In this document: one piece after another, positions 1 to 42,715 of the stretch | Position numbering within the stretch: the stretch's first letter is position 1 | Layout: the number at the start of each line of letters is the position of its first letter | Virus record (IMG/VR): IMGVR_UViG_3300027822_000022 | Location: 1-42,715 of that record | DNA length: 42,715 nucleotides | Source of the DNA: a virus | Direction: 5' to 3' (one strand) | Translations under genes and position numbers: made by a program | The notes under the pieces: generated by a model | Seen by the model: only the letters and a program-made list of their open reading frames with translations | The model's database searches: none | Told to the model about the DNA's origin: nothing

Positions 1-26
1 CGTAAATGGACCCGGATCCATTTACG
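1..26. repeat. 10-bp inverted repeat at the window edge
   Basis: CGTAAATGGA and TCCATTTACG form a perfect inverted repeat around a 6-base loop at the very first bases. It lies inside the adaptor reading frame. A palindrome exactly at a sequence end may be an assembly end effect rather than a functional site. Confidence 0.5.
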
Positions 27-371
27 CGGCGTCTGCTGCACGATACCGGACCGGAGAACCTGCCACTGGTTCGACGTAGAGGGGCCGCGCAGCCGCCACT
101 CGTTGGTGCGATCCCACCAGGTGAAGTTCTTGAAGCACCAGAAATCCGACGGGATGGCCCCGGTCTGCACTGACTGTCCGGTTGTCATCGTGAACGTCTG
201 CTCGGCAGTCAGAACCTTCCACGGGTAGCATCTGGCAAGGTTTTTTAACTCCCGCTTGGCCAACGCAAGAAGTTGGCACGCCGCAGGATCAGTGTTGCCC
301 ACGATCGTGCCGGGCGCTTGGTATTCGCCGATTTCTTCGATGGCGTCGGTGCAAATCGAGAGCAGCGTCAC
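1..371 (-). CDS. Phage head-tail adaptor-like protein, C-terminus cut off
   Basis: The frame is open from a GTG at 371 to the window edge (about 123 residues). The start is supported by GAGGTG five bases upstream and by its place 13 bp after the previous gene. The protein begins VTLLSICTDAIEEIG and contains GNTDPAACQLLALAKREL and a later W/F-rich stretch with WWDRTNEWRL. This pattern is shared by a family of phage proteins encoded near the portal and capsid of P22-like phages and usually described as packaging or head-tail adaptor proteins. Such proteins would sit below the portal ring and join head to tail. The family assignment is from memory of the pattern, not from a search. Confidence 0.7.
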   Translation of the reverse strand, partial: MTLLSICTDAIEEIGEYQAPGTIVGNTDPAACQLLALAKRELKNLARCYPWKVLTAEQTFTMTTGQSVQTGAIPSDFWCFKNFTWWDRTNEWRLRGPSTSNQWQVLRSGIVQQTPRKWIRVHL

Positions 372-383
372 TGGTTCACCTCG

Positions 384-803
384 TTAAGTGGCGATCCCAG
401 CACTGACCAATTGGGTACGTAGCTCATTCACCTTGTCGGAGAGAGAGGACAAAGCATTTATGAGCACCGTGTTCAGCGCATTCTGGGTGGCGAGCTGGTC
501 CGCAACCTCTTTGAAGTTGTTGTCGATGTTCGCAATGGAGGTGTCGCGGTTCGCGGCAGTGTCCCAACCGCCAGCCGCCGCGCCCGTGCCCCCCGCTATC
601 ATCGGGCTAATGGTGTCGTCCGCGGTGCCGCCGGAGCTATCCGTCAATGTGTCCGTGTTGGTGGCCGCAGCGAGGGTATCGGAGCCGGTGCCACCAGTAT
701 TGTCGGTCAAGGCGGCCACTGCTGTGCTATCCGGTACTCTGGCTACCGACACGGCCCACTTAGCCGGCATTCCTAGACCCATGAGGTTATTTACTGAGGG
801 CAT
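384..803 (-). CDS. Putative head-fibre/structural protein with LGMPA motif
   Basis: 139 aa with a strong ribosome site (AAAGGAG) eight bases before ATG. The N-terminus VNNLMGLGMPAKWA matches the repeat unit of the neighbouring 70-aa protein. The middle is rich in Thr, Gly, Asp and Ala with repeated (L)TDNTGG / TDSSGGT motifs typical of beta-structured phage fibres. The last 60 residues look like a coiled coil (IDNNFKEVADQLATQ onward). I read this as a small trimeric fibre or capsid decoration with an N-terminal anchoring motif. It lies among late head genes. The function is inferred; the gene itself is well supported. Confidence 0.75.
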   Translation of the reverse strand: MPSVNNLMGLGMPAKWAVSVARVPDSTAVAALTDNTGGTGSDTLAAATNTDTLTDSSGGTADDTISPMIAGGTGAAAGGWDTAANRDTSIANIDNNFKEVADQLATQNALNTVLINALSSLSDKVNELRTQLVSAGIAT

Positions 804-844
804 TTTATTCTCCTTTGGCCAAGCCGCCGCCTAAGTTCCGTTAT

Positions 845-1057
845 TCACGCAATGATGACCGCGTTGACATCGACCGCTAGGTCCGCCGGCATGCCCATTG
901 CCATGAGGCGCTCGACAGAGCCGTCCGCCACGATCACATCGGCCAAGCCGATCGGCACACCAAGCGCCAACAGCACATCCGCACCGTCGTTCGCGACCAC
1001 GGCCGCGGCGACGTTGGCCGGCATTCCTAGCGCTACGAGACTGTTGACATCCGCCAT
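845..1057 (-). CDS. Small LGMPA-repeat protein
   Basis: 70 aa, with GAGGAG seven bases before ATG. The whole protein is three degenerate repeats of about 22-24 residues: LVALGMPANVAAAVV, LLALGVPIGLADVIV and LMAMGMPADLAVDVN, separated by short D/G-rich linkers. Each unit would form a short hydrophobic helix pair. The same unit begins the next gene downstream (384-803), so the two are probably related by duplication and may bind the same capsid partner. No enzymatic motif. Function unknown. Confidence 0.75.
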   Translation of the reverse strand: MADVNSLVALGMPANVAAAVVANDGADVLLALGVPIGLADVIVADGSVERLMAMGMPADLAVDVNAVIIA

Positions 1058-1087
1058 AGAGATTCTCCTCGGGCGTTAATCCGATGA

Positions 1088-1522
1088 CTAGCTTGCCTGC
1101 TCGGCGGGCGCTTCCGTGCCGGTGTGATCTTCGGAAGCCTCCGGCTCGTTTTCCGTTTCCGCATGCTCGGGATCGGTCGCATCGGCCGTTTCTGGTTTGG
1201 CTTGGTTACCAATGCCCACAGATCTAAGGACATTGCCGACAACTCCCCCGCCCGTCGGCGGTGGCGGTGGTGAGTCCGGCGGAACAGCGTCGCTTGGCTG
1301 CTCTCCCGGCTCTGTGTCATCGGTGGCCTCGGTGACATCGGCGGCTTCCGGGGCGGCGCGGTCCTTTCTGGCCTCGGAAGCCACGAACCGGGCGTATTCC
1401 GCCGGGTATCGTTTTTGCGCCGCATCATCGGCCTTGCCGACCGCCTCGGTCTGGCCGGGGGCCGCTACCACGCGAACCAGCACGATGCCCCGGTGATCGC
1501 GATAAAAATCAACCTTGGACAT
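1088..1522 (-). CDS. Acidic, proline-rich phage protein of unknown function
   Basis: 144 aa. The first 50 residues look folded (VDFYRDHRGIVLVRVV); the remainder is low complexity, rich in Glu, Asp, Ala, Pro and Thr, with a six-proline run. The ATG lies five bases after the stop of the upstream gene, with AGGAG only two bases away, which is unusually close and suggests coupling or re-initiation. Late-gene position suggests a structural or head-associated role, but I do not recognise the family. Confidence 0.65.
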   Translation of the reverse strand: MSKVDFYRDHRGIVLVRVVAAPGQTEAVGKADDAAQKRYPAEYARFVASEARKDRAAPEAADVTEATDDTEPGEQPSDAVPPDSPPPPPTGGGVVGNVLRSVGIGNQAKPETADATDPEHAETENEPEASEDHTGTEAPAEQAS

Positions 1523-1527
1523 GGCTC

Positions 1528-2235
1528 CTAATCCTTCTTCTTCGCCGAGCGACCCGGCGTTGGCTGAACCGGTGCCGGCGCTGCGGTCGTCTCGGAAGAT
1601 GGTGTCGAGCCCGCCGCTACCGCGTTGGCTTCCATCTGGCCCTGCATCTGGGCGATCAGGTTCTCCAGCCGCAGAACGCTCGCCTCGAGCTCCTGGTTTT
1701 TCTCAGCCAGGCGCTCCTGGGGTTCGGAGGTCTTGCGGGACTCCACGTAGGCCTGGGCCATGTCGCGCAGGGTGCGCGGGTCAAAACCGATGGACCCGAA
1801 TGCCGCGCCGTGGAGTTGCGACAGTCCGTTGTCGCTTAACTCCGCCAAGGCCTCGACGGTGAAGATGTTGTACATCTTGAGCGCCTGGATGGCGGCCGGG
1901 CGGGCCGTGAAAACGGGCCATTGCTCCAGCGGCGTACCGCTGGCCGCCACGGTTTCGCCCCGCTTGAAGGCCTCATAGGCCTCCGGATACATCGACCGAT
2001 GCTGGTCGGTTACCTTCTGCACCGGGGCCGACTTCATGTCTCCGGCCAGGAGAATTTCGACGTACTCCACATCGTGAAACGCAAAGCCGTCCGCCCCTTG
2101 TTTGACGCGCACCGGTAGGGTGTAGAACCTTGGCACCAGGGAATGGGCCTGGGTCGGCATCTGACCGCCGGGTTCTAGCGCCGGGATCCCTGCTAGTGGG
2201 CCACGGTGAAACTGTCCTTCGACAATTTGGCTCAT
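1528..2235 (-). CDS. Phage structural-cluster protein with C-terminal coiled coil
   Basis: 235 aa from the ATG at 2235, chosen because GGAGAG lies five bases upstream; a longer frame begins at 2277 without such a site. Residues up to about 150 look globular, with no motif I can name. Around residues 165-205 there is a heptad-rich coiled coil (QERLAEKNQELEASVLRLE), then an Ala/Pro/Thr-rich linker and a Lys-rich end (KKKD). It lies between decoration-like and acidic proteins in the head block. Probably a virion or morphogenesis protein; function not identified. Confidence 0.7.
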   Translation of the reverse strand: MSQIVEGQFHRGPLAGIPALEPGGQMPTQAHSLVPRFYTLPVRVKQGADGFAFHDVEYVEILLAGDMKSAPVQKVTDQHRSMYPEAYEAFKRGETVAASGTPLEQWPVFTARPAAIQALKMYNIFTVEALAELSDNGLSQLHGAAFGSIGFDPRTLRDMAQAYVESRKTSEPQERLAEKNQELEASVLRLENLIAQMQGQMEANAVAAGSTPSSETTAAPAPVQPTPGRSAKKKD

Positions 2236-2290
2236 GATTCTCTCCAAGTTGATGGCGGGGACCGAAGCCCCCGCCATTCTGTTACGCGAG

Positions 2291-2782
2291 TTAGGCGGCT
2301 ACCGCGTCGTCCATGAACGGACGATCGATTTCAAACTCCGCCTGTCCCGCCGCCGGCGTTCCGATCGCCGATGCGCCCTTGGCCCGCTTCACACGGTCGC
2401 CGGCGACGACGGCGTCATCAATGCTGCCCGCCGTGGCGGTGGCGTAGACGTTGGCATTGTCGACGAAGCCAGCCAGACACAGGCCCACGGCCTTACCTTG
2501 GATCTGATACCAGCCGTACTGGCTGGCAATATTGGCCGACATGGCCACCGCAACCGGACCGATAGCGTTGGCCGCCAATAGCGCTGTCGAGCCGTCGTCC
2601 GTGTTGTAGGTCACCCACTCACCGATGGCCGTGGAGGCAAGGCCGAGCAAGTAGATAAACTCGCCAGCCCCGTAGGTCGGGTCCTCGGCACGAACGACGG
2701 TGCCGAGCGGGTGGTTCTGCACAGTGTCGGTATCTGCGATAGCCTGCATACCGATCGTGTGCTCTGTGATCGCGTAAGTCAT
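2291..2782 (-). CDS. Putative capsid decoration protein
   Basis: 163 aa. Strong ribosome site AAAGGAG before ATG. The sequence is Ala/Gly/Thr/Val-rich and beta-prone (DTVQNHPLGTVVRAED, TYGAGEFIYLLG, GWYQIQGKAVGL). This layout is seen in phage proteins encoded directly after the major capsid gene and usually taken as head decoration or cement. Its expected place next to the capsid gene is interrupted here by the HNH gene at 2816-3439. Assignment is by pattern and position. Confidence 0.65.
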   Translation of the reverse strand: MTYAITEHTIGMQAIADTDTVQNHPLGTVVRAEDPTYGAGEFIYLLGLASTAIGEWVTYNTDDGSTALLAANAIGPVAVAMSANIASQYGWYQIQGKAVGLCLAGFVDNANVYATATAGSIDDAVVAGDRVKRAKGASAIGTPAAGQAEFEIDRPFMDDAVAA

Positions 2783-2815
2783 GGTTCTTTCACTCCTTTG
2801 GTGGCATCGGCTCGG

Positions 2816-3439
2816 TCATCGCTTCTTAGGCCGCTTGGGTTTGGTTAAAGCGGCCGCGACTTGCCAGCCCTTGTTCAAACGCCATCGAATGATTTTGGCC
2901 GGGATACTGGTTTCCTCCGCCCAATCGGCCAGGCTTTGCGAACGGCCTTTGAAGCGGATCATCGATGTCGAGGTTTTGTTGCGCTGTTGCATTGATGCAG
3001 TTGCCCAACGGCAGTTTCCGGGCTCGTAGTTCCCGTTCACCTCTTTGCGATCTAGCGTAGTTCCCTCGGGGCGCTCGCCCATATCGGCAAGGAATTTCGC
3101 GAAATCCGAGATCCATGGCTTGTGAATCTTGATGCCCCGCTCGCCGTACCGCGAGTAGTCTGGCGCTTTGGGGTTGAGGCATCGTTGCTTCATCGATTCC
3201 CAGGATTTGAAGGTCCGTGTCTTGGTCATCCCGTGCGTCGTAACGGCAGCGAGATGGAGACAACCGCACGATGTGCTCCTGCCGGAGCGCAAGTACCCTG
3301 CCCTTACCGTTCGCTTGGTGCCGCATTCGCATCGACACAACCAAAACACTTCTCCTCGTTCGTTCCTGTGTGATCGCCCTAGCACAATCCATTTGCCGAA
3401 ACCTTGCCCTGTCAAATCGAGCCGGTGTATTTTCCGCAT
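2816..3439 (-). CDS. HNH-type (probable homing) endonuclease
   Basis: 207 aa with AAGGGG before ATG. Domains in order: an N-terminal Cys-rich finger (C35, C37, C39, then C58 and C60 in SCGC); a central region with MKQRC, YSRYGERGIKI, ADMGERP and TLDRKEVNGNYEPGNCRWAT, the signature of free-standing phage HNH-like endonucleases; and a basic C-terminal region resembling a DNA-binding helix repeat (SLADWAEETSIPAKIIRWRL). It is inserted between the major capsid gene and the decoration-like gene, a place where homing endonucleases often invade. It probably nicks or cuts the intron-less allele of its neighbour to spread itself. Not essential for the phage by inference. Confidence 0.85.
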   Translation of the reverse strand: MRKIHRLDLTGQGFGKWIVLGRSHRNERGEVFWLCRCECGTKRTVRAGYLRSGRSTSCGCLHLAAVTTHGMTKTRTFKSWESMKQRCLNPKAPDYSRYGERGIKIHKPWISDFAKFLADMGERPEGTTLDRKEVNGNYEPGNCRWATASMQQRNKTSTSMIRFKGRSQSLADWAEETSIPAKIIRWRLNKGWQVAAALTKPKRPKKR

Positions 3440-3503
3440 ATGCTATCCCCTTGTTTAGGAGACAACAGTTTAAGCGAAAACTCCGCCTTATGCGACAATC
3501 ACG

Positions 3504-4469
3504 TCAGGCAACAATTACTCCTTGCAATGAGCGATTGCGGGCCGTCATGTTCCCCGCCCAACCGATGAGCTTGACCATAGCATCCTGATTTGTTGCATAT
3601 CTATCCGGGTTCAACGGCACCATGTCGCGCCGGGCGTGCGGCCGGTACGACAGGTAATCGCAGTTCAGGAAGTACATGTGGCTGGCCGGGGCGTTGCCGC
3701 CGAGGCCACCGTCGAACACCACGTCGGCGCCCATGAAGCGCAGGTTCTCGAACCCTGCCTCTCCGAGCTTCGCATTGGTGACGCGCTGGATCGCCTGCAG
3801 CGATTCCCAGTAGTAGCGGAAGTACGTGTTATCCGCGACGATCAGGTCCGGGTGATCCCGGTTACGCGAGCAGTTGAGGTACAGCGTGTTCATGGCGGTC
3901 TGGATCGTCGACGGACCCGGGGTCACGCTGTTGGCAGAGAAGTCGTAGAACTGGTTCTGCCAGAACGTCCAGGTGGTGCTGTTGATTCCGCCCACCGTGC
4001 CGGTGCCGGCGTCACCGACCAGGAGCTGCAAGCCCCCGATCTGCTTGCCGGAGTCGGCGGTGCCGTTCGAGTAGCAGTCGGACGAGATGTTGTTCATCAT
4101 CGTCCGCTCGGCGTTCTCGATACGACCGGCCAATAGATCGATGACCTGATCGTCGCCCGCGTTCTGCAACTCTTCGAGACCGGACATGGTGACCGCCACG
4201 GCGGCCTGCTTGATCTCGAATTCCGCCGCGGTGAACACGTCCGAGGCCGCGATATTCACATTGTCGTAGCCGGAATACCGCTTGTAGGTCCCGGTTTCCT
4301 GGTAGGCGATCTCCTCCAGGATGGTACGGCCGCCCGAGAATGGACGGCGTTTGCCGCGCTCTCTCAGCCGGTAGAGAAGGGCTGTGTTGTTGGAGACGTT
4401 ATCGGCGAGCTTCTTCGAGCGATTGCGCAGTGTGGTGCTCGCCACCTCCGAAATATTCGGGGATGCCAT
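3504..4469 (-). CDS. Phage major capsid protein
   Basis: 321 aa, with AGGAGTG before ATG. Starts MASPNISEVASTTLRNRSKKL; later regions such as SGGRTILEEI, YSGYDNVNIAASDVFTAAEF and an R/N-rich C-terminus (GNMTARNRSLQGV) are shared with coat proteins of HK97-fold phages that use a separate scaffold gene. It directly follows the scaffold gene, 26 bp downstream, and precedes decoration-like proteins, which is the usual order. It would form the icosahedral shell. Confidence rests on sequence pattern together with position. Confidence 0.85.
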   Translation of the reverse strand: MASPNISEVASTTLRNRSKKLADNVSNNTALLYRLRERGKRRPFSGGRTILEEIAYQETGTYKRYSGYDNVNIAASDVFTAAEFEIKQAAVAVTMSGLEELQNAGDDQVIDLLAGRIENAERTMMNNISSDCYSNGTADSGKQIGGLQLLVGDAGTGTVGGINSTTWTFWQNQFYDFSANSVTPGPSTIQTAMNTLYLNCSRNRDHPDLIVADNTYFRYYWESLQAIQRVTNAKLGEAGFENLRFMGADVVFDGGLGGNAPASHMYFLNCDYLSYRPHARRDMVPLNPDRYATNQDAMVKLIGWAGNMTARNRSLQGVIVA

Positions 4470-4495
4470 TTGTCACTCCTGGGGATTTGTGTTGA

Positions 4496-5740
4496 TCAGG
4501 CATGGCCGTTCCACACCTGTCTGACTTCATCCAACACGCTGTCCGCAGGTTGGCGCTCGCCGTGTCCGGCCGGTGTCCCGGTGACTGACGATCCCGCCCT
4601 TTGGGCTGCCACTGCCTTTGCCGCGGCCTCGTTCTGTCGCTTGCGAGCCGCCGCTGCTTCACGGGCTGCCTCAAGCTTTGAACGGGTCACGGGATTGGCA
4701 TATACGGCCATGTCGTAGGCCGACTCCATGTCGGCTGCGTGGCCTTTCTCCATTAGATCGGCCATCACTGCCCGCACCTCGGCGAAGTACGGGTGTTTCG
4801 ATACGCCGGACTCATCGGTCGCGGCTTGAAATTGTTCGACAGTCTGCTGACCGCTGGTCGCCCGGGCCTGGGTGTCGGCCGCGGTCATGCCCTGGATCTG
4901 GCCCTGGAGGGTTTTGACCTGCTCCAACAAGGGGGCAACGATGGGCGCGACGTGGGAGGCCAACACCTGGCTGACCTCCGGGTCCAGCGCCGTTGCCGGG
5001 TCCGCGCCATGGACGACTGTTGGATCAGCGCCCGGCGCCGGCATCGCGCCGGTTAACGTGCCGAGATCAAAGCCGCGCTCCTTGGCGAACCAGGAGATAA
5101 AGGCCCCCGGATCATTGTTGGCATAATCGCTCAGGGCCAGGAGATGATCGACGTACTGAGGCACCGACATGCCCTGCATCTTGATAGCCTGCTCGCGTGG
5201 CCCGATAACTTGGTCCAGGCCTTCGTACCGGCGGCGCTGCTCTGCCACGGCCTCGGTTTTCTCAGTGAAGGCCTTCGCGGTCTCCCGGTCTCGCTCCGTC
5301 ATCCATTTCTGAACCGCTTCCGGTTGCTCGCGGAAGAGCTTCTGCTGGTCGAGCGGCCAATGCGGGGGCGGCTCCAGCGGTCCGAGTACCGGATCGGCCG
5401 GGTCTGCGGCCGCTGCTGCTGGCTCCGTTGCCGCTGCCGGGTCTTCGGGCGCGGCGGGATCGGTGGCTGCCGGTTCAGCCGGGTCTCCACCGGCCTTGGT
5501 GAACCGGCCCTTGCCGTCTCGAACCGGGCCCGCCGACGGCTCCGGCTGAGTCGAGGCAGGAGGTTCCGCAACAGGCTCTGGGCTGGGCGATGGGTCAGCG
5601 CCCGGCTCAGGCGTTGGAGCGAGCTCCGATGCACCGCCGGCGGGTTCGGGTTCCATGGCTGAGCGCAAGTCCGCCACGATGTCGTTGTGGCCGCTTTCCA
5701 CGGCGGGCATAGAGTCGGTCTGGATCGCGGGCTCGGTCAT
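4496..5740 (-). CDS. Phage scaffolding protein
   Basis: 414 aa. The first 130 residues are low complexity, rich in Pro, Ala, Glu and Asp. Then comes a long helical part (MTERDRETAKAFTEKTEAVA, VEQFQAATDESGVSKHPYF) and a C-terminal basic, Ala/Arg/Lys-rich helix (SKLEAAREAAAARKRQNEAA) of the type that binds coat protein. Position directly upstream of the capsid gene, with the start overlapping the previous stop (ATGA), fits the scaffold that templates procapsid assembly and is then lost. No protease motif seen. Confidence 0.8.
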   Translation of the reverse strand: MTEPAIQTDSMPAVESGHNDIVADLRSAMEPEPAGGASELAPTPEPGADPSPSPEPVAEPPASTQPEPSAGPVRDGKGRFTKAGGDPAEPAATDPAAPEDPAAATEPAAAAADPADPVLGPLEPPPHWPLDQQKLFREQPEAVQKWMTERDRETAKAFTEKTEAVAEQRRRYEGLDQVIGPREQAIKMQGMSVPQYVDHLLALSDYANNDPGAFISWFAKERGFDLGTLTGAMPAPGADPTVVHGADPATALDPEVSQVLASHVAPIVAPLLEQVKTLQGQIQGMTAADTQARATSGQQTVEQFQAATDESGVSKHPYFAEVRAVMADLMEKGHAADMESAYDMAVYANPVTRSKLEAAREAAAARKRQNEAAAKAVAAQRAGSSVTGTPAGHGERQPADSVLDEVRQVWNGHA

Positions 5741-6090
5741 GCCAGCATCCTAAATTCGTCCTGATTGACTGTTTCGTCCGGCGGCCCGGCGTTGCCCGCA
5801 GCAACTTGCTCGATTGCGTCCTTGATGTCGGACGCGACCGGTGTCGCCTGGGGCTTCGATCCCGTGACCGGGCGCTCGTTGCCGACCTCGACGAGATCGT
5901 GTTTGCGCAAATGATCCCGGTGCTGACGACGGCCGCCGATCACCTCGTTGGTCACGGCGGAGCGGTACGGGGAGATGTCGGTCATAATCATCGGGCCACG
6001 GCCGTGGAGCTGGGCGGCCTGGGCGGCGTAGTACGCCTCGGCGGGTACGAATTTGTGCTGTTCTTTGTCCCAAACGAAGCGTTCGCGCAC
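5737..6090 (-). CDS. Conserved small phage protein upstream of scaffold
   Basis: 117 aa from a GTG start with GGGAG six bases upstream. The pattern RERFVWDKEQHKFVPA near the start, ISPYRSAVTNEVIGGRRQHRDHLRKHDLVEVG in separate pieces in the middle, and an acidic tail is familiar from tailed phages, where this protein is encoded just before the scaffold gene. Its stop overlaps the scaffold start by four bases. Role unknown; probably head morphogenesis. Confidence 0.75.
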   Translation of the reverse strand: MRERFVWDKEQHKFVPAEAYYAAQAAQLHGRGPMIMTDISPYRSAVTNEVIGGRRQHRDHLRKHDLVEVGNERPVTGSKPQATPVASDIKDAIEQVAAGNAGPPDETVNQDEFRMLA

Positions 6091-6156
6091 GGCCTACTCC
6101 CTTTTCGGCACTAATTTACACGCGAAGTCTCACAATCCGTTGGGGATGGGCTGGGA

Positions 6157-6693
6157 TCAGTGGAGCAGCAGCAGGGTTGCGGCCTCTTCGTCGTCGCGAA
6201 TTTGCCTGATCCGCTCGGCTTCGGCCGCCGGGCCAATACCTCCGATCTTGGCAATGAGCGCCGTCAATTCATTGGCCAGGGCGGCGTATTGGCGCTGCTG
6301 CTCCTCGGTGAGGCCGGGCGGTGCCGGCGGCGGTGCCTCCAAGGCATCAAGGTCCTGCGCCTCCAATGCCTCGGGCGGGCGGCCCTCGGTGCCGTATTCC
6401 CAAATCTCCCGCATCTTGGCTCGAAGTGCCTCGGCCTCGGCCGCCTTTTTGCGCCATTCCTTGGAACGGCGGTGTGATCGGCTATCCTCTGCCGGACTGG
6501 GCCAGATACCGCCGGCCTCGCCCAGTGTCGCCGGGGGGGAGATTGCCCCGCCTACGGCAATCCCGGAGTAGCCCCAGCACGACTGCTGCCGCCATTCACC
6601 GTCTTGTGACGCGTTCGGTGTAACGCCGGGCCCAACTACGAAGAAGCCGACACCTGCCGCGCTCCGGCGCTTCTCGGCGCTGTCTATGGCCAT
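6157..6693 (-). CDS. Conserved phage protein of unknown function
   Basis: 178 aa. Starts MAIDSAEKRRSAAGVGFF and includes VTPNASQDGEWRQQSCWGYS, a segment recurring in phage structural-gene neighbourhoods. The centre has a basic helix (RRSKEWRKKAAEAEALRAK) followed by an acidic/proline linker and a helical C-terminus ending in LLLLH. The start overlaps the previous stop (TAATG). Likely virion or connector associated. No catalytic motif. Confidence 0.7.
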   Translation of the reverse strand: MAIDSAEKRRSAAGVGFFVVGPGVTPNASQDGEWRQQSCWGYSGIAVGGAISPPATLGEAGGIWPSPAEDSRSHRRSKEWRKKAAEAEALRAKMREIWEYGTEGRPPEALEAQDLDALEAPPPAPPGLTEEQQRQYAALANELTALIAKIGGIGPAAEAERIRQIRDDEEAATLLLLH

Positions 6694-7541
6694 TACGGGA
6701 TGTTCGCTTCGCTCTCGGTGTAGTCGGTGCCGTCGTCAGCCAGGTCCTTCTCCCATTCGACCGTTCCGCCGTCGTCGAAGAATTGCTTCTTCGTCGCACT
6801 TACGAGGACCTTGTTGCGCAGCGCCATGAAGAGATAGGCGAGCTTAACAAGCGGCGTCTCATTGGCAGCCGGCACGCCCGTTGGCTCCGAATCGGCAGCA
6901 TTTAGCAAATCAGTGACGGCCTTGATAGCGTCTATCAAAAGGTCAAGCCGCCCGCCGTCGGCCCAGTCACCTTGAAGCTCATCAGAGTCTGCAACAATCG
7001 CCGCAGTCTCTGCTTTCAGGGCAATGATATCGGCGGCTATGTCATCCCCTGCCGCGTTGGTAATCACCGCCGCTTGAATGGCATCCAATTCTGCTTGAAG
7101 CGTGGTACCGGTGTCCACCAGGATGGCGGCAATCTCGGTATCGAGGAAATCATCGATAGTGTCGATCAATGCCTTAAGTGCGCCGAGACCATCTGTGCCG
7201 TTCGCTAAGTCCTGTGCGGCTGCACTGCGGCCTAGCGAGAACGACTCCACAACCTCACCGACGACCGAGACACCGCCCACCGTACCCGTGGTGATAACGA
7301 TGGAATAGTTCTTGCCGGTCTCGAAGCCATTGGCCCCCGTGGCCACGATGGTCGCGAGATTGAGACCCACCACCGAATCATGATCGACGCCAAGCGAGAC
7401 ACCCGCTGTAATCTGGGTCAGCGAAGCATCTTCGTAAGCCGAGAGCACCGGTGTACCGGCCAGCACAGTTGGGACACCCGTCGCGAAAGCACGCGTGGTG
7501 AAGAGGAAATGCAGGGTATCGCCGACTTGGAAATCCGTCAT
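6693..7541 (-). CDS. Putative baseplate/tail-fibre-like structural protein
   Basis: 282 aa, start overlapping the upstream stop (ATGA). Residues 1-110 are beta-rich (VGDTLHFLFTTRAFATGVPT, YSIVITTGTVGGVSVVGEVV) and resemble the N-terminal domain found in many phage baseplate or fibre proteins. Residues 120-235 form a long Ala/Asp/Ile helix pattern (LKALIDTIDDFLDTEIAAIL and onward) suggesting a trimeric coiled coil. The C-terminus is acidic with VEWEKDLADDGTDYTESEA. It may be an attachment or fibre protein. Inference from pattern only. Confidence 0.65.
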   Translation of the reverse strand: MTDFQVGDTLHFLFTTRAFATGVPTVLAGTPVLSAYEDASLTQITAGVSLGVDHDSVVGLNLATIVATGANGFETGKNYSIVITTGTVGGVSVVGEVVESFSLGRSAAAQDLANGTDGLGALKALIDTIDDFLDTEIAAILVDTGTTLQAELDAIQAAVITNAAGDDIAADIIALKAETAAIVADSDELQGDWADGGRLDLLIDAIKAVTDLLNAADSEPTGVPAANETPLVKLAYLFMALRNKVLVSATKKQFFDDGGTVEWEKDLADDGTDYTESEANIP

Positions 7542-8809
7542 CCCGCCAGCCCTCCGCCCACACCTGCTATTCCACCTGCCCCTGCCAGACCTCCCGGCCC
7601 GGCCAAGCTGCTCATGACGCGGCCGCCACCAGCAGCCGCAAGCTCCGTCGTGAACGCAACCAGGGCGTGGTCAACCGCCACCGGGAACAATGCGTTGGCA
7701 AAGTCAGTCGCGCTGTCCTCGTCGATAGTCTTGGTGCCGCTAGTCATGGACGCCACGGCGAAGCGTGTTTGAGGGACGATATCTGTGGTTCCGCGCAGGC
7801 CGGAGCCTAAGTCGGTCCACGCGATGATGTCCGTGTTGTTCTCCTGGACCCGGCTGTAGGGTGAGGTCTGCACATGGTTGACCTGAAACATGGACTGGGC
7901 GAAATACACCACGTCGCGGGTCGCGGAGAGTACCAAATCGACTGTGTTCGTCTCGACAAAAACATCTGCGGTCGTTGGTAGATTAACATCGGTGCCGTCC
8001 TGGCTCCCGATATGAGCCTCGAAAGCATCCATCCGCAGGGCGAAGATCGCCGAGCGGGTGTAGTCATGGGTGTTTCCGCCTTCCGCCGCGTACTGCAGTT
8101 TGCAGACCGCGCTCGCCGATGCCGCCGCCAGATACCCCACGGAGCCAATCGACCATGTTTCCGCGAGGTCCTCTCCCTCCCACTGGTTTATCATGGCAAC
8201 CGTGCCGCCAAGGCTAAGTTGCTGGCGCATCGCGTCGGTAACGCTGTCGACTAGCCAATCAGCCGTAGCGATAACAAGCCAATCATCGCCGCCGCCTGAC
8301 GGCAGGGTAACGGACGCTCCATCGGCCTCCGACCCGTAATCGGGGGCATCGCCGCTGGATGTATCCTCAGCGTAGCGGAAGTCTCCGGCTGCCAAGTCGT
8401 CCAGCTTAAGAACCAAGATCGAGAAGTTATCCGCCCGCGCCGTGCCCGCCGCTGCTGAGGAAAGCGCGATGTAGAAGTTGTCGTTGGTCGCCAGTGTGAT
8501 CCGATCGAGCCATACAAACTCCCGAGCACCACGACCTGCATTAGAGCTATCCGGCTCGGTACGGTTGGACGACTGCACGGTGGCGCCGGCGAATGTCGAG
8601 CCGATGCGGAAATCGGACAACGAGTTGGTCGTCGTGCTGGCCCCGCCGACAGACCAGCGGACGAGAACGATGACATCGTCGCCATTGGCAAACCCGGCGG
8701 TAGTCAAATCGCTCCAGGCAACCGTGTATTGCGTGACCTCTGCGGCAGACGTCGAGGTCGTGGTACGTTGTGTTACATCGGTCTTGTTGTAGGTGGTAAG
8801 CGCGGTCAT
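7538..8809 (-). CDS. Phage virion-like protein with Gly/Ala-rich tail
   Basis: 423 aa. The body is beta-rich, Thr/Ser/Asp-rich, without Cys clusters or enzymatic motifs. The last 20 residues are a repetitive LAGPGGLAGAGGIAG segment, a flexible glycine-rich terminus typical of virion proteins that thread or interlock. ATG follows immediately after the stop of a 14-codon frame; the stop overlaps the next start by four bases. It lies between portal and scaffold, a place for head-associated or fibre proteins. Function unknown. Confidence 0.65.
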   Translation of the reverse strand: MTALTTYNKTDVTQRTTTSTSAAEVTQYTVAWSDLTTAGFANGDDVIVLVRWSVGGASTTTNSLSDFRIGSTFAGATVQSSNRTEPDSSNAGRGAREFVWLDRITLATNDNFYIALSSAAAGTARADNFSILVLKLDDLAAGDFRYAEDTSSGDAPDYGSEADGASVTLPSGGGDDWLVIATADWLVDSVTDAMRQQLSLGGTVAMINQWEGEDLAETWSIGSVGYLAAASASAVCKLQYAAEGGNTHDYTRSAIFALRMDAFEAHIGSQDGTDVNLPTTADVFVETNTVDLVLSATRDVVYFAQSMFQVNHVQTSPYSRVQENNTDIIAWTDLGSGLRGTTDIVPQTRFAVASMTSGTKTIDEDSATDFANALFPVAVDHALVAFTTELAAAGGGRVMSSLAGPGGLAGAGGIAGVGGGLAG

Positions 8810-8854
8810 TTACGATCCGCCCGTGACTGGACACAGGACGATGCGAATAGGCAT
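8810..8854 (-). CDS. 14-codon coupling ORF or remnant
   Basis: ATG with a GGGGGAT site upstream reads MPIRIVLCPVTGGS, then TAA, directly followed by the ATG of the next gene. The short sequence resembles the start of a common small phage protein, so it may be a truncated remnant that now serves translational coupling. Too short to be certain. Confidence 0.3.
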   Translation of the reverse strand: MPIRIVLCPVTGGS

Positions 8855-8863
8855 GAGATCCCC

Positions 8864-11119
8864 CTACTGCACCACGATTTCAGAAGCGACAATCTGCCCG
8901 CTTGCGTCACGCACCAAGCGCCGCGGCGCGGTGGACGCTGCCGCCATTGCCTGCATGGCCTGGGCAAGCTGTGCCAGCGCTTGCAGCATCGCCTCATTGT
9001 GCTGAGCAGGCCCCGCTCCGAGCTGCGCGACGATTTGTCGAACGGTTTCGACGCCCTGACTGGTTCGACCCTGAGCTTCGTCTAGCTGTTCCGTATTAAA
9101 GGCGCCATCGACAACCAGCTTCAGCATCTCGATGGATCGGGCGGCTTCCATGTCGACCCGCTTGTTGTCGATCTCCTGTTGCCGTTGGTTTAGTTCGGCT
9201 TTCCGCTGGTCGATATCGACTTGGCGGTCTTCCAGTTGCCGGGCCATGTCGCCGTCAGCCGAGCCGTCCATCTGGCGGCGTTCCATGTCGAGACGGGCCG
9301 CTTCTATCTCTAGCTTGGCCCGGTCGTTCTCGATACGCGCCTCGATGGACTTGATATCGGCCTGGGCCTTCGCCGCTGTGGCTTGCTGCTCGGGTGACGG
9401 TCCGTCATCGCTGGCTTTCTCCATATCGGACAACGCCTGCTCGAAGACCGTTTCAAGCTGCCGTCCGGTCGAGAAACCGCGAACGCTGAACATCAGCATC
9501 TCGGACAAGAGTCGGCCAAGCGCTGGGTTTTCCTTGGCGGCCGGCACGGCCCGCTCCAGGAACGGCGTGACGGCGGTCAAGAAAGCCACCCTGGCCTGTT
9601 GCTCGGCCGCTCGGTCCGGCGCCACGGTGCTGTCGGTTTCGACATCGATGCGGAAGCCCCGGAGCTTGTCGCTCTTGAGCAACTCCAGCGCCGCGGCAAA
9701 CGTTTTCTCGTCGCCCTGCTTGGATTGCAACCAGTTCGACATGGACTCGATGGTCTCGGGGGTGAAGTGCTCGCCGGCTATCTCGGCGGCTATGCGTAGA
9801 TTAGCCCGCACGAAGCTTTGCATCTTGGCCTGCCGGTCCTCGACCCGGACGGAGCCGAAGCGCGCCTTGATGCGCTGGGCCCCGAAGGTCTCCTTTGGGT
9901 CGCTGGCACCGCGCATGATGTCCGCAACACCGCTGACCTCGTAGAAGTCCTGTTTCAAACGGTCACGCTCGGCCCGCAGCACGCCAAGAGCGGACACCAA
10001 TTGCTCGAGCGGCAGAAAATCCACGTTGCCCTTGAGCCCGCCGGTCTCCTGCAACTGGGCCCAATTGTCGACCGGGATCAGGCGGTTCTCGGCCCGGCTC
10101 GACAGCAGGTCCTGGATGCTTTCGCCGATCAGTGAATTGTAGACACCGCGCACCGCGATGGCCTCGGTCAGCAGCGAGATGCGCTCTGAGATCGAATCAA
10201 GCTGGCCCAGTTGATGGCGCCACTGGTGATGATCCGGGACCGGCACCGTGGTGTTGGGCGTTGAGTTCGCGTAGAGCGGCTTGGGACACGGAAAGAAGCC
10301 CTCGAGGCCCAAGGGGTCGGCCTTGGTATCGAGCGTCTTGTCAAGAAAGCCTTCGGCGACCCACACCACCTCGCGTTTGGTCTTGTCCCATATCTCCCAC
10401 ACGGCGGCGCGTTGGAAGACATCGCCGTACTGGCTGGCTTCATCGTCGGTAAGTCCAGGCGTGCGCTGGTTGAGATTAACCTCCTTGCCGATATCTCCGA
10501 ACCGGTCCACCAGGGCGTCACGGGTCATCAGAACCCGGCGGGCCACCCAGGTGACCTTACCCCACAGCGGCACCGGGGTATGTCGAAAGTCCCTATAGTG
10601 GACGAATTCGGGCTCGGCCCGCTCGGCCACCACGGGGTTGAACTCCTTGCCGTCGTCTCCCTTCTCCGGCTCGCCAAAGGTCGGAATATACCGCCACCAG
10701 GTTTGACCACGACCGGCCAACAGGTAGTCGTCTCGAGCCGCCTCCATGGCTTCCTCGAAGGGATCCACATCAACGATGTTCCCGAGTGTGCGCTCGATCA
10801 GTTGCGCCGCGGCGCGGGCGACCGGGTCGGGGTCCTTGAACTTGCGCTCGGTCTCCACCTTCGGGGGCCGGGCATAGACCAGCGGCTGGAGCGTCTTGAT
10901 TGTCGACCAGAAGACGTTGAAACGGTCGCTGTCGTCGCGCCGGCCGGTGTCGTCCTCGTCGTCGCGGAACCGTTTGACCGCCTTGTCGGCGCGCTTGATG
11001 TGGTCGCTGAAATATTTCTCCGAGGCCTTGAGTTCCGCATGCCAGCGGCGGGCCACGGATGCTGTGTCCTTGCCGAAGTCCTTGGTGGTTTCGACCTGGG
11101 TGCCGGTGGGCTCAGCCAT
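8864..11119 (-). CDS. Phage portal protein (P22-type)
   Basis: 751 aa, the length expected for P22-like portals. Near the N-terminus are RWHAELKASEKYFSDHIKRA, FWSTIKTLQPLVYARPPKVE and WWRYIP, typical of this portal group; the middle has DIMRGASDPKETFGAQRIK and GVADI; the last 200 residues are a long charged coiled coil (IENDRAKLEIEAARLDMER) and a Gln/Ala-rich end. The portal forms the dodecameric DNA channel at one capsid vertex and docks the terminase. Start overlaps the preceding stop (TGATG). Confidence 0.88.
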   Translation of the reverse strand: MAEPTGTQVETTKDFGKDTASVARRWHAELKASEKYFSDHIKRADKAVKRFRDDEDDTGRRDDSDRFNVFWSTIKTLQPLVYARPPKVETERKFKDPDPVARAAAQLIERTLGNIVDVDPFEEAMEAARDDYLLAGRGQTWWRYIPTFGEPEKGDDGKEFNPVVAERAEPEFVHYRDFRHTPVPLWGKVTWVARRVLMTRDALVDRFGDIGKEVNLNQRTPGLTDDEASQYGDVFQRAAVWEIWDKTKREVVWVAEGFLDKTLDTKADPLGLEGFFPCPKPLYANSTPNTTVPVPDHHQWRHQLGQLDSISERISLLTEAIAVRGVYNSLIGESIQDLLSSRAENRLIPVDNWAQLQETGGLKGNVDFLPLEQLVSALGVLRAERDRLKQDFYEVSGVADIMRGASDPKETFGAQRIKARFGSVRVEDRQAKMQSFVRANLRIAAEIAGEHFTPETIESMSNWLQSKQGDEKTFAAALELLKSDKLRGFRIDVETDSTVAPDRAAEQQARVAFLTAVTPFLERAVPAAKENPALGRLLSEMLMFSVRGFSTGRQLETVFEQALSDMEKASDDGPSPEQQATAAKAQADIKSIEARIENDRAKLEIEAARLDMERRQMDGSADGDMARQLEDRQVDIDQRKAELNQRQQEIDNKRVDMEAARSIEMLKLVVDGAFNTEQLDEAQGRTSQGVETVRQIVAQLGAGPAQHNEAMLQALAQLAQAMQAMAAASTAPRRLVRDASGQIVASEIVVQ

Positions 11120-11397
11120 CAGGGAAACACCGCATAGATTGCGTCATGCACTCGGCGGCGCAGCGCCTTCTTCAATTTTCTCCTGCTTGAGTACACCACG
11201 AGTTCAAGGCCAGTAACGATCACGCGGACCAGACACGGCTTGCTCGGCTCGATAAGGCCTTCTAATCCCCGGGGAACCCGAGTACCGATGAAGGCGATCG
11301 CATCCATGTTTAAGTGCGTTTCGGCGCGGACGAACTTCACACGTCGATCGCCGAAAAGTGTCTTAACTAGGCTTTGCACTGTGCGGAGGGTGATCAC
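11119..11397 (-). CDS. Small basic protein upstream of portal
   Basis: 92 aa from a GTG at 11397 that overlaps the previous stop (GTGA), following the coupling rule of its neighbours; an ATG at 11418 (99 aa) is an alternative. The protein is rich in Val, Leu, Arg and Lys, with GTRVPRGLEGL, VRVIVTGLELVVYSSRRKLK and RRRVHDAIYAVF. Its stop overlaps the portal start. It may be a DNA- or portal-binding morphogenesis factor. No recognised family. Confidence 0.6.
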   Translation of the reverse strand: MITLRTVQSLVKTLFGDRRVKFVRAETHLNMDAIAFIGTRVPRGLEGLIEPSKPCLVRVIVTGLELVVYSSRRKLKKALRRRVHDAIYAVFP

Positions 11398-11756
11398 GCC
11401 ATGCCGTCCCGTTGCCATGGCGGCAACAACAGATATTCAACGCGCTGCTCTATAAGCCGGGCCATGGTTTGCTCGCGCTCTGTGAGGCGCGTGCTTGGCT
11501 CCCAATCATGCTCGGGCTCCATACCGAATAGCTCGTCAATGTCGCCGCGGTGATACCCGCAACTGAGGACAAGTCGGCCGGGGCTGTGCGTTCCTGCTAC
11601 TGCGACGCCGATCGGCAAGCCCATCCCCGCCGCTGCAGCGCTGGCCGCTAAGGCGATGAAGAACTGGCGGCGCGATAACACACCGCCTGTTAGCGACACA
11701 TTTTGGCTAACGCCGCCGCCGTGGTTTTGACCGTGCAGATGTCGGCTACTGGACAC
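11394..11756 (-). CDS. Small protein with twin-arginine (Tat) signal
   Basis: 120 aa from GTG at 11756, with GAGGTGA about six bases upstream. Residues 28-54 hold SRRQFF followed by a hydrophobic Ala-rich stretch (IALAASAAAAGMGLPIGVAV) ending in VAVAG, a good Tat-type signal with a possible AxA-like cleavage region. The remainder has a Cys (LSCGYHRGDIDELFG) and a helical C-terminus. It would be exported folded across the inner membrane, or anchored there. That is unusual inside a terminase-portal block. A second Tat-signal gene is at 15741-16145. Function unknown. Confidence 0.65.
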   Translation of the reverse strand: MSSSRHLHGQNHGGGVSQNVSLTGGVLSRRQFFIALAASAAAAGMGLPIGVAVAGTHSPGRLVLSCGYHRGDIDELFGMEPEHDWEPSTRLTEREQTMARLIEQRVEYLLLPPWQRDGMA

Positions 11757-11796
11757 TGGTCTTCACCTCACTGCCGTTCTCGCGGCTGCTTCTTGC

Positions 11797-12207
11797 TCAT
11801 CGCAGATACACCGCGCCAATCGAGTACGTGAAGCTCGGCGTCGTGCCGCCGATGGTCGAGACGATGCGCCAGTCTTCGGGCAACACATCGCTGACCGAAC
11901 GGTTCGCGGTCTCGCCAACGCCCGGGTACACGGTGAGGGTGTCGGAGCCGGCGCCGGTCTTCTGTGCAAACGCCGCGCCCGGCATGTCGACGTAGCCGTC
12001 ACTCACCGGGTCTTTGGTCTGCAGCTTGATATCCAGCGTCGGCGTCGTGCCGGAGGCCGCCGTGATATCGAGGTACAGCGTGACGCCTCGAAAGCCGAGG
12101 TTTTTGATATCATCACTGTTCTCGGTCACGGTCCGGGCCGCAGCGGCGACCGCCTCGAACGACAGATGCGCGCGGCTCGGGATATCCAGCGGGATGTTTT
12201 CCAGCAT
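11797..12207 (-). CDS. Putative small virion protein
   Basis: 136 aa from the ATG at 12207, with AGGAGG ten bases upstream; the longer frame to 12300 overlaps the J-domain gene and reads poorly. The protein is beta-prone, with repeated Thr/Gly/Asp strands (GFRGVTLYLDITAASGTTPT, LDIKLQTKDPVSDGYVDM, DWRIVSTIGGTTPSFTYSIG). This looks like a small decoration or cement protein. It lies upstream of the portal rather than after the capsid gene. Function inferred only from composition. Confidence 0.65.
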   Translation of the reverse strand: MLENIPLDIPSRAHLSFEAVAAAARTVTENSDDIKNLGFRGVTLYLDITAASGTTPTLDIKLQTKDPVSDGYVDMPGAAFAQKTGAGSDTLTVYPGVGETANRSVSDVLPEDWRIVSTIGGTTPSFTYSIGAVYLR

Positions 12208-12221
12208 GGTCAGATCGCCTC

Positions 12222-12857
12222 CTAGTACGAACCAAAGATGTTGGTGGTAGTGCTCAGGCCGTGGAACACCGAGACGTGTTGGGCCAACTCGGTCACGCAC
12301 TCGTAGGTTTCCAGTTCCGCCAGCACCGCCGCGAAGCCCTTGGTCTCCCGTTCCATCACGGCGATCTGCGTCTCGACGTCCGTGGCCTTACGCTCCACGA
12401 TGGCGCGGAAAAGGTTGTCGCCCTCCTTGCGGCTGATCCGGCCCGCCAACGCCCGCAACCGGTCGCGGTGTTCCCTGGCCTCCGACAATCCCTTGGCCAC
12501 CATACCGGCCGCTTCTCCGGCACAGTTCACCATGGCCTTGACGATATCGACGTCCTTCCGGAACGCCTGGCCGGTGCCAATCACTTCCTCGAAGAGCTTG
12601 GCCTGCAGGGACGCCACATAACCGTGGAACCGCAGGTCGCTATCGTCGTCGACCGCGCCCGTTTCGTCATAGCGCAGGCGCTTCGCCGGATCGGAGAGAA
12701 CCAGGTAGGCCCGGCGCACCGCGACGAATGCTTCGATGTTGCCGCCCACGTCGGGGTGCGTTGCCTTGCTGCGCTCCCGGAACGCCGCCTTGATAGCGGG
12801 CGCCGCTGCGTCTTTCGGCACGTCGAGGATGCGGTATGGATCGAAGATTTCGCTCAT
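12222..12857 (-). CDS. Phage J-domain (DnaJ-like) co-chaperone
   Basis: 211 aa. Residues 5-65 are a J domain: FDPYRILDVPKDA, AIKAAFRERSKATHPDVGG with the essential H34-P35-D36, and AYLVLSDPAKRLRYD. The rest is helical and unlike the DnaJ Gly/Phe or zinc regions; it probably binds a phage partner. J domains stimulate the ATPase of host DnaK. The gene lies directly after terminase, so it may recruit DnaK to packaging or head assembly. Its start overlaps the stop of the 65-aa gene (ATGA). Confidence 0.88.
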   Translation of the reverse strand: MSEIFDPYRILDVPKDAAAPAIKAAFRERSKATHPDVGGNIEAFVAVRRAYLVLSDPAKRLRYDETGAVDDDSDLRFHGYVASLQAKLFEEVIGTGQAFRKDVDIVKAMVNCAGEAAGMVAKGLSEAREHRDRLRALAGRISRKEGDNLFRAIVERKATDVETQIAVMERETKGFAAVLAELETYECVTELAQHVSVFHGLSTTTNIFGSY

Positions 12858-13051
12858 GCCTCTGCCTCGATGGTGAAACCCTGGCCTAGCCCGGGTGGCA
12901 ACACGCCAGCCATGAGATACCGGCGGTGCCGGCGTAACTCGCGCTTCAACCGCGTGATGGTCCGGCGTGAACTACCGACCGGCACAAGCTTGGCGCCGAC
13001 CCGGGGATTGATCTCCAACTGCGCCACGATCTCACCAGCCCACCGGATCAC
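12854..13051 (-). CDS. 65-aa basic protein coupled to terminase
   Basis: GTG at 13051 overlaps the terminase stop (GTGA) and the gene's own stop overlaps the J-domain start (ATGA). The longer frame that runs upstream lies inside terminase and reads as a shadow. The protein has a helical N-terminus (RWAGEIVAQLEINPRVG) and a basic centre (SSRRTITRLKRELRRHRRYL). It may bind DNA or assist packaging. Family not recognised. Confidence 0.6.
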   Translation of the reverse strand: MIRWAGEIVAQLEINPRVGAKLVPVGSSRRTITRLKRELRRHRRYLMAGVLPPGLGQGFTIEAEA

Positions 13052-14649
13052 CGCCCGATCCGCGAGCGTTGCCGCTGCGGCCCCTGGTCTTCCCAAAGCT
13101 TCTGCATGGTCACGTCCTCGAGCGTGGAGATCGGCGGCGGCGGTTGATCCTCCCGTTGCCCCTTGACCATCCGGGCCAGCATCCGGCCGAACAGGGACAG
13201 GACGTCCACCTGGTCGTCGTTCATGCCCGCAGGGAACACCAGAAGTTCGGATTTGAGATCTTCGATCCATGGCGCTTTCCGTGGGAGATAGACCTTGCCT
13301 TGTGCCATCCGACCCCGGATCGCCTGGGCTCGGGTCGCCTTGTCCTTTGCCGAGGGATAGGACCGTCGATAGCAATATACTCGGCTCTCCTGCATTCTCT
13401 TGTGGATGAAGGGCCCGACGCTTTTCTTGATCTGCCCGGCCTCCTCGGCCCACTCGATCGGGCTCCACCGCTGCATCATGTTCAACAGCATCTCAATCCA
13501 GACATCCGAGGCCGTCTGACCCCGCCACAGATCGAGCAGGAAGAGATTATCGGTCGGATCAATACCGGCCACGGCATGGACGGTCCAGTCACCGCCGTCC
13601 TCAGTCACGGCGTAGTCCGAGGCTCCGTAAATTTGCAGCGTTTCGCGCTTCGGTGGCTCGTCGTACCAGCGGAACCAATCTTCCTCGAAGTAGCCGCCGC
13701 CGCGCGGTGCCGGAAGTTGTTGCAACTGACCCGCTGCGGCGTAGGTCCCGAGGTCGACCTTCGCTGTCTCGACGACTTCACGCGGGAACCGGGCCGGCCA
13801 GAGCAATTCATTCTCCTCCCGGCGCGGGTCTTCCCAGCCAAGCGAGGTCACGCAGTGGCGAGCAGCCTCGTACTCCATGGGAATCATCAGGTGCTCGTAG
13901 CCGCCCTTTTGCAGCGTATGGCCAGATAAATCCCCCTCGTGGAGACGCTGCATCACGATGACCTTGGCTCCTGTCTTGGGGTTGTTGAGCCGCAGCGCCA
14001 TGGTTTCGTCCCACCAAACCAGCGCCGTTTCGCGTTGCACCGGGGAGAGGGCCTCCGTGACGTTGTGCGGGTCGTCGGCTACCAGGACATCGCCGCCCTC
14101 ACCCGTACCGGTGCCGTCAACCGAGGTCGCGATCCGATATCCGGTCCGGTCGTTCTCGAAGCGGGTTTTTTGGTTCTGGTCGCCGGTTAGTGTGAAATTG
14201 TCGCCCCAGCGGTCCCGGTACCAGGCGCTCTCGATGATGCGCCGGCATTTCACGCTGTCTCGGGTGCTGAGCGGCTGGGCATAACTGGCGTAGAGCCACC
14301 GCTTGGCCGCGTCCCAGGTCCAACTCCAGGTCATCCAGAAAACCGAGACCAGAAGCGATTTCATGCAGCGCGGTGGGATGTTGATGAGAAGCCGGCGAAT
14401 CTCCCCCCGGCTTACCGCCTCGAGGTGCTCGCAGATCGCATCAATGTGCCAATTTGGAACGAAGGGTGAGGCCGGCTCGACGATGTGCCAGGCCCCGGCG
14501 ACGTAGGATCTCAACGATTTGGCGTATGTCTCGCGCTGTTCCTCGACCCGATCACGCTCGGCTAAAACCGTTAGACCCCGCTGGTGGGCCTGCCTCAGCA
14601 ACTCCAATCTCGTCGGCGATACCGCCAAGGACGTATCTGATCTCCTCAT
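13048..14649 (-). CDS. terL: Terminase large subunit
   Basis: 533 aa. ATPase part: adenine-binding region near W67, a Walker-A-like IPPRCMKS at 91-98 (phages of this group usually have PPRHxKS), and Walker B GGDVLVADDPHN near 185-196. Nuclease part: YGASDYAVTEDGGDW near 341 supplies the first acidic residue and MNDDQVDVLSLF near the C-terminus supplies the last, as in RNase-H-fold terminases. The protein pumps DNA into the procapsid and cuts it. It overlaps the small-subunit gene by 98 bp at the start; no better internal start was found. Confidence 0.92.
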   Translation of the reverse strand: MRRSDTSLAVSPTRLELLRQAHQRGLTVLAERDRVEEQRETYAKSLRSYVAGAWHIVEPASPFVPNWHIDAICEHLEAVSRGEIRRLLINIPPRCMKSLLVSVFWMTWSWTWDAAKRWLYASYAQPLSTRDSVKCRRIIESAWYRDRWGDNFTLTGDQNQKTRFENDRTGYRIATSVDGTGTGEGGDVLVADDPHNVTEALSPVQRETALVWWDETMALRLNNPKTGAKVIVMQRLHEGDLSGHTLQKGGYEHLMIPMEYEAARHCVTSLGWEDPRREENELLWPARFPREVVETAKVDLGTYAAAGQLQQLPAPRGGGYFEEDWFRWYDEPPKRETLQIYGASDYAVTEDGGDWTVHAVAGIDPTDNLFLLDLWRGQTASDVWIEMLLNMMQRWSPIEWAEEAGQIKKSVGPFIHKRMQESRVYCYRRSYPSAKDKATRAQAIRGRMAQGKVYLPRKAPWIEDLKSELLVFPAGMNDDQVDVLSLFGRMLARMVKGQREDQPPPPISTLEDVTMQKLWEDQGPQRQRSRIGR

Positions 14650-15010
14650 CCGTCATGTCCTCGAAGCGCTTCAAGCCGATGACCTTTCGATCGACCATCA
14701 TGCCCAGGTGCTTGCCGAGCAGGGACCAGGCCGAGATGCGCGCCGAGTGGCTGGACCCCTCCCCCTTCAACGTGGCCTCTCGGAATAACCCGGAGACCAC
14801 CATTTCTTGTGTGACTTCAACGCGTTGGGACAATTCTGCTATCGCGGCAGTGATGGCTCTTGCCACACCAACATTCCCCAACAGCCGCGGCCCCTGTTGC
14901 TCGGCGGTCTTGGCACTGTAGCCAGCCCGGATTGCTGCCTGGGTTGCGTTGTGGTCGATGAGGTATTCCTCGACGAAGCGTTGCTGCCGGATCGGAAGGG
15001 GTTTGCCCAT
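14552..15010 (-). CDS. terS: Terminase small subunit
   Basis: 152 aa. N-terminal LPIRQQRFVEEYLIDHNATQAAIRAGYSAKTAEQQG is split by short gaps but gives the classic small-terminase HTH pattern (FVxEYLxDxNATQAAIRAGYS). The rest (ITAAIAELSQRVEVTQEMVV, ARISAWSLLGKHLGMM) matches the oligomerisation part. It recognises the packaging site and loads TerL. It ends inside the TerL start region, which suggests coupled translation. No strong ribosome site is seen at its ATG. Confidence 0.92.
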   Translation of the reverse strand: MGKPLPIRQQRFVEEYLIDHNATQAAIRAGYSAKTAEQQGPRLLGNVGVARAITAAIAELSQRVEVTQEMVVSGLFREATLKGEGSSHSARISAWSLLGKHLGMMVDRKVIGLKRFEDMTDEEIRYVLGGIADEIGVAEAGPPAGSNGFSRA

Positions 15011-15019
15011 GTGTTGGTT

Positions 15020-15490
15020 TTATCCCGTTTCTGGTCGTACCGGTGGGGATGCCAGGCCCCGGCGCACCACCGCGATGGCGCGGGCCATGCCCGGCTGCTC
15101 GGTAATCACGGTCTCGGCCCGGCGGATCGCGTGCTGCACCGTGGTGTGGTCGCGGCCGAAGAACTCCCCGATGCGGGCCAGTGTGGCCTGGTCCAGAGTC
15201 TCGCGGATCAACAGCATGGAGAGTTGCCGCGGCACCGCTTGGTCATCGCCACGCCGGCTCGGTGCCATGATCTCGGCGCTCCTGACCCCAAGTTCCAACG
15301 CCACGGCCTCGACGATCCGATGCATCCCGGGCTCGAACACTTCCTCCCCCGGTATCGGGTCTGGCCCCATGGTCAGGATAAAATCCGAACACGCCGGGTA
15401 ACCCAAGGCTCGGTAGATTGCCGCCTCGGACATGCCTTGAGCCCGCATGGCGGCGATGCGTTCAGGGGTTCGGGGCATCGCGTGGGTCAC
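15020..15490 (-). CDS. DnaA domain IV-like DNA-binding protein
   Basis: 156 aa from GTG at 15490 (GTGA overlap with the previous stop). Residues 10-32 form a short HTH-like motif, RIAAMRAQGMSEAAIYRALG. Residues 55-128 match the C-terminal DNA-binding domain of DnaA: VEAVALELGVRSAEIMAPSR, PRQLSMLLIRE, and the signature EFFGRDHTTVQHAIRRAE. There is no AAA+ ATPase. It should bind DnaA-box-like sites and may mark a phage origin or compete with host DnaA. A diverged relative with the same two-part layout lies at 19858-20370. Confidence 0.88.
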   Translation of the reverse strand: MTHAMPRTPERIAAMRAQGMSEAAIYRALGYPACSDFILTMGPDPIPGEEVFEPGMHRIVEAVALELGVRSAEIMAPSRRGDDQAVPRQLSMLLIRETLDQATLARIGEFFGRDHTTVQHAIRRAETVITEQPGMARAIAVVRRGLASPPVRPETG

Positions 15491-15696
15491 CGTCCCTCGG
15501 TGTCCTTGGCGGCCTCGGCTTCGTAGGTTTCCGCGGTTTCCGCGAAGTTTGCTCGATTCCCAGATAGGCCGCTAATCGCCCTAGGATGAGGCGTGGTGCG
15601 CAACTTGGTTAAAAGGTAGTCACCAAGCTGAGTTATGCGACTCGCGAACGTAGCCCCCCTTAAAACGCCAGCAATCGGTATCGTACGTACGTTCAT
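15487..15696 (-). CDS. 69-aa protein of unknown function
   Basis: ATG at 15696 with a long purine-rich site (GGAGAAGGTGAG) directly upstream, and a stop overlapping the next start (GTGA). The N-terminal 40 residues are mildly basic; the C-terminal 20 are helical and acidic (AETAETYEAEAAKDTEG). No motif recognised. Confidence 0.55.
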   Translation of the reverse strand: MNVRTIPIAGVLRGATFASRITQLGDYLLTKLRTTPHPRAISGLSGNRANFAETAETYEAEAAKDTEGR

Positions 15697-15740
15697 CTCA
15701 CCTTCTCCCGGTTAGGTTTTGTGCGGTTCGTCATTCTTGG

Positions 15741-16145
15741 TCATGGCCACCAATCGACCTTCCCGTGGTTTTTGAGTTCGCGGCCAAACCAGTCGCGTTT
15801 GTTTTCCAGTAGCCACTGATAATTTCTCTCGCGCTGCATTCTGACCTTCGTTGCTAGCGGCAAGTGCATTGTCACGATGTCGGCGTCCAGGCTCGTTACT
15901 TCCCGAGATTCGCGGCGAATGGCGACGGCTCCGAATTCGCGAAACCACGACGCGAAGTTTTGAAACGTTACTTGTGACGACGCACCCGCAAGAGGCCCGG
16001 CCGACATTATGTTGCCCAAGGCACCACCGATTTTCCCGACGCCCGCCATGCGGTAGCTTAAATCCTGTGCGGCCATTTGGGCACCGACCGGGGCAGCGCC
16101 AAGGGCTTTCAGGAAGCCACGCCGGGCCATTGTTTTGTTACTCAC
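15741..16145 (-). CDS. Second small Tat-signal protein
   Basis: 134 aa. Residues 7-30 are ARRGFLKALGAAPVGAQMAA, a textbook RRxFLK twin-arginine motif followed by a moderately hydrophobic h-region. The mature part has a helical region and a W/R-rich C-terminus (NYQWLLENKRDWFGREL, ending KVDWWP). It probably goes to the membrane or periplasm in folded form. Small Tat-signal proteins of this kind recur in alphaproteobacterial prophages, but no function is known to me. Start overlaps the stop of the 83-aa gene. Confidence 0.65.
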   Translation of the reverse strand: MSNKTMARRGFLKALGAAPVGAQMAAQDLSYRMAGVGKIGGALGNIMSAGPLAGASSQVTFQNFASWFREFGAVAIRRESREVTSLDADIVTMHLPLATKVRMQRERNYQWLLENKRDWFGRELKNHGKVDWWP

Positions 16146-16393
16146 CCGCTGTGGTCCTTATCGGCGGAAGGTTGCTCGGGCGCTGCACCCCACTCCGGCA
16201 ACGTACAGAGGTCTGGGTGGCGCAGGGTGACCACCAGCTTTCGTGGTTGTGCAGTCGGAATGTCGGCAAGCGTGGCTTGCATGTTCCACGCGCTCCCGTC
16301 CACGCCGCAAGTCTGAGCCCATATCTCGGTATCGTCGGCGATATCGGCCAAGGCTTCGCGCAGCTTGCCGACGGTGGTTATTTCAATCCGCAT
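16142..16393 (-). CDS. 83-aa phage protein of unknown function
   Basis: Start ATG at 16393, inside the end of the replication gene (10-bp overlap); a longer frame upstream reads as shadow. Sequence begins MRIEITTVGKLREALADIAD and goes on to DDTEIWAQTC and RKLVVTLRHPDL. The first part resembles small phage proteins with a beta-alpha-beta start that track a setting of values, but no activity can be named. ATGA overlap with the Tat-signal gene. Confidence 0.6.
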   Translation of the reverse strand: MRIEITTVGKLREALADIADDTEIWAQTCGVDGSAWNMQATLADIPTAQPRKLVVTLRHPDLCTLPEWGAAPEQPSADKDHSG

Positions 16394-17360
16394 CCAGCGC
16401 CTCCGTTGCCTCGTTCTCCGCCACACGCTCCCGCCACAGGGCCATGACCTCGGTGTCGCACTGGCAGCCCGGCTGGTCCGGGTTATCGCCCCACTGGTCG
16501 TGCCAGAAGTCATGCAGGTGGTAATTTTTCAGCCGGTCCCACCATTGGCGGTCTGTGGCGCGGTACTCGCTCTCGAGTTTCTTCGGGTAGGCCCATGGGT
16601 TGGGCTTGGCGTCGGCGCCGTTGGGTTGGACCGGCACGTTCTCGATCGCCTCGTGCACGGCCTTGCCGAAGTAGCGCAGCGTGTTCGGCGGCTCGGGCCG
16701 GTTCTCCATGATGCGCTCGATGGTCGGGTAGATGTGCCGTTCGGGGTCGGCGCCGGCGTTGAGCCAGCTTGCCACGGTCTGGCGGTCAGAGGATCCGAAG
16801 TCACGCAACCCTTCCGGGTCTATGCCGGTTAGCTTGAAACACTCATCAGCCACGGTCATGGCGACGGTGGGCTCGCGCGCGGGGCTACTAGACTCGGTGT
16901 TAGCTATAGACTCTCTATTAATAGGAAGGGTTAAGGGTTGCGACCCTCCAGGCGACCCCTCAGGCGAACGCCCTGCGTCGCGCCCTGCGGAACGCTGTGC
17001 GGTCGCTACGGCGTCTCGGGTTTTCTTTTTTTTCTGCGTGTTAGTCATTTCAGCGCCACGCTGCGCTTTTTCGATCATCGCTCTCTTTTTGATTAATTCT
17101 GCGGTACATCTTTCGTTAAAAATGCGCCCATTTTTTACCTGTATTTTTTCCAAAAAAAGGAGCCGTTTCCGGACGGCAGGCCATCTGCTCTTCGTTTTCG
17201 TGAGATCAGCGAGCGCCTTGTCGTCTGGCAATTCACCGTCCATGACGTAGATCAGATCGCAGATACGGCGATAGGCCAACTCTTCCCAAGGGCTGAGCAA
17301 AATGGTGCCGCCAAGGAAATCCGAGGGCGAGTAATCGATCTTGATCGGCTTCTTGGCCAT
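16383..17360 (-). CDS. DUF1376-type phage replication protein (lambda O-like role)
   Basis: 325 aa. Residues 1-95 match the DUF1376 winged-helix pattern: YSPSDFLGGTILLSPWEELA, YRRICDLIYVMDGELPDD, VRKRLLFLEKIQVKNGRIFN, followed by a Lys/Arg-rich helix. The middle (about 105-165) is low complexity. The C-terminal half is helical (QTVASWLNAGADPERHIYP, WWDRLKNYHLHDFWHDQWGD) and probably contacts the helicase. It ends directly before an accessory protein and starts one base after the DnaB stop, fitting an initiator/helicase pair like lambda O/P. An iteron-like array lies inside the gene. Confidence 0.75.
   Translation of the reverse strand: MAKKPIKIDYSPSDFLGGTILLSPWEELAYRRICDLIYVMDGELPDDKALADLTKTKSRWPAVRKRLLFLEKIQVKNGRIFNERCTAELIKKRAMIEKAQRGAEMTNTQKKKKTRDAVATAQRSAGRDAGRSPEGSPGGSQPLTLPINRESIANTESSSPAREPTVAMTVADECFKLTGIDPEGLRDFGSSDRQTVASWLNAGADPERHIYPTIERIMENRPEPPNTLRYFGKAVHEAIENVPVQPNGADAKPNPWAYPKKLESEYRATDRQWWDRLKNYHLHDFWHDQWGDNPDQPGCQCDTEVMALWRERVAENEATEALDAD
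16905..17011. other. Candidate replication origin: AT-rich stretch plus 12-bp tandem units
   Basis: Between 16940 and 17011 the sequence can be read as six 12-base units in tandem: GCGACCCTCCAG, GCGACCCCTCAG, GCGAACGCCCTG, CGTCGCGCCCTG, CGGAACGCTGTG and CGGTCGCTACGG. The first three match each other best. They are flanked by AT-rich DNA (16905-16930 and again 17020-17160, with long T and A runs) inside a GC-rich genome. In lambda, iterons plus an AT-rich region lie inside the O gene; the same arrangement is seen here. Low-complexity coding (Gly/Arg/Ser/Pro) is the alternative explanation. Confidence 0.35.
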
Positions 17361-18833
17361 CTAAAATTCCAACTCCTGGTCCACAGGCGAGGTGGACGAA
17401 ACGTCGCCGAGATTGCCGAAAGTCGTCCGCCCGGCGTCGAAGTGCAGGCACACGTCGGAGGTCGGGCCATGCCGGTTTTTGCGGATCAGGACTTCCGCCA
17501 CATCCTTGGTCTTGGCTAGGTTCCCCCGCCAGTCGGCCTCGCGGGCCGTGAACTTTTCGACACTCTCGCCGGTCTTTCGCCGCGGCTCGCTGCGGCTTTC
17601 GTATTCATGTTCCCGGTACACGAACATGACGACATCGGCGTCCTGCTCGATCGAGCCGCTGTCCCGCAAATCCGCGAGGTTCGGGCGCTTGTCATCGCGG
17701 GCCTCGACCTGGCGGTTAAGCTGAGAGAGCAGCAGCACCGGCACATCGAGATCGACGGCCATTTTCTTGAGTTCGCGCGTGATGATCGAGATCTCCTGCA
17801 CCCGGTTATCCATGCGGTGGGCGCCGGTCATAAGCTGCAGATAGTCGATGACGATCAGATCGAGGCCCTTGCGGCGTTTGATGCGGCGGGCCTTGGCCCG
17901 GCAGGCCTGAACCGTTGGGTGCCGGGGGCTCTCGATGGCCAGGTTGAGGTCGTGCATGGCGCGCCGCGCGTTGCCCAGGGCCAGAAGATCAGCGTCCGAG
18001 ACCTTGCCGCGAAGCTGCCGATCGACACTCACCCCGGTCTCTCTGGCGAAGAGCCGGCCGCCCAACTGCTCGTCAGTCATTTCAATCGATAGGACTAGAA
18101 CCGATTTGTCGGCGCGCGCCGCGTTCTGGCCTATGGTGAGGCCCAAGGCGGTCTTGCCCTGACCCGGCCGCCCCGCCAAAACGACCAAGTTAGACCGGTG
18201 CAGCCCGCCCAACTTGTCGTCGAGCGCGGTTAGGCCCGTCGACACACCGAGGATCCCGCCGGCCTTGCGCGCCGCCTCGACATTCTCCAACCAGGCATCC
18301 AGAACATCCGGCAGAGCGCGTCCAGGAGCCTCGCCAACGCCAACCTCGCCGGCCTCTGCAATCTCCACTCCCATTTCTTCGAGGATGGCATCGGCGCCGT
18401 TCTCTGTGTCGCCCAGACGGGCCCTGCCGGCGTAGTGCTCTCCGATATCGATGATGGAACGCCGCAGCCAAGTCTCGATGATCGTGTCGCTGTAATCTTT
18501 GGCGTTTATGATCGTGACGTAGGATCCTTGCAGCTTGGCCAGATAGACCGCGCCCCCGACCTCGGCCAGCGCCTCGTCGTGCTCGAATAGGTTCTTGAGC
18601 GTGACAGCATTGGCGGTCTTGCCGCTTTCGATCAGCTTGGCACAAGCCGCATAGATCCGGCCGTGAGCGCCGTCGGCGAAATGTTCGGCCTTCAAGCGAT
18701 CCGATACCCGGTCATAGGCCCTGTCATTAGCCAGGATGGCACCCAGCAAGGCCTGCTCAGCCTCGTAGTTGACCGGCGGGCGATCCTCGATCTCGGCATC
18801 GCGCGGGTCGTTCATGTGCGCGGGGCTATTCAT
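17361..18833 (-). CDS. dnaB: Replicative DNA helicase, DnaB family
   Basis: 490 aa, full length. N-terminal domain includes EAEQALLGAILANDRAYDRV and ERLKAEHFADGAHGRIY-like text; the RecA core has Walker A GRPGQGKTAL at 221-230, VLVLSIEMTDEQLGGRLFA (H1a), DLIVIDYLQLM (Walker B), and LSQLNRQVEARDDKRPNLAD with the arginine-finger region DLRDSGSIEQDADVV. It unwinds phage DNA at the fork as a hexamer. Start overlaps the methyltransferase stop (ATGA). A second in-frame ATG at 18815 is possible. Confidence 0.95.
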   Translation of the reverse strand: MNSPAHMNDPRDAEIEDRPPVNYEAEQALLGAILANDRAYDRVSDRLKAEHFADGAHGRIYAACAKLIESGKTANAVTLKNLFEHDEALAEVGGAVYLAKLQGSYVTIINAKDYSDTIIETWLRRSIIDIGEHYAGRARLGDTENGADAILEEMGVEIAEAGEVGVGEAPGRALPDVLDAWLENVEAARKAGGILGVSTGLTALDDKLGGLHRSNLVVLAGRPGQGKTALGLTIGQNAARADKSVLVLSIEMTDEQLGGRLFARETGVSVDRQLRGKVSDADLLALGNARRAMHDLNLAIESPRHPTVQACRAKARRIKRRKGLDLIVIDYLQLMTGAHRMDNRVQEISIITRELKKMAVDLDVPVLLLSQLNRQVEARDDKRPNLADLRDSGSIEQDADVVMFVYREHEYESRSEPRRKTGESVEKFTAREADWRGNLAKTKDVAEVLIRKNRHGPTSDVCLHFDAGRTTFGNLGDVSSTSPVDQELEF

Positions 18834-19861
18834 TGGGCGACCTCACCAACCACTTCGACGCTCGCCAGCATTGGTGCTTCATCCTCGATGCGCTGCTTGG
18901 CCATATCCACGTCATGCGGGTTGATCTCGATCAGGATGGCGTTGCGCCCCAGTCTGTCGGCGACCAGCCCGGTAGTGCCGGCGCCACCGAATGGATCGAT
19001 CACGGTTCCGCCTTTTGGGCAGCCCGCCTTGATGCACGGCTCGACCAACGCGGGCGGAAATGTCGCATAGTGTGCGCCTGGAAATGGCGCGGTGGCGATC
19101 GACCAAACGTCGCGCAAGTTACGCCCGCCGTTCGCCGATGGATCGATATTGTTCGGCTTGGCAAACCCGTCGGCGCGACCACCGCGATTTCGCTCACGCG
19201 CTGGCCTTCCCTTTTCACGGCCATCCTTGTGAAATGAGCCATGGCCACCTTCATGCGTGGCCCAACCGTCGGGCATCTTGTAGTCACGCCCTTGGCGGCC
19301 ATCGGCAAATGGCTCCCGCACGGCGGCGGCGTCATAGTGGTAACGCCCGAATTTAGCCAACAGAAACACATGCTCATGCGAACTGGTCGGCCTATCCATC
19401 GCGCTCTCCGGCATCGGGTTGGGTTTGTGCCAGATAATATCCTTGCGCAGCCACCAACCATCGGAACGCAGCGCGAGTGCCAATCTCGCCGGGATCATCA
19501 TCAGGTCTTTGGCCTTGATATCACCACCGACAAACCGGCACTGGTTCCGCTGCCCGTTGAGATACTTTTCCTTGCCAGATTGCTGGGCTGTCACGCGGCC
19601 CTTGGTCGGTTCGCTGGCATAGCTGTCCCCGATATTCAGCCAAAGCGTTCCATCCGGCCGCAGCACCCGCCGCAGTTCGCGGAATACCTCAACCAGCTTC
19701 GCTATGAACTCTTCTGGCGTACGCTCCAGCCCTATCTGTCCCTCAACCTTGTAGTCGCGCAGGCCGAAGTAAGGCGGGCTCGTGACACAGCAATGCACGC
19801 TGTCTGCCGGCAACTCGCGCAGGCGCGTCAAGGCATCGCCGAGGATGATCTGGACCGTCAT
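18830..19861 (-). CDS. Orphan DNA methyltransferase (N4-cytosine or N6-adenine)
   Basis: 343 aa. Start ATG at 19861 overlaps the preceding stop. N-terminal GDALTRLRELPADSVHCCVT leads to the catalytic SPPY motif at 28-31 (TSPPYFGLRDY). Then LRPDGTLWLNIGDSY and WWLRKDIIWHKPNP, and near the C-terminus DPFGGAGTTGLVADRLGR, the SAM-binding motif I region, placing it in the beta-type order (catalytic motif first). SPPY is typical of N4C and some N6A enzymes. No partner nuclease is encoded next to it, so it probably protects phage DNA or alters regulation. It is not a CcrM-type DPPY enzyme. Confidence 0.9.
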   Translation of the reverse strand: MTVQIILGDALTRLRELPADSVHCCVTSPPYFGLRDYKVEGQIGLERTPEEFIAKLVEVFRELRRVLRPDGTLWLNIGDSYASEPTKGRVTAQQSGKEKYLNGQRNQCRFVGGDIKAKDLMMIPARLALALRSDGWWLRKDIIWHKPNPMPESAMDRPTSSHEHVFLLAKFGRYHYDAAAVREPFADGRQGRDYKMPDGWATHEGGHGSFHKDGREKGRPARERNRGGRADGFAKPNNIDPSANGGRNLRDVWSIATAPFPGAHYATFPPALVEPCIKAGCPKGGTVIDPFGGAGTTGLVADRLGRNAILIEINPHDVDMAKQRIEDEAPMLASVEVVGEVAQ

Positions 19862-20370
19862 GGCCACACCCCGACGGAGACGCCGCAGCGGCGGCGCAGT
19901 GCACGACAGGCATCGTCATGGATTTTGCGGAACTTCGGTTCGCGACTTAGGCGGTTCCGCGCAACTGTGTAGGAATAGTGGGCGCTGGTTTGGTCGCGCC
20001 CCAGGAAGTGGCCAATGGCAGCAAATGACGCCCCGGAGCAAAGTTCGCGGAGCAGGTACATGGTCAGGTGCCGCAACGGCGTTAAGCCACGGACTTGCGA
20101 GATGCTCAATATATCGGCGCGGCTGACACCGCCGGCGTCGGCCACAGCGGTCAGGACGTCGACCATCAGGGGCCCCCGATTGGTTTCGGGCGGCCCGGGC
20201 TCGGGGATGGGATCTGGTTCTGGCTCTGGCGGCTGGCTCGAATGCACCACGGACGTAGCCAGGCCGTATTGAGAGGCCTCTTTGCAGCTTAGGCCGAAGG
20301 CCCGACGGATTGCCGTGTCCGACATGCCTCGCTGGCGCATCTGGTCGATCTGTACAGTGGCCAGGGTCAT
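19858..20370 (-). CDS. Second DnaA domain IV-like protein
   Basis: 170 aa from ATG at 20370 (ATGA overlap with the previous stop). Residues 6-30 repeat the short motif IDQMRQRGMSDTAIRRAFG seen in the 15020-15490 protein. A proline/glutamate linker (PEPEPDPIPEPGPPE) follows, then a DnaA-IV-like domain: VLTAVADAGGVSRADILSIS, LRHLTMYLLRELC, and GHFLGRDQTSAHYSYTVAR. The signature is diverged (RDQTS in place of RDHTT). It lacks AAA+ motifs. The two proteins are probably paralogues with different DNA targets. Confidence 0.8.
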   Translation of the reverse strand: MTLATVQIDQMRQRGMSDTAIRRAFGLSCKEASQYGLATSVVHSSQPPEPEPDPIPEPGPPETNRGPLMVDVLTAVADAGGVSRADILSISQVRGLTPLRHLTMYLLRELCSGASFAAIGHFLGRDQTSAHYSYTVARNRLSREPKFRKIHDDACRALRRRCGVSVGVWP

Positions 20371-20618
20371 GCGCCACCCTTCCGCTGGCCAAGATTGTCG
20401 ATTGCCTTGTGTCCGTTCGGGAAGCAGATCGTGCAGTCGTGGTAGTCGAATCCCGCACCGATGACGTTGTAGAACCACTCGCCGGCAGGCAGATGGTCGA
20501 CGATCTGCGGCTCGACCCGCTCGTAGTCGACCCCCTCGGTCATGTGCTCGATGCCAGCCCACCAACGGTCACTGATGCGCCGACCCAGGAGCCGGAATTT
20601 CTGCGGGTGGGCGATCAT
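20367..20618 (-). CDS. 83-aa phage protein of unknown function
   Basis: ATG at 20618 overlaps the previous stop; its own stop overlaps the next start. Sequence starts MIAHPQKFRLLGRRISDRWW and includes VDHLPAGEWFYNVIGAGFDY and CTICFPNG with a CxxC. It looks compact and single-domain. No known family recognised. The four-base overlaps on both sides support it as a real gene. Confidence 0.65.
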   Translation of the reverse strand: MIAHPQKFRLLGRRISDRWWAGIEHMTEGVDYERVEPQIVDHLPAGEWFYNVIGAGFDYHDCTICFPNGHKAIDNLGQRKGGA

Positions 20619-20839
20619 GCGGCCTCGCACCGAACAGCGGCCAGGCGCCTCCAATAGGCGACCAAGGCCAAGATGACGTCGTCCTCTCGTGGGTGCATGG
20701 GGCACTCGGCGCCGATCTCAACCAGGATCATGCGCAGACACCAACCATCCGCGAGCCTGTACCGCAGGTGCTCATCGGCGACCTCGAAGGCTATCTCGGG
20801 GCTAAAGCGCTCGGTCAGGGCCAGGTCGACGACGGTCAT
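20615..20839 (-). CDS. 74-aa phage protein of unknown function
   Basis: ATG at 20839 (ATGA overlap with the GP88-like gene) rather than 20851. Sequence: TVVDLALTERFSPEIAFEVA, an amphipathic middle (WCLRMILVEIGAECPMHPRE) and a basic C-terminal helix (LALVAYWRRLAAVRCE). Two Cys in the centre might bind metal, but this is not clear. Real by coupling and codon use; function unknown. Confidence 0.6.
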   Translation of the reverse strand: MTVVDLALTERFSPEIAFEVADEHLRYRLADGWCLRMILVEIGAECPMHPREDDVILALVAYWRRLAAVRCEAA

Positions 20840-22275
20840 GCGCGGGCCCAATCGGCAGCCGACTGCCCGCGTTGCTTAGCGCCGCCAGTACACAGCGAGC
20901 ACAACGTCTCAGAGGCCCGAATTGCTTTGAAGATTTGCTGACAGCGGGCGCAGCGGCGATCAAGCGGCTCCGCAAATGGGCGGTCGGCAGCGACCGGTAC
21001 GTCGACAGGCTTGTGGATATCTTCGTCGTCGCGATTCCTGGTTTCGGACGGCCAGGGCTCCCGGCCTTTGAGATTTTCCTCTACCGGCGCGGGCGTTGCC
21101 GATCGACCCAGGGACCCGTGGGCGATGAAAGCGATGCTCTTGTTCCTCGCCGCCGGCGACCAGCACAGCCCACAGGTCCCGCAACAATCCGTGGCATCGG
21201 TCTGCGCCGGGCAGACGATACCCTCGGGCACCACCGAGGCCTCCGGCTTGCGCCAGATCGTCACGGCGCGCATCGGGCCCGGATCCGGATCGGACCAACG
21301 GATTGCGAACCGATCCGAATAGGTCTTGTTGAGCTTCTCGAGGACGTAGCCGATCTCGGACTCCGGCTTCCGAGCCGTATAGCCGTAGACATGGAGGGCC
21401 GGTAGCATCTCGAGCCAATCGCCCCAGGCTCGCACATACTCGGTCGAGTAGAAGTCGCCCAGGACATGGAGCCTCACGACAAAGCCCTTCGGGTACTTGC
21501 CCGCGAGGGCGATCAACTCCGTGGTCAGCCCGAACTGCAACTCCGGCCCATGCCGGTGCCGTCGGCCCCTCGGCATACCGTTGCCGTAACAGGTCGACCA
21601 GTGATGGCAGGTCTTGGGGCAGGTCGCCCGCTCCTCGAGGGTCAGGCAGTAGATTGGCATCCCGGACCACGGGCCCTTGACGACGCGGTCGCCTATCTTG
21701 CGCTGGTTCGCGCCGCTGACCAGCAGCTGCGGTGAATCCTTGGGGTCCACGACGGATTTGGGAAAGATGGTGCGGGCCTCCGCTAACGCCGCATGCGCGG
21801 GATCGAGCCCGTTGACGTTCTCCGGATCGGCCTTGAAGTGCTCGCCGAACCGGCGCTTGGGTTTGACGTCTTTCCGCAGGGCCCGTCGTTTGGCGGCCGA
21901 ATGGCCGGTAGATGGCGGGCGGGTGGCATCCTTCTTGACTCTGGGCCGCTTCGGCAATTCCAACGCGTAAACACGTTGGTAAACCGTGCCGGCGCTGCGA
22001 TTGAGGGTCGAGGCAATCAACTTAGTTGGTACACCCTCCGCCCACAGACGCCGCAGTTCGTCATCATCCTCGGGCCATGTCCGCTTAGGCTCTTCCGCCG
22101 GCGCACCCTCAAGTTCCGATTCTTTGTCGGCGGTCTTTGGCGCCACCGGCACCAATCGGTTCAACGACTCGATTGCGCCGTCGATCCCCTCGATAATCTC
22201 CTGCAATCGAGTGATCTCTAGGCTCGCCGTGTCACGCTCGCCGCGCAGGGTTTCGATCACGGGCCCGAGGTCCAT
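20836..22275 (-). CDS. Cys-rich GP88-like protein fused to a GcrA-like HTH
   Basis: 479 aa from ATG at 22275 (TGATG overlap with an upstream micro-ORF). Residues 5-45 are a coiled coil. Residues 66-112 (WPEDDDELRRLWAEGVPTKL, IASTLNRSAGTVYQRVYALE) match the GcrA-type N-terminal HTH. Residues 190-400 resemble a phage family known as gene product 88: C219, C223 and C229 in TCPKTCHHWSTCYGNGM, then VRLHVLGDFYS, HVYGYTARKPES and a second cluster ending CCGTCGLCW. A last CxxC pair lies near the C-terminus (RRCARCQQIF, LCSLC). The first cluster could hold an Fe-S centre. DNA binding plus a possible radical or redox activity is inferred. Confidence 0.7.
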   Translation of the reverse strand: MDLGPVIETLRGERDTASLEITRLQEIIEGIDGAIESLNRLVPVAPKTADKESELEGAPAEEPKRTWPEDDDELRRLWAEGVPTKLIASTLNRSAGTVYQRVYALELPKRPRVKKDATRPPSTGHSAAKRRALRKDVKPKRRFGEHFKADPENVNGLDPAHAALAEARTIFPKSVVDPKDSPQLLVSGANQRKIGDRVVKGPWSGMPIYCLTLEERATCPKTCHHWSTCYGNGMPRGRRHRHGPELQFGLTTELIALAGKYPKGFVVRLHVLGDFYSTEYVRAWGDWLEMLPALHVYGYTARKPESEIGYVLEKLNKTYSDRFAIRWSDPDPGPMRAVTIWRKPEASVVPEGIVCPAQTDATDCCGTCGLCWSPAARNKSIAFIAHGSLGRSATPAPVEENLKGREPWPSETRNRDDEDIHKPVDVPVAADRPFAEPLDRRCARCQQIFKAIRASETLCSLCTGGAKQRGQSAADWARA

Positions 22276-22337
22276 CACAGCAGCACCGCCTGCAGCGGCT
22301 CGATGGCAGGACCGTCTTTGGCGACCGCTATCGCCAT
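22275..22337 (-). CDS. 20-codon coupling micro-ORF
   Basis: ATG at 22337 lies just inside the end of the GcrA-like gene and reads MAIAVAKDGPAIEPLQAVLL to a TGA that overlaps the next ATG (TGATG). It bridges a gap of 52 bp that would otherwise uncouple the two genes. It may only carry ribosomes forward. Low confidence as a functional peptide. Confidence 0.35.
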   Translation of the reverse strand: MAIAVAKDGPAIEPLQAVLL

Positions 22338-22897
22338 GCTGTATCGACCGCGCCGACGGTGCCTGGGACAAAGGCCGCGCCGTCCTGCTGCTTGGGGCGG
22401 GTATGCGTTTTCCGGTGGTGGGCCGGGCAGTACGACGAGCCCTCTCGTGCCGGTTCGCCGCAAAACACGTCGGGATCCGTGTAGAGGGCAAAGTCCACGC
22501 GCCGTTTGCCGCCACGCTCACCGGCTATGAATTGGCAGGTGCGGACGCGCTGCGGGATCGATGCTGGCTGGCTCACAACCTGTTTCTTGTCCGGCAAAGC
22601 GACTGCTTCGGCGGACGTTTCCGGTGCCACCGTCGAGTTCATTTCCGGCAAGCTGTTCGCCGCTTTCCGAGACAGCGCGCCCCGATACTTGGGCGAGATC
22701 GGTTTCTTGCGCGGCTGCAATCCGAAGCTGCCGACGCTCTCGACATGGACCCCAGCCTCTCGGGCTAGATTACAATGGCCCGCGACGGCGTTCTTGGTGA
22801 TGCCCAGCTTGGCGGCGACCTCGCTCATAGTGAGTTGCTTGTTGCGCAGTTCGACTACTGCGGCGCGCATGGCGAGGTCCGTCTTACCGTAACTCAT
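22328..22897 (-). CDS. GcrA-like cell-cycle regulator homologue
   Basis: 189 aa from ATG at 22897 (ATGA overlap with the resolvase stop). The N-terminus (MRAAVVELRNKQLTMSEVAA, KLGITKNAVAGHCN) is a GcrA-type HTH; the middle is a disordered Lys/Pro/Ala linker; the C-terminus carries RTCQFIAGERGGKR, DPDVFCGEPAREGSSYCPAH, matching the conserved GcrA Cys/His tail (C..W..G, FCG, YCxxH). GcrA is the alphaproteobacterial sigma-70 cofactor that reads methylated GANTC promoters. Here the conserved CxWP is CQFI and the spacing is longer, so target use may differ. Other option: a general phage regulator with this tail. Confidence 0.75.
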   Translation of the reverse strand: MSYGKTDLAMRAAVVELRNKQLTMSEVAAKLGITKNAVAGHCNLAREAGVHVESVGSFGLQPRKKPISPKYRGALSRKAANSLPEMNSTVAPETSAEAVALPDKKQVVSQPASIPQRVRTCQFIAGERGGKRRVDFALYTDPDVFCGEPAREGSSYCPAHHRKTHTRPKQQDGAAFVPGTVGAVDTAWR

Positions 22898-23388
22898 GCT
22901 GCTTTTCCCTCTATTCCAAGTCGATGAACTGCGTAGTGCAGGATGGCCAGCGCATCGGCTTCGTTGTCGTCCTCGGGCTTGAAGCCAAGCCGCCGGCACT
23001 CGGCTAGGACGCTGGCCTTGCGCTCTTCGCGCGATCCGCCGCCGTAGCCGGTGAAGTATTTGAGGACGGTGGAATTGCGGGCCTCGTAGCAGGTGATTTT
23101 GTCGCGGTGGCACATCTTCTCGGTGCAACCAGCCAGCCCGATCAGCTTGCGCAGCACCTCGGGCGTCGTCGTCGTCGGCATGATCGGGGATTCGAAGACC
23201 ACGACCGCCGGCACCTCGTCGAAAAGCATCTGAGCGAGCCAGTCTTCGTACCCCGCCAGAAAGGCCCCCACCCCAGTGCGCGGCTTCGCGACGACATGCA
23301 CACCGGAGACAATCTGCCGGTTGCCGCCGTTCCGCATGACCGCGAACCCGAGTCTGGTTGCGAGGTCGAGGACCAGGATGGGGAGCAT
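22894..23388 (-). CDS. RuvC-like Holliday junction resolvase
   Basis: 164 aa. RNase-H-fold motifs: VLDLATRLGFA with D8, VVVFESPIM with E66, and the C-terminal pair DDNEADALAIL with D141 and D145. The middle includes VLRKLIGLAGCTEK and SREERKASVLAECRRLGF, typical of phage RuvC-like enzymes. It cleaves four-way or branched DNA, likely clearing replication or recombination intermediates before packaging. It follows an upstream helical protein after a 9-bp gap. Confidence 0.88.
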   Translation of the reverse strand: MLPILVLDLATRLGFAVMRNGGNRQIVSGVHVVAKPRTGVGAFLAGYEDWLAQMLFDEVPAVVVFESPIMPTTTTPEVLRKLIGLAGCTEKMCHRDKITCYEARNSTVLKYFTGYGGGSREERKASVLAECRRLGFKPEDDNEADALAILHYAVHRLGIEGKAA

Positions 23389-23397
23389 GGGGCAGGC

Positions 23398-23748
23398 CTA
23401 CGCGGACAGTGCCGCGATCCAGTCGACCTGGCCGCCAGGGTGTAGGGCCAGGAAGGTCTCGCGCATGTTCTCGATGGTGTTATTCTCGTCTTCGTCCGCC
23501 ATCGCCTCCCTGGCGAGCTTGTATTGCTTGTACTGCAGCTCGAGGACCTTGCGCGGGATGTTCAGGTCCTTTTTGAGGGTTCGCCACTTCTTGGTCTGCA
23601 ATTCCGTCAGCGGCGTCATGTGCTCTGCACGCACGCTTTCGATGTTGCCATCGACGCCGTAGATCGCCGCAAAACCGTCTCGAATCGCCGCCGCCCGCGC
23701 ATCAGAGTTCAACGCCGGCTCGGTCGCTTGCTTTAGGTCTTTCGCCAC
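23398..23748 (-). CDS. Conserved helical phage protein of unknown function
   Basis: 116 aa from GTG at 23748, with GGAGGAG about eleven bases upstream. The protein is helical: NSDARAAAIRDGFAAIYGVD, LQTKKWRTLKKDLNIPRKVL, YKQYKLAREAMADEDENNTI. It is encoded next to the resolvase in the replication arm, so a nucleic-acid role is likely. No motif named. Confidence 0.6.
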   Translation of the reverse strand: MAKDLKQATEPALNSDARAAAIRDGFAAIYGVDGNIESVRAEHMTPLTELQTKKWRTLKKDLNIPRKVLELQYKQYKLAREAMADEDENNTIENMRETFLALHPGGQVDWIAALSA

Positions 23749-23867
23749 AGGTTCAATCTCCTCCGGTTAAGGGGTGACGGCGGGAGTCCGTCGGGGGGAC
23801 TGCGCTCCCGCCGCCAGGGGCCGCGGGACCAGGGAGGCCATTCGCGGCATAGTTTCATGTGAAGCGG

Positions 23868-24224
23868 TCATGAGATTTTGCCCTTCATATCCAGGGGCAC
23901 GACCCTTTCGGGTGTACACTTGCCATTGCTCAATTCACGCAATTGGTCCTTTAATATCGCCAGGTCGCGCTCGGCAGTGGCGGCACGGTGCGCCATATCG
24001 CCGCGAAGCTCGCCCTCGAAGCCTTCCAGATTGTCCATGAGATTAAGCAACGAGGCGGCGTCCGGAGAATTATCGCCGTTGCACCAATTACGGGCCGACG
24101 AAACGCTCGAATCTGTGGCCACAGCCACGTCCATCAAGAACGTCTTGACGTGCGGAGCCTTGCTGGCCAAGTCGTCCAAGACACATTTAATTCGGGCCTT
24201 GAGTGAGTCTGTCGTCCAATCCAC
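23868..24224 (-). CDS. Putative HTH DNA-binding protein
   Basis: 118 aa from GTG at 24224. Residues 25-60 (VKTFLMDVAVATDSSVSSAR, NWCNGDNSPDAASLLNLMDN) follow the phage HTH pattern in which a recognition helix ends in xxWxxGxxxPxxxxLxxLM. The C-terminus is a coiled coil (ATAERDLAILKDQLRELS) that may dimerise. No strong ribosome site is visible. Early position suggests a regulator of the leftward operon. A plus-strand frame covering the same bases was rejected as a shadow. Confidence 0.6.
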   Translation of the reverse strand: MDWTTDSLKARIKCVLDDLASKAPHVKTFLMDVAVATDSSVSSARNWCNGDNSPDAASLLNLMDNLEGFEGELRGDMAHRAATAERDLAILKDQLRELSNGKCTPERVVPLDMKGKIS

Positions 24225-24364
24225 GGCGGTGTAAGACCTTTGGTTTTTTATCCAAGAGCTTGTCGGTCGTTCCGTGGGAAGGTCGTCCAGTGCTACGGAC
24301 TATCCCACGTCAATTCGGAGGCGCGGCGGCTGCTTCGGCGGTCGCCGTGATTCCGTTAGAGCGG

Positions 24365-24529
24365 TTACCAAGCCCTCCCGCGCGGCGACGGTGGCCGTGG
24401 GTAAGCGTCGTCCGGCCCCGGCCAGCCAGCCGTGTTGCGCCGGATCGCCTTGCCGACAATCAGCGCAACAGCCAGCGGCGCGATCGACAGCCACACCAAT
24501 GAGCCTGCGTCCATGAGGGTCGCTACCAT
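24365..24529 (-). CDS. 54-aa single-pass membrane protein
   Basis: ATG at 24529 preceded by GGAGGAG with six bases spacing, an excellent site. The protein reads MVATLMDAGSLV then a transmembrane helix (WLSIAPLAVALIVGKAI, about residues 13-29), then a basic and proline-rich tail (RRNTAGWPGPDD). Its start overlaps the end of another tiny membrane gene. It could be a small early-expressed membrane modulator. Function unknown. Confidence 0.55.
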   Translation of the reverse strand: MVATLMDAGSLVWLSIAPLAVALIVGKAIRRNTAGWPGPDDAYPRPPSPRGRAW

Positions 24530-24633
24530 GGCCAACTCCTCCCGCGAGCAGGACCGCAGGCAATCGCCATGAGCGAAATGAACGCCCAGGCGGCCAGATC
24601 GTCTGCCGATGTGATGAGAAATAGGTCGGTCAC
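24523..24633 (-). CDS. 36-aa small membrane protein
   Basis: GTG at 24633 with GGGGGG five bases upstream. Reads MTDLFLITSADDLAAW (GTG taken as Met) followed by a hydrophobic run AFISLMAIACG and a short basic end. It overlaps the next small membrane gene by seven bases, with its stop within ATGGTAG. The pair looks like a coupled cassette. Moderate to low confidence because of size. Confidence 0.45.
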   Translation of the reverse strand: MTDLFLITSADDLAAWAFISLMAIACGPARGRSWPW

Positions 24634-25047
24634 TGAATCCCCCCGAATTCCTTGTCTCAGCAGGCCAGAACTAGGCTCCGCTCACGGATTAGTGATGATG
24701 GCTGCCGCAACGCAGCAAATGGCATTTTCGGTAAATACAAGATTTCACAATGCCTTAGCCGCAATCCGCAGTTGCGGTATGCGAATCTGCGTATACCCCC
24801 AATACGCCAAACCGCACGCCGGAAACCGGCTCTACATGCTTGGGTATGTGATTGATTTCGCTTGCCAGGAGGGCCGATGTGGACACCGCCCGCGCGATTC
24901 ATGGACTTTTGAATTCCGCCGCCCTGCAACGCCGCTATGCCGCCGCACACAATTGCCCCGAAGTCGCGGCCCTGGCCCGGTCCAATATCACGATGGCACG
25001 CCGCTTGCGATGCCCCGAGGAATACCAACCTCGGGAGGCAAGCGCCT
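24634..25047. other. Intergenic control region with inverted repeats
   Basis: No gene is convincing here. It contains a perfect inverted repeat CCGCA-GT-TGCGG (24766-24777) running into a second near-perfect one, GGTATGCG-N6-CGTATACC (24776-24797). These are likely regulator sites. A strong AGGAGG before ATG/GTG at 24877-24881 opens a frame on the plus strand that begins VDTARAIHGLLNSAALQRRY, but the frame has no stop until 25853 and would run over the antisense Cro gene, so I did not call it. A short real peptide there with a frameshift is possible. Confidence 0.4.
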
Positions 25048-25209
25048 ATGCCCAACGAAGAACTCTGCCGACACCTGCGCACCAATCTGGCAGCGCTCCA
25101 CAGACTCCAAACCCAACACCTGCGCGAGGCCAAGGACCTCGAACCGCTCATCGAGGAAGCCCGGCGGGTTATGGTTCGGATGGGCTGCGAGACGAACGGC
25201 ATGGATTAA
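25048..25209 (+). CDS. 53-aa helical protein between control region and switch
   Basis: ATG at 25048 with GGGAGG about nine bases upstream. The protein is one amphipathic helical unit: MPNEELCRHLRTNLAALHRL, QTQHLREAKDLEPLIEEARR. It ends six bases before the convergent stop of the Cro-like gene. It may be a small antirepressor or accessory regulator; nothing in the sequence proves this. Confidence 0.5.
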   Translation: MPNEELCRHLRTNLAALHRLQTQHLREAKDLEPLIEEARRVMVRMGCETNGMD

Positions 25210-25215
25210 CCCCCC

Positions 25216-25431
25216 TTAGGCAGCCGCTTCCGGTAAAAACCCCTCCGGGAGCGGCTTTCCGGCCTCTTTGGCCAGGGCGGCGACCTGGAAGCGCCACTTC
25301 CAGGGAACACCCGCCGTTTTCCACTTGTAGACCGCCTCACGGTCTAATGATTCACCGGCCATCTCGCCCAAGGCTTTGGCCAGCTTCGTCCCGCCTCCTA
25401 GGGCGTCGATCAATGTCGCGTGCTCTGACAC
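25216..25431 (-). CDS. Cro-like regulator (carph-isopro/YdaS-type HTH)
   Basis: 71 aa from GTG at 25431. Sequence: ATLIDALGGGTKLAKALGEM, DREAVYKWKTAGVPWKWRFQ, VAALAKEAGKPLPEGFL. The VPWKWR segment plus the downstream Leu-rich helix is the signature of phage Cro/YdaS-like regulators that have the isopro motif. It diverges from the XRE repressor at 25491. The -10 box of the facing promoter ends seven bases before GTG, so the mRNA may have almost no leader. A longer frame from 25500 would cross the promoter and was rejected. Confidence 0.8.
   Translation of the reverse strand: MSEHATLIDALGGGTKLAKALGEMAGESLDREAVYKWKTAGVPWKWRFQVAALAKEAGKPLPEGFLPEAAA
25223..25258 (+). terminator. Possible terminator stem-loop
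   Basis: GCCGCTTCCGG and CCGGGAGCGGC form an 11-bp stem with one G-U type mismatch and an 11-base loop, then a short T run. It lies in the last codons of the Cro-like gene. On the plus strand it would end the transcript of the 53-aa gene; the T run is weak, so this is tentative. Confidence 0.3.
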
Positions 25432-25437
25432 GACGCA

Positions 25438-25466
25438 ATACTCAGAGTTTTTCTCTGAGTTGTCAA
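25438..25466 (-). promoter_or_regulatory. Leftward early promoter with operator in its spacer
   Basis: On the minus strand TTGACA (25466-25461), a 17-bp spacer, then GAGTAT (25443-25438) form a good sigma-70 promoter. The spacer is filled by the operator palindrome (25441-25459). Transcription would start at about 25431, which is the GTG of the Cro-like gene. Mirror of lambda PR. Confidence 0.7.
25441..25459. promoter_or_regulatory. Repressor operator, perfect 7-5-7 palindrome
   Basis: CTCAGAGTTTTTCTCTGAG: perfect 7-bp arms around five T. The same sequence, one base different, recurs at 25937-25955 inside another promoter spacer, and a degenerate copy lies at 25905-25923. An adjoining TTGTC-N5-GACAA repeat (25460-25474) may be a second type of site. 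Confidence 0.7.
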
Positions 25467-25490
25467 GTAGACAATTTGGGCGACGACTGG

Positions 25491-25853
25491 ATGATGGCAC
25501 TCAACGAAAATTTCGGCATGGATCGGGAAAGCCGAGACGCGCCGGTTAACTACCTCAAAGAGTGTGGGGAACGTCTTGAGCGCGTCCGGCTGGCGTTGGG
25601 GTATCCGAAGCGCCCGGCATTCATCCGGGACTTGTTCGGCAACCAGCTTGAAGAATCAGAAGTGGCCCGCCGCCGTGCCCAGCTTGAGAAATGGGAATCC
25701 GGTGAGGTGCTGGCCCGGCCCTGGTTTGTCGATCATCTCAAGGCGGTGTTCAACGTCACTCAGGACTATGTGTTCTCCGGCGATAAGCGGGGGCTGACCT
25801 TTGAGCTGCGCAACGCCATTGATGAGATCGAGCGCAAGAACCGCCCCCGGTAA
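25491..25853 (+). CDS. XRE-family HTH repressor (CI-like)
   Basis: 120 aa from ATG at 25491; ATG codons at 25494 and 25518 are alternatives, and no start has a strong ribosome site, which suits a low-level repressor. The protein reads YLKECGERLERVRLALGYPK, RPAFIRDLFGNQLEESEVAR, RRAQLEKWESGEVLARPWFV and DHLKAVFNVTQDYVFSGD, the arrangement of XRE regulators in which W-E-x-G ends the recognition region. It lacks the LexA/CI peptidase part, so induction cannot run through RecA-driven self-cleavage of this protein. It lies between the two operator sets, as cI does in lambda. Confidence 0.8.
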   Translation: MMALNENFGMDRESRDAPVNYLKECGERLERVRLALGYPKRPAFIRDLFGNQLEESEVARRRAQLEKWESGEVLARPWFVDHLKAVFNVTQDYVFSGDKRGLTFELRNAIDEIERKNRPR

Positions 25854-25904
25854 CCTTTAATTTCCCCGGTTTTTTCGGCACTGCGTTCGGCAGGCCGTTT
25901 CGTG

Positions 25905-25923
25905 CGCCGAGTTTTTCTCTGAA
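25905..25923. promoter_or_regulatory. Degenerate second copy of the operator
   Basis: CGCCGAGTTTTTCTCTGAA keeps five of seven bases of the left arm and six of seven of the right arm, with the same central T5. It ends seven bases before the -35 box of the rightward promoter and could bind repressor cooperatively with the site at 25937. Confidence 0.55.
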
Positions 25924-25929
25924 TACCCC

Positions 25930-25958
25930 TTGACTTCTCAGAGTTTTTCTCTGATATT
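25930..25958 (+). promoter_or_regulatory. Rightward early promoter with embedded operator
   Basis: TTGACT (25930-25935), 17 bases, GATATT (25953-25958). The spacer carries CTCAGAGTTTTTCTCTGA (25937-25954), the same operator, placed as in the leftward promoter. The first gene of the accessory operon starts at 25991. It corresponds to lambda PL in a mirrored map: same strand as the repressor gene and downstream of it. Confidence 0.7.
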
Positions 25959-25990
25959 ATCTCTCAGGAACACAACCTGGGAGCCGCGCC

Positions 25991-26305
25991 ATGCCAGCCA
26001 AGACGAAGCCCAAACCCGCCCGCAAGACAAAAGAACGTGCGGTACTCGTGACCACGGCCCACCGTGGGGTTTTCTTCGGTTTTGCGACGAAGACCGACGG
26101 CAACACCATTAAGCTACGCGCGGGCCGCTGTTGCATTTATTGGCCGAGCGAGAACCGGGGTTTTATCGGCCTTGCGAGTGCCGGTCCCGCGAGCGGTGCA
26201 AAGGTCGGCCCCGCCGCTGATATCGAACTACGCGACATCACCAGCGTTGCCGAGTGTACGGCTACCGCAGTTGAAGCATGGGAGAAATTCCCGTGGCGAC
26301 GTTGA
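25991..26305 (+). CDS. Small phage protein, first gene of the rightward operon
   Basis: 104 aa with GGGAG before ATG. After a Lys-rich N-terminus: ERAVLVTTAHRGVFFGFATK, TIKLRAGRCCIYWPSENRGF, IGLASAGPASGAKVGPAADI, ITSVAECTATAVEAWE. This is a recurrent small beta-rich phage protein usually paired with the next, GY-repeat gene. Function unknown. First gene after the repressed promoter, so likely produced immediately on induction. Confidence 0.75.
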   Translation: MPAKTKPKPARKTKERAVLVTTAHRGVFFGFATKTDGNTIKLRAGRCCIYWPSENRGFIGLASAGPASGAKVGPAADIELRDITSVAECTATAVEAWEKFPWRR

Positions 26306-26781
26306 CCCGAGGCAAGGTGCCTAGCTGGGTCGGCTACGGCGACGGCTACGGCTCCGGCTACGGCTCCGGCGACGGCTACGGCTACGGCTCCGGCTACGGC
26401 TACGGCTCCGGCTACGGCTCCGGCTACGGCTACGGCGACTATTGGGTGCAAACCATCAAATACTTTTCAAAAAAATGGCCCGCCAAGCAACGTGCGCGCC
26501 TCGCGGCGCTCAAAAAATCGGGCGCCAAAATTGCTTTCTGGCGGTCCGACAGTAATGGGCGGGCTTGCAACGGCGGCGGCAACTCACCTGTCGCGCCTGG
26601 AACGGTTGAAACCGCTTCTGGGCCGCTGCGGCTGTGCCGCGACGGCTCGCTCCACGCGACGCTCTTGCCGCCCAAGTGGAAAGGTTCGCGTTGGTGGGTT
26701 GTCGCCCTTATTGGCGACGTGGTTGGCGACGACGAAAAGTACGCCGCGCTCAAGCGAGAAGTCATTGGTGAAGCACTATGA
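26293..26781 (+). CDS. Protein with Gly-Tyr/Ser-Gly repeat tract and folded C-domain
   Basis: 162 aa from GTG at 26293 with GGGAGAA six bases upstream; an ATG at 26278 is a less supported alternative. Residues 14-49 are 18 Gly-X pairs (X = Tyr, Ser or Asp). The rest is folded: YFSKKWPAKQRARLAALKKS, GAKIAFWRSDSNGRACNGGG, GPLRLCRDGSLHATLLPPKW, RWWVVALIGDVVGDDEKYAA. The repeat could be a flexible or phase-separating tether. The C-domain recurs in phages with no known role. It overlaps the previous gene by 13 bases. Confidence 0.75.
   Translation: MATLTRGKVPSWVGYGDGYGSGYGSGDGYGYGSGYGYGSGYGSGYGYGDYWVQTIKYFSKKWPAKQRARLAALKKSGAKIAFWRSDSNGRACNGGGNSPVAPGTVETASGPLRLCRDGSLHATLLPPKWKGSRWWVVALIGDVVGDDEKYAALKREVIGEAL
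26332..26439 (+). repeat. Hexanucleotide tandem repeat (GGCTAC / GGCTCC / GGCGAC)
   Basis: Eighteen six-base units encoding Gly-Tyr, Gly-Ser or Gly-Asp. The units are nearly identical at the DNA level, so slippage can change the count in multiples of six bases without breaking the frame. Confidence 0.9.
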
Positions 26782-26903
26782 CCATGCTCCGCCTCCTCCT
26801 CCGCCATCCAATAATCACGCTGGCCTTCCTGTACGTCACCCGCACGGCGCAGGACCCGTCCAACCCGAATAAGCGGGTGCAGGAAGGGTGGTGGTATCCA
26901 TGA
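26778..26903 (+). CDS. 41-aa protein, possible membrane segment
   Basis: ATGA overlap at both ends. Reads MTMLRLLLRHPIITLAFLYV followed by a polar tail ending EGWWYP. The first 20 residues are hydrophobic with two Arg and may form a membrane helix. Function unknown. Supported by coupling. Confidence 0.6.
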   Translation: MTMLRLLLRHPIITLAFLYVTRTAQDPSNPNKRVQEGWWYP

Positions 26904-27139
26904 CCAACCTGTTCGGAATTGAGCCGCTCATGCCGGCTCGTGGCCGCGACTACAAAAGCCGCGACGAGATGCAGGCAGCCTTCGACGCAAACCGTGACCT
27001 CATGACTGCATCCGGTGTCGTCACGAGCAAGCAAGACCTGATCGATATGGGTCACACCGGAACGGTATCGGCGCGCTGGGGTCGGCTGCAAATGAGGGGC
27101 GTTTTGTTCATCACGCAGAAAGAGGACGCCAAGCCATGA
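26900..27139 (+). CDS. 79-aa phage protein of unknown function
   Basis: ATG at 26900 overlaps the previous stop; a start at 26888 is possible but lies in the preceding gene. Contains ARGRDYKSRDEMQAAFDANR, DLMTASGVVTSKQDLIDMGH and RWGRLQMRGVLFI. This looks like a small winged-helix or regulatory fold seen in other phages. The stop overlaps the next start. Confidence 0.65.
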   Translation: MTNLFGIEPLMPARGRDYKSRDEMQAAFDANRDLMTASGVVTSKQDLIDMGHTGTVSARWGRLQMRGVLFITQKEDAKP

Positions 27140-27381
27140 CCCAGGCCACCTGCACATACGATTGGCTGAACCGAGCGCTTGACGGCGCCCCCGTATGGAA
27201 CCTTGGCCAGCTTTCGAATCTTGATCGCCGAGTCTTGGATCAGGCCGTGCGCGCTGGTGAGCTTCTCAAGGCCCGTGCGCGCTGGCGATTCATCTCACCG
27301 CTCAAGACGGTCTGGTATCGCGCCGATTGCACGCCTCAGGAAGTCATGGCGGTTGAGTATTGGAAGCAGCGCGCGTCATGA
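27136..27381 (+). CDS. 81-aa phage protein of unknown function
   Basis: ATGA overlaps on both sides. Helical with aromatic residues: CTYDWLNRALDGAPVWNLGQ, LSNLDRRVLDQAVRAGELLK, RWRFISPLKTVWYRADCTPQ. Likely a small DNA- or protein-binding accessory protein; the DRRVLDQAVRAGEL part resembles a helix-turn-helix start. Not identified. Confidence 0.65.
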   Translation: MTQATCTYDWLNRALDGAPVWNLGQLSNLDRRVLDQAVRAGELLKARARWRFISPLKTVWYRADCTPQEVMAVEYWKQRAS

Positions 27382-27665
27382 CCGCCCCCCTTCCCGATTT
27401 CCAAAACTGGTCCTCGCTCGACGCGGACACGCAAGCGAGCTTGAAGGCCTCACCACCTTTGGTCTGCCCCTTCTGCGGCCAGCCGCCGCACATCGAGGAA
27501 GGCGAGCAATACTGGTTCATCACCTGCGAGAACCGCGCATGTCACAGCGAGGCCTGCGTTCACGGCACGACGATAGAGGAAGCCGTGCGCCGCTGGAACC
27601 CGCGCGCGAACTACGAGTCCGACATGGCGCAGGCAATCACTGGCCCAATGAAGGCGGCGGAGTGA
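27378..27665 (+). CDS. Lar-family restriction alleviation protein
   Basis: 95 aa from ATG at 27378 (ATGA). Zinc-ribbon core: LVCPFCGQPPHIEEGEQYWF then ITCENRACHSEACVHGTTIE and EAVRRWN. The CPFCG start, a second Cys pair and the final xxAVxxWN are the Lar signature. Rac-prophage Lar eases type I restriction by raising host modification. Here it probably protects incoming or induced phage DNA. Good family match, inferred role. Confidence 0.8.
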   Translation: MTAPLPDFQNWSSLDADTQASLKASPPLVCPFCGQPPHIEEGEQYWFITCENRACHSEACVHGTTIEEAVRRWNPRANYESDMAQAITGPMKAAE

Positions 27666-27673
27666 GGTTGAAG

Positions 27674-27970
27674 ATGGACGACAAATACATTCTCGACGGA
27701 GAAAAGGCGGTGCCGGAACCCGATTTGCTCAAGTGGGCGACTTGGTACCAAACGGCCGACCGGCGCGTTGCAAACAACAAGATCGGGGAAGTGAGAGTCT
27801 CGACCGTGTTTCTCGCCGTCGACCATTCTTTCGGAGAGGGGCCGCCACAACTGTTCGAAACCTTGGTATTCGACGGGCCCTTGTCGGATGAAATGGACCG
27901 CTATGCGACATGGGCTGAAGCGGTAGCTGGGCACGCGAAAATGGTCGAGCGCGTACGTGCCGCTGAGTAG
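27674..27970 (+). CDS. Conserved small phage protein
   Basis: 98 aa with AGGTTGAAG before ATG. Sequence YILDGEKAVPEPDLLKWATW, ADRRVANNKIGEVRVSTVFL, AVDHSFGEGPPQLFETLVFD, MDRYATWAEAVAGHAKMVER. This protein is widespread in prophages of many bacteria, almost always uncharacterised. It begins eight bases after the Lar stop. I cannot give a function. Confidence 0.8.
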   Translation: MDDKYILDGEKAVPEPDLLKWATWYQTADRRVANNKIGEVRVSTVFLAVDHSFGEGPPQLFETLVFDGPLSDEMDRYATWAEAVAGHAKMVERVRAAE

Positions 27971-27980
27971 GGAGAGAACG

Positions 27981-28295
27981 ATGGCAAACGACAAAGACGG
28001 TGGTTTGGCACTCCCGCGCATCATAATTTTTCGCGGCAAAACCAATTTGTTCGGGACGAGCTTGGAGCGTGAAATCGAGGTTGACCCAGACAATCTCTAC
28101 CCATTCACCCGTGTTGGCTACTACGGGCCGTGCATGGCGTGTGACGCTGATTTGCACAAGGGCGCTTGGTACGAACGCGTTGGGCAAACCGGCAGACGTT
28201 ATTGGTGTTGTGATTGTGTTGAAAGGATTTTGACCGGAACCACCGACGCAATGCTCGCAGAACGCAGCAAATCCCCAGAGCCCACCGATGCCTAG
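27981..28295 (+). CDS. Cys-rich small phage protein
   Basis: 104 aa, with GGGAGAG before ATG at 27981. Contains two Cys pairs, CMACDADLHKG and WCCDCVE, that could form one zinc site, after a beta-rich N-terminus (PRIIIFRGKTNLFGTSLERE). Its stop overlaps the next start (ATGCCTAG). Function unknown. Confidence 0.65.
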   Translation: MANDKDGGLALPRIIIFRGKTNLFGTSLEREIEVDPDNLYPFTRVGYYGPCMACDADLHKGAWYERVGQTGRRYWCCDCVERILTGTTDAMLAERSKSPEPTDA

Positions 28296-28491
28296 CACAC
28301 CCTCACCAGAGAAGGCTTCGCCGCTACATCCATACTGCAAAGTCTGCGGGTGGCGTAAGGGCGGCGTCAATTCTTGGGACGGAGAAGCGTGCAAGTGCGG
28401 CCACCGGGAACCGCCCATGCCGCAGCGCGGTATGGAGGCCATAGAGGCCGCAGTCGCCGCCGCCCGCGAGGAAGGTGGAACCGATGCCTAG
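28288..28491 (+). CDS. 67-aa putative zinc-ribbon protein
   Basis: Starts MPSTPSPEKASPLHPYCKVC; YCKVCGWRKGG and ACKCGHRE supply a four-Cys zinc ribbon. The C-terminus is an acidic/Ala helix. Its first 25 bases are almost the same as those of the next gene (28484), a local duplication of a gene start. Function unknown. Confidence 0.65.
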   Translation: MPSTPSPEKASPLHPYCKVCGWRKGGVNSWDGEACKCGHREPPMPQRGMEAIEAAVAAAREEGGTDA

Positions 28492-28777
28492 CACACCAGA
28501 GAAGGTCAAAACGCAAATGATCCCCTTCACGCAATACAAGCTGCCGGACGGACGGCGGGTCGAAATCTCGATCGAGAGGCCAACGTCGGTTGCTGAGAAG
28601 GCTCGCCAAATCATCGACGCCGGGTACGTCTTCGAATGCGAGGTCCTAACCACAGGGGATGTGAGCTTAACAATCACAGACCCCGAAGAAGGTGATCTCG
28701 CTTTTCAGGTTTGTGCAAATGGTGAGGCGGTTCCGGGCGCCGTGGATCGTCTGGTTGAGGAGTTCAAACTGACATGA
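28484..28777 (+). CDS. 97-aa phage protein of unknown function
   Basis: ATG at 28484 overlaps the previous stop. After the duplicated MPSTPEK start comes IPFTQYKLPDGRRVEISIER, PTSVAEKARQIIDAGYVFEC, EVLTTGDVSLTITDPEEGDL, ending in an acidic helix. This recurs in phages; the DGR and GYxFExEVL pattern is conserved. Probably a small single-domain protein. ATGA overlap with the next gene. Confidence 0.7.
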   Translation: MPSTPEKVKTQMIPFTQYKLPDGRRVEISIERPTSVAEKARQIIDAGYVFECEVLTTGDVSLTITDPEEGDLAFQVCANGEAVPGAVDRLVEEFKLT

Positions 28778-29121
28778 GTGAAGCAACGCCCAGACCCTGG
28801 TTTATCGTCGATGAAAGCAAGGCGGTCCATCGCTGGGTTATCGCACACGGAGAGGGTGACAGCATCGCCGACTGCGCGCCGGTCGGCCCCTGGATGACAC
28901 CAGAAGAAGCCGACGCAAACGCCGCCCTCATAGTCCGCGCAGTCAACAATCATGAGGCGCTGCTGAGTGCGCTTGAGAGTGCCGCCGATGAACTAGTCGT
29001 CTCTCACGCACAGGTGGCAGACCCAGAGAATCGCGAGGGCTGGGATAACGACGACATTTATCGAGTATGGCACCGCGCATGCACAGCCATAGCCGACGCA
29101 AAACCCGGTGGTGGGTCATGA
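28774..29121 (+). CDS. 115-aa conserved phage protein
   Basis: Sequence RPWFIVDESKAVHRWVIAHG, ADCAPVGPWMTPEEADANAA, LIVRAVNNHEALLSALESAA: the DANAxxIVRAVNxHxxLLxAL motif is common in phage and prophage proteins with no known role. Coupled by ATGA overlaps to both neighbours. The ending is Gly-rich. Confidence 0.75.
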   Translation: MSEATPRPWFIVDESKAVHRWVIAHGEGDSIADCAPVGPWMTPEEADANAALIVRAVNNHEALLSALESAADELVVSHAQVADPENREGWDNDDIYRVWHRACTAIADAKPGGGS

Positions 29122-29516
29122 GTGAAGAAGTCCGTGACCTTGTAGCCGCCGCCAATAAAGCGCGCGATATCTTGCGCCAAATCTCGCTGGAAAGCCGAAT
29201 CCTCGGGCCAATCTCCACCAAAGCTCAGTCGGTGGCGTGGGAATTGACAGGCGCCCTCGACGCTCTAGCCAGGAAGCAGCCATGCCCCCCACCCAACGCA
29301 CACAGAACAATCGAGGCCGTAACAGATAACCACGCAGCTGATATTGCCGAAATCGACCGGCTCAAGGCCACGGTTGAGTTGTTGCGGACAAGGGGCAAGG
29401 CGCTAACCGTCGCAATGATCGAAGGGGGGAATTGTTCGTCTGAAAGTTTTCAAGGTCTTTCATACGAGTACGCGGCGCTAGTGGATGCCTTGGAAGAGAC
29501 GGAACCGAAGCAATGA
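29118..29516 (+). CDS. 132-aa helical phage protein
   Basis: ATG at 29118 (ATGA). Three helical blocks: SEEVRDLVAAANKARDILRQ, VAWELTGALDALARKQPCPP and ADIAEIDRLKATVELLRTRG, the last a coiled coil. A longer start at 29067 lies in the previous gene. No function can be assigned. Confidence 0.65.
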   Translation: MSEEVRDLVAAANKARDILRQISLESRILGPISTKAQSVAWELTGALDALARKQPCPPPNAHRTIEAVTDNHAADIAEIDRLKATVELLRTRGKALTVAMIEGGNCSSESFQGLSYEYAALVDALEETEPKQ

Positions 29517-29586
29517 CCGCCTCTACGCAAGCGCAACGTGTTGCGTTTTCGCGGGAGCGGCGGCGTGGAAAGCGGACACGCATGAG

Positions 29587-29769
29587 ATGGTCGGACGGGA
29601 AAAACCACAGTACGGAAAAGACGCACTGGCCCAGATCGCGAAAGCGGTTAAACCGGCTCAGCCGGCAGTCTCCCAGGGGGCTGTATTTGGGAATCACCGG
29701 AGGCAGCGCACGGAAACGGGTGCCGAGCCGAAGCCGGAGTTGCGCCCGGCCCGCGCCCCGACTGATTAG
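29587..29769 (+). CDS. Short protein; reading frame uncertain
   Basis: Two frames compete. The frame from ATG 29587 (60 aa) reads MVGREKPQYGKDALAQIAKA and ends EPKPELRPARAPTD, which looks like ordinary protein. A second frame, 29513-29779, has ideal overlaps with both neighbours (ATGA and TGATG) but translates into an Arg/Ser-rich sequence typical of an out-of-frame reading. A frameshift joining the two is possible. Confidence 0.4.
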   Translation: MVGREKPQYGKDALAQIAKAVKPAQPAVSQGAVFGNHRRQRTETGAEPKPELRPARAPTD

Positions 29770-29778
29770 GAGAAGGTG

Positions 29779-29997
29779 ATGGACGCGCAAGGTAAATTTT
29801 GGTTCGCAATATGGGTCACAATAGCTGTGTTTTTGTTGGCTTTAATCGCCACAGCCACAATGGAAAATTTTGCTTCCACGAAATCCGACAACGCAGCCAT
29901 GGTTGAAATGATGCAGCGCGGTGCTAGTGCCATTCAAGCTCGCTGTGCGGTTAAGGGCGGTGACCCAATAATCTGCTACGAGGCGCTGAGCAGATGA
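29779..29997 (+). CDS. 72-aa single-pass membrane protein
   Basis: Start ATG at 29779 with AGGAGAAGG upstream. Residues 8-28 (FWFAIWVTIAVFLLALIATA) are a transmembrane helix; the rest is polar, with two Cys (ARCAVKGGDPIICYEALSR). It precedes another small membrane gene. It may act on the host envelope or in exclusion. Unknown family. Confidence 0.65.
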   Translation: MDAQGKFWFAIWVTIAVFLLALIATATMENFASTKSDNAAMVEMMQRGASAIQARCAVKGGDPIICYEALSR

Positions 29998-30125
29998 CCG
30001 ACCGCATCCTCTCCAACCTAATAGCACTGTTCACCGCAGTAGCATTGATTGGGCTTGGTGCGCCGTATTTATCTGGCGTCGAAGACGTGGCGGGGATCGT
30101 GCGGTTTTGGAGTAGGGCACAATGA
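29994..30125 (+). CDS. 43-aa small membrane protein
   Basis: ATGA overlaps at both ends. Reads MTDRILSNLIALFTAVALIG, then LGAPYLSGVEDVAGIVRFWS. The first part is a membrane helix. Two membrane peptides in a row suggest a coupled envelope function, which cannot be specified. Confidence 0.55.
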   Translation: MTDRILSNLIALFTAVALIGLGAPYLSGVEDVAGIVRFWSRAQ

Positions 30126-30274
30126 AGTGGCTAGTCAGACTATTCGGCTTTTGTGGTCACGAGCGGGAGTGGAGCGAAATGCGCGGCGCGAATATCGATG
30201 GAAAGTCTAGCACAGTGCAATACGGGGTCTGCACCAGATGCGGGAAAATCAAGATCAGGGAAATTTATGCATGA
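30122..30274 (+). CDS. 50-aa zinc-binding peptide
   Basis: ATG at 30122 (ATGA). Reads MKWLVRLFGFCGHEREWSEM and ends VCTRCGKIKIREIYA. A Cys-x-His and a CxxC pair form a likely zinc knuckle. Small phage proteins beginning with this hydrophobic start and CxHxW pattern occur in other prophages. Function unknown. Confidence 0.55.
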   Translation: MKWLVRLFGFCGHEREWSEMRGANIDGKSSTVQYGVCTRCGKIKIREIYA

Positions 30275-30458
30275 CCACCACCAGTATCAGATTCGCGTGC
30301 GGGATTGGTACGGGCGGTGGCGGCGGGGAAATGCTTCCCGTTATGACCTTGCCGGTCATAGCGACTTGGTAATGCAGAGTAAACGGCAAGAGACCTGCAT
30401 TGCAGCGGTGCAGCCAGGGATTAGCGTCTGGCCCACCGCCCGACCTAAGAGGAGATGA
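30267..30458 (+). CDS. 63-aa basic protein, frame uncertain
   Basis: ATG at 30267 reads MHDHHQYQIRVRDWYGRWRR and ends at 30458, just before the next gene's ribosome site. A competing frame from ATG 30271 has an ATGA overlap with the previous gene and gives a 33-aa Gly-rich peptide (TTTSIRFACGIGTGGGGGE). I cannot decide which is used. Confidence 0.35.
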   Translation: MHDHHQYQIRVRDWYGRWRRGNASRYDLAGHSDLVMQSKRQETCIAAVQPGISVWPTARPKRR

Positions 30459-30461
30459 GAG

Positions 30462-30710
30462 ATGAAGTTGAAAGGACTGCAACTTAACGGCCCCCAGACA
30501 TGGGAAAAATGGACGGGCTACCGCGGCAAAGTCACCTTCGAAGGGCCTCAAGGCGTGGTGCAAGTCAATGTCGGCGAAGCCCTATCCCAGCGCATCCTGG
30601 GCGTTTGCGCGCAAGAACTCGTGGCTGCTTCACGTCAAGTTGCCGAGAACATGACCGCCGAGATTATCGAACAGGCGGCAGCACCCTCGGCCATTGAGAG
30701 CGCCGAATGA
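30462..30710 (+). CDS. 82-aa phage protein of unknown function
   Basis: AGAGGAG before ATG at 30462. Sequence KLKGLQLNGPQTWEKWTGYR, GKVTFEGPQGVVQVNVGEAL and SQRILGVCAQELVAASRQVA. A beta-strand N-terminal part and a helical C-terminal part. Phage recombination blocks often have such small proteins. Its stop overlaps the next ATG. Confidence 0.65.
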   Translation: MKLKGLQLNGPQTWEKWTGYRGKVTFEGPQGVVQVNVGEALSQRILGVCAQELVAASRQVAENMTAEIIEQAAAPSAIESAE

Positions 30711-30853
30711 CCACCCCCGACACAAAGCCCGCCGAAGAGAAGCGCCCGTTCAAGCTGAGCGACACAAAGGCGATCTGCCCCGAATGTGGTCGCGCCATCA
30801 AGAAGAAGGGCATGGCGAACCATCGGCGCGATAAGCACGGGGTCGAGACGTGA
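30707..30853 (+). CDS. 48-aa C2H2-type zinc-finger protein
   Basis: ATGA overlap. After a polar N-terminus: AICPECGRAIKKKGMANHRR, DKHG. C-x2-C-x10-H-x4-H matches a C2H2 finger. Probably binds nucleic acid. The stop overlaps the next GTG start. Confidence 0.65.
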   Translation: MTTPDTKPAEEKRPFKLSDTKAICPECGRAIKKKGMANHRRDKHGVET

Positions 30854-31053
30854 AAAGCAAGCCCACTCACATCCCGCTGGAACGCAGCGACATGTATGGC
30901 CCGATGCGGCTGATGACCGTTGCGGACGGCTACGTGATGGCCCGGCGCAAGAAGCGGACGCCGTTTGTCGTGAGCATCGAGGAGTGGTGCCAGATAGGCG
31001 AGCAGAACAGCGCAGAGTCGCCGGCGGTTGTCCCGTCGACGCCCGTGCTGTGA
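30850..31053 (+). CDS. 67-aa protein of unknown function
   Basis: GTG start (GTGA overlap). Sequence KSKPTHIPLERSDMYGPMRL, MTVADGYVMARRKKRTPFVV, SIEEWCQIGEQNSAES. The VADGYVMxRR...P.V.S..EW pattern is seen in small phage proteins of about this length. Function unknown. Confidence 0.6.
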   Translation: MKSKPTHIPLERSDMYGPMRLMTVADGYVMARRKKRTPFVVSIEEWCQIGEQNSAESPAVVPSTPVL

Positions 31054-31121
31054 TGGCGATGCTCAACAGAATCACGCGGCCGCTGCGCAAGTGGTTGGCT
31101 CATAGGCGGAGGTGGGCGTGA
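31053..31121 (+). CDS. 22-codon basic micro-ORF
   Basis: ATG overlaps the previous stop (TGATG) and its TGA overlaps the next GTG (GTGA). Reads MAMLNRITRPLRKWLAHRRR and two more residues. Strongly basic. It may only carry translation to the exonuclease gene. Confidence 0.4.
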   Translation: MAMLNRITRPLRKWLAHRRRWA

Positions 31122-32032
31122 CAAACGAACTTGTTGTCGACAACAAGCTGATCAGCGAGCCGGGCATCTATGACATTCCGCCCGAGGTTTACCACGGACA
31201 GCCATGCGTCGAGCCGTCTATAGGGTCGAGCGGTCTGCGCATGTTGCTGAATGAGTGCCCGGCCAAGTACTGGTTCCATAGCCCGCTCAACCCGGATCGA
31301 CCACCGGAGGAATCGAAAGTCCATTTTAGTATCGGCAAGACGGCCAACGATCTGCTGCTGCATGGAGAGGAGTGGTTCTGGGGACACAACCATGTTTTGG
31401 GCTACGAGACTCTCCAGACAAAAGCCGCCAAGGCCGAAAAGGTTGAGGCCGAGGAGGCGGGCAAAAACGTCATCAACAAGAAGCAGTGGGCCGAGATCCA
31501 AGCCATGACGGAGGCCTTTGCGGAGCATCCTTTCGCATCGGCGGCCTTCATGAGCGGGAGATCGGAGCCGTCACTGTTCTGGCAAGACCGGGAAACCGGT
31601 GTCTGGTTGCGGTGCCGGCCGGATTTCCTGCCCAGCGCGCTACGCCACATCCCAGATTACAAGACCGCGGCCAGCGCCAAGCCGGAAGATTTCAAGCGCT
31701 CCATTTACAACTACGGCTACCACATGCAGGCCGCCCTTTACCTCGACGGAATCGAGAACGTCACCGGCACCAAGCCGCAATCGTTCTACTTCGTCGTGCA
31801 GGAAAAAGAGGCGCCCTACATCGTGACGTGCCAGGCGGTCGAGCAGATCGCCGTCGATTGGGGGCGCATTCAGAACCGCAAGGCGATCCATCTATTCGCC
31901 GAATGCCTCGAAAAGAACGAGTGGCCAGGCTACGCGCGCGATGTGATCGAGGTCGGGTTGCCGTTCTATGCCGAAATGGAATTGCAGCGCCAGCATGAAG
32001 CCGGGCGCTTTGATGTGGAGGAAGTGGCGTGA
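31118..32032 (+). CDS. RecE-like PD-(D/E)XK exonuclease
   Basis: 304 aa from GTG at 31118, with GGAGG five bases upstream. N-terminus PGIYDIPPEVYHGQPCVEPS, then SSGLRMLLNECPAKYWFH, which is the usual start of phage RecE-type nucleases. Catalytic residues: E150 in SEPSLFW, D169 in CRPDF, D180 and K182 in PDYKT. Later YHMQAALYLDGIE is also typical. It would resect 5' strands to prepare DNA for annealing, partnered with the protein at 32628-34001. Confidence 0.88.
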   Translation: MTNELVVDNKLISEPGIYDIPPEVYHGQPCVEPSIGSSGLRMLLNECPAKYWFHSPLNPDRPPEESKVHFSIGKTANDLLLHGEEWFWGHNHVLGYETLQTKAAKAEKVEAEEAGKNVINKKQWAEIQAMTEAFAEHPFASAAFMSGRSEPSLFWQDRETGVWLRCRPDFLPSALRHIPDYKTAASAKPEDFKRSIYNYGYHMQAALYLDGIENVTGTKPQSFYFVVQEKEAPYIVTCQAVEQIAVDWGRIQNRKAIHLFAECLEKNEWPGYARDVIEVGLPFYAEMELQRQHEAGRFDVEEVA

Positions 32033-32631
32033 TCCTGTTTTTCGATACGGAGACAACCGGGTTTGTCGACAAGAAGAAGCCAGCCAATTGGGAGGGGCAG
32101 CCGCGTCTGGTGCAGTTGGGCGCTGTTCTTACCGAAGACGACGGCACCGAGAGGGCGGTCGTCAATCTGATCGTGCGTCCAGAACCAATGATGCGCATCC
32201 CTGAGCAGGCCAGCAGGGTTCACGGCATCACGGACGAGATCGCTTTCCGCTGTGGCGTCACGCCCAAATCGGCCATGGGTGTGTTCTTCAGGCTCGTGGA
32301 AGTATCCGACCTTTTGGTCGCTCACAACATGGCCTTCGATCTTCTGGTGATGCAGGCGGAAGCATACCGCAATGGGCAGGAGAAGATCGCGGAACTGCTC
32401 CAATCAGAAACTCTCTTTTGCACCATGGAGACGGCCACGCCCATCGTGAACCTCCCGCCGACCGACCGCATGCTGGCAGCCGGTTTCAACAAACCAAAGG
32501 CGCCCAAGCTCGAAGAGTGTATTCGCTATTTCTTTGGCGAGGAGATCGAGGGCGCACATGACGCCCTGGTCGATGTTCGGGCCTGTGCACGCGTCTATTT
32601 CCACCTTCTCAGCCTGGAGGACACCCCATGA
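32029..32631 (+). CDS. DnaQ-like (DEDDh) 3'-5' exonuclease
   Basis: 200 aa from GTG (GTGA overlap). DEDDh motifs: FFDTETTG with D6 and E8, VHGITDE, HNMAFD with D104, and HDALVDVRA with H177 and D182. This is a proofreading-type nuclease domain without a polymerase. It lies inside the recombination set and may trim 3' ends or degrade single strands during recombination. Confidence 0.9.
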   Translation: MILFFDTETTGFVDKKKPANWEGQPRLVQLGAVLTEDDGTERAVVNLIVRPEPMMRIPEQASRVHGITDEIAFRCGVTPKSAMGVFFRLVEVSDLLVAHNMAFDLLVMQAEAYRNGQEKIAELLQSETLFCTMETATPIVNLPPTDRMLAAGFNKPKAPKLEECIRYFFGEEIEGAHDALVDVRACARVYFHLLSLEDTP

Positions 32632-34001
32632 ACCAACCCGTATCCAAAGACGCCATTTTGCAGCAGAGCAACATGAAGGCGCCATCGAGCGAGGCCACGC
32701 ACATCGAACAATCGCGTGCTATCGCTCAAGTACAGGGCGCGCTCGTCGTCGCCCAGCAGCGTCCGCGCGATCAGACGGCGGCAATCGAGCGCGTGCGACA
32801 GACATGCTCCATGCAGGCTGTAGCCGAGCGCGCTTTCTTCAAATACTCGCGCGGCGGTTCGTCTGTCTCGGGGCCGAGCATCCACTTGGCGACCGAGATC
32901 GCGCGGTGCTGGGGGAATATCGACTTTGGCATTGCCGAATTGCGCCGGGACGATGAGGACGGCAAGAGCGAAATGCTCGCCGTGGCGTGGGATCTGGAGA
33001 CCAATATGCGCTGCACCAACACCTTCATCGTTCCGCACAAGCGGGACAAGAGAGGTGGTGCCGAGGTCCTGACAGATATGCGGGACATCTACGAGAACAA
33101 CGCCAACATGGGCGCCCGGCGGCTGCGCGAATGCATCCTTCGGGCCATTCCGCCGTGGCTGCGCGAGGAAGCGATTTCTATGGCGATGAAGACGCTGGAA
33201 ACGGGCGGCGGCCAGCCACTGCCGAACCGGATAGCGAACTGCCTGGAGATGTTCGCGGGTATCGGCATCACCCGCGAGCAGATCGAAAAGAAGATAGGCG
33301 TGCCGGCCGACAAGATGACGGCCCTCGACGTGGCCAATCTTGGAGTGGCCTTCAATTCGATCAGGCGCGGGGAAATTTCCAAGGATGAGGAGTTTGGCCC
33401 AGCACACGCCGACGACATCTCGGGTGACCTGCGCAAGCGAGCCGGCGCCCCAACGACAGAGAAAACCGACGACGGCGCCGAGGACGCGCCGGCGAAGGGT
33501 CCTCTCAAGTATCAATTCAAAAACTCTACCGGCGAGGTCGCAGACAACCTGTTCTCCTCTGCCTTCTGCGACCGTGTCGAGGCGGCAATCGAAGCGGCCA
33601 AGGACTTGCCGGCGCTAGAAGGGGTCTGGGAGAGCAATCAAGAAGCCCTGGACACGCTCGTCACCGATCCCGACGAACAGACCACGGCTTGGCACAAGGC
33701 GCTACAGGACGCTTACGCGGCGCGCATCGCTGCGCTGACGCCAGCGGAAGAAGAGGAGCCGCTGGTGAACGACAAGGATTCGGTCGCGCTGTTCGACGGC
33801 GATGGTGCGCTACTGAATCGCTATCCGCGGTCGACGCCTTGGTTCGGCAATTTCAAGCAGCACGTTGAGAAGGCCAAAGACAAGCGGGCGATCATCGAAC
33901 GGAATCGCGCGGGCGCGGACCATTGGATCGCGAAGCGGACGGCGAACGCGGCGAAGTTCTGGGAGGAGATCCAGGGCATGGCCGAGACGGAGAAGGTCTG
34001 A
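32628..34001 (+). CDS. Putative recombination (single-strand annealing-type) protein
   Basis: 457 aa, ATGA start. The N-terminal 260 residues follow a known phage family: ARAIAQVQGALVVAQQRPRD-like text (here SRAIAQVQGALVVAQQRPRD), AERAFFKYSRGGSSVSGPSI, HLATEIARCWGNIDFGIAEL, DMRDIYENNANMGARRLREC. This family is commonly next to RecE-like nucleases, and single-strand annealing has been inferred for it. The C-terminal 200 residues are charged, helical and variable, with a possible partner-binding role. I am sure of the family pattern but not of the activity. Confidence 0.6.
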   Translation: MNQPVSKDAILQQSNMKAPSSEATHIEQSRAIAQVQGALVVAQQRPRDQTAAIERVRQTCSMQAVAERAFFKYSRGGSSVSGPSIHLATEIARCWGNIDFGIAELRRDDEDGKSEMLAVAWDLETNMRCTNTFIVPHKRDKRGGAEVLTDMRDIYENNANMGARRLRECILRAIPPWLREEAISMAMKTLETGGGQPLPNRIANCLEMFAGIGITREQIEKKIGVPADKMTALDVANLGVAFNSIRRGEISKDEEFGPAHADDISGDLRKRAGAPTTEKTDDGAEDAPAKGPLKYQFKNSTGEVADNLFSSAFCDRVEAAIEAAKDLPALEGVWESNQEALDTLVTDPDEQTTAWHKALQDAYAARIAALTPAEEEEPLVNDKDSVALFDGDGALLNRYPRSTPWFGNFKQHVEKAKDKRAIIERNRAGADHWIAKRTANAAKFWEEIQGMAETEKV

Positions 34002-34342
34002 TGGCCGAGCAAGAGCAATTCGAGGGATGGGCCATCGTCGAGTTGATGGGCCACCGCCAGACCGCCGGTAAGGTCGCAACAGTGACGGTAGCGAGCGCCG
34101 AGATGCTGCGCGTCGATGTGCCCGGCCCGAACGAGGAGATGATCGCGACGCAGTACTACGGCGGCTCGGCGATCTATTGCCTGACGCCCTGCGACGAGGT
34201 GACGGCAAGGCGTGCACTGACCGAGGCCTACAGCCTGCCACCGGCCATTCGCTTGGCCCTGGATCAAGCCGAACGCCGATCACAGCCAGCGTTGCCGCAC
34301 ACGGTCGAGAGCGACGAATACGACGACGAATGCGGCCCATGA
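34001..34342 (+). CDS. 113-aa conserved phage protein
   Basis: ATG overlaps the previous stop (TGATG). Sequence EQFEGWAIVELMGHRQTAGK, VATVTVASAEMLRVDVPGPN, TQYYGGSAIYCLTPCDEVTA. The FxGWAxVELMGHRxxAG start and the YxxxAIYxxTP pattern recur in phages near recombination genes. Possibly a small beta-barrel-like partner. Role unknown. Confidence 0.75.
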   Translation: MAEQEQFEGWAIVELMGHRQTAGKVATVTVASAEMLRVDVPGPNEEMIATQYYGGSAIYCLTPCDEVTARRALTEAYSLPPAIRLALDQAERRSQPALPHTVESDEYDDECGP

Positions 34343-34419
34343 CCCCTCGCCCCATCATCCCGCCCGAGGCGCTGAGGCAGCACGTCGCAATCATCGGCAA
34401 GACGGGGGAGTCTGCGTAA
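34339..34419 (+). pseudogene. 26-codon remnant of a P-loop ATPase
   Basis: ATGA start; reads MTPRPIIPPEALRQHVAIIG followed by KTGESA and a stop. The IIPPEAL..H.AIIGKTG beginning matches the start of phage HerA/DUF87-like ATPases, where the next residues would be xGKT. The Walker A motif is cut in the middle, so this is probably the 5' scar of a lost gene that now serves coupling to the next start (TAATG). Confidence 0.45.
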
Positions 34420-34850
34420 TGCAGTTCACGGAAACGATGGAATATAGACGATTGCAATGCACGCAATGCGGCGTTGTCTATTTCTTCCCTGAAAAATGGT
34501 GCGTGAATGCTGCCGAGAAAAAGACCGGCTGGGAGTGCCCGAATGGACATGGGCAGATGTTTCGCGATAGCGAGAGAGACCAGCTAAGACGAGAACGTGA
34601 TCGGCTGAAACAACGCCTCGCCCAGAAAGACGACGAAATCAATTGGCAGCGCGATCGGCGCGAAGCCGCCGAGCATACTGCGCGTGCCTACAAAGGCCAC
34701 GTCACGCGCATCAAGCGGCGTGTCGGCAAGGGGTCGTGCCCATGCTGCAAGCGCCACTTCACCAACCTGGAAAAGCACATGGCCTCGAAACACCCCGAAT
34801 ATCACGCTGAGGAGCCGGACTTGAAGGTTGTCGAGGGCGGGAAAAGATGA
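34419..34850 (+). CDS. Zinc-finger and coiled-coil protein
   Basis: 143 aa, start overlapping the previous stop. N-terminal ribbon: LQCTQCGVVYFFPEKWC and WECPNGHGQMF. Centre is a coiled coil (ERDQLRRERDRLKQRLAQKD). C-terminal C2H2-like finger: SCPCCKRHFTNLEKHMASKH. Two metal sites around a dimer stalk suggest nucleic-acid binding. Known as a recurring uncharacterised phage protein. Confidence 0.75.
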   Translation: MQFTETMEYRRLQCTQCGVVYFFPEKWCVNAAEKKTGWECPNGHGQMFRDSERDQLRRERDRLKQRLAQKDDEINWQRDRREAAEHTARAYKGHVTRIKRRVGKGSCPCCKRHFTNLEKHMASKHPEYHAEEPDLKVVEGGKR

Positions 34851-35155
34851 CCGAACTTTTCCCGATGTGGTATCGCATTTTTGCCGTGGTGCTTTTGGCG
34901 TTCCACGCGGTCTTTGTCGCGCGGATCACATACTCTAGTTGGGATGCTCTCACCGGCGCCGTCTTCAATTTCCCGTTGTTCGTTGTTTGGGTGTTCGGTG
35001 TGTGCGGCGGAACGGTCATGGTCGTTGCGTGTCTTGTGTTCGCGCATTGTTTTGGCGTGGCGTTGCCACGGTGCATGGAGCGACTTGGGCCGATGCCGAG
35101 AAGCTCTGGCAGGTCATCGAGCGGCGCTACCTGCACTCGGCGCATCGTGACATGA
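34847..35155 (+). CDS. Two-helix membrane protein; C-terminus may be frameshifted
   Basis: 102 aa, ATGA start. Helices near residues 8-27 (WYRIFAVVLLAFHAVFVARI) and 43-70 (PLFVVWVFGVCGGTVMVVAC). After residue 75 the frame is Arg/Ser-rich (PMPRSSGRSSSGATCTRR) and overlaps a more convincing frame of the next gene by 85 bases. Either a true overlap or a recent indel. Envelope role unknown. Confidence 0.55.
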   Translation: MTELFPMWYRIFAVVLLAFHAVFVARITYSSWDALTGAVFNFPLFVVWVFGVCGGTVMVVACLVFAHCFGVALPRCMERLGPMPRSSGRSSSGATCTRRIVT

Positions 35156-35268
35156 AGGGCAATAAGCCGCTGCTGCTCTACTTCAACACGAAAAAAGACC
35201 GGGAATGGTTCATTGAAAAGGCGCAAGCGGCCAGGCCCGGAATGATCAGCAAGGCGGTGGAGATATGA
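35071..35268 (+). CDS. 65-aa phage protein; start uncertain
   Basis: From GTG at 35071: HGATWADAEKLWQVIERRYL, SAHRDMKGNKPLLLYFNTKK, DREWFIEKAQAARPG. The whole frame looks protein-like. A shorter form from ATG at 35152 (38 aa) would overlap the previous stop by ATGA. The stop overlaps the DUF5131 start. Function unknown. Confidence 0.5.
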   Translation: MHGATWADAEKLWQVIERRYLHSAHRDMKGNKPLLLYFNTKKDREWFIEKAQAARPGMISKAVEI

Positions 35269-36146
35269 GCAAGATCGAATGGACCGACAAAACGTGGAAC
35301 CCTGTGGTCGGGTGCTCGCTTGCTTCGCCGGGATGCACGAATTGCTATGCGATGAAGATGGCGTCGCGGCTAGAGCGGATGGGTGTGGCCCACTATGCAG
35401 GGCTGACCGCGCCGTCGAAGGCCGGAGCGGTGTGGACCGGCAAGATCGCGCACGCACCGGAGCACATCCTGACCGCGCCGCTGCGTTGGCGGAAGCCCCA
35501 GACCATCTTTCCCAACTCAATGGGCGATCTATTCCACGAGGACGTGCCCGACGAGTGGATCGATCAGTCGTTCGGTGTCATGGCCCTTTGCCCGCAACAC
35601 ACGTTCATGCCGCTGACCAAGCGCAGCCGAAGGATGTTGGCTTACGTGGCGCGGGGCGATGACGAACATGGGTCACTAATCGAAAGCATCGCGGACATTG
35701 GTGCGCGGTTTATGGAAGACGGCGACAACGCGCACGATTGGTTGCTAGGGATGCCATGGCCATTGCCGAATGTGTGGCTAGGCACATCCGTTGAAGACAG
35801 GGCGCGCAAACATCGCATCGATGATCTGCGTGAGACACCAGCCGCTGTCCGGTTCCTATCATTCGAGCCGCTGCTTGAAGACTTGGGCGAGATCGATCTT
35901 ACCGGCATCCACTGGGTCATCGTCGGCGGCGAGAGCGGGTCAGGCGCGCGGGTGTTCCAACTACAATGGGCTCGCTCGATTATCAAACAATGTCAGGCTG
36001 CGGGAGTGCCTGTTTTCATGAAGCAAGTCGGGGCCTACGCGACAGATGGCCGTGGGCAACTTCATTTTTCCGACCGCAAGGGCGGCACCATGGATGAATG
36101 GCCAGAAGATCTGCGCGTGCGGGAATTCCCAAAGGTGGCGGCATGA
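35265..36146 (+). CDS. DUF5131 (phage Gp37/Gp68) family protein, possible radical SAM-like
   Basis: 293 aa, ATGA start. N-terminus IEWTDKTWNPVVGCSLASPG, CTNCYAMKMASRLE gives Cys17, Cys24 and Cys27 (C-x6-C-x2-C). Then MGDLFHEDVPDEWIDQSFGV, FMPLTKRSRRM, LPNVWLGTSVEDR, RFLSFEPLLEDLG, WVIVGGESGSGAR and PVFMKQVG, all marks of this family. The three Cys suggest an Fe-S cluster like that in radical SAM/SPL-like proteins; the activity is unproven. It forms an interesting pair with the GP88-like protein on the other strand. Confidence 0.88.
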   Translation: MSKIEWTDKTWNPVVGCSLASPGCTNCYAMKMASRLERMGVAHYAGLTAPSKAGAVWTGKIAHAPEHILTAPLRWRKPQTIFPNSMGDLFHEDVPDEWIDQSFGVMALCPQHTFMPLTKRSRRMLAYVARGDDEHGSLIESIADIGARFMEDGDNAHDWLLGMPWPLPNVWLGTSVEDRARKHRIDDLRETPAAVRFLSFEPLLEDLGEIDLTGIHWVIVGGESGSGARVFQLQWARSIIKQCQAAGVPVFMKQVGAYATDGRGQLHFSDRKGGTMDEWPEDLRVREFPKVAA

Positions 36147-36403
36147 GCGCTTACGACGACGTGTTCAATGAAGGGCGAGACGCGGGCCAGACGAGTGCCC
36201 TATCCGCCCTCAAGTCCGGTGACGTGCTGCCCGGTGGAGAATTGATGGTGGTGCCGGTGAGGCCGACCGAGGCAATGTTGGCGGCGGGGGTAGCTTTTAT
36301 CCCCGGTGGAGGAGACGAGCAAAGCAAGGCGTTTTCGGCGAAGCATGTTCTGCAAGCCATGCTCGCCGCCGCCCAGACCAGTGAGGAGCGTGATGATGTA
36401 TGA
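36143..36403 (+). CDS. 86-aa phage protein of unknown function
   Basis: ATG at 36143 (ATGA). Sequence MSAYDDVFNEGRDAGQTSAL, VVPVRPTEAMLAAGVAFIPG and FSAKHVLQAMLAAAQ. The VVPxxPTxxMLxAG...A..M..AA pattern is common in small phage proteins. It ends inside the Fic start region. Confidence 0.65.
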   Translation: MSAYDDVFNEGRDAGQTSALSALKSGDVLPGGELMVVPVRPTEAMLAAGVAFIPGGGDEQSKAFSAKHVLQAMLAAAQTSEERDDV

Positions 36404-36848
36404 AGCCTTCGTTGCGGAGTCCAATCGGATTGAGGGGATTACCCGAGCGCCCAAGCCCGAAGAGGTGTTCGCCTTTGCTGAATTCATGGGCGCTGGCGAA
36501 ATCACTGTCGAGGATGTCACTCACCTAGTAGCGGTATTCCAGCCGGGCGCTGTACTGCGCGACAGGCCAGGGCTGGATGTTCGTGTAGGGGACCACATTG
36601 CGCCGCCCGGTGGCCCGAACATCACCCTTCTTCTGGAATTTATTCTAGGCCCCGCCAACGCTCTCAGCGATCCTTACGACGTCCACACCCAATACGAAAC
36701 GCTCCACCCGTTCACAGACGGCAACGGAAGATCGGGTCGTGCCATATGGGCGTGGGAGATGCTGCGGATGACCAATGGGCCGGGGCTCGAACTCGGGTTC
36801 CTCCACGCCTGGTATTATCAATCTCTCAGCGCGAGCAGGCAGCCATGA
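36396..36848 (+). CDS. Fic-domain protein with N-terminal inhibitory motif
   Basis: 150 aa from ATG at 36396, with GAGGAG seven bases upstream (ATG at 36393 is an alternative). The Fic core motif HPFTDGNGRSGR lies at 104-115 with catalytic H104, D108, N110 and the phosphate-binding R112/R115. Residues 9-14 (SNRIEG) match the (S/T)xxxE(G/N) inhibitory motif of self-restrained Fic proteins, with the blocking Glu at 13. It should AMPylate or otherwise modify a host protein, or act as a Doc-like kinase. The target is unknown, and the gene has no separate antitoxin beside it. Confidence 0.85.
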   Translation: MYEAFVAESNRIEGITRAPKPEEVFAFAEFMGAGEITVEDVTHLVAVFQPGAVLRDRPGLDVRVGDHIAPPGGPNITLLLEFILGPANALSDPYDVHTQYETLHPFTDGNGRSGRAIWAWEMLRMTNGPGLELGFLHAWYYQSLSASRQP

Positions 36849-37021
36849 CTGACCTCACAGACCAATCAGCCTCATCTTGTGGCGCGCGAGTAATCGACCT
36901 CACGGCAATCCTGGATGCCAGGTTTCTCAGTCTCGCCCGCATTGTCATAGACAGAATGAATGCTGGGGAGAGGAAGGCACTCAAGGCACGCCAAGCAGAG
37001 GATATGAACGATGAAAATTGA
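36845..37021 (+). CDS. 58-aa protein after fic
   Basis: ATGA overlap with the Fic stop. Reads MTDLTDQSASSCGARVIDLT, AILDARFLSLARIVIDRMNA, GERKALKARQ. Mostly one helix with a basic end. It might be a partner of the Fic protein by position, but no antitoxin motif is seen. Confidence 0.5.
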   Translation: MTDLTDQSASSCGARVIDLTAILDARFLSLARIVIDRMNAGERKALKARQAEDMNDEN

Positions 37022-37205
37022 TTTAGACAACCCAAACAGTCACCCCATTGTGATTTCTGTATCGGATAATACGCAGATGGGCGCGGTAGACCTGCAAATA
37101 TTCGTAGGCAATTTTAAAACCAAGGACGACGCAATGGAGTATGCGGACGCGGTAAAGGAGTTTCTGGAAAAAGAAGCGGCGGGCCGGTTTCTTGGCCGCG
37201 CATAA
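37011..37205 (+). CDS. 64-aa protein of unknown function
   Basis: ATG at 37011 with AGAGG nine bases upstream; overlaps the previous gene by eleven bases. Sequence IDLDNPNSHPIVISVSDNTQ, LQIFVGNFKTKDDAMEYADA, VKEFLEKEAAGRF. Beta-hairpin then helix. Function unknown. Confidence 0.6.
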   Translation: MKIDLDNPNSHPIVISVSDNTQMGAVDLQIFVGNFKTKDDAMEYADAVKEFLEKEAAGRFLGRA

Positions 37206-37218
37206 GGGGGCGCGGACC

Positions 37219-37443
37219 ATGACTGACGCGGCGGAAGATCGGGCTCGGCGGTTGACCAACACGATCGACCAGCTATTGCAACAAGGTGAGTGGGAAGAGT
37301 CAGCAGCCATCGTCGCACAAGCCATCCGCGATGCCGTGGCTGAGGAAACCGAGGCGTGCGCCCGGCAACTTGAAGGGTTTGCTACAAATGCCGGTGACGA
37401 CTATGCGGCGTGCATCCGCGCACGGCAGAGCGAGGAAGGCTGA
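37219..37443 (+). CDS. 74-aa helical protein
   Basis: ATG at 37219 with AAGGGGG upstream. Sequence EDRARRLTNTIDQLLQQGEW, EESAAIVAQAIRDAVAEETE, ACARQLEGFATNAGDDYAAC. The DAVAEETEACAR pattern is common in small phage proteins. No function named. It lies twelve bases before rtcB. Confidence 0.6.
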   Translation: MTDAAEDRARRLTNTIDQLLQQGEWEESAAIVAQAIRDAVAEETEACARQLEGFATNAGDDYAACIRARQSEEG

Positions 37444-37455
37444 GGGAGATTGAGT

Positions 37456-38682
37456 ATGAGCGAAGCCAAATACATAGCTGAAAAGCAAGAGGGTAGTGCG
37501 CCGATCAAGATGTGGACCAGGGGCGTGCCGGTCGAGGATGCGGCAATGCAACAGCTTCGCAACGTTGCTGCCCTACCCTTCATACATAGCCATGTCGCGG
37601 CAATGCCGGATGTTCATTGGGGATATGGTGCGACGGTCGGCAGCGTGATCGCCACCAAGGGCGCCATCATACCAGCCGCGGTCGGCGTAGATATCGGCTG
37701 CGGCATGATGGCAGTGCGGACAAGCCTTCGAGCCGACCAACTTCCCGACAACCTTGGTGGCTTGAGATCCGCGATCGAGGAAGCGGTGCCGCATGGGCGA
37801 ACCGACAATGGCGGTGCCAATGACCGGGGCGCTTGGGGCAATATTCCCAGCACCATAGCACTTAAATGGGCCGACACTCTCGCCGCGCGCTACAAAAGCA
37901 TCGTCGAAAAGCACCCGAAGGCCCTGGCCCGCAATAACGACCGCCATCTGGGCACACTTGGAACAGGCAATCATTTCATTGAGGTGTGTCTCGACGAAAG
38001 CAACCAGGTGTGGGCCATGCTGCATTCAGGTTCGCGCGGGTGTGGGAACCGTATCGGCACCTACTTCATCGAGCGCGCCAAGGAAGATATGCGCCGATGG
38101 TTCATTAATCTTCCTGACGCCGATCTGGCGTACTTCCCGCAAGGGTCTGAGCTATTTGACGACTATGTGGAGGCCGTCCACTGGGCGCAGGAGTATGCCC
38201 TGAAGAACCGACGGATCATGATGAAGGAAGTTCTCGATACGATGGCGGCTGAATTGCCGCCCTTCACGGTCACCGACATGGCGGTGAACTGCCACCACAA
38301 CTACGTCGAAATCGAGAACCACTTCGGCGCCAATGTACTAGTGACCCGCAAGGGCGCCGTCAGGGCGCGTGAGGGCGATCTGGGTATCATTCCGGGCTCT
38401 ATGGGGGCCAGGAGCTTCATCGTGCGCGGCAAGGGCAATCCGCAGTCCTTCAACTCATGTTCGCATGGCGCCGGCCGCATCATGTCCAGAACCGAGGCGA
38501 AGCGTAAATTCACCTTGGCAGACCATGAGAAGGCCACGGCAGGCGTTGAGTGCCGAAAGGACGAAAGTGTCCTGGACGAAACGCCCGGTGCCTACAAGGA
38601 CATCGATACCGTGATGGCGGCGCAGGACGACCTGGTGGAAGTGGTGCACACGCTTAAACAGATTGTTTGCGTAAAAGGCTAA
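37456..38682 (+). CDS. rtcB: RNA ligase RtcB
   Basis: 408 aa, the length of bacterial RtcB, from ATG at 37456 (a TTG six bases earlier is less likely). Metal-binding and catalytic residues: D79 and C82 in GVDIGCGM, H173 in GTGNHFIE, H190 in LHSGSRG, H280/H281 in CHHNY, and H337 in SCSHGAGR, the guanylylated histidine. MPDVHWGYGATVGSVIATKG also matches. RtcB joins 2',3'-cyclic phosphate and 5'-OH RNA ends with GTP. In a phage it may repair tRNA cut by host defence nucleases. All key residues are present. Confidence 0.95.
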   Translation: MSEAKYIAEKQEGSAPIKMWTRGVPVEDAAMQQLRNVAALPFIHSHVAAMPDVHWGYGATVGSVIATKGAIIPAAVGVDIGCGMMAVRTSLRADQLPDNLGGLRSAIEEAVPHGRTDNGGANDRGAWGNIPSTIALKWADTLAARYKSIVEKHPKALARNNDRHLGTLGTGNHFIEVCLDESNQVWAMLHSGSRGCGNRIGTYFIERAKEDMRRWFINLPDADLAYFPQGSELFDDYVEAVHWAQEYALKNRRIMMKEVLDTMAAELPPFTVTDMAVNCHHNYVEIENHFGANVLVTRKGAVRAREGDLGIIPGSMGARSFIVRGKGNPQSFNSCSHGAGRIMSRTEAKRKFTLADHEKATAGVECRKDESVLDETPGAYKDIDTVMAAQDDLVEVVHTLKQIVCVKG

Positions 38683-38689
38683 CCCAGCC

Positions 38690-38956
38690 ATGGGCCTACC
38701 CGCAGACAAGCTCCACAACTGGCCGCGGCGCATGAAGGCCGATCTGGCGGCGGAGTACTGCGGGGTATCGAGCACCAAGTTTAGGAGCGAGGTGGCGGTT
38801 GGTCGGCTTCCAGCAGGGATCCTGGACGGCGGCAATCGGCTTTGGTATCGCGAGGACCTGGATTCAGCCCTTGACCGATTGAAGCAAGGCGGGGAACCAT
38901 CGGGCGACCCCGAAGAAGAAGTCAATGAATGGCTGAAAGCTGTCCGTGAAGGTTGA
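38690..38956 (+). CDS. Excisionase-like DNA-binding protein
   Basis: 88 aa. Residues 15-65 (RMKADLAAEYCGVSSTKFRS, EVAVGRLPAGILDGGNRLWY, REDLDSALDRL) follow the winged-helix pattern of MerR/excisionase-type helix-turn-helix domains: A-x-Y-x-G-V-S, then a wing and RxDLDxAL. It overlaps the integrase start by eleven bases, the usual place for xis. It likely directs excision. Confidence 0.75.
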   Translation: MGLPADKLHNWPRRMKADLAAEYCGVSSTKFRSEVAVGRLPAGILDGGNRLWYREDLDSALDRLKQGGEPSGDPEEEVNEWLKAVREG

Positions 38957-39974
38957 GTTCGCATATGTCCAGATGGTCACCGCGAGGGGGCACATCTACG
39001 CCTACTACCGACGCGATGGACTTCGCCAAAGGATCAGGGGTGAGGTCGGCTCGGAAGAATGGCAGGCGGAATATAACCGCATTCACAAGAGCTTTGAGCA
39101 AGGCCCGGCCGAGCCCGGCATCAACCCAGGTAGCCTCGCAGATCTGATCGCGCTGTTCAAAAAATCCTCAGACTTCGCCGCGCTCAAACCATCCACACGG
39201 CAAAGCTACGCTCGCTACATGGATCTTCTGCGGGAGAAGTACGGAGCCCACAAAATCCGCTCCATGCCGCGTGAGTTCGTCCTGGAGCTGAGGGACAAGC
39301 ACGCCGAAATGCCCCGCAAGGCCAACTACATCATTTCAATCCTGCGTGTTCTCCTCGCCTACGCCCTCGATAGACCGAGCCGGTTTGGCATCGAGTTCAA
39401 CCCAGCGGTCAAAATCAAGAAGCTCGAAACAGGGCCAGGCTATCCACCTTGGCCGGACGGGCTAATGGCCGCCGTTTGGGACGAGGAGAAGTGCATCCCG
39501 GAATTACGCCTAGCCATAGCCACGGGTGCCTTCACGGGGCAGCGCATTAGCGATTGCATCGCTGTAACCTGGAAGAATTACGACGGGCAGCAAATCAATC
39601 TGGTCCAGCAGAAGACCGGCGTCGAGCTAACGATACCGGTGCACCCGGACCTGAAATCTATGTTCAAGGGCGTCCCTCGCAAGGCTGTTCAGATCCTCGT
39701 TGACCCGAGGGGCCGGCCCTGGACCCGTTTCGCGCTGGGCAAAGCCGTTCGCGAATTCGTGACGGCCGCCGAATATCCAGGCTATAGCTTCCACGGCCTG
39801 CGGAAACTGGCGAGCAAGAACCTTGCGGAAACGGGCTGCACGGAGGATGAGATAAAGGCGATCACCGGGCACCAGACGTCGGCGATGGTGTCGCACTATA
39901 CGAAGGGTGCGAACCAGAAACGGCTGGCCAAGAGCGCCATCAAGAAGCTCTCAAAAGGGCGCCGAAAAACATAA
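38946..39974 (+). CDS. int: Tyrosine-family site-specific integrase
   Basis: 342 aa from GTG at 38946. N-terminal SAM-like DNA-binding part (KPSTRQSYARYMDLLREKYG), then the catalytic domain with R200 (TGQRISD), K223 (QQKTG), H283-x2-R286 (FHGLRK), H309 (TGHQTS) and the nucleophile Y318 (SHYTK). The full set is intact, so the enzyme should be active. It ends 78 bases from the tRNA-Phe 3' end, its likely target. Confidence 0.93.
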   Translation: MKVEFAYVQMVTARGHIYAYYRRDGLRQRIRGEVGSEEWQAEYNRIHKSFEQGPAEPGINPGSLADLIALFKKSSDFAALKPSTRQSYARYMDLLREKYGAHKIRSMPREFVLELRDKHAEMPRKANYIISILRVLLAYALDRPSRFGIEFNPAVKIKKLETGPGYPPWPDGLMAAVWDEEKCIPELRLAIATGAFTGQRISDCIAVTWKNYDGQQINLVQQKTGVELTIPVHPDLKSMFKGVPRKAVQILVDPRGRPWTRFALGKAVREFVTAAEYPGYSFHGLRKLASKNLAETGCTEDEIKAITGHQTSAMVSHYTKGANQKRLAKSAIKKLSKGRRKT

Positions 39975-39983
39975 TTGGTACGT

Positions 39984-40008
39984 CGATTGTAAAACGCGAT
40001 TGTAAAAC
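39984..40008. repeat. Direct repeat near the attachment site
   Basis: CGATTGTAAAAC occurs at 39984-39995 and again at 39997-40008, a 13-base period. Placed between the integrase stop and the tRNA, it fits integrase arm-type or excisionase sites. Confidence 0.5.
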
Positions 40009-40052
40009 AATGCCAGGATCGGGACTATTCGCCCTCTAACCAATTGAAAAAG

Positions 40053-40098
40053 TGGTGCCCAGGGGCGGATTCGAACCACCGACACCGTGATTTTCAGT
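40053..40098. other. Probable attachment site in the 3' part of tRNA-Phe
   Basis: The tRNA 3' end faces the integrase, so the 5' part is host and the 3' part was probably supplied by the phage. The exact core cannot be set because the other junction is outside the window. The coordinates cover the tRNA 3' half only as the likely place. Confidence 0.5.
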
Positions 40099-40128
40099 CA
40101 CGTGCTCTACCAACTGAGCTACCTGGGC
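40053..40128 (-). tRNA. tRNA-Phe(GAA) with encoded CCA
   Basis: On the minus strand: 7-bp acceptor stem GCCCAGG/CCTGGGC, D arm with AGTTGGTA, anticodon arm CGTGA-CTGAAAA-TCACG giving anticodon GAA, variable GTGTC, T arm with TTCGAAT, then A and CCA. Intact 76-nt tRNA. It serves as the integration target and follows the maf-rng-yacG-protease genes. Confidence 0.97.
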
Positions 40129-40221
40129 GACCGGGCGCATGGCCCTTTGGCGGGCGCCGAGCGCTTATAGGCAATGCCGAGTGCCCTGTCCAGTCTTTGC
40201 CCCGCCCAACCTTTGCCGGCG

Positions 40222-41187
40222 TCATGGCGGCAGGCTGAGCTCGACGGTGGTACTGGCGTCACCGCGGGCAACGGTGACTTGCAACGGCTGGCCGCGCCGG
40301 GCGAGGGCGATGGCGGCGCGGGCGTCGTTGATACCGCGCACTAGGCGGCCGCCGATGGCAGTTATCAGGTCGTCCTCGACAAGGCCGGCCTGCGCCGCCG
40401 CGCCGCCGGGGGTTATGGCGATTACGCGTACACCCGCCTGGCTAACCCGTTCGGCGGGCGCTAAGCCGGCGAAGCGCATGCCCGTATCGGCATGGCGCAC
40501 CTGCCCGCCAGCCATGAGATCATCGACCACCCGCTGCACCAAACCGACGGAGGCGGCGAAATTGATCCCGATATTGGCGTCGGATACCTTGGTGAAGATC
40601 GCCGAGAGAACGCCGAGAAGGCGGCCCTGCCCGTCCACCAAGGCACCACCGGAGGCGCCCGGATTGACCGCGGCGTCGGTTTGCACGAAGTCCTCGACGG
40701 GGTTGAAACCGACGCCGCTGCGGTGCAATGCAGAAACCACACCACAGGTAACCGATATCCCGAGGCCAAACTGATTGCCTAAGGCACAAGCCGGATCGCC
40801 TAGCGCAGGTTCGGGCGCGGTCTGCAGCACCGGCACATCGACATCGATGGCCAGCACCGCCAGGTCCGTTGTCACATCGGCACCGACCAAGCGCGCCGGC
40901 ACCTCGCGCCCATCCGGTAGGCGCACGGTGATTTCGACGGCACGGTCAACCACATGCAGCGCCGTGACCAGGAAGCCACCCGGGCGAATAGCGATCGCCG
41001 TCCCCTCCGGCGACGATCCCGGCGGCAGACGTGTCTGCCCCGCCCGTTCATAGCCGGGCCAAAGCGGTAGCACCGTTACAACCGAGTCCATGACTTTGGG
41101 ATCGAGGGCATAGGCCGGCGATGCCACGATAAACGTGACCGCCAACAGCAGAACCCGCCATCCAAGCAACCGTATGTGGCGTGTCAT
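40222..41187 (-). CDS. Exported trypsin-like serine protease with PDZ domain
   Basis: 321 aa from ATG at 41187; the longer frame to 41370 overlaps yacG. Signal peptide (GWRVLLLAVTFIVASPAYAL, cleavage near residue 28). Catalytic triad: H78 (TALHVV), D108 (TTDLAVL), S179 (NPGASGGAL). A PDZ domain follows at about 235-320 (GVRVIAITPGGAAAQAGLVE, DDLITAIGGRLV). A DegP/HtrA-type periplasmic protease, in reduced form with one PDZ. It is a host gene, ten bases after yacG. Confidence 0.88.
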   Translation of the reverse strand: MTRHIRLLGWRVLLLAVTFIVASPAYALDPKVMDSVVTVLPLWPGYERAGQTRLPPGSSPEGTAIAIRPGGFLVTALHVVDRAVEITVRLPDGREVPARLVGADVTTDLAVLAIDVDVPVLQTAPEPALGDPACALGNQFGLGISVTCGVVSALHRSGVGFNPVEDFVQTDAAVNPGASGGALVDGQGRLLGVLSAIFTKVSDANIGINFAASVGLVQRVVDDLMAGGQVRHADTGMRFAGLAPAERVSQAGVRVIAITPGGAAAQAGLVEDDLITAIGGRLVRGINDARAAIALARRGQPLQVTVARGDASTTVELSLPP

Positions 41188-41197
41188 GGCGTCGTGG

Positions 41198-41440
41198 TCA
41201 GGTTTCGCTGTTGGAATGCGCGCCGTCCGTCTCGGACTCCGCGCTCGGCGCATCGCCCAGTCTTTCGTCCGTCGGAATCCGGTAGCCGCCGGTGAGCCAG
41301 CGGCCCAGGTCCCGATCGGCACACCGGCGCGAACAGAAGGGGCGTGCCTCCGGAACTGTCGGCGCCCCACAGATCGGGCACTTCGACGGCGTCCGGCGGC
41401 ACGTCGGGGGGCGAGTTTTTTGTCGGTTATCGTCAGTCAT
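41198..41440 (-). CDS. yacG: DNA gyrase inhibitor YacG
   Basis: 80 aa. Four-Cys zinc site: C21 and C24 (KCPICG), C36 and C40 ([19 protein letters not shown]). RCxxxDLGxWxxxxYRIP is the family signature. YacG binds GyrB and blocks DNA binding by gyrase. The C-terminal tail is acidic. Located directly after the RNase gene, as in many alphaproteobacteria. Confidence 0.93.
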
Positions 41441-41446
41441 CGCCGC

Positions 41447-42634
41447 CTACTCTAGCACGATATCGAAGCCGTCTCGCCCCTGTTGGAGCCGGAGCGACAA
41501 CGAGCGGCCAAGGCGCTCCTCGACCGCCGCGCGGGCCACGGCGGCGGGCCCCTCCAGGGCGGCAATCAGGCGCGGTCCGGCGACGATAGCGACAGCGCGG
41601 CCTGGAGCGCCGGTTGCGGCGACCCTGGCGGCGCGCAAGGCGGCGAAGGCCTGCGATACCGGGTCGTAGACCCGCCCTCCGCCGGCGATGCCGCAGGCCT
41701 CGGTCAAAACCTCGTGCAAGGCCGGGCCGGCCCGGCGCCGCGTTATCTCGACCAAGCCGGAACGGCGCATGGGGGAAACACGGCCGGGTTGCGGATCGTC
41801 GGCCAGCCCGCGCTGTAGGGCGCGTACCACACGTTCCCGCGCGCCCTGGTCGGCGAGATCGAGGAAATCGACGACGATCAGGCCGGATAAGCCGCGCAGG
41901 CGGAGTTGCCGGGGTATCTCGGCCGCCGCCGCTAGATTCACGGCCAAGGCGCCGGTACTCCCGGCACTATCGTGGCGGCCGGCGTTGACATCGATGGCGG
42001 TCAGGGTTTGAACCGGCTCGACCAACAGGAAACCGCCCGAAGGTAGATCGACCCGGGGCTCCAGCAAGGCCTCGATCTGGGCCTCGATGCCGGCGCGCTC
42101 GAACAACGGCGCCGAATCCAGGTCCAGGCGCAAGCGCTCCGACATCTCCGGCCGGGCGGCGATCATCTGGCGGGCGCGGGCAAAGGTCACGGGATCGTCG
42201 ATGACAATCTCTTCCAACGTCTCGGCGGCGTCGAGCGCCAATGACAGGGGATCTTGGGCGCGGCGCAACAAGACCGGCGGCACCGCGCCATCAGCCAGGG
42301 CAAGCAACGCCGGCGGCAGATCGCCGAAGCGGGCGGTCAGGCGCACGCCCTTCTCCGCCGTGGCATCGCGGGCGACCCGCAGGATTAGCGAGTCGCCTTC
42401 GGAGAGACCCTTGGGCGCTTCATCCAAAGGCAGAAAGCCGGGACGCTCGGCACCGATGTCGACAAAGGCGGCGGCGAGTTTCGGCTGTAAGGTCACGACG
42501 CGCCCGAGATAGATGTTGTCCGCTAGAGACGGCCGGTCGTCGCGCACTATAACAAGATCGTGCAACAAACCGTCGGCTAGCCAGGCGGCACGGACCTCGC
42601 CAGGTAGCGCCGAGATGAATAGCTGGTCGCTCAT
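41447..42634 (-). CDS. rng: Ribonuclease E/G family protein (short, RNase G-like)
   Basis: 395 aa, start overlapping the maf stop (ATGA). S1-like region near 37-105 (DNIYLGRVVTLQPKLAAAFV, DIGAERPGFLPLDEA). DNase-I-like catalytic part with D215 (TAIDVNAG) and D256 (IVVDFLDL), the two metal-binding Asp residues. The zinc-link CPxC of long RNase E is absent, and there is no degradosome tail. It probably acts in rRNA or mRNA processing. Confidence 0.9.
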   Translation of the reverse strand: MSDQLFISALPGEVRAAWLADGLLHDLVIVRDDRPSLADNIYLGRVVTLQPKLAAAFVDIGAERPGFLPLDEAPKGLSEGDSLILRVARDATAEKGVRLTARFGDLPPALLALADGAVPPVLLRRAQDPLSLALDAAETLEEIVIDDPVTFARARQMIAARPEMSERLRLDLDSAPLFERAGIEAQIEALLEPRVDLPSGGFLLVEPVQTLTAIDVNAGRHDSAGSTGALAVNLAAAAEIPRQLRLRGLSGLIVVDFLDLADQGARERVVRALQRGLADDPQPGRVSPMRRSGLVEITRRRAGPALHEVLTEACGIAGGGRVYDPVSQAFAALRAARVAATGAPGRAVAIVAGPRLIAALEGPAAVARAAVEERLGRSLSLRLQQGRDGFDIVLE

Positions 42635-42715
42635 TCTTTGGAACCGGCCGGCACATAGCCAAGACCGGCGAGAACCGCCGCAGTCTCCGTTAGAGGCAGG
42701 CCGACTACGTTGCTG
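42631..42715 (-). CDS. maf: Maf-like nucleotide pyrophosphatase, C-terminal fragment
   Basis: Only the last 27 codons are in the window. SNVVGLPLTETAAVLAGLGY matches the C-terminal signature of Maf/YhdE proteins (NVxGLPL). It removes modified or canonical nucleotides and is linked to division arrest. Its stop overlaps the RNase start. The rest lies beyond the right edge. Confidence 0.85.
   Translation of the reverse strand, partial: SNVVGLPLTETAAVLAGLGYVPAGSKE

Follow-up and report, generated by a model that had tools for sequence, protein, structure and literature searches.

Genes and elements of the switch region

The analysed stretch of DNA, referred to here as the window, is the whole 42,715-nucleotide IMG/VR virus record. 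Its central regulatory region holds two divergent genes, one for a Cro-like protein and one for a short XRE-family protein, together with early promoters that carry palindromic candidate operators. The main features are listed below, with related viral loci given by their L numbers.

25216–25431, minus: Cro-like regulator, 71 aa, carph-isopro domain (NCBIfam NF046037), weak match to P22_Cro
25466–25461 / 17 bp / 25443–25438, minus: predicted cro (PR-like) promoter, TTGACA / GAGTAT, heading the leftward replication and late genes
25441–25459: putative OR operator, CTCAGAG-TTTTT-CTCTGAG, located in the spacer of the cro promoter; same place in L061, L076, L062, L010, L032 and L044
25483–25488 / 17 bp / 25506–25511, plus: predicted repressor (PRM-like) promoter, ACGACT / GAAAAT, with transcription predicted to begin at the ATG
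25518–25853, plus: putative short XRE repressor of 111 aa with a predicted helical HTH domain and no recognisable peptidase domain; homologues in L061 and L076
25905–25923: degenerate, OL2-like operator candidate, 32 bp centre-to-centre upstream of OL1
25930–25935 / 17 bp / 25953–25958, plus: predicted early rightward (PL-like) promoter, TTGACT / GATATT
25937–25955: putative OL1 operator, CTCAGAG-TTTTT-CTCTGAT, located in the spacer of the early promoter
25991–26305, plus: first early-operon gene, DUF6948 (Pfam PF22253, E=6e-21)
31112–34001, plus: early-operon recombination genes (exonuclease VIII-like, DnaQ-like exonuclease and phrog_3657 proteins)
38946–39974, plus: integrase, closing the rightward genes and adjoining a tRNA-Phe gene (40053–40128)

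Leftward of the cro-like gene lie the replication genes (a DnaB-like helicase and a primosomal protein), the terminase and the structural genes, and the rightward arm closes, after the recombination genes, with an HTH_17 protein followed by the integrase. Replication and late functions are therefore placed on one side and recombination and integration on the other, as in lambdoid phages, and the cro-like and repressor genes diverge with operator-bearing promoters flanking the repressor gene. The lambda order of cro, operator, repressor, operator, early operon and int that had been proposed in the initial annotation is indeed found, on the other strand, although its description as a mirror image merely reflects the arbitrary strand of the record. 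The rightward operon also encodes an RtcB RNA ligase and a DUF5131 protein (37450–38682 and 35265–36146). The gene that follows DUF6948 (26278–26781) contains a GYGSG/GYGDG low-complexity repeat tract and is kept together with DUF6948 in L023 (about 4280–4700).

The Cro-like protein matches the carph-isopro model NF046037 with 47.0 bits against a curated cut-off of 38. Its start codon is GTG and forms the seventh base after the -10 element, from which a leaderless mRNA is predicted. The start codon is likewise the seventh base in L061 and L076 and the eighth in L010, L032 and L044, with the L044 cro promoter counted with an 18-bp spacer.

The XRE gene had been taken to start at 25491. The ATG at 25518 is probably the true start, since the aligned methionine of the homologues lies at the same distance from the operator (58–60 bp in the window, L061 and L076, as judged from the three aligned XRE proteins) and in each of the three phages a -10-like hexamer (GAAAAT, CAAAAT or CATGAT) precedes it by exactly 6 nt. 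Only 0.7–1.3% of ATGs have a -10-like hexamer in this register. A promoter TAGACA/GATGAT combined with the 25491 start was considered and dropped, as this promoter is not common to the homologues whereas the 6-nt register is. The cro and repressor mRNAs are thus both probably leaderless, as far as can be read from the DNA. In the phage PY54, leaderless cI and cro mRNAs have been shown experimentally (PMC4488713).

Neither the window XRE protein nor its two homologues (102 and 106 aa) showed a recognisable peptidase domain, in agreement with the initial annotation. The protein has no Pfam match, and the Peptidase S24 domain with its Ser-Lys dyad that marks self-cleaving CI proteins of the LexA/S24 type was not detected. 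As a single-sequence prediction folded poorly (pLDDT 55.8), an AlphaFold model was built from the three XRE sequences instead, and this is all-helical with a pLDDT of 89.3. Its top PDB match is the DNA-binding domain of the P22 c2 repressor, at a non-significant E of 0.27, and its best E in BFVD is 3.9e-03; no match falls below E 0.001 in either PDB or BFVD, and the best matches besides P22 c2 are other XRE proteins. Because XRE homologues are few (two), the name repressor draws on the position of the gene and on an HTH fold with weak structural matches.

Palindromes within the outward promoters

The palindrome CTCAGAGTTTTTCTCTGAG, or CTCAGAG-T5-CTCTGAG, occurs without mismatch at 25441–25459, with one mismatch at 25937–25955 and with three at 25905–25923, and these are its only copies in the whole 42.7-kb record. 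Among 100 dinucleotide shuffles the mean number of copies was 0.00 and none gave three matches. The exact, one-base-changed and degenerate copies of the initial annotation are present where it had placed them. Both early promoters, TTGACA/GAGTAT on the minus strand and TTGACT/GATATT on the plus strand with 17-bp spacers, were also confirmed in the sequence. They had been described as facing each other, but they diverge and fire outward, away from the XRE gene. These elements are near consensus for E. coli sigma-70 only. At both promoters the palindrome begins one base past the -35 element and with its end supplies the first bases of the -10.

Perfect 6-5-6 dyads adjacent to TTGACN number three in the window, namely OR, OL1 and one unrelated, against 0.045 expected per shuffled window. 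The unrelated dyad, in which TTGACN is followed by the perfect 6-5-6 sequence TTGATAGACGCTATCAA, is found on the minus strand within a structural gene (about 6920–6946) and, as a single copy, is probably due to chance. The degenerate copy at 25905–25923 can plausibly be read as OL2, because upstream partner sites recur at the same side in L061 (spacing 31 bp), L076 (23), L032 (30), L044 (29), L015 (29) and L010 (22). Next to OR, at 25460–25474, lies a separate repeat, TTGTC-N5-GACAA, with one exact occurrence in the window.

It is very improbable that the palindromes are hairpins of intrinsic terminators or attenuators, or chance repeats, rather than operators. A terminator scan does report a weak terminator-like stem at 25938–25954, but both palindromes lie upstream of the predicted start points of transcription. 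Moreover, their distance to the -35 element hardly varies among the aligned promoters of the window and its relatives, their sequences co-vary between the two sides of the switch (see below), and no chance copies are expected.

Relatives and co-variation of the operators

A search with DUF6948 gave 51 viral loci, whilst alignment of the carph-isopro protein led to L061 and L062 and alignment of the XRE protein to L076. Other searches were less productive. The exact palindrome was found in viral contigs only within two RNA-phage replicase genes, a coding coincidence, and a search with the promoter-plus-palindrome pattern had a single match, in coding sequence of L060. Scans of GTDB genome contigs with the XRE protein and DUF6948 revealed no relatives, P0002 and P0001 had none or weak matches only among plasmids and phages, P0003 had none among phages, and an integrase scan gave no relatives.

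L061 and L076 share the order cro, OR, short XRE, OL1 plus OL2 and early operon, but with different 6-5-6 palindromes. In L061, whose XRE homologue is 37% identical, TCCGAA-N5-TTCGGA is found in both promoters. L076 has an XRE homologue of 43% identity; its cro promoter carries TCGGAA-N5-TTCCGA and its early promoter a copy with one mismatch, while its second OL copy, 23 bp upstream, is weaker. The half-sites in the window, L061 and L076 are TCAGAG, TCCGAA and TCGGAA, changing jointly at both promoters and offering a series for the study of repressor–DNA specificity. The recognition region of the XRE protein varies among the three phages, as expected if the protein reads the varying base. Sites of the form TCNGA-N7-TCNGA occur only at the switch in the records of L061 and L062 and in the window, and a reversed-pattern control in L061 and L062 gave zero. 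L061 also encodes, between the repressor and OL and on the repressor strand (minus, 1066–2358), a predicted lipoprotein with a trypsin-like protease domain, which takes the position of lambda rexAB and may be cargo expressed in the lysogen.

L010, L032 and L044 have the same layout before the same DUF6948 gene, with a palindrome in both spacers. They differ in having two or three OR sites and other palindromes (TGGGC-N4-GCCCA in L010, TCGGATATATCCGA in L032 and CGGGTTTTAACCCG in L044), those of L010 and L032 being unrelated to that of the window. Between the operator groups, L010 and L032 encode a CI with a Peptidase_S24 domain. In L044 both promoters and palindromes are present but a CI gene between them was not seen; only a short stretch separates the operators (3776–3889), possibly the mark of a deleted repressor. 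In L015, CAAAA-N4-TTTTG is associated with the early promoter. More broadly, of the 13 loci in which DUF6948 is directly preceded by a promoter-like site, 5 show a 5-bp-arm dyad over the spacer, compared with a background of 10% of promoter-like sites in the loci.

When the six phages with both sides (the window, L061, L076, L010, L032 and L044) were compared, OR was best matched by the OL of its own phage in 6/6, and the summed OR/OL identity of 94 was the highest of 720 pairings. As the relatives were chosen for showing a switch, this statistic tests co-variation and not frequency. The same phage-specific operator is thus found in both early promoters, as in a lambdoid switch. Co-variation among relatives had been named in the initial annotation as a check on its reading of a lambda-like switch whose two early promoters share a single operator type; operators do differ between phages and match across both sides, which bears that reading out.

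Which of the two proteins reads the palindrome can be judged from the same relatives. L062 encodes a carph-isopro protein of 52% identity, and its promoter TTGACA-17-GACAAT holds a near-identical operator, TCAGAATTATTCTCTGA, but its whole record contains no XRE homologue, so that the Cro-like protein could be the main reader of the palindrome. The XRE protein would then have another role, for instance forming a complex with the Cro-like protein, like that of CI and MOR in TP901-1, or recognising the TTGTC-N5-GACAA repeat. CI–MOR complexes on composite operators are known (PMC7250872), and the singularity of the repeat in the window fits the second option, but the repeat overlaps the -35 element and is absent as a repeat at OL. 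Against this division of labour, both L061 and L076 retain the XRE protein, and each of their two promoters carries a 6-5-6 TCNGA palindrome. L076 has kept the XRE protein even though the identity of its Cro-like protein is as low as 30% and a carph-isopro match is lacking. It is thus unlikely that the palindrome is read mainly by the Cro-like protein. With the XRE protein (in L076) and the carph-isopro protein (in L062) each separately tied to the operator class, the simplest reading is that both would bind it.

A probable lambda-type switch with a short putative repressor

Taken together, the region is considered to be a lambda-type prophage immunity region in which the short XRE protein is the lysogeny repressor, with a probability of about 0.82. 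Sequence and comparison show the sites, their register, the gene order, the co-variation of the operators and the lack of a detectable peptidase domain, and from these a scheme of binding, repression, leaderless starts, Cro function and relief of occlusion is proposed. The XRE repressor would bind 25441–25459 and 25937–25955, and more weakly 25905–25923, and by occupying the spacer and first -10 bases it would exclude RNA polymerase from the two outward early promoters. The carph-isopro protein would be the counterpart of Cro, probably acting on the same sites to damp the early promoters and hinder repressor synthesis. With a single OR site there can be no lambda-style OR3/OR2/OR1 ladder. OR lies wholly upstream of the predicted repressor promoter, and polymerase at the cro promoter would cover the -35 element of the repressor promoter (25483–25488). 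A repressor bound to OR may relieve this occlusion and favour its own transcription, making positive autoregulation plausible.

As no peptidase domain could be detected, RecA-driven self-cleavage of the XRE protein is unlikely. The initial annotation had concluded that induction must use some other route. That conclusion agrees with the missing domain, but the analysis did not reveal such a route. The early proteins scanned included no recognisable antirepressor, and LexA boxes (GAACN7GTTC, GTTCN7GTTC and others) are missing near the switch, the one match being inside the terminase gene. Induction would require an antirepressor, competition by Cro or decay of the repressor. In TP901-1 and the Gifsy-type antirepressor phages, the lysogeny repressor is not inactivated by RecA-driven self-cleavage. 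Antirepressors (PMC3121763) are one known alternative and partner proteins, MOR among them (PMC7250872), another, but unlike in TP901-1 and the Gifsy-type phages, neither a MOR-like partner nor an antirepressor or LexA box was identified in the window.

Lambda CI represses by occupying the promoter at OR1 and OL1. In the lambda genome (J02459) the spacer of PR and the first four bases of its -10 lie within OR1, and the same holds for OL1 at PL, so that an operator within the promoter spacer, which had been presented as special, is shared with lambda. The two systems are also alike in having outward divergent promoters around the repressor gene, an operator in the 17-bp spacer overlapping the -10 of both, cro directed toward the replication and late genes with recombination and int on the other arm, and a second operator upstream of the early promoter. 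Lambda has three sites at OR, in tandem, and three at OL, whereas the window has one and two. The window palindrome, in contrast to the lambda operators, is a 19-bp perfect 7-5-7, its putative repressor is much shorter and has no detectable counterpart of the peptidase and oligomerisation domain, and its cro is itself predicted to be leaderless. The switch is therefore an ordinary, textbook lambda-type architecture with a short repressor and a reduced operator set.

The three-site OR is a trait of lambda itself and not of all lambda-like switches, as PY54 demonstrates (PMC4488713). This N15-like telomere phage resembles the window in its single OR-type operator, and its demonstrated leaderless cI and cro mRNAs parallel those predicted for the window, but its site is found by the repressor gene and its Cro lacks self-repression, whereas the window site lies in the cro promoter and is repeated at OL (PMC4488713).

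A more specific model can be offered tentatively, although it is rather doubtful as a whole. The unclassified short XRE family and the carph-isopro proteins may represent the CI and Cro of a prophage group, made from leaderless mRNAs and competing for one OR in a minimal one-site switch. Bistability would stem from promoter occlusion and OL pairing, not from a cooperative OR ladder, and induction would be non-SOS or by antirepressor. The uncharacterised carph-isopro domain gains a testable function as a Cro-type lytic regulator, as does an XRE family that is missed by curated libraries.

A separate observation concerns a conserved RNA-like element found about 20–60 nt before the DUF6948 start in 26 of the DUF6948 loci (L013, L024, L033, L016, L042, L029 and 20 more). 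It is missing before the DUF6948 gene of the window, matched nothing in Rfam when eight loci were scanned and does not occur elsewhere in 522 kb of sequence. The element has a stem of 4–5 bp, the first three pairs of which are intact in 26/26 with C-G, G-C, T-A and A-T swaps, and an almost invariant loop, GC(G/A)CCTCG. This is followed by C(A/T)GGGGC, which is able to pair with the loop, making the element, beside the ribosome binding site, a candidate H-type pseudoknot.
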